In this document: one piece after another, positions 1 to 11,324 of the stretch
Layout: every line of letters begins with the position of its first letter
Numbering within the stretch: position 1 is the stretch's first letter
Source: Pseudomonadota bacterium
Lineage (GTDB): Bacteria; Bdellovibrionota_C; UBA2361; OMIW01
Direction of reading: 5' to 3'
NCBI GenBank assembly: GCA_900299205.1
Contig: OMIW01000064.1
Location: 1-11,324 of the forward strand
DNA: 11,324 nucleotides
Program-made: the position numbers and the translations under genes
Notes under the pieces: model-generated
The model's database searches: none
What the model saw: only the letters and a program-made list of their open reading frames with translations
Told to the model about the DNA's origin: nothing

Positions 1-54
1 ATTCCCGGCACCGTTATCAGAAAGACTCTTCAGAAGTTTCTCAAGTCTTCCCAC
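1..54 (-). CDS. Possible 5' end of a gene running off the left edge
   Basis: A minus-strand frame opens with GTG at 54-52 and stays open to the window edge, giving 18 residues (VGRLEKLLKSLSDNGAGN). What supports it is a strong Shine-Dalgarno-like GGGGAGG (68-62) placed 7 nt before the GTG. An alternative ATG at 59-57 is in another frame that stops after nine codons, so GTG is preferred. The peptide is amphipathic and coding-like but far too short to assign to a family. The stop codon of the preceding coding-like frame (58-56) lies just before this start, which would fit translational coupling. The call rests only on the ribosome-binding site and an open frame. Confidence 0.3.
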   Translation of the reverse strand, partial: MGRLEKLLKSLSDNGAGN

Positions 55-55
55 C

Positions 56-345
56 TCATATCCTCCCCTTCCAAAAGAGGCCCTTGAGCCCCCTTTTCGC
101 AAGCGGGCCCCGCCACGGCTTTTTACCCACGGAGAACCCGAACACCTTCTGCCGGACTACGTCTTGAACTTGTCGCAGGTCACGGAGCCAGGACCCGATG
201 AACTCATCATCAGGCAAGCTTTAATATTTTCGGCGAACATCCCTCCAACCGGCCTAATCGTAGGCCAATCATCTTTGAATCGAACCGTTAAGAATAGGTC
301 GAGGAAAGGTTCTGTGACGTTAGGCCGACATACAATTCGCTTGAT
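56..345 (-). pseudogene. Frame-broken small coding remnant, family unknown
   Basis: Two minus-strand frames here read like protein, but neither forms a normal gene. One is open from 345 to a TAG at 157-159, with segments such as VRFKDDWPTIRPVGGMFAE, yet has no ATG, GTG or TTG near its beginning. The second, offset by one base, is open from 220 to a TGA at 56-58 and reads PDDEFIGSWLRDLRQVQDVV, then KVFGFSVGKKPWRG. If a single base was lost near 212-220, the two join into one continuous protein of about 95 residues. A third short frame starting with GTG at 370 could be the lost N-terminus. I do not recognise the product. It could be a decayed gene, a sequencing error, or chance open frames. The gap before the next gene holds nothing else I can support, apart from a 6-bp hairpin (251-256 with 261-266). 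Confidence 0.3.
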
Positions 346-374
346 TTAACAGAAAATCTTTTCTCACCACTCTG

Positions 375-1028
375 CTACGCGGTGAGCGCTTCCAACCGCT
401 CCTTGCAGGCCTCAAACCACCGATCGGCGGCCTGTAAAGCCCTGTTCGCTTCAAGCCCCCTGAACACTCCTCCGCCCGTCCCCGAACTCGATTGATCTAT
501 TTGCCGCAGCGCCACCTGTAGCTTCTCTACCTCTCGTTTCGCTGATTCAACGTCCCCCTTGGCGACCATTATCTGAATTTGGCGCGGGAGATCTCTCGTT
601 CCTGCAACCACCATCGCGAGTTTCAGTTGTTGCATCGACGGCTGCTCTGTATTCAGCGCATTCGTTCCGCTTTTTAACACCCCAGAGAGACCCTGGAGAA
701 CATCGGCGAGGGGGCTTCCCATAAGTTCGGTAACTGCTTTCATCTGGGGAATATGAGTAGCTAGGGCGATTAAGGGTGGTTCTGCAGACTGTGGGGAAAG
801 TCCTCCGATAGGTCTGGGGTATTCAGGCGAGGACTGAAGGGTGTTCCCTGGCCCTAGCTCTCTCTGCCATTTATCCCTATCACCCTCAGGCATCTGCAGT
901 CTGGGGCTCGAAGTGGCGTTTAGCCCTATTGGCGCACCTGTGCCCGAAGGTAGTCCCTCAACCCCTCTGCCATTTCCCTCAGCAACCCCTACCACAGCCG
1001 AATCTCCCTGCTCAAATATAAACCCCAC
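375..1028 (-). CDS. Hypothetical protein, 217 aa, Gly/Pro-rich N-terminus and helical C-terminus
   Basis: I do not recognise this protein. Residues 1-85 are rich in Gly, Pro and Ser with little predicted structure. Residues 85-125 form a mildly hydrophobic stretch (PLIALATHIPQMKAV and LADVLQGLSGVLKSG). Residues 130-178 look like amphipathic helices (VESAKREVEKLQVALRQID). A Gly-rich hinge (SSSGTGGG, 180-187) leads to a final helix ending ERLEALTA. There is no signal peptide, membrane span, Cys cluster or catalytic motif. The listed start is GTG, with a GGGGAG 12 nt upstream; a second GTG at 995 has a better-spaced GGGAG and may be the true start. The gene is divergent from the CoA-transferase. 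The sustained helical C-terminus supports real coding, but function is unknown. A scaffold or export-related role would be guesswork. Confidence 0.62.
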   Translation of the reverse strand: MGFIFEQGDSAVVGVAEGNGRGVEGLPSGTGAPIGLNATSSPRLQMPEGDRDKWQRELGPGNTLQSSPEYPRPIGGLSPQSAEPPLIALATHIPQMKAVTELMGSPLADVLQGLSGVLKSGTNALNTEQPSMQQLKLAMVVAGTRDLPRQIQIMVAKGDVESAKREVEKLQVALRQIDQSSSGTGGGVFRGLEANRALQAADRWFEACKERLEALTA

Positions 1029-1157
1029 GGACTGCGCTCACTCCCCTCACGACTCTCCAAGGGTTATCTCCCAAATCTCCCTAAATGTCACCTAAGGCCA
1101 ACGGCCCGCCCGACCAACCAGAGCGTCGCTCCCCCTCTTCTCTTCGCCCTTCACATG

Positions 1158-1184
1158 GAGTAGCCTCGGCTCCGGAGGCTACTC
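1158..1184. repeat. 10-bp perfect inverted repeat in the divergent intergenic region
   Basis: The arms GAGTAGCCTC (1158-1167) and GAGGCTACTC (1175-1184) are exactly complementary around a 7-nt loop, making a strong hairpin. It sits about 130 bp upstream of the 217-aa gene and about 155 bp upstream of the CoA-transferase. Neither side has a T-run, so it is not a classical intrinsic terminator. It could be an operator, an attenuator-type leader structure or a copy of a dispersed repeat. The rest of 1029-1338 is pyrimidine-rich on the plus strand, and I see no convincing promoter in it. Confidence 0.55.
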
Positions 1185-1323
1185 GTGACTCGTCTCTTGC
1201 GCTGTGCGCCGAGATACTCCTGTCACGATTGTTTCCGCAAGAAGATTCTGCCGCCGGGATATCGGTCCAGCATCGTCTTCTCCTCAATTTCCCCGAGTGC
1301 CCGCTGTGAGCTGTCTAGACCCC

Positions 1324-1329
1324 GGAGGA
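1324..1329 (+). promoter_or_regulatory. Ribosome binding site deciding the CoA-transferase start
   Basis: GGAGGA lies 9 nt before the ATG at 1339. The same frame is open further upstream to 1204, but only this ATG has a Shine-Dalgarno sequence, and family similarity begins just after it. Confidence 0.8.
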
Positions 1330-1338
1330 ACCTTAACT

Positions 1339-2619
1339 ATGAAGCTTGTCTCTCCCTCCCGCGCCGTATCCCTCATCCCCGCCAACTCCACCATCTTCAT
1401 CCATAGCGTCGTCGCAGCTCCCTCTGTCCTCATCTCTGCCCTGATGGAGCGCGCCAGCGAATTGTGCAACATGCAGGTGGTCCAGATTCACACCGAGGGC
1501 CCCGCTCCGTATGCGGAACCGGCCTGGGGGAATACCTTTCGGACGACCTGTTTCTTTGTGGGAGCCAACCTCCGCCAGGCCGTGGCCGATGGGCGGGCTG
1601 ATTACGCACCGGTGTTTTTGAGCGAGGTGCCAGGAGTATTTCGATCTGGAACGGTGCCGGTTGATGTCGCGCTTATTCAGGTATCCCCCCCTGACCGTCA
1701 CGGCTATGTGTCACTTGGGACGTCGGTGGACATTTCACTCGCTGCGATAGAGTCTGCCCGACTGGTGATCGCACAGGTAAATCCACACATGCCGAGGACT
1801 CACGGCGATGGCATCATCCCTGTCTCTATGATTCATTACGGGGTCGAAGCCCCTGTACCGTTACACGAAGTTTCCTCTCCGGCTATTACCCCGGTTGAGT
1901 CCGCGATCGGTCGCAACGTCGCAAGTCTTGTCGAGGATGGAGCGACGCTTCAGATGGGAATAGGCTCTATCCCTGACGCCACCCTCAGCTTCCTCGCATC
2001 CCACCGCGACCTGGGGATACACACGGAGATGTTCTCGGAGGGGGTGATCGATCTCGCGGAAAAAGGGGTGATCACCGGCGCGAAGAAGAAGGTGCTTCCC
2101 CACAAGATAGTCGGGAGCTTTTTGATGGGCACCCGTCGCCTATACGATTTTGTTCACGACAATCCCAGCGTGATGATGCTCGAGAGTTCTTTTGTCAATG
2201 ACACCTCGGTCATCCGGCAAAATCCACGGGTGACGGCGATAAATAGCGCGATAGAGGTCGATATTACAGGCCAGGTCTGCGCCGATTCAATCGGCACCCG
2301 CCACTATTCGGGTATCGGTGGGCAAATGGACTTCATGCGAGGCGCAACCCTCTCAGAAGGGGGCAAAGCGATCATCGCGATGCCCTCGACAACGACGTCA
2401 GGGGTGAGCCGGATCGCGGCGACCCTAAACCAAGGGGCGGGGGTGGTGACCACCCGAGGTCATGTGCGGTACGTCGTCACCGAGTATGGTGTCGCAGAGC
2501 TTTACGCCAAACCGCTTCGCGACCGCGCACGAGCTCTCATCGCGATAGCCCACCCCGATCATCGCGAGACGCTCGAGCGGCAGGCGTTCGAGCGGTACAG
2601 GGTATTGGGCCGAAATTAG
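1339..2619 (+). CDS. Acetyl-CoA hydrolase / 4-hydroxybutyrate CoA-transferase family protein
   Basis: This 426-aa protein belongs to the acetyl-CoA hydrolase/transferase family (class I CoA-transferases such as 4-hydroxybutyrate CoA-transferase and Cat1/Cat2). These move CoA between an acyl-CoA and a free carboxylate through a glutamyl-CoA thioester. The N-terminal domain covers about residues 1-190 and the C-terminal domain 195-420. Visible motifs are QMGIGSIPDA (205-214), GIHTEMFSEGV (226-236), whose Glu230 matches the catalytic glutamate of the 4-hydroxybutyrate enzymes, and GIGGQMDF (325-332), the conserved CoA-binding loop. TEYGVAEL (381-388) and the C-terminal IAHPDHRE are also typical. 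The length is normal for the 4-hydroxybutyrate type. No signal peptide is present, so it should be cytosolic. No partner enzyme (such as an acyl-CoA dehydratase) is adjacent, so the acyl substrate cannot be set from context. Family assignment is firm and substrate is open. Confidence 0.94.
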   Translation: MKLVSPSRAVSLIPANSTIFIHSVVAAPSVLISALMERASELCNMQVVQIHTEGPAPYAEPAWGNTFRTTCFFVGANLRQAVADGRADYAPVFLSEVPGVFRSGTVPVDVALIQVSPPDRHGYVSLGTSVDISLAAIESARLVIAQVNPHMPRTHGDGIIPVSMIHYGVEAPVPLHEVSSPAITPVESAIGRNVASLVEDGATLQMGIGSIPDATLSFLASHRDLGIHTEMFSEGVIDLAEKGVITGAKKKVLPHKIVGSFLMGTRRLYDFVHDNPSVMMLESSFVNDTSVIRQNPRVTAINSAIEVDITGQVCADSIGTRHYSGIGGQMDFMRGATLSEGGKAIIAMPSTTTSGVSRIAATLNQGAGVVTTRGHVRYVVTEYGVAELYAKPLRDRARALIAIAHPDHRETLERQAFERYRVLGRN

Positions 2620-2629
2620 GGACATCACG

Positions 2630-3077
2630 ATCTCAGCGAGGTCGCGGGTTGGTCATCGCGCGACGTATCTCGATTGGGCCTGAAACGATATCGACGGCGA
2701 TCCTATTGTGCGAGATGAGCTTTTGATCGAGCGCGGTGATTTGTTGATGCAGGCCCCCTCAATCGGCTGCTTATCAATAACCGGACGCCCAACGAGGGTC
2801 CGGGTTCGGACCATAGGGAGATACGGTCATCCGGCTGGCGGCGAGAGGTTCTTTTTAACTTCACCCATTTTCAAAGAGGACTTCCGAAGCGAAGGCTCGG
2901 GGCAGATATTCCTCCTCAAAAAAGACTGGCCTGAGCTCTCCAGCTCACCGAGCCCAACGCCACTCATTGCTCGGAGATCACAGGGAGGACATTCCAACGG
3001 CGACGCTCGACACGGATACATTCTACCGGGTCGGATACTAAGTCGGTCAGGAGTACAAGCAGTTCATCATCGGTCAA
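2630..3077 (-). pseudogene. Decayed AlbA_2 (Schlafen-type) ATP-binding protein gene
   Basis: No intact frame exists here, but pieces in different minus-strand frames follow the order of one known family: proteins with an N-terminal AlbA_2 putative DNA-binding domain and a GHKL-type ATP-binding region (COG2865-like). From 3077, a TTG-started piece reads LTDDELLVLLTDLVSDPVE, the typical N-terminus. From 2932 to 2864 comes VFFEEEYLPRAFASEVLFEN, then a stop. Next are PSLGVRLLIS (2798-2769) and, in another frame, RPVIDKQPIEGA. From 2746 to 2660 comes LDQKLISHNRIAVDIVSGP followed by IEIRR. At least three frame changes are needed, and most of the AlbA_2 core and the entire ATP-binding half are gone: about 450 bp remain of an expected gene well over 1 kb. 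It follows the M23 gene by about 20 bp on the same strand. The family match is from memory of conserved wording, not a search. Small out-of-frame open frames across this stretch on either strand are not separate genes. Confidence 0.65.
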
Positions 3078-3097
3078 TCGTTGATTCTCACCCCAAC

Positions 3098-4315
3098 CTA
3101 CCCCACTCGCCGATTCCCCTTCGCCCGAGCTGCAACCTGAACCTGTGGCCGTCGCGCCGGGCTTGCTTTGTCCTTGCCGTCAAACAGGTAGTGTCTTGGA
3201 TCCACGGGTCTGCCTCGGACCTGAACCTCGAAGTGAAGGTGCGAGCCGGTTGATCGCCCGGAGGAACCACAACGACCAATGGTGGTGCCTCGACCGACCC
3301 GCATACCGACCCGTACAGGGGCGGCTGAAAGATGGGCGTATCGGGTCACGACATCCCCGCCGTGGACGATATCAACGACAAGACCATAGGTACTGTGACG
3401 ACCGACGGCGTTCACGATACCCACCGCAGATGCCTGGATCGGCGCGCCACGGGCACAATCGATATCCATTCCTTCGTGCATTCGGCGACCACCGTAGAAC
3501 GGGGAGGTGCGAACTCCGTAATGCGATGTTACCCGCCCTGCTATCGGCACCATGAGGGGCACAGTGGGCGGGGGAAGGCTTTGAGAGACGAGTGTATGCG
3601 AAGTTGCGGCTGGGGAGGTCGATCCCCGCCGCACAATCGAAATAGTTCTGATTCGCTGGGGCGTGCTGTTCGCCCCAGCGGGGCGCTTACAGCCATCCTG
3701 CGAGGGTGCACATTCGCTCTCTGCCCCGCCGACGCCTCCCCTCTCTTGGCTCTCCTTTCCCATCATCCACCACGGGCCGACATCACCAAATGAGGTCCAT
3801 TCGTCCTCGGGTTTGGCTCGTCGCGCAGGTTCAGGAGCGGCTGTCGCGGTCGTTGGATTCACCCCAAACTGCCCTCGCTTTAACAATGCCCGGGCACGGA
3901 ACGATATGCGGGCCACCTGAGCCTGAAGGTCAGAAGCAACACGCTCGAGGGATGACTTCTCCTCGGTCAGCGTCGCGATTGTCGCGGTGTGATTGAGCGA
4001 CATGGATGCGAGCCGCGCATAGTCGACAACGGCCCACAAGCCTCCAGCCAGAAGCGCGAACATCGCAAGTGAGACCGCCACCTCGACCCCACGCGAGCAC
4101 GAGACCCGACGCTGCTCACCTTTGAATGGGAGCACGACGACGATACGAGGAGATTTGCTTGTCGGGACTAATTCATCGCCGCACGCAGACAGAGCGGCCG
4201 AACCAGACGTCGTCCCTGGTTGCCCCAAAGGCATCTCGGGGTACGGGTTATCTTTTTTTACGACCCTGTTCTTCAAAGGTGGGTCGGCACGGCGTCTTCG
4301 ACGATTATCTTTCAT
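3098..4315 (-). CDS. Membrane-anchored M23 family metallopeptidase (LytM/DD-endopeptidase-like)
   Basis: This 405-aa protein probably cuts or helps regulate cutting of peptidoglycan cross-links. Residues 1-76 are a long, basic N-terminal tail (five consecutive Arg at 5-9). A single hydrophobic span follows at about 77-100, then a short coiled-coil-like segment (105-145) and a Pro/Gly-rich linker. The C-terminal peptidase domain (about 255-378) has the zinc site intact: His280 and Asp284 in HEGMDID, His328 in YAHLS, and His359-x-His361 in HLHFEV. The layout (anchor, coil, LytM domain) is that of periplasmic inner-membrane M23 proteins, so the catalytic part should face the periplasm. An Arg/Lys-rich tail (380-405) follows the domain. 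The start is uncertain because no strong Shine-Dalgarno precedes ATG 4315. The coding sequence overlaps nothing intact; the decayed AlbA_2 gene begins just downstream. Confidence 0.9.
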   Translation of the reverse strand: MKDNRRRRRADPPLKNRVVKKDNPYPEMPLGQPGTTSGSAALSACGDELVPTSKSPRIVVVLPFKGEQRRVSCSRGVEVAVSLAMFALLAGGLWAVVDYARLASMSLNHTATIATLTEEKSSLERVASDLQAQVARISFRARALLKRGQFGVNPTTATAAPEPARRAKPEDEWTSFGDVGPWWMMGKESQERGGVGGAESECAPSQDGCKRPAGANSTPQRIRTISIVRRGSTSPAATSHTLVSQSLPPPTVPLMVPIAGRVTSHYGVRTSPFYGGRRMHEGMDIDCARGAPIQASAVGIVNAVGRHSTYGLVVDIVHGGDVVTRYAHLSAAPVRVGMRVGRGTTIGRCGSSGRSTGSHLHFEVQVRGRPVDPRHYLFDGKDKASPARRPQVQVAARAKGNRRVG

Positions 4316-4616
4316 AGCGCATATCGTTCATCGCGCACCTTGCACAGGGCGCTCAGGGAGGTGGTCTCGCGAGAATGCGCTCAAAAGCAACCACGCCCCT
4401 GCCGGGGAGTTTCCCTCCCACAAATGGGCAGGGCCAGCGGTGCTCCCTCAGGACATAATTTTCATAACAACAAACGTAAATCCCCGTTAGGCTACGCAAA
4501 CCGGGAGAGAAAAACAACCCGTTTTGGCGTTGGTGGTACACGACTTGAACAGAAATCGTTTACAATCAGGTAGTTATGTCAATTTGAGACGAACCCTCAG
4601 GACTGGATGCCTGCGC
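4316..4616. other. AT-richer intergenic gap between recN and the M23 gene
   Basis: I find no convincing gene in these 301 bases. The half nearest recN (about 4440-4600) is clearly AT-richer than its surroundings and should carry the promoter of the M23 gene. On the minus strand a perfect -35 hexamer TTGACA occurs at 4582-4577, but no good -10 lies at 16-18 bp, so no promoter is called. A GC-rich region with short nested inverted repeats (4396-4420, CCCC/GGGG and GGGAG/CTCCC) lies closer to the M23 start. No T-tailed hairpin follows recN. Confidence 0.4.
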
Positions 4617-6263
4617 TTATTTGAGCGCTAACAACTCCCGCGCCGATTCTTTGGCTGCCTTGGTAATCTCCTCTCCCGCCAACATTCGGGCTACCTCGAT
4701 GACTCGTTCCTCGCGTGAGAGCGACCGCACAACTGAACGGGTACGATCATCCTGAATCTTGGTAACGAGCAGGTGGGTGTCGGCGAGGGAGGCGACCTGC
4801 GGGAGGTGGGTGATGCAGATGACCTGCGAATCGCGCGCAAGTGCTTTGAGCTTGAGCCCAACCGCGCGGGCGACTCCTCCAGAGATGCCTGTGTCAACTT
4901 CATCAAAGACGAGTACATTCACCCCAGAGCGGTCGCGAAGGACTTTTTTGCACACGAGCAGGATGCGCGAAAGCTCACCACCCGAAGCGATCTGTCGAAG
5001 CGGGCGGAGCGCCTCACCCTTATTGCTTGAGAGAAGAAATTCGGCTCGCTCGAAGCCAGTGGGCCCCAACTCGCTCTGCGGGCTCTGTTCAACGAGGAGT
5101 CGCGCTCCCTTCATATTTACCTCAGTGAGCTCGCGCTCAACCTGCGCGGCGAGCTCGCGGCCGGCCTGAACTCGGCGGCGAGAGAGCTCGTGGGCTATTT
5201 CTTCAGCGGCGGTTCGGCTTTCGGTGACCCGCTCACAGAGCAGCTCGGTCCGGGTCTCATCCTCAAGGGTGCCAAGCTCCTCGCTCGCTTGCTGGAGAAG
5301 GGCGACAAGACCGCTGTCATCGGTGCGGTGCTTGCGCTCGAGGCGGGCGACCTCGGCGAGGTGATCGCGCAGCCGTTCAAGCTCGCGCTCGTCAATCTCG
5401 AGCGAGGCAGCGTATGCCCCTAGGTCACGCACCCCTTCGCGAAGAAGAAGCTGCGCTGAGGTGAGCTGCTCGATGATAGGCGTCAGCGCGGTATCAAGGC
5501 GACCGAGCTCCGTGAGCTGGTGGAGCGCGCTCCTGACCCCCGCAACCGCACCCTGTTCATCGGTGAGGAGTTGCTCGACCCCCTGAACGCCTGCGACAAG
5601 CCTTTCTCCGTTTGCCAATCGACTGACCCGTTCCTCGAGCGCTCGGCGAATTCCTACCGCGAGCTCGGTGCGCGTGAGCTCTTCAACGATCGTGGTAAGT
5701 TCCTCCCGACGCGCCTGCAGGCGGCGAAGATCCTTCTCTCGCGAATTAAGCCGTTCAAGAAGCTCCCGATAGCTCGCATATCGCCCCACATATTCGGTAA
5801 GAAGCGATTCGTTTTCGGCAAAGCTATCGAGGAGCGCGAGGTGATACGATGGATCAAGGAGTCTGACGTGGTGAGATTGCCCGCAAATGTTAACGAGCCT
5901 CGACACGATCTCCTCAAGAAGAGCAATCGTGCCGATCCGTCCGTTGATGTATACCCTTCCCCGCCCCTGTGCCCCGACAGTGCGAACAATCGAGAGCTCC
6001 TCTCCTTGCGCGCAATCGGGAAGCTCTGCGACGGTCCGATCATTAACGCGGGTCAGGTCGAAGAGCGCCTCCACTTCCAGCGCATCCGAGCCGTGACGAA
6101 CTGCATGGGGTCGTGGCTTACCCCCGAGGATAAGCTCGAGCGCACTGAGAATAATCGACTTACCCGCTCCCGTTTCTCCGGAGAGCACGTTGAGACCAGG
6201 ACCAAAGAGGACCGATTGCTCCTCGATTATGGCAAAGTTTGCGATCTTCAGCTCAACCAGCAT
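4617..6263 (-). CDS. recN: DNA repair protein RecN
   Basis: RecN is an SMC-like ATPase that acts at DNA double-strand breaks, holding broken ends and sister DNA together for RecA-dependent recombination. The 548-aa length is normal. The ATPase head is split across both ends: Walker A GETGAGKS (29-36), a Q-loop-like NICGQSHHVRLLDP (125-138), ABC signature ASGGELSRI (426-434), Walker B VLVFDEVD (450-457) with the D-loop TGISGG (458-463), and a switch histidine in ITHLPQVA (His486). Between them, about 155-380, is a long coiled-coil region rich in Glu, Arg and Leu. The opening MLVELKIANFAIIEE is typical of the family. The start is set by GGAGA 7-8 nt upstream of ATG 6263. The gene appears monocistronic, 178 bp from the upstream gene and 301 bp from the downstream one. 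RecN is SOS-induced in many bacteria, but I found no recognised LexA box here. Confidence 0.97.
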   Translation of the reverse strand: MLVELKIANFAIIEEQSVLFGPGLNVLSGETGAGKSIILSALELILGGKPRPHAVRHGSDALEVEALFDLTRVNDRTVAELPDCAQGEELSIVRTVGAQGRGRVYINGRIGTIALLEEIVSRLVNICGQSHHVRLLDPSYHLALLDSFAENESLLTEYVGRYASYRELLERLNSREKDLRRLQARREELTTIVEELTRTELAVGIRRALEERVSRLANGERLVAGVQGVEQLLTDEQGAVAGVRSALHQLTELGRLDTALTPIIEQLTSAQLLLREGVRDLGAYAASLEIDERELERLRDHLAEVARLERKHRTDDSGLVALLQQASEELGTLEDETRTELLCERVTESRTAAEEIAHELSRRRVQAGRELAAQVERELTEVNMKGARLLVEQSPQSELGPTGFERAEFLLSSNKGEALRPLRQIASGGELSRILLVCKKVLRDRSGVNVLVFDEVDTGISGGVARAVGLKLKALARDSQVICITHLPQVASLADTHLLVTKIQDDRTRSVVRSLSREERVIEVARMLAGEEITKAAKESARELLALK

Positions 6264-6276
6264 GGATTTCTCCGCG

Positions 6277-6312
6277 TTTTTGCATATCGGGTTTTTTTTG
6301 CATATCGGGTTT
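6277..6312. repeat. Perfect 18-bp tandem duplication in the recN leader
   Basis: Two exact head-to-tail copies of an 18-bp unit, TTTTTGCATATCGGGTTT on the plus strand, occupy 6277-6294 and 6295-6312, ending 14 bp before the recN start codon. On the transcribed strand each unit carries AAACCCGATATGCAAAAA. The array directly abuts the recN ribosome-binding region, so copy number changes by slippage would alter leader length. It could also be a doubled regulator site. Confidence 0.9.
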
Positions 6313-6372
6313 ACTGTGCCATTGGGGTAACGACGCTAACCCTTCATGAGAAGTCGAGCAGGGGCTGGTACT

Positions 6373-6400
6373 TTGATAGTTTGACTGCATCTTCGTCAAA
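6373..6400 (-). promoter_or_regulatory. recN: Candidate recN promoter / operator
   Basis: On the minus strand TTGACG (6399-6394) is followed after 15 bp by TATCAA (6378-6373), resembling -35 and -10 boxes with a short spacer. The same stretch contains an inverted repeat, TTTGAC (6380-6385) and GTCAAA (6395-6400) on the plus strand, separated by 9 bp, which could be a repressor site over the promoter. Position, about 110 bp before the recN start in the only gap upstream of it, is the main support. It does not match the LexA boxes I know. Confidence 0.28.
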
Positions 6401-6442
6401 ACACTCAATTTGCTCTCGACTAAGCCGTGTTCTCCAACCCCT

Positions 6443-8158
6443 CTAGAGCGGAGCCATGTCTCCCCTTTGCCCATCGGTGGGTGCTCTACTCGAACCGTCG
6501 AGTCGCTCAAAAGCGTGCATGAGGCCCCGCAGAAGAAACCTCTCATGCTCTCGCGATAGCGGTGCTCCCCACGCGAGCAGCCATACCCGTTGCTCTTTCA
6601 CGAGAAGCTGCCACCGACGAAGCATTTCATCTGCTCTTTTGTCGGTTGGATTACCCTCACCGTCTCGCGCTGATCCGAGCGACTTAACAACCAACTCCAG
6701 AGCACCCTCGGGCTCGCGGGAGCGAGCCGCCTCGCATAAGACGACCTCGGGATAGAGCAATGCGGCGTCTCGAATAACCACCTGCAACGTCTGTTGGGCC
6801 GCCGACGATAATAAACCGTTCGCATAGTGGGAGAAAAGGGATTGCATCGCGATGGGGCACCCCTTCATCTGCTGGGTCAACGCTCCTAACATCTCCCGGT
6901 ACAGTGCAACACCCGCCTCTCCGAGGGGTAGCGCCTCCCGAGAGAGCTGTTCGAGTTCGTCCGCGCGGAGCACACTTGATGAGCTGGGTGCCTGACTTCT
7001 CCCGAGGTATCGGGCGATTCGGACGAGGGCTCGCACCGCCGATGAGGCCTCCCGATTCGAGCGTCTTTCCTCTGCAGGAACGGACTTAATAATCCCCAAA
7101 GCATCGGCAAACGCTGCATGCGCTATCGGCATCTGAACAAGGGTTGGAGGGGGCAGGAGCGCTGAATGCGTGGATTCTGAGCTGAGCCACTTTTGAACTC
7201 CGGGTATCTTCGCAAAAGCGACAACTTCGGGAGGATTTACTCCATTTCCGCCGATAGCCTGTATCATGGGCTTTACGATGGCTCCCAATTCCTCACCGGA
7301 GAGAGGATACCCGAGCGAACGCTTGAGGGTCTCGACCGCTGTCTTGCCCCTGTCACGGATGATGAGATACTCGAGATTTTTCCTGGCCTGTTCACGAAAA
7401 GGCGTGAGAGCTACCTCAAAAGCTGGCGTCTCTCGGTCGAACAATCGCTCAACCCGCTGGAGCAGCCGGATCGAGTCATGAAGCTGCAGGGCGAGAACCG
7501 CGATACCTTCTCCGCTCCCCATCCCTGAGCGGAAAGAGAGCGATTCGGCGACAAAGGTATCAAAGACTGATTCAAATAGCTCACGTTGAATATTTTTATC
7601 AACTGACCCGATTACCCGTATCATCCCGGCCCGATTATCGGGGTTTACCGATGAGGCGAATATTCGATGTATCAGGGCACCGGCGGCGGGATGGAGGTGA
7701 ACGACCGCATCAAGCGCCTCCTTGCACCCAAAAGGCTCATCCTTCCGAGAGGCTCGGCGCAACGCAACAGTGGCTACCTGCTCGAGGAATGCCGGCCGGA
7801 TAGGATTGTCGCTCGGGAGTTTAAGTAACACTGAAAGAGCTGCTTTTTCATCCGATGCTACCTCAGGACGGGCGAAAGAGCGGCCTACTTCAAAGAGGCG
7901 CAACAGACTTCGCTCCCCATCTCTCATTGGCTCGCGAGCTGAGGTCTCACGAACGAGTCGGAGACTCTCGTTAAATAGTCGGGCCGCCCCCTCCACCTCT
8001 GCTGGCGATCCAAGTGATTGCGGTATGTCACTCGCAGAAATCTCGTGCCGAGCAAGCCACGTTGATCTCAGATAAAGCTCAGCCTCACGGGATTGATCGC
8101 CGCCCCCATGATGGGCGCGCGAATCTTCGTGAGGTTGAGAGGGCGATTGTTCGCGCAT
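6443..8158 (-). CDS. Large hypothetical protein, predicted all-helical and soluble (about 571 aa)
   Basis: I do not recognise this protein. It starts with a hydrophilic, His/Gln/Ser-rich stretch (EDSRAHHGGGDQSREAE) and continues as a long series of amphipathic helices rich in Leu, Ala, Glu and Arg, of the kind seen in HEAT/ARM or TPR-like solenoids, though I cannot pick out a repeat consensus. There is no signal peptide, membrane span or obvious catalytic motif. Cysteines are few and scattered. A Ser-rich loop (SQAPSSSSVLR) breaks the helices in the second half. The frame is open upstream to 8254 with possible starts at 8191 (ATG) and 8245 (ATG). The ATG at 8158 is preferred because GGAA lies about 8 nt before it and a dyad suggestive of regulation (8183-8198) sits just upstream. 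Length and steady helical character make it a real gene. A protein-interaction scaffold role is inference only. Confidence 0.75.
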   Translation of the reverse strand: MREQSPSQPHEDSRAHHGGGDQSREAELYLRSTWLARHEISASDIPQSLGSPAEVEGAARLFNESLRLVRETSAREPMRDGERSLLRLFEVGRSFARPEVASDEKAALSVLLKLPSDNPIRPAFLEQVATVALRRASRKDEPFGCKEALDAVVHLHPAAGALIHRIFASSVNPDNRAGMIRVIGSVDKNIQRELFESVFDTFVAESLSFRSGMGSGEGIAVLALQLHDSIRLLQRVERLFDRETPAFEVALTPFREQARKNLEYLIIRDRGKTAVETLKRSLGYPLSGEELGAIVKPMIQAIGGNGVNPPEVVAFAKIPGVQKWLSSESTHSALLPPPTLVQMPIAHAAFADALGIIKSVPAEERRSNREASSAVRALVRIARYLGRSQAPSSSSVLRADELEQLSREALPLGEAGVALYREMLGALTQQMKGCPIAMQSLFSHYANGLLSSAAQQTLQVVIRDAALLYPEVVLCEAARSREPEGALELVVKSLGSARDGEGNPTDKRADEMLRRWQLLVKEQRVWLLAWGAPLSREHERFLLRGLMHAFERLDGSSRAPTDGQRGDMAPL

Positions 8159-8182
8159 AGTCGAGTTCCGAGATATCCCCCA

Positions 8183-8198
8183 CACACTCATTAGTGTG
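8183..8198. promoter_or_regulatory. Dyad just upstream of the helical hypothetical gene
   Basis: CACACT (8183-8188) and AGTGTG (8193-8198) are perfect inverted arms around CATT. It ends 25 bp before the preferred start at 8158 and overlaps an alternative ATG at 8191. It could be an operator or a small leader hairpin; no T-tail is present. Confidence 0.3.
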
Positions 8199-8254
8199 CG
8201 AAACGGACAAGGATTGGTGAGCCATCGGTGCCGAGCATAGGCCATCTGCACCAC

Positions 8255-8575
8255 TCATCTCGCCTGAGGGTTGCGTTTATTTTCGGGACTAGCCCCCCTC
8301 CCCCTCGGACGGGTACACTGACTCGTGAGAGGCGTCTGCACCCCGAAGCTACCGGCGAGTGTGCTCATTGCCGAGTCGTTACCGAGACAGGTGGCCACCC
8401 GGCAGAGGAAAATCCTCGTCGAAGTCGGCGGTGATCCAATGGTAGCAGCCGAACCAAACTCCGTCACCTAGTGACCTCAACGGTTCTTTGGTTGCCAAAC
8501 TGGTACCCCCCGCCAGATCCGTGCACGGGACGCATCACGTTTATCTCTCGATGCACACCCTCCAAAGGAGCCACC
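8255..8575. other. Divergent intergenic region with short dyads
   Basis: I see no supported gene here; open frames in it lack ribosome-binding sites and protein-like composition. It must hold promoters for the hypothetical gene on the left and the AhpD-like operon on the right. Three small perfect dyads occur: GAGGA-AAA-TCCTC (8405-8417), GTCAC-CTA-GTGAC (8463-8475) and TTTGG-TTG-CCAAA (8487-8499). The last two share the 5-3-5 layout and lie about 75-110 bp before the AhpD-like start, a sensible place for regulator sites. Confidence 0.35.
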
Positions 8576-9109
8576 ATGCCACGCATACACCCCGTATCTG
8601 ACCATGACGCCCGCGGACGAGCCCGCGAGCTTATTGACTCATTGAAGACAAAACTCGGCACTTGCCCGAATATTTACCGGACTCTTGCTCACTCCCCCGC
8701 AGCGCTTGAGGGGGTACTTCACCTGACCCAGTCCCTCACCGGTACAAGCCTCTCCGGTCAGGATCGTGAGCGTATTGCTCTCTTGAGTGCTCAACTGAAT
8801 CAGTGTGGATACTGCCTCTCAGCCCATACCTTGATTGGAGGGATGACGGGGCTGAGTCATGATGACATTCACGCTGCCCGAAAGGGCGAGGCTTCCGATC
8901 CGAAGACCCAAGCGATGTTGACCCTCGCCCAGTCTATTATTGCAACGCAGGGGAACGTACCTGACGATGTCATCGAACAGGCGCGGGCTGCAAATCTCAC
9001 TGAGGCGGAGATTGTCGAAACGGTCGTCGTGGTGGCAATGAACATCCTCACCAATTTCTTCAATCATGTCGCAGACACCGAGATTGACTTTCCGAAGGTG
9101 GCGATATGA
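8576..9109 (+). CDS. AhpD/carboxymuconolactone decarboxylase-like peroxidase-related protein
   Basis: This 177-aa protein is an AhpD-like member of the carboxymuconolactone decarboxylase superfamily. The AhpD core signature is complete: Glu65, then eleven residues, then Cys77-Gly-Tyr-Cys80 with His84 (CGYCLSAHT). In AhpD these residues form a redox-active dithiol with a proton relay that reduces hydroperoxides or passes electrons to a partner. The N-terminal MPRIHPV, TCPNIYRTLAHSPAAL (29-44) and the ending NILTNFFNHVADTEIDFP (156-173) are characteristic of the 'uncharacterised peroxidase-related' branch, and length is normal. No signal peptide, so cytosolic. The start at 8576 is set by AAAGGAG 6 nt upstream; the frame is open further upstream, but that extension does not look like protein. 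Its stop overlaps the next start (ATGA, 9106-9109), indicating a translationally coupled operon with the glutathione peroxidase. The physiological reductant and substrate are unknown. Confidence 0.93.
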   Translation: MPRIHPVSDHDARGRARELIDSLKTKLGTCPNIYRTLAHSPAALEGVLHLTQSLTGTSLSGQDRERIALLSAQLNQCGYCLSAHTLIGGMTGLSHDDIHAARKGEASDPKTQAMLTLAQSIIATQGNVPDDVIEQARAANLTEAEIVETVVVVAMNILTNFFNHVADTEIDFPKVAI

Positions 9110-9780
9110 TGGGTGATATGGGAGAATTGGAGACCTCAGAATTTGTTCTCATTCCCGCGTCGCGGCGTTTCTTGATATTTTGGTGTGGAGTTCTCATGAG
9201 CATTCTTGGCACCCTTTTTGGACAGAGCGCAGCCGTCGCCGACGGACGCTCTGCATATGATTTTTCCTTCGCTGAGCTGCGGGGCGGTGCCCCCCTTCCC
9301 CTTTCGCAGTTCTCCGGGAAGGTGCTTCTGGTAGTTAATTCTGCTTCTAAGTGTGGCTTTACAGGACAGTATGAGGGGCTCGAAAAGTTATACGAAACGT
9401 ATCGGGAACGGGGATTGATTGTTATCGCAGTGCCAAGCAACGATTTTGGTCATCAGGAACCGGGCTCAGCAGAAGAGATAGCCTCGTTCTGCAAATTGAA
9501 TTACGGCGTCACCTTCCCAGTAACTGCCAAGGAGGTGGTATCAGGTGATACGGCACACCCGTTCTACCGTTGGGCGAAGGAGACGCTCGGGTTTGGCACC
9601 GCGCCAAAGTGGAATTTTCACAAATACCTGATTGATCGAAATGGGAAACTTGTGGACTACTTTCACTCGACGACGACACCAGCATCTAGCAGATTAATAG
9701 AGGCGATAGAAAAATTACTTTCAGAGCCTTCTGGAGTGAATCCTTCCGCCGAAAAAGGGGGAGAAACCGCCTCGCAGTGA
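9106..9780 (+). CDS. Exported glutathione peroxidase-family protein (Cys type)
   Basis: This 224-aa thiol peroxidase reduces hydrogen or organic peroxides with glutathione or, as in most bacterial Cys-type members, thioredoxin. The peroxidatic Cys83 lies in NSASKCGFTGQYEGLE (the usual CxxT motif), Gln117 in NDFGHQEPG and Trp169-Asn170 in PKWNF, completing the catalytic tetrad. Cys129 in SFCKLNYGVTFP is at the position of the resolving cysteine of thioredoxin-dependent members, so an intramolecular disulfide is likely. Residues 20-45 (Arg-Arg, then a hydrophobic core, ending SAAVA before Asp46) look like a Sec signal peptide, which predicts a periplasmic enzyme. A 20-residue Ser/Glu-rich tail follows the domain. 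An AGGTGG motif 5 nt before ATG 9106 and the ATGA overlap with the AhpD-like gene support this start; a second ATG follows immediately. The long hydrophilic N-terminus before the signal core is unusual. Confidence 0.93.
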   Translation: MMGDMGELETSEFVLIPASRRFLIFWCGVLMSILGTLFGQSAAVADGRSAYDFSFAELRGGAPLPLSQFSGKVLLVVNSASKCGFTGQYEGLEKLYETYRERGLIVIAVPSNDFGHQEPGSAEEIASFCKLNYGVTFPVTAKEVVSGDTAHPFYRWAKETLGFGTAPKWNFHKYLIDRNGKLVDYFHSTTTPASSRLIEAIEKLLSEPSGVNPSAEKGGETASQ

Positions 9781-9792
9781 GAACGAGTCGTC

Positions 9793-9832
9793 CAAACGCC
9801 TGCTGGCGTTTGCCGGACCCTCGATGGTTCGG
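9793..9832. repeat. Two tandem hairpins after the glutathione peroxidase gene
   Basis: Two stem-loops lie back to back, 12 nt after the stop codon. The first pairs CAAACGCC (9793-9800) with GGCGTTTG (9805-9812) around TGCT, 8 perfect base pairs. The second pairs CCGGACC (9813-9819) with GGTTCGG (9826-9832) around CTCGAT, 7 pairs with one G-T on the plus-strand transcript. No T-run follows, so this is not a standard intrinsic terminator. It may protect the upstream mRNA end or uncouple expression from the next gene. Confidence 0.5.
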
Positions 9833-9858
9833 ATAGCCCCCTGAAAACGTCGCATTTT

Positions 9859-9868
9859 AGTGCGCACT
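9859..9868. promoter_or_regulatory. Palindrome upstream of the nitronate monooxygenase
   Basis: AGTGCGCACT is an exact 10-bp palindrome 28 nt before the nitronate monooxygenase start, where an operator would be expected. No clear promoter boxes flank it, so it may be chance. Confidence 0.22.
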
Positions 9869-9896
9869 TACCAACCTTTCCGGTGATAGAACCCCT

Positions 9897-10898
9897 ATGA
9901 CACCCCCCTTGGAAATGCGAGCTCGCTTTCTCGAGCATACGGGAGCCCGCTATCCTATCATCGGCGGGGCGATGTACCAGATATCGAGCCCCAATCTCGT
10001 TGCCCACATGGCGCGCGCCGGTATTCTTGGGGAGATTCAACCGGTGAGCTTCACCTTCACTCACCGAACGCCTCTCCCAGAAGCATTCGAGATAATGCAA
10101 ACGATTTCGCCCGGCCCCTATGGTATCAACGTACTCGTCGAAGGAACCGATGAACACCGGCGACAAGGACTTGCCTGGCTTGATATCGCGCTCGCGCATG
10201 GGTGCCGTTTTATCACCACAGCACTCGGTAAACCAACGGCCATCGTGGAGCGTGCCCGCGAATACGGAGCGGTCGTCTACCATAAAGTAACCAATCTCGG
10301 GCATGCACGACGGGCGATCGAGGCAGGTGTTGATGGTTTAATAGCCGTGAACAGCCGCGCGGGTGGCCATGCAGGTGCCTTCACGAAGGAAGAGCTGTTC
10401 ATCCAACTCACCCCATTCGGTGTACCCCTTATCTGTGCCGGAGGCATCGGCGACGAGCATGCATTCTGTGAGGCTCTGCAGCTCGGTTACGCGGGGGTTC
10501 TCATGGGCACCCGCTTTATCGCATCGAAGGAAGCCCCGGCACCTGAAACGTACAAACGAGCCATAATCGGGGCGAGCGAAGATGATATTATTTCAACACC
10601 GAAGGTCCAGATAGGAGTTCCCCTCGCTGTCATCCGCACTCCTGGCATCGCCCGCCTCGGCACTACCTTCTCCCCCGTCGAGCAATTCATGCTTCAAACT
10701 CCCAATCGAAAACGATGGCTCCGTCGATGGTACTCTCTCGCCTCAGGCCAACCATGGGAAAAGATAAAGAGGGGCCAGTTCTCCGAAGAGGCCCTCTGGT
10801 CCGCGGGAAAAAGCGTGACCGGAATCACCGCGATTGAGGAAATTGGTGAGATAGTTGAGAGGTTTGTGGCCCGGGGGCGGGAAGCCGGGGTTTTGTGA
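9897..10898 (+). CDS. Nitronate monooxygenase / 2-nitropropane dioxygenase family flavoprotein
   Basis: This 333-aa protein is an FMN-dependent TIM-barrel enzyme of the nitronate monooxygenase (NPD) family. The type reaction oxidises toxic alkyl nitronates to carbonyl compounds and nitrite, although many relatives have other or unknown substrates, including FabK-like enoyl reductases. FMN-site segments are visible in order: PIIGGAMYQISSP (20-32), the phosphate-binding SRAGGHAGAF (153-162) with His158 at the position of the conserved active-site histidine, LICAGGIGD (178-186) and GVLMGTRFIAS (200-210). The C-terminal WSAGKSVTGI (301-310) matches the usual family ending motif. Length is typical and no signal peptide is present, so it should be cytosolic. 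The ATG at 9897 has only a weak ribosome-binding sequence. It lies 116 bp after the glutathione peroxidase on the same strand, so membership in the peroxide operon is possible but unproven. Family is clear; the substrate is not. Confidence 0.9.
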   Translation: MTPPLEMRARFLEHTGARYPIIGGAMYQISSPNLVAHMARAGILGEIQPVSFTFTHRTPLPEAFEIMQTISPGPYGINVLVEGTDEHRRQGLAWLDIALAHGCRFITTALGKPTAIVERAREYGAVVYHKVTNLGHARRAIEAGVDGLIAVNSRAGGHAGAFTKEELFIQLTPFGVPLICAGGIGDEHAFCEALQLGYAGVLMGTRFIASKEAPAPETYKRAIIGASEDDIISTPKVQIGVPLAVIRTPGIARLGTTFSPVEQFMLQTPNRKRWLRRWYSLASGQPWEKIKRGQFSEEALWSAGKSVTGITAIEEIGEIVERFVARGREAGVL

Positions 10899-11324
10899 CT
10901 TAGGGTAAAAAAAGATGTGATCCCCCCAAATTCGAGGATCTCCCTGCCAGAATGGTATGATACCAAGACGATTACTGCCTCGAAACTATTCGCTCCAGAC
11001 CTTTAATGAAGAGATTCACCGCCACCAGAACCACCCTCGCTGCTCCACGAGCATAAAATCGCCTTACCGGCAACTTCAAGGCGTCGCCCCTGAAATTATT
11101 ACCCTTTTTTCACCTCGTTTCTGAGTACGATTGTGACGAGAGGAACAATTAAGAAATTTGGTCAGGCTTTTGGGGCCACGGATGCCCGAGACAGTCTCGG
11201 GACGCGAAGAGCAATGCAAGAGGGCAAAGCGTTCGCGTCTCGTTTTCTTATCGCGGTGCGCCCCTCTACGAGCGTGCACACGGAGGATATCTCATAACCT
11301 TACGGGATGAGGAGGGTCGGGAGG
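10899..11324. other. Right-end gap without a convincing gene, two dyads
   Basis: No open frame here has a ribosome-binding site or protein-like composition. Two perfect dyads stand out: TGGTAT-G-ATACCA (10953-10965), operator-like, and CCCGAGA-CAG-TCTCGGG (11185-11201), a 7-bp GC-rich hairpin with a tight loop. Neither has a T-tail. One plus-strand frame (about 11110-11297) is open and mildly coding-like but has no start codon near its beginning. Confidence 0.4.

What the first reader, a model, noticed from the sequence alone, without database searches (positions are those of the whole stretch)
2630..3077. Multi-frame remnant of an AlbA_2 / Schlafen-type ATP-binding protein gene
Protein pieces in different minus-strand frames (DDELLVLLTDLVSDPVE, FEEEYLPRAFASEVL, RPVIDKQPIEGA, SHNRIAVDIVSGP) appear in the order expected for the AlbA_2-plus-ATPase family, with several frameshifts, stops and a large internal loss, and the ATPase half missing. 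Such genes are usually accessory and linked to defence or regulation, so this marks a lost accessory gene inside otherwise ordinary chromosome. Ordinary frame calling would miss it.
Basis: partly seen in the sequence, partly recalled or inferred. Interest (0 to 1): 0.6.

Follow-up and report, generated by a model that had tools for sequence, protein, structure and literature searches.

The report
Dead Schlafen-type defence gene remnant
Between two ordinary chromosomal genes lie the eroded remains of about a third of a bacterial Schlafen/AlbA_2 protein gene, whose nearest living relatives sit inside BREX anti-phage islands; it is a real fossil of a lost accessory gene, but an ordinary kind of find.

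Summary
A frameshift-aware alignment of the minus strand (2600-3120) to 80 intact family members scores 386; 500 dinucleotide shuffles average 143 (maximum 182), and no other tile of the window exceeds 170. Three sub-pieces are each independently significant (0 of 500 shuffles) and collinear. The parent is a ~402-aa protein with an N-terminal SLFN_AlbA_2 domain and a C-terminal HATPase_c_4 domain. The window keeps ~138 residues, 63% identical to the closest intact protein. Lost are residues ~20-139 (nearly the whole AlbA_2 domain), ~216-243, and everything after ~285 (all of the ATPase domain). There are two in-frame stops and several frame changes, so Pfam finds nothing in the pieces. The remnant groups with two proteins encoded between brxC and pglX in type 3 BREX loci, a linkage already published for Schlafen-kinase proteins (PMC12839542). 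BrxC and PglX are not found in this genome, and no relative examined keeps the gene at this site. Verdict: a genuine pseudogene of a defence-linked accessory gene; low interest.

The parts
3030..3083 (-). Remnant piece 1: N terminus of the AlbA_2/HATPase_c_4 protein (residues 2-19), QRLTDDELLVLLTDLVSD
   Evidence: 13/18 identical to L108; piece 2985-3110 beats 500/500 shuffles
2935..3023 (-). Remnant piece 2: residues ~140-169 (ERRR..LP / DLRAMSGVGLGEL), reached after a ~120-residue deletion that removes the core of the AlbA_2 domain; one frame change at 2979
   Evidence: 15/30 identical to L108
2801..2926 (-). Remnant piece 3: residues 170-211, VFFEEEYLPRAFASEVLFENG*S*KEPLAASRMTVSP, with two in-frame stops
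   Evidence: 27/42 identical to L108; piece 2800-2990 beats 500/500 shuffles
2758..2799 (-). Remnant piece 4: residues 212-215 and 244-253 (TLVG, RPVIDKQPIE), with ~28 residues missing between them
   Evidence: 9/14 identical to L108
2663..2758 (-). Remnant piece 5: residues 254-285 (LDQKLISHNRIAVDIVSGPIEIR); the homology ends here, before the HATPase_c_4 domain (residues 312-395 in intact proteins)
   Evidence: 21/32 identical to L108; domain position
1204..2619 (+). Flank: intact acetyl-CoA hydrolase/transferase gene, convergent with the remnant, ending 43 bases short of the last detectable homology
   Evidence: PF13336 and PF02550
3098..4315 (-). Flank: intact M23 peptidase gene, same strand and directly upstream of the remnant; the recN-M23 pair is conserved in the order
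   Evidence: PF01551; recN next to M23 in many relatives

Best explanation
Positions ~2663-3083 (minus strand) are a pseudogene of a ~402-aa Schlafen-type protein (SLFN_AlbA_2 domain, middle region, HATPase_c_4 domain). It has decayed through two internal deletions, a 3' truncation, two in-frame stops and several frame changes (shown). The parent gene was probably gained horizontally next to the conserved recN-M23 block, either with or out of a type 3 BREX defence locus, because its closest intact relatives sit between brxC and pglX (inferred). In intact members the AlbA_2/Schlafen domain is proposed to be an RNase effector, plausibly controlled by the ATP-binding domain and released on phage infection (published proposal for the RNase role, the control step is inference; neither tested here). 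This copy has lost nearly all of both domains, so it can make no active protein; it is most likely inert intergenic DNA.
For: Frameshift-aware profile score 386 vs 143 +/- 12 for shuffles; three independent collinear pieces; 63% identity over 138 residues to L108; among the ORFs tested only family members hit the region; parent domains PF04326 and PF13749; 60 of 82 near-invariant family positions are lost, and of the kept ones E17 is V and R191 is a stop; tree groups the remnant with L108 (0.84), L099 (0.95) and L102 (1.0); L108 and L099 neighbours are BrxC and PglXI, with BrxF also in L099. Flanking genes are full-length, so the breaks are not from generally poor sequence.
Against: No BrxC or PglX match elsewhere in this genome (~90% complete, 206 contigs) and no BREX gene piece elsewhere in the window, so a former BREX locus at this site is not shown. 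L102, in the same clade, is not flanked by BREX genes. The tree rests on only 99 remnant residues and on 80 intact members chosen by similarity to one query.
Confidence: 0.95

Rival explanations
1. The gene arrived as the two-gene unit seen in most intact loci (AlbA_2/HATPase_c_4 gene followed by a ParA-like ATPase gene), not as part of BREX; the ParA partner was deleted together with the 3' half.
For: A ParA-like gene accompanies it in 63 of 80 intact loci, usually with overlapping stop and start, and the downstream half of the gene is missing here. G005, a genome of the same order, carries the pair (L040).
Against: No ParA remnant in the window, no close ParA of this kind in this genome, and the remnant's own clade (L108, L099, L102) has no ParA partner.
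Confidence: 0.2
2. The breaks are sequencing or assembly errors in a draft genome and the gene is really intact.
For: The genome is a draft of 206 contigs.
Against: Two internal deletions of ~120 and ~28 residues, loss of the last ~117 residues and two stops cannot be single-base errors; neighbouring genes of 405-548 aa are open.
Confidence: 0.02
3. Chance similarity of short peptides in several frames.
For: The quoted peptides are short and lie in different frames.
Against: 0 of 500 shuffles reach the score, for the whole and for each of three separate pieces; other tiles, the plus strand and the reversed profile score as shuffles do.
Confidence: 0.005

Closest known systems
AlbA_2/Schlafen-HATPase_c_4 proteins inside type 3 BREX loci (L108, Candidatus Methylumidiphilus alinenensis; L099, Desulfuromonadaceae bacterium)
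   Same: 63% identical to L108 over the surviving 138 residues; same order of segments; grouped in the tree
   Different: Those are intact genes between brxC and pglX; here the gene is broken and no BREX gene is found
[quoted passage not shown]
   Same: Same domain pair (AlbA_2/Schlafen and a histidine-kinase-type ATPase) and the same BREX linkage in the nearest relatives
   Different: That paper's sequences were not compared here, so identity of the subfamily is likely but untested; no wHTH was sought
AlbA_2/HATPase_c_4 + ParA-like two-gene unit (e.g. L045, L044, L040)
   Same: Same protein family
   Different: The remnant's clade lacks the ParA partner, and none is detectable here
The 460-aa intact AlbA_2 protein on contig C92 of the same genome (L001)
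   Same: Same Pfam domain
   Different: A different subfamily, 27-28% identical to the parent family; not the source of the remnant

Membership tests
SLFN_AlbA_2 + HATPase_c_4 protein family (402-aa type) | Collinear sequence similarity to family members beyond chance | tested here: met
SLFN_AlbA_2 + HATPase_c_4 protein family (402-aa type) | SLFN_AlbA_2 domain (residues ~17-131) | tested here: not met
   Residues ~20-139 deleted; no Pfam match in the pieces. The remnant descends from a member but no longer holds the domain
SLFN_AlbA_2 + HATPase_c_4 protein family (402-aa type) | HATPase_c_4 domain (residues ~312-395) | tested here: not met
   Homology ends at residue 285
Functional protein-coding gene | One open frame | tested here: not met
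   At least two stops and several frame changes
Type 3 BREX locus | brxC, pglX and other core genes alongside | tested here: not met
   No BrxC or PglX match in the genome or in the window; present only around the nearest intact relatives
Anti-phage activity of the intact parent family | Protection in a phage challenge | not testable with these tools
   Literature proposal only (PMC12839542)

The most novel reading that the evidence does not exclude
The intact family, paired with a ParA-like ATPase in 63 of 80 loci, highly similar across many phyla and found inside BREX type 3 and Hma-like loci as well as alone, is a mobile two-gene defence module that PADLOC 2.0.0 has no model for; this window holds a fossil of that family.
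Probability: 0.25. Interest if true: 0.45.

Novelty: new member of a known kind. Interest (0 to 1): 0.15.

Why it matters
It shows one loss event of a defence-linked accessory gene, invisible to ORF callers and to Pfam because both named domains are gone. Such fossils help to count how often defence genes are gained and lost. Beyond that it is an ordinary pseudogene.

Tried and rejected
A Pfam scan of the separate pieces gave nothing, as the Pfam domains are deleted. A plasmid search with the concatenated peptides gave nothing. Looking for the locus by DNA in relatives found no syntenic copy; no other genome of the same family is held. A search for a ParA remnant in the window scored as shuffles do. 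A search for BrxC and PglX in the genome, and of the neighbour genes of intact copies in the window, found none. A viral contig scan with the nearest protein found no relative. The short matches that the first loose alignment placed beyond residue ~285 were rejected as products of cheap gaps; they vanish with stricter costs.

Full report
What is there. A search of related genomes for PF04326 brought in L014, from a genome of the same order, whose 402-aa protein matches the region at 54% over 46 residues. That protein has SLFN_AlbA_2 at residues 17-132 and HATPase_c_4 at 312-393. A scan of public genomes gave 80 loci that encode close relatives.

Is it more than chance. A profile from those relatives was aligned to the region by a dynamic programme that allows frame changes, long deletions and stops. 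The minus strand scores 386. The plus strand scores 143, the reversed profile 127-158, 500 dinucleotide shuffles 143 +/- 12 (max 182), and 150 tiles elsewhere in the window at most 170. With stricter gap costs the score is 311.5 against 43 +/- 7.5 (max 73), and three separate pieces each beat all 500 of their own shuffles, ending at family columns 25, 211 and 285, in order. Of 615 ORFs taken from around the 80 intact loci, only family members hit the region (80 hits, 79 loci, all minus strand). A whole-genome search with the nearest intact protein re-finds the window with stops inside.

Anatomy. Against L108: residues 2-19, then a deletion to ~140, then 140-169 with a frame change at 2979, a further frame change before 2926, 170-211 with two in-frame stops, a one-base shift, 212-215, a deletion of ~28 residues, 244-285 with one more frame change at 2758, and then nothing. 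87 of 138 aligned residues are identical. Nearly the whole AlbA_2 domain and all of the ATPase domain are gone: 60 of 82 near-invariant family positions are lost, and E17 and R191 among the kept ones are V and a stop. That is why Pfam finds nothing in the pieces.

Surroundings. The remnant lies directly downstream of an M23 peptidase gene and recN, a pair conserved in many genomes of the order, and converges on an acetyl-CoA hydrolase gene. Both flanking genes are open over their full length. No family member was found in the M23 loci of the relatives examined. The genome carries one other AlbA_2 gene, intact and of a different subfamily.

What it came from. A tree places the remnant with L108 (support 0.84), L099 (0.95) and L102 (1.0), ahead of all other members; L108 is also the best match in 794 of 1000 resamplings of the 99 sites. 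In L108 and L099 the gene sits between brxC and pglX of a type 3 BREX locus; L099 also has brxF. The hosts are a Methylumidiphilus and a Desulfuromonadaceae bacterium, so the gene probably moves horizontally (inference). [quoted passage not shown] the parent family fits that description by domains. BrxC and PglX are not found in this genome, so whether BREX itself ever stood here is open.

Wider family. In 63 of 80 loci a ParA-like ATPase gene accompanies the gene, mostly with overlapping stop and start. The pair occurs within BREX type 3 (L044, L081), beside Hma-like genes (L103) and alone, in many phyla. PADLOC 2.0.0 gave only weak matches for either protein. The remnant's clade lacks this partner, and no ParA trace is in the window.

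How it works. The intact protein is most likely a Schlafen-type RNase effector with a histidine-kinase-like ATPase that could act as its switch (first part from PMC12839542 and the domains; the switch is inference). The remnant cannot work: both domains are gone. The alternatives of assembly error and chance are weak, as set out under the rivals.

Verdict. A genuine, well-supported pseudogene of a defence-linked accessory gene.

Noticed in passing
L040:4546-7614 (same locus as L014, genome G005 of the same order): A collapsed type 3 BREX locus: a 148-aa ORF joins the start of BrxF to the last 90 residues of BrxC, then the AlbA_2/ATPase and ParA-like genes are intact, then only the last ~105 residues of PglXI remain. 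The BREX core was lost while the pair survived.
   Followed up: partly
L040-L119 (e.g. L045:5001-7219): AlbA_2/HATPase_c_4 gene plus ParA-like ATPase gene as a conserved overlapping pair in 63 of 80 loci across many phyla, without a PADLOC model.
   Followed up: partly
window 6443-8254 (-) and 375-1028 (-): Two long ORFs (603 and 217 aa) without any Pfam match over cut-off.
   Followed up: no
window 6277-6312: Perfect two-copy tandem repeat of an 18-base unit (TTTTTGCATATCGGGTTT) just upstream of recN.
   Followed up: no
L001:499-1881 (contig C92 of the same genome): An intact 460-aa AlbA_2 protein of another subfamily in the same genome.
   Followed up: partly
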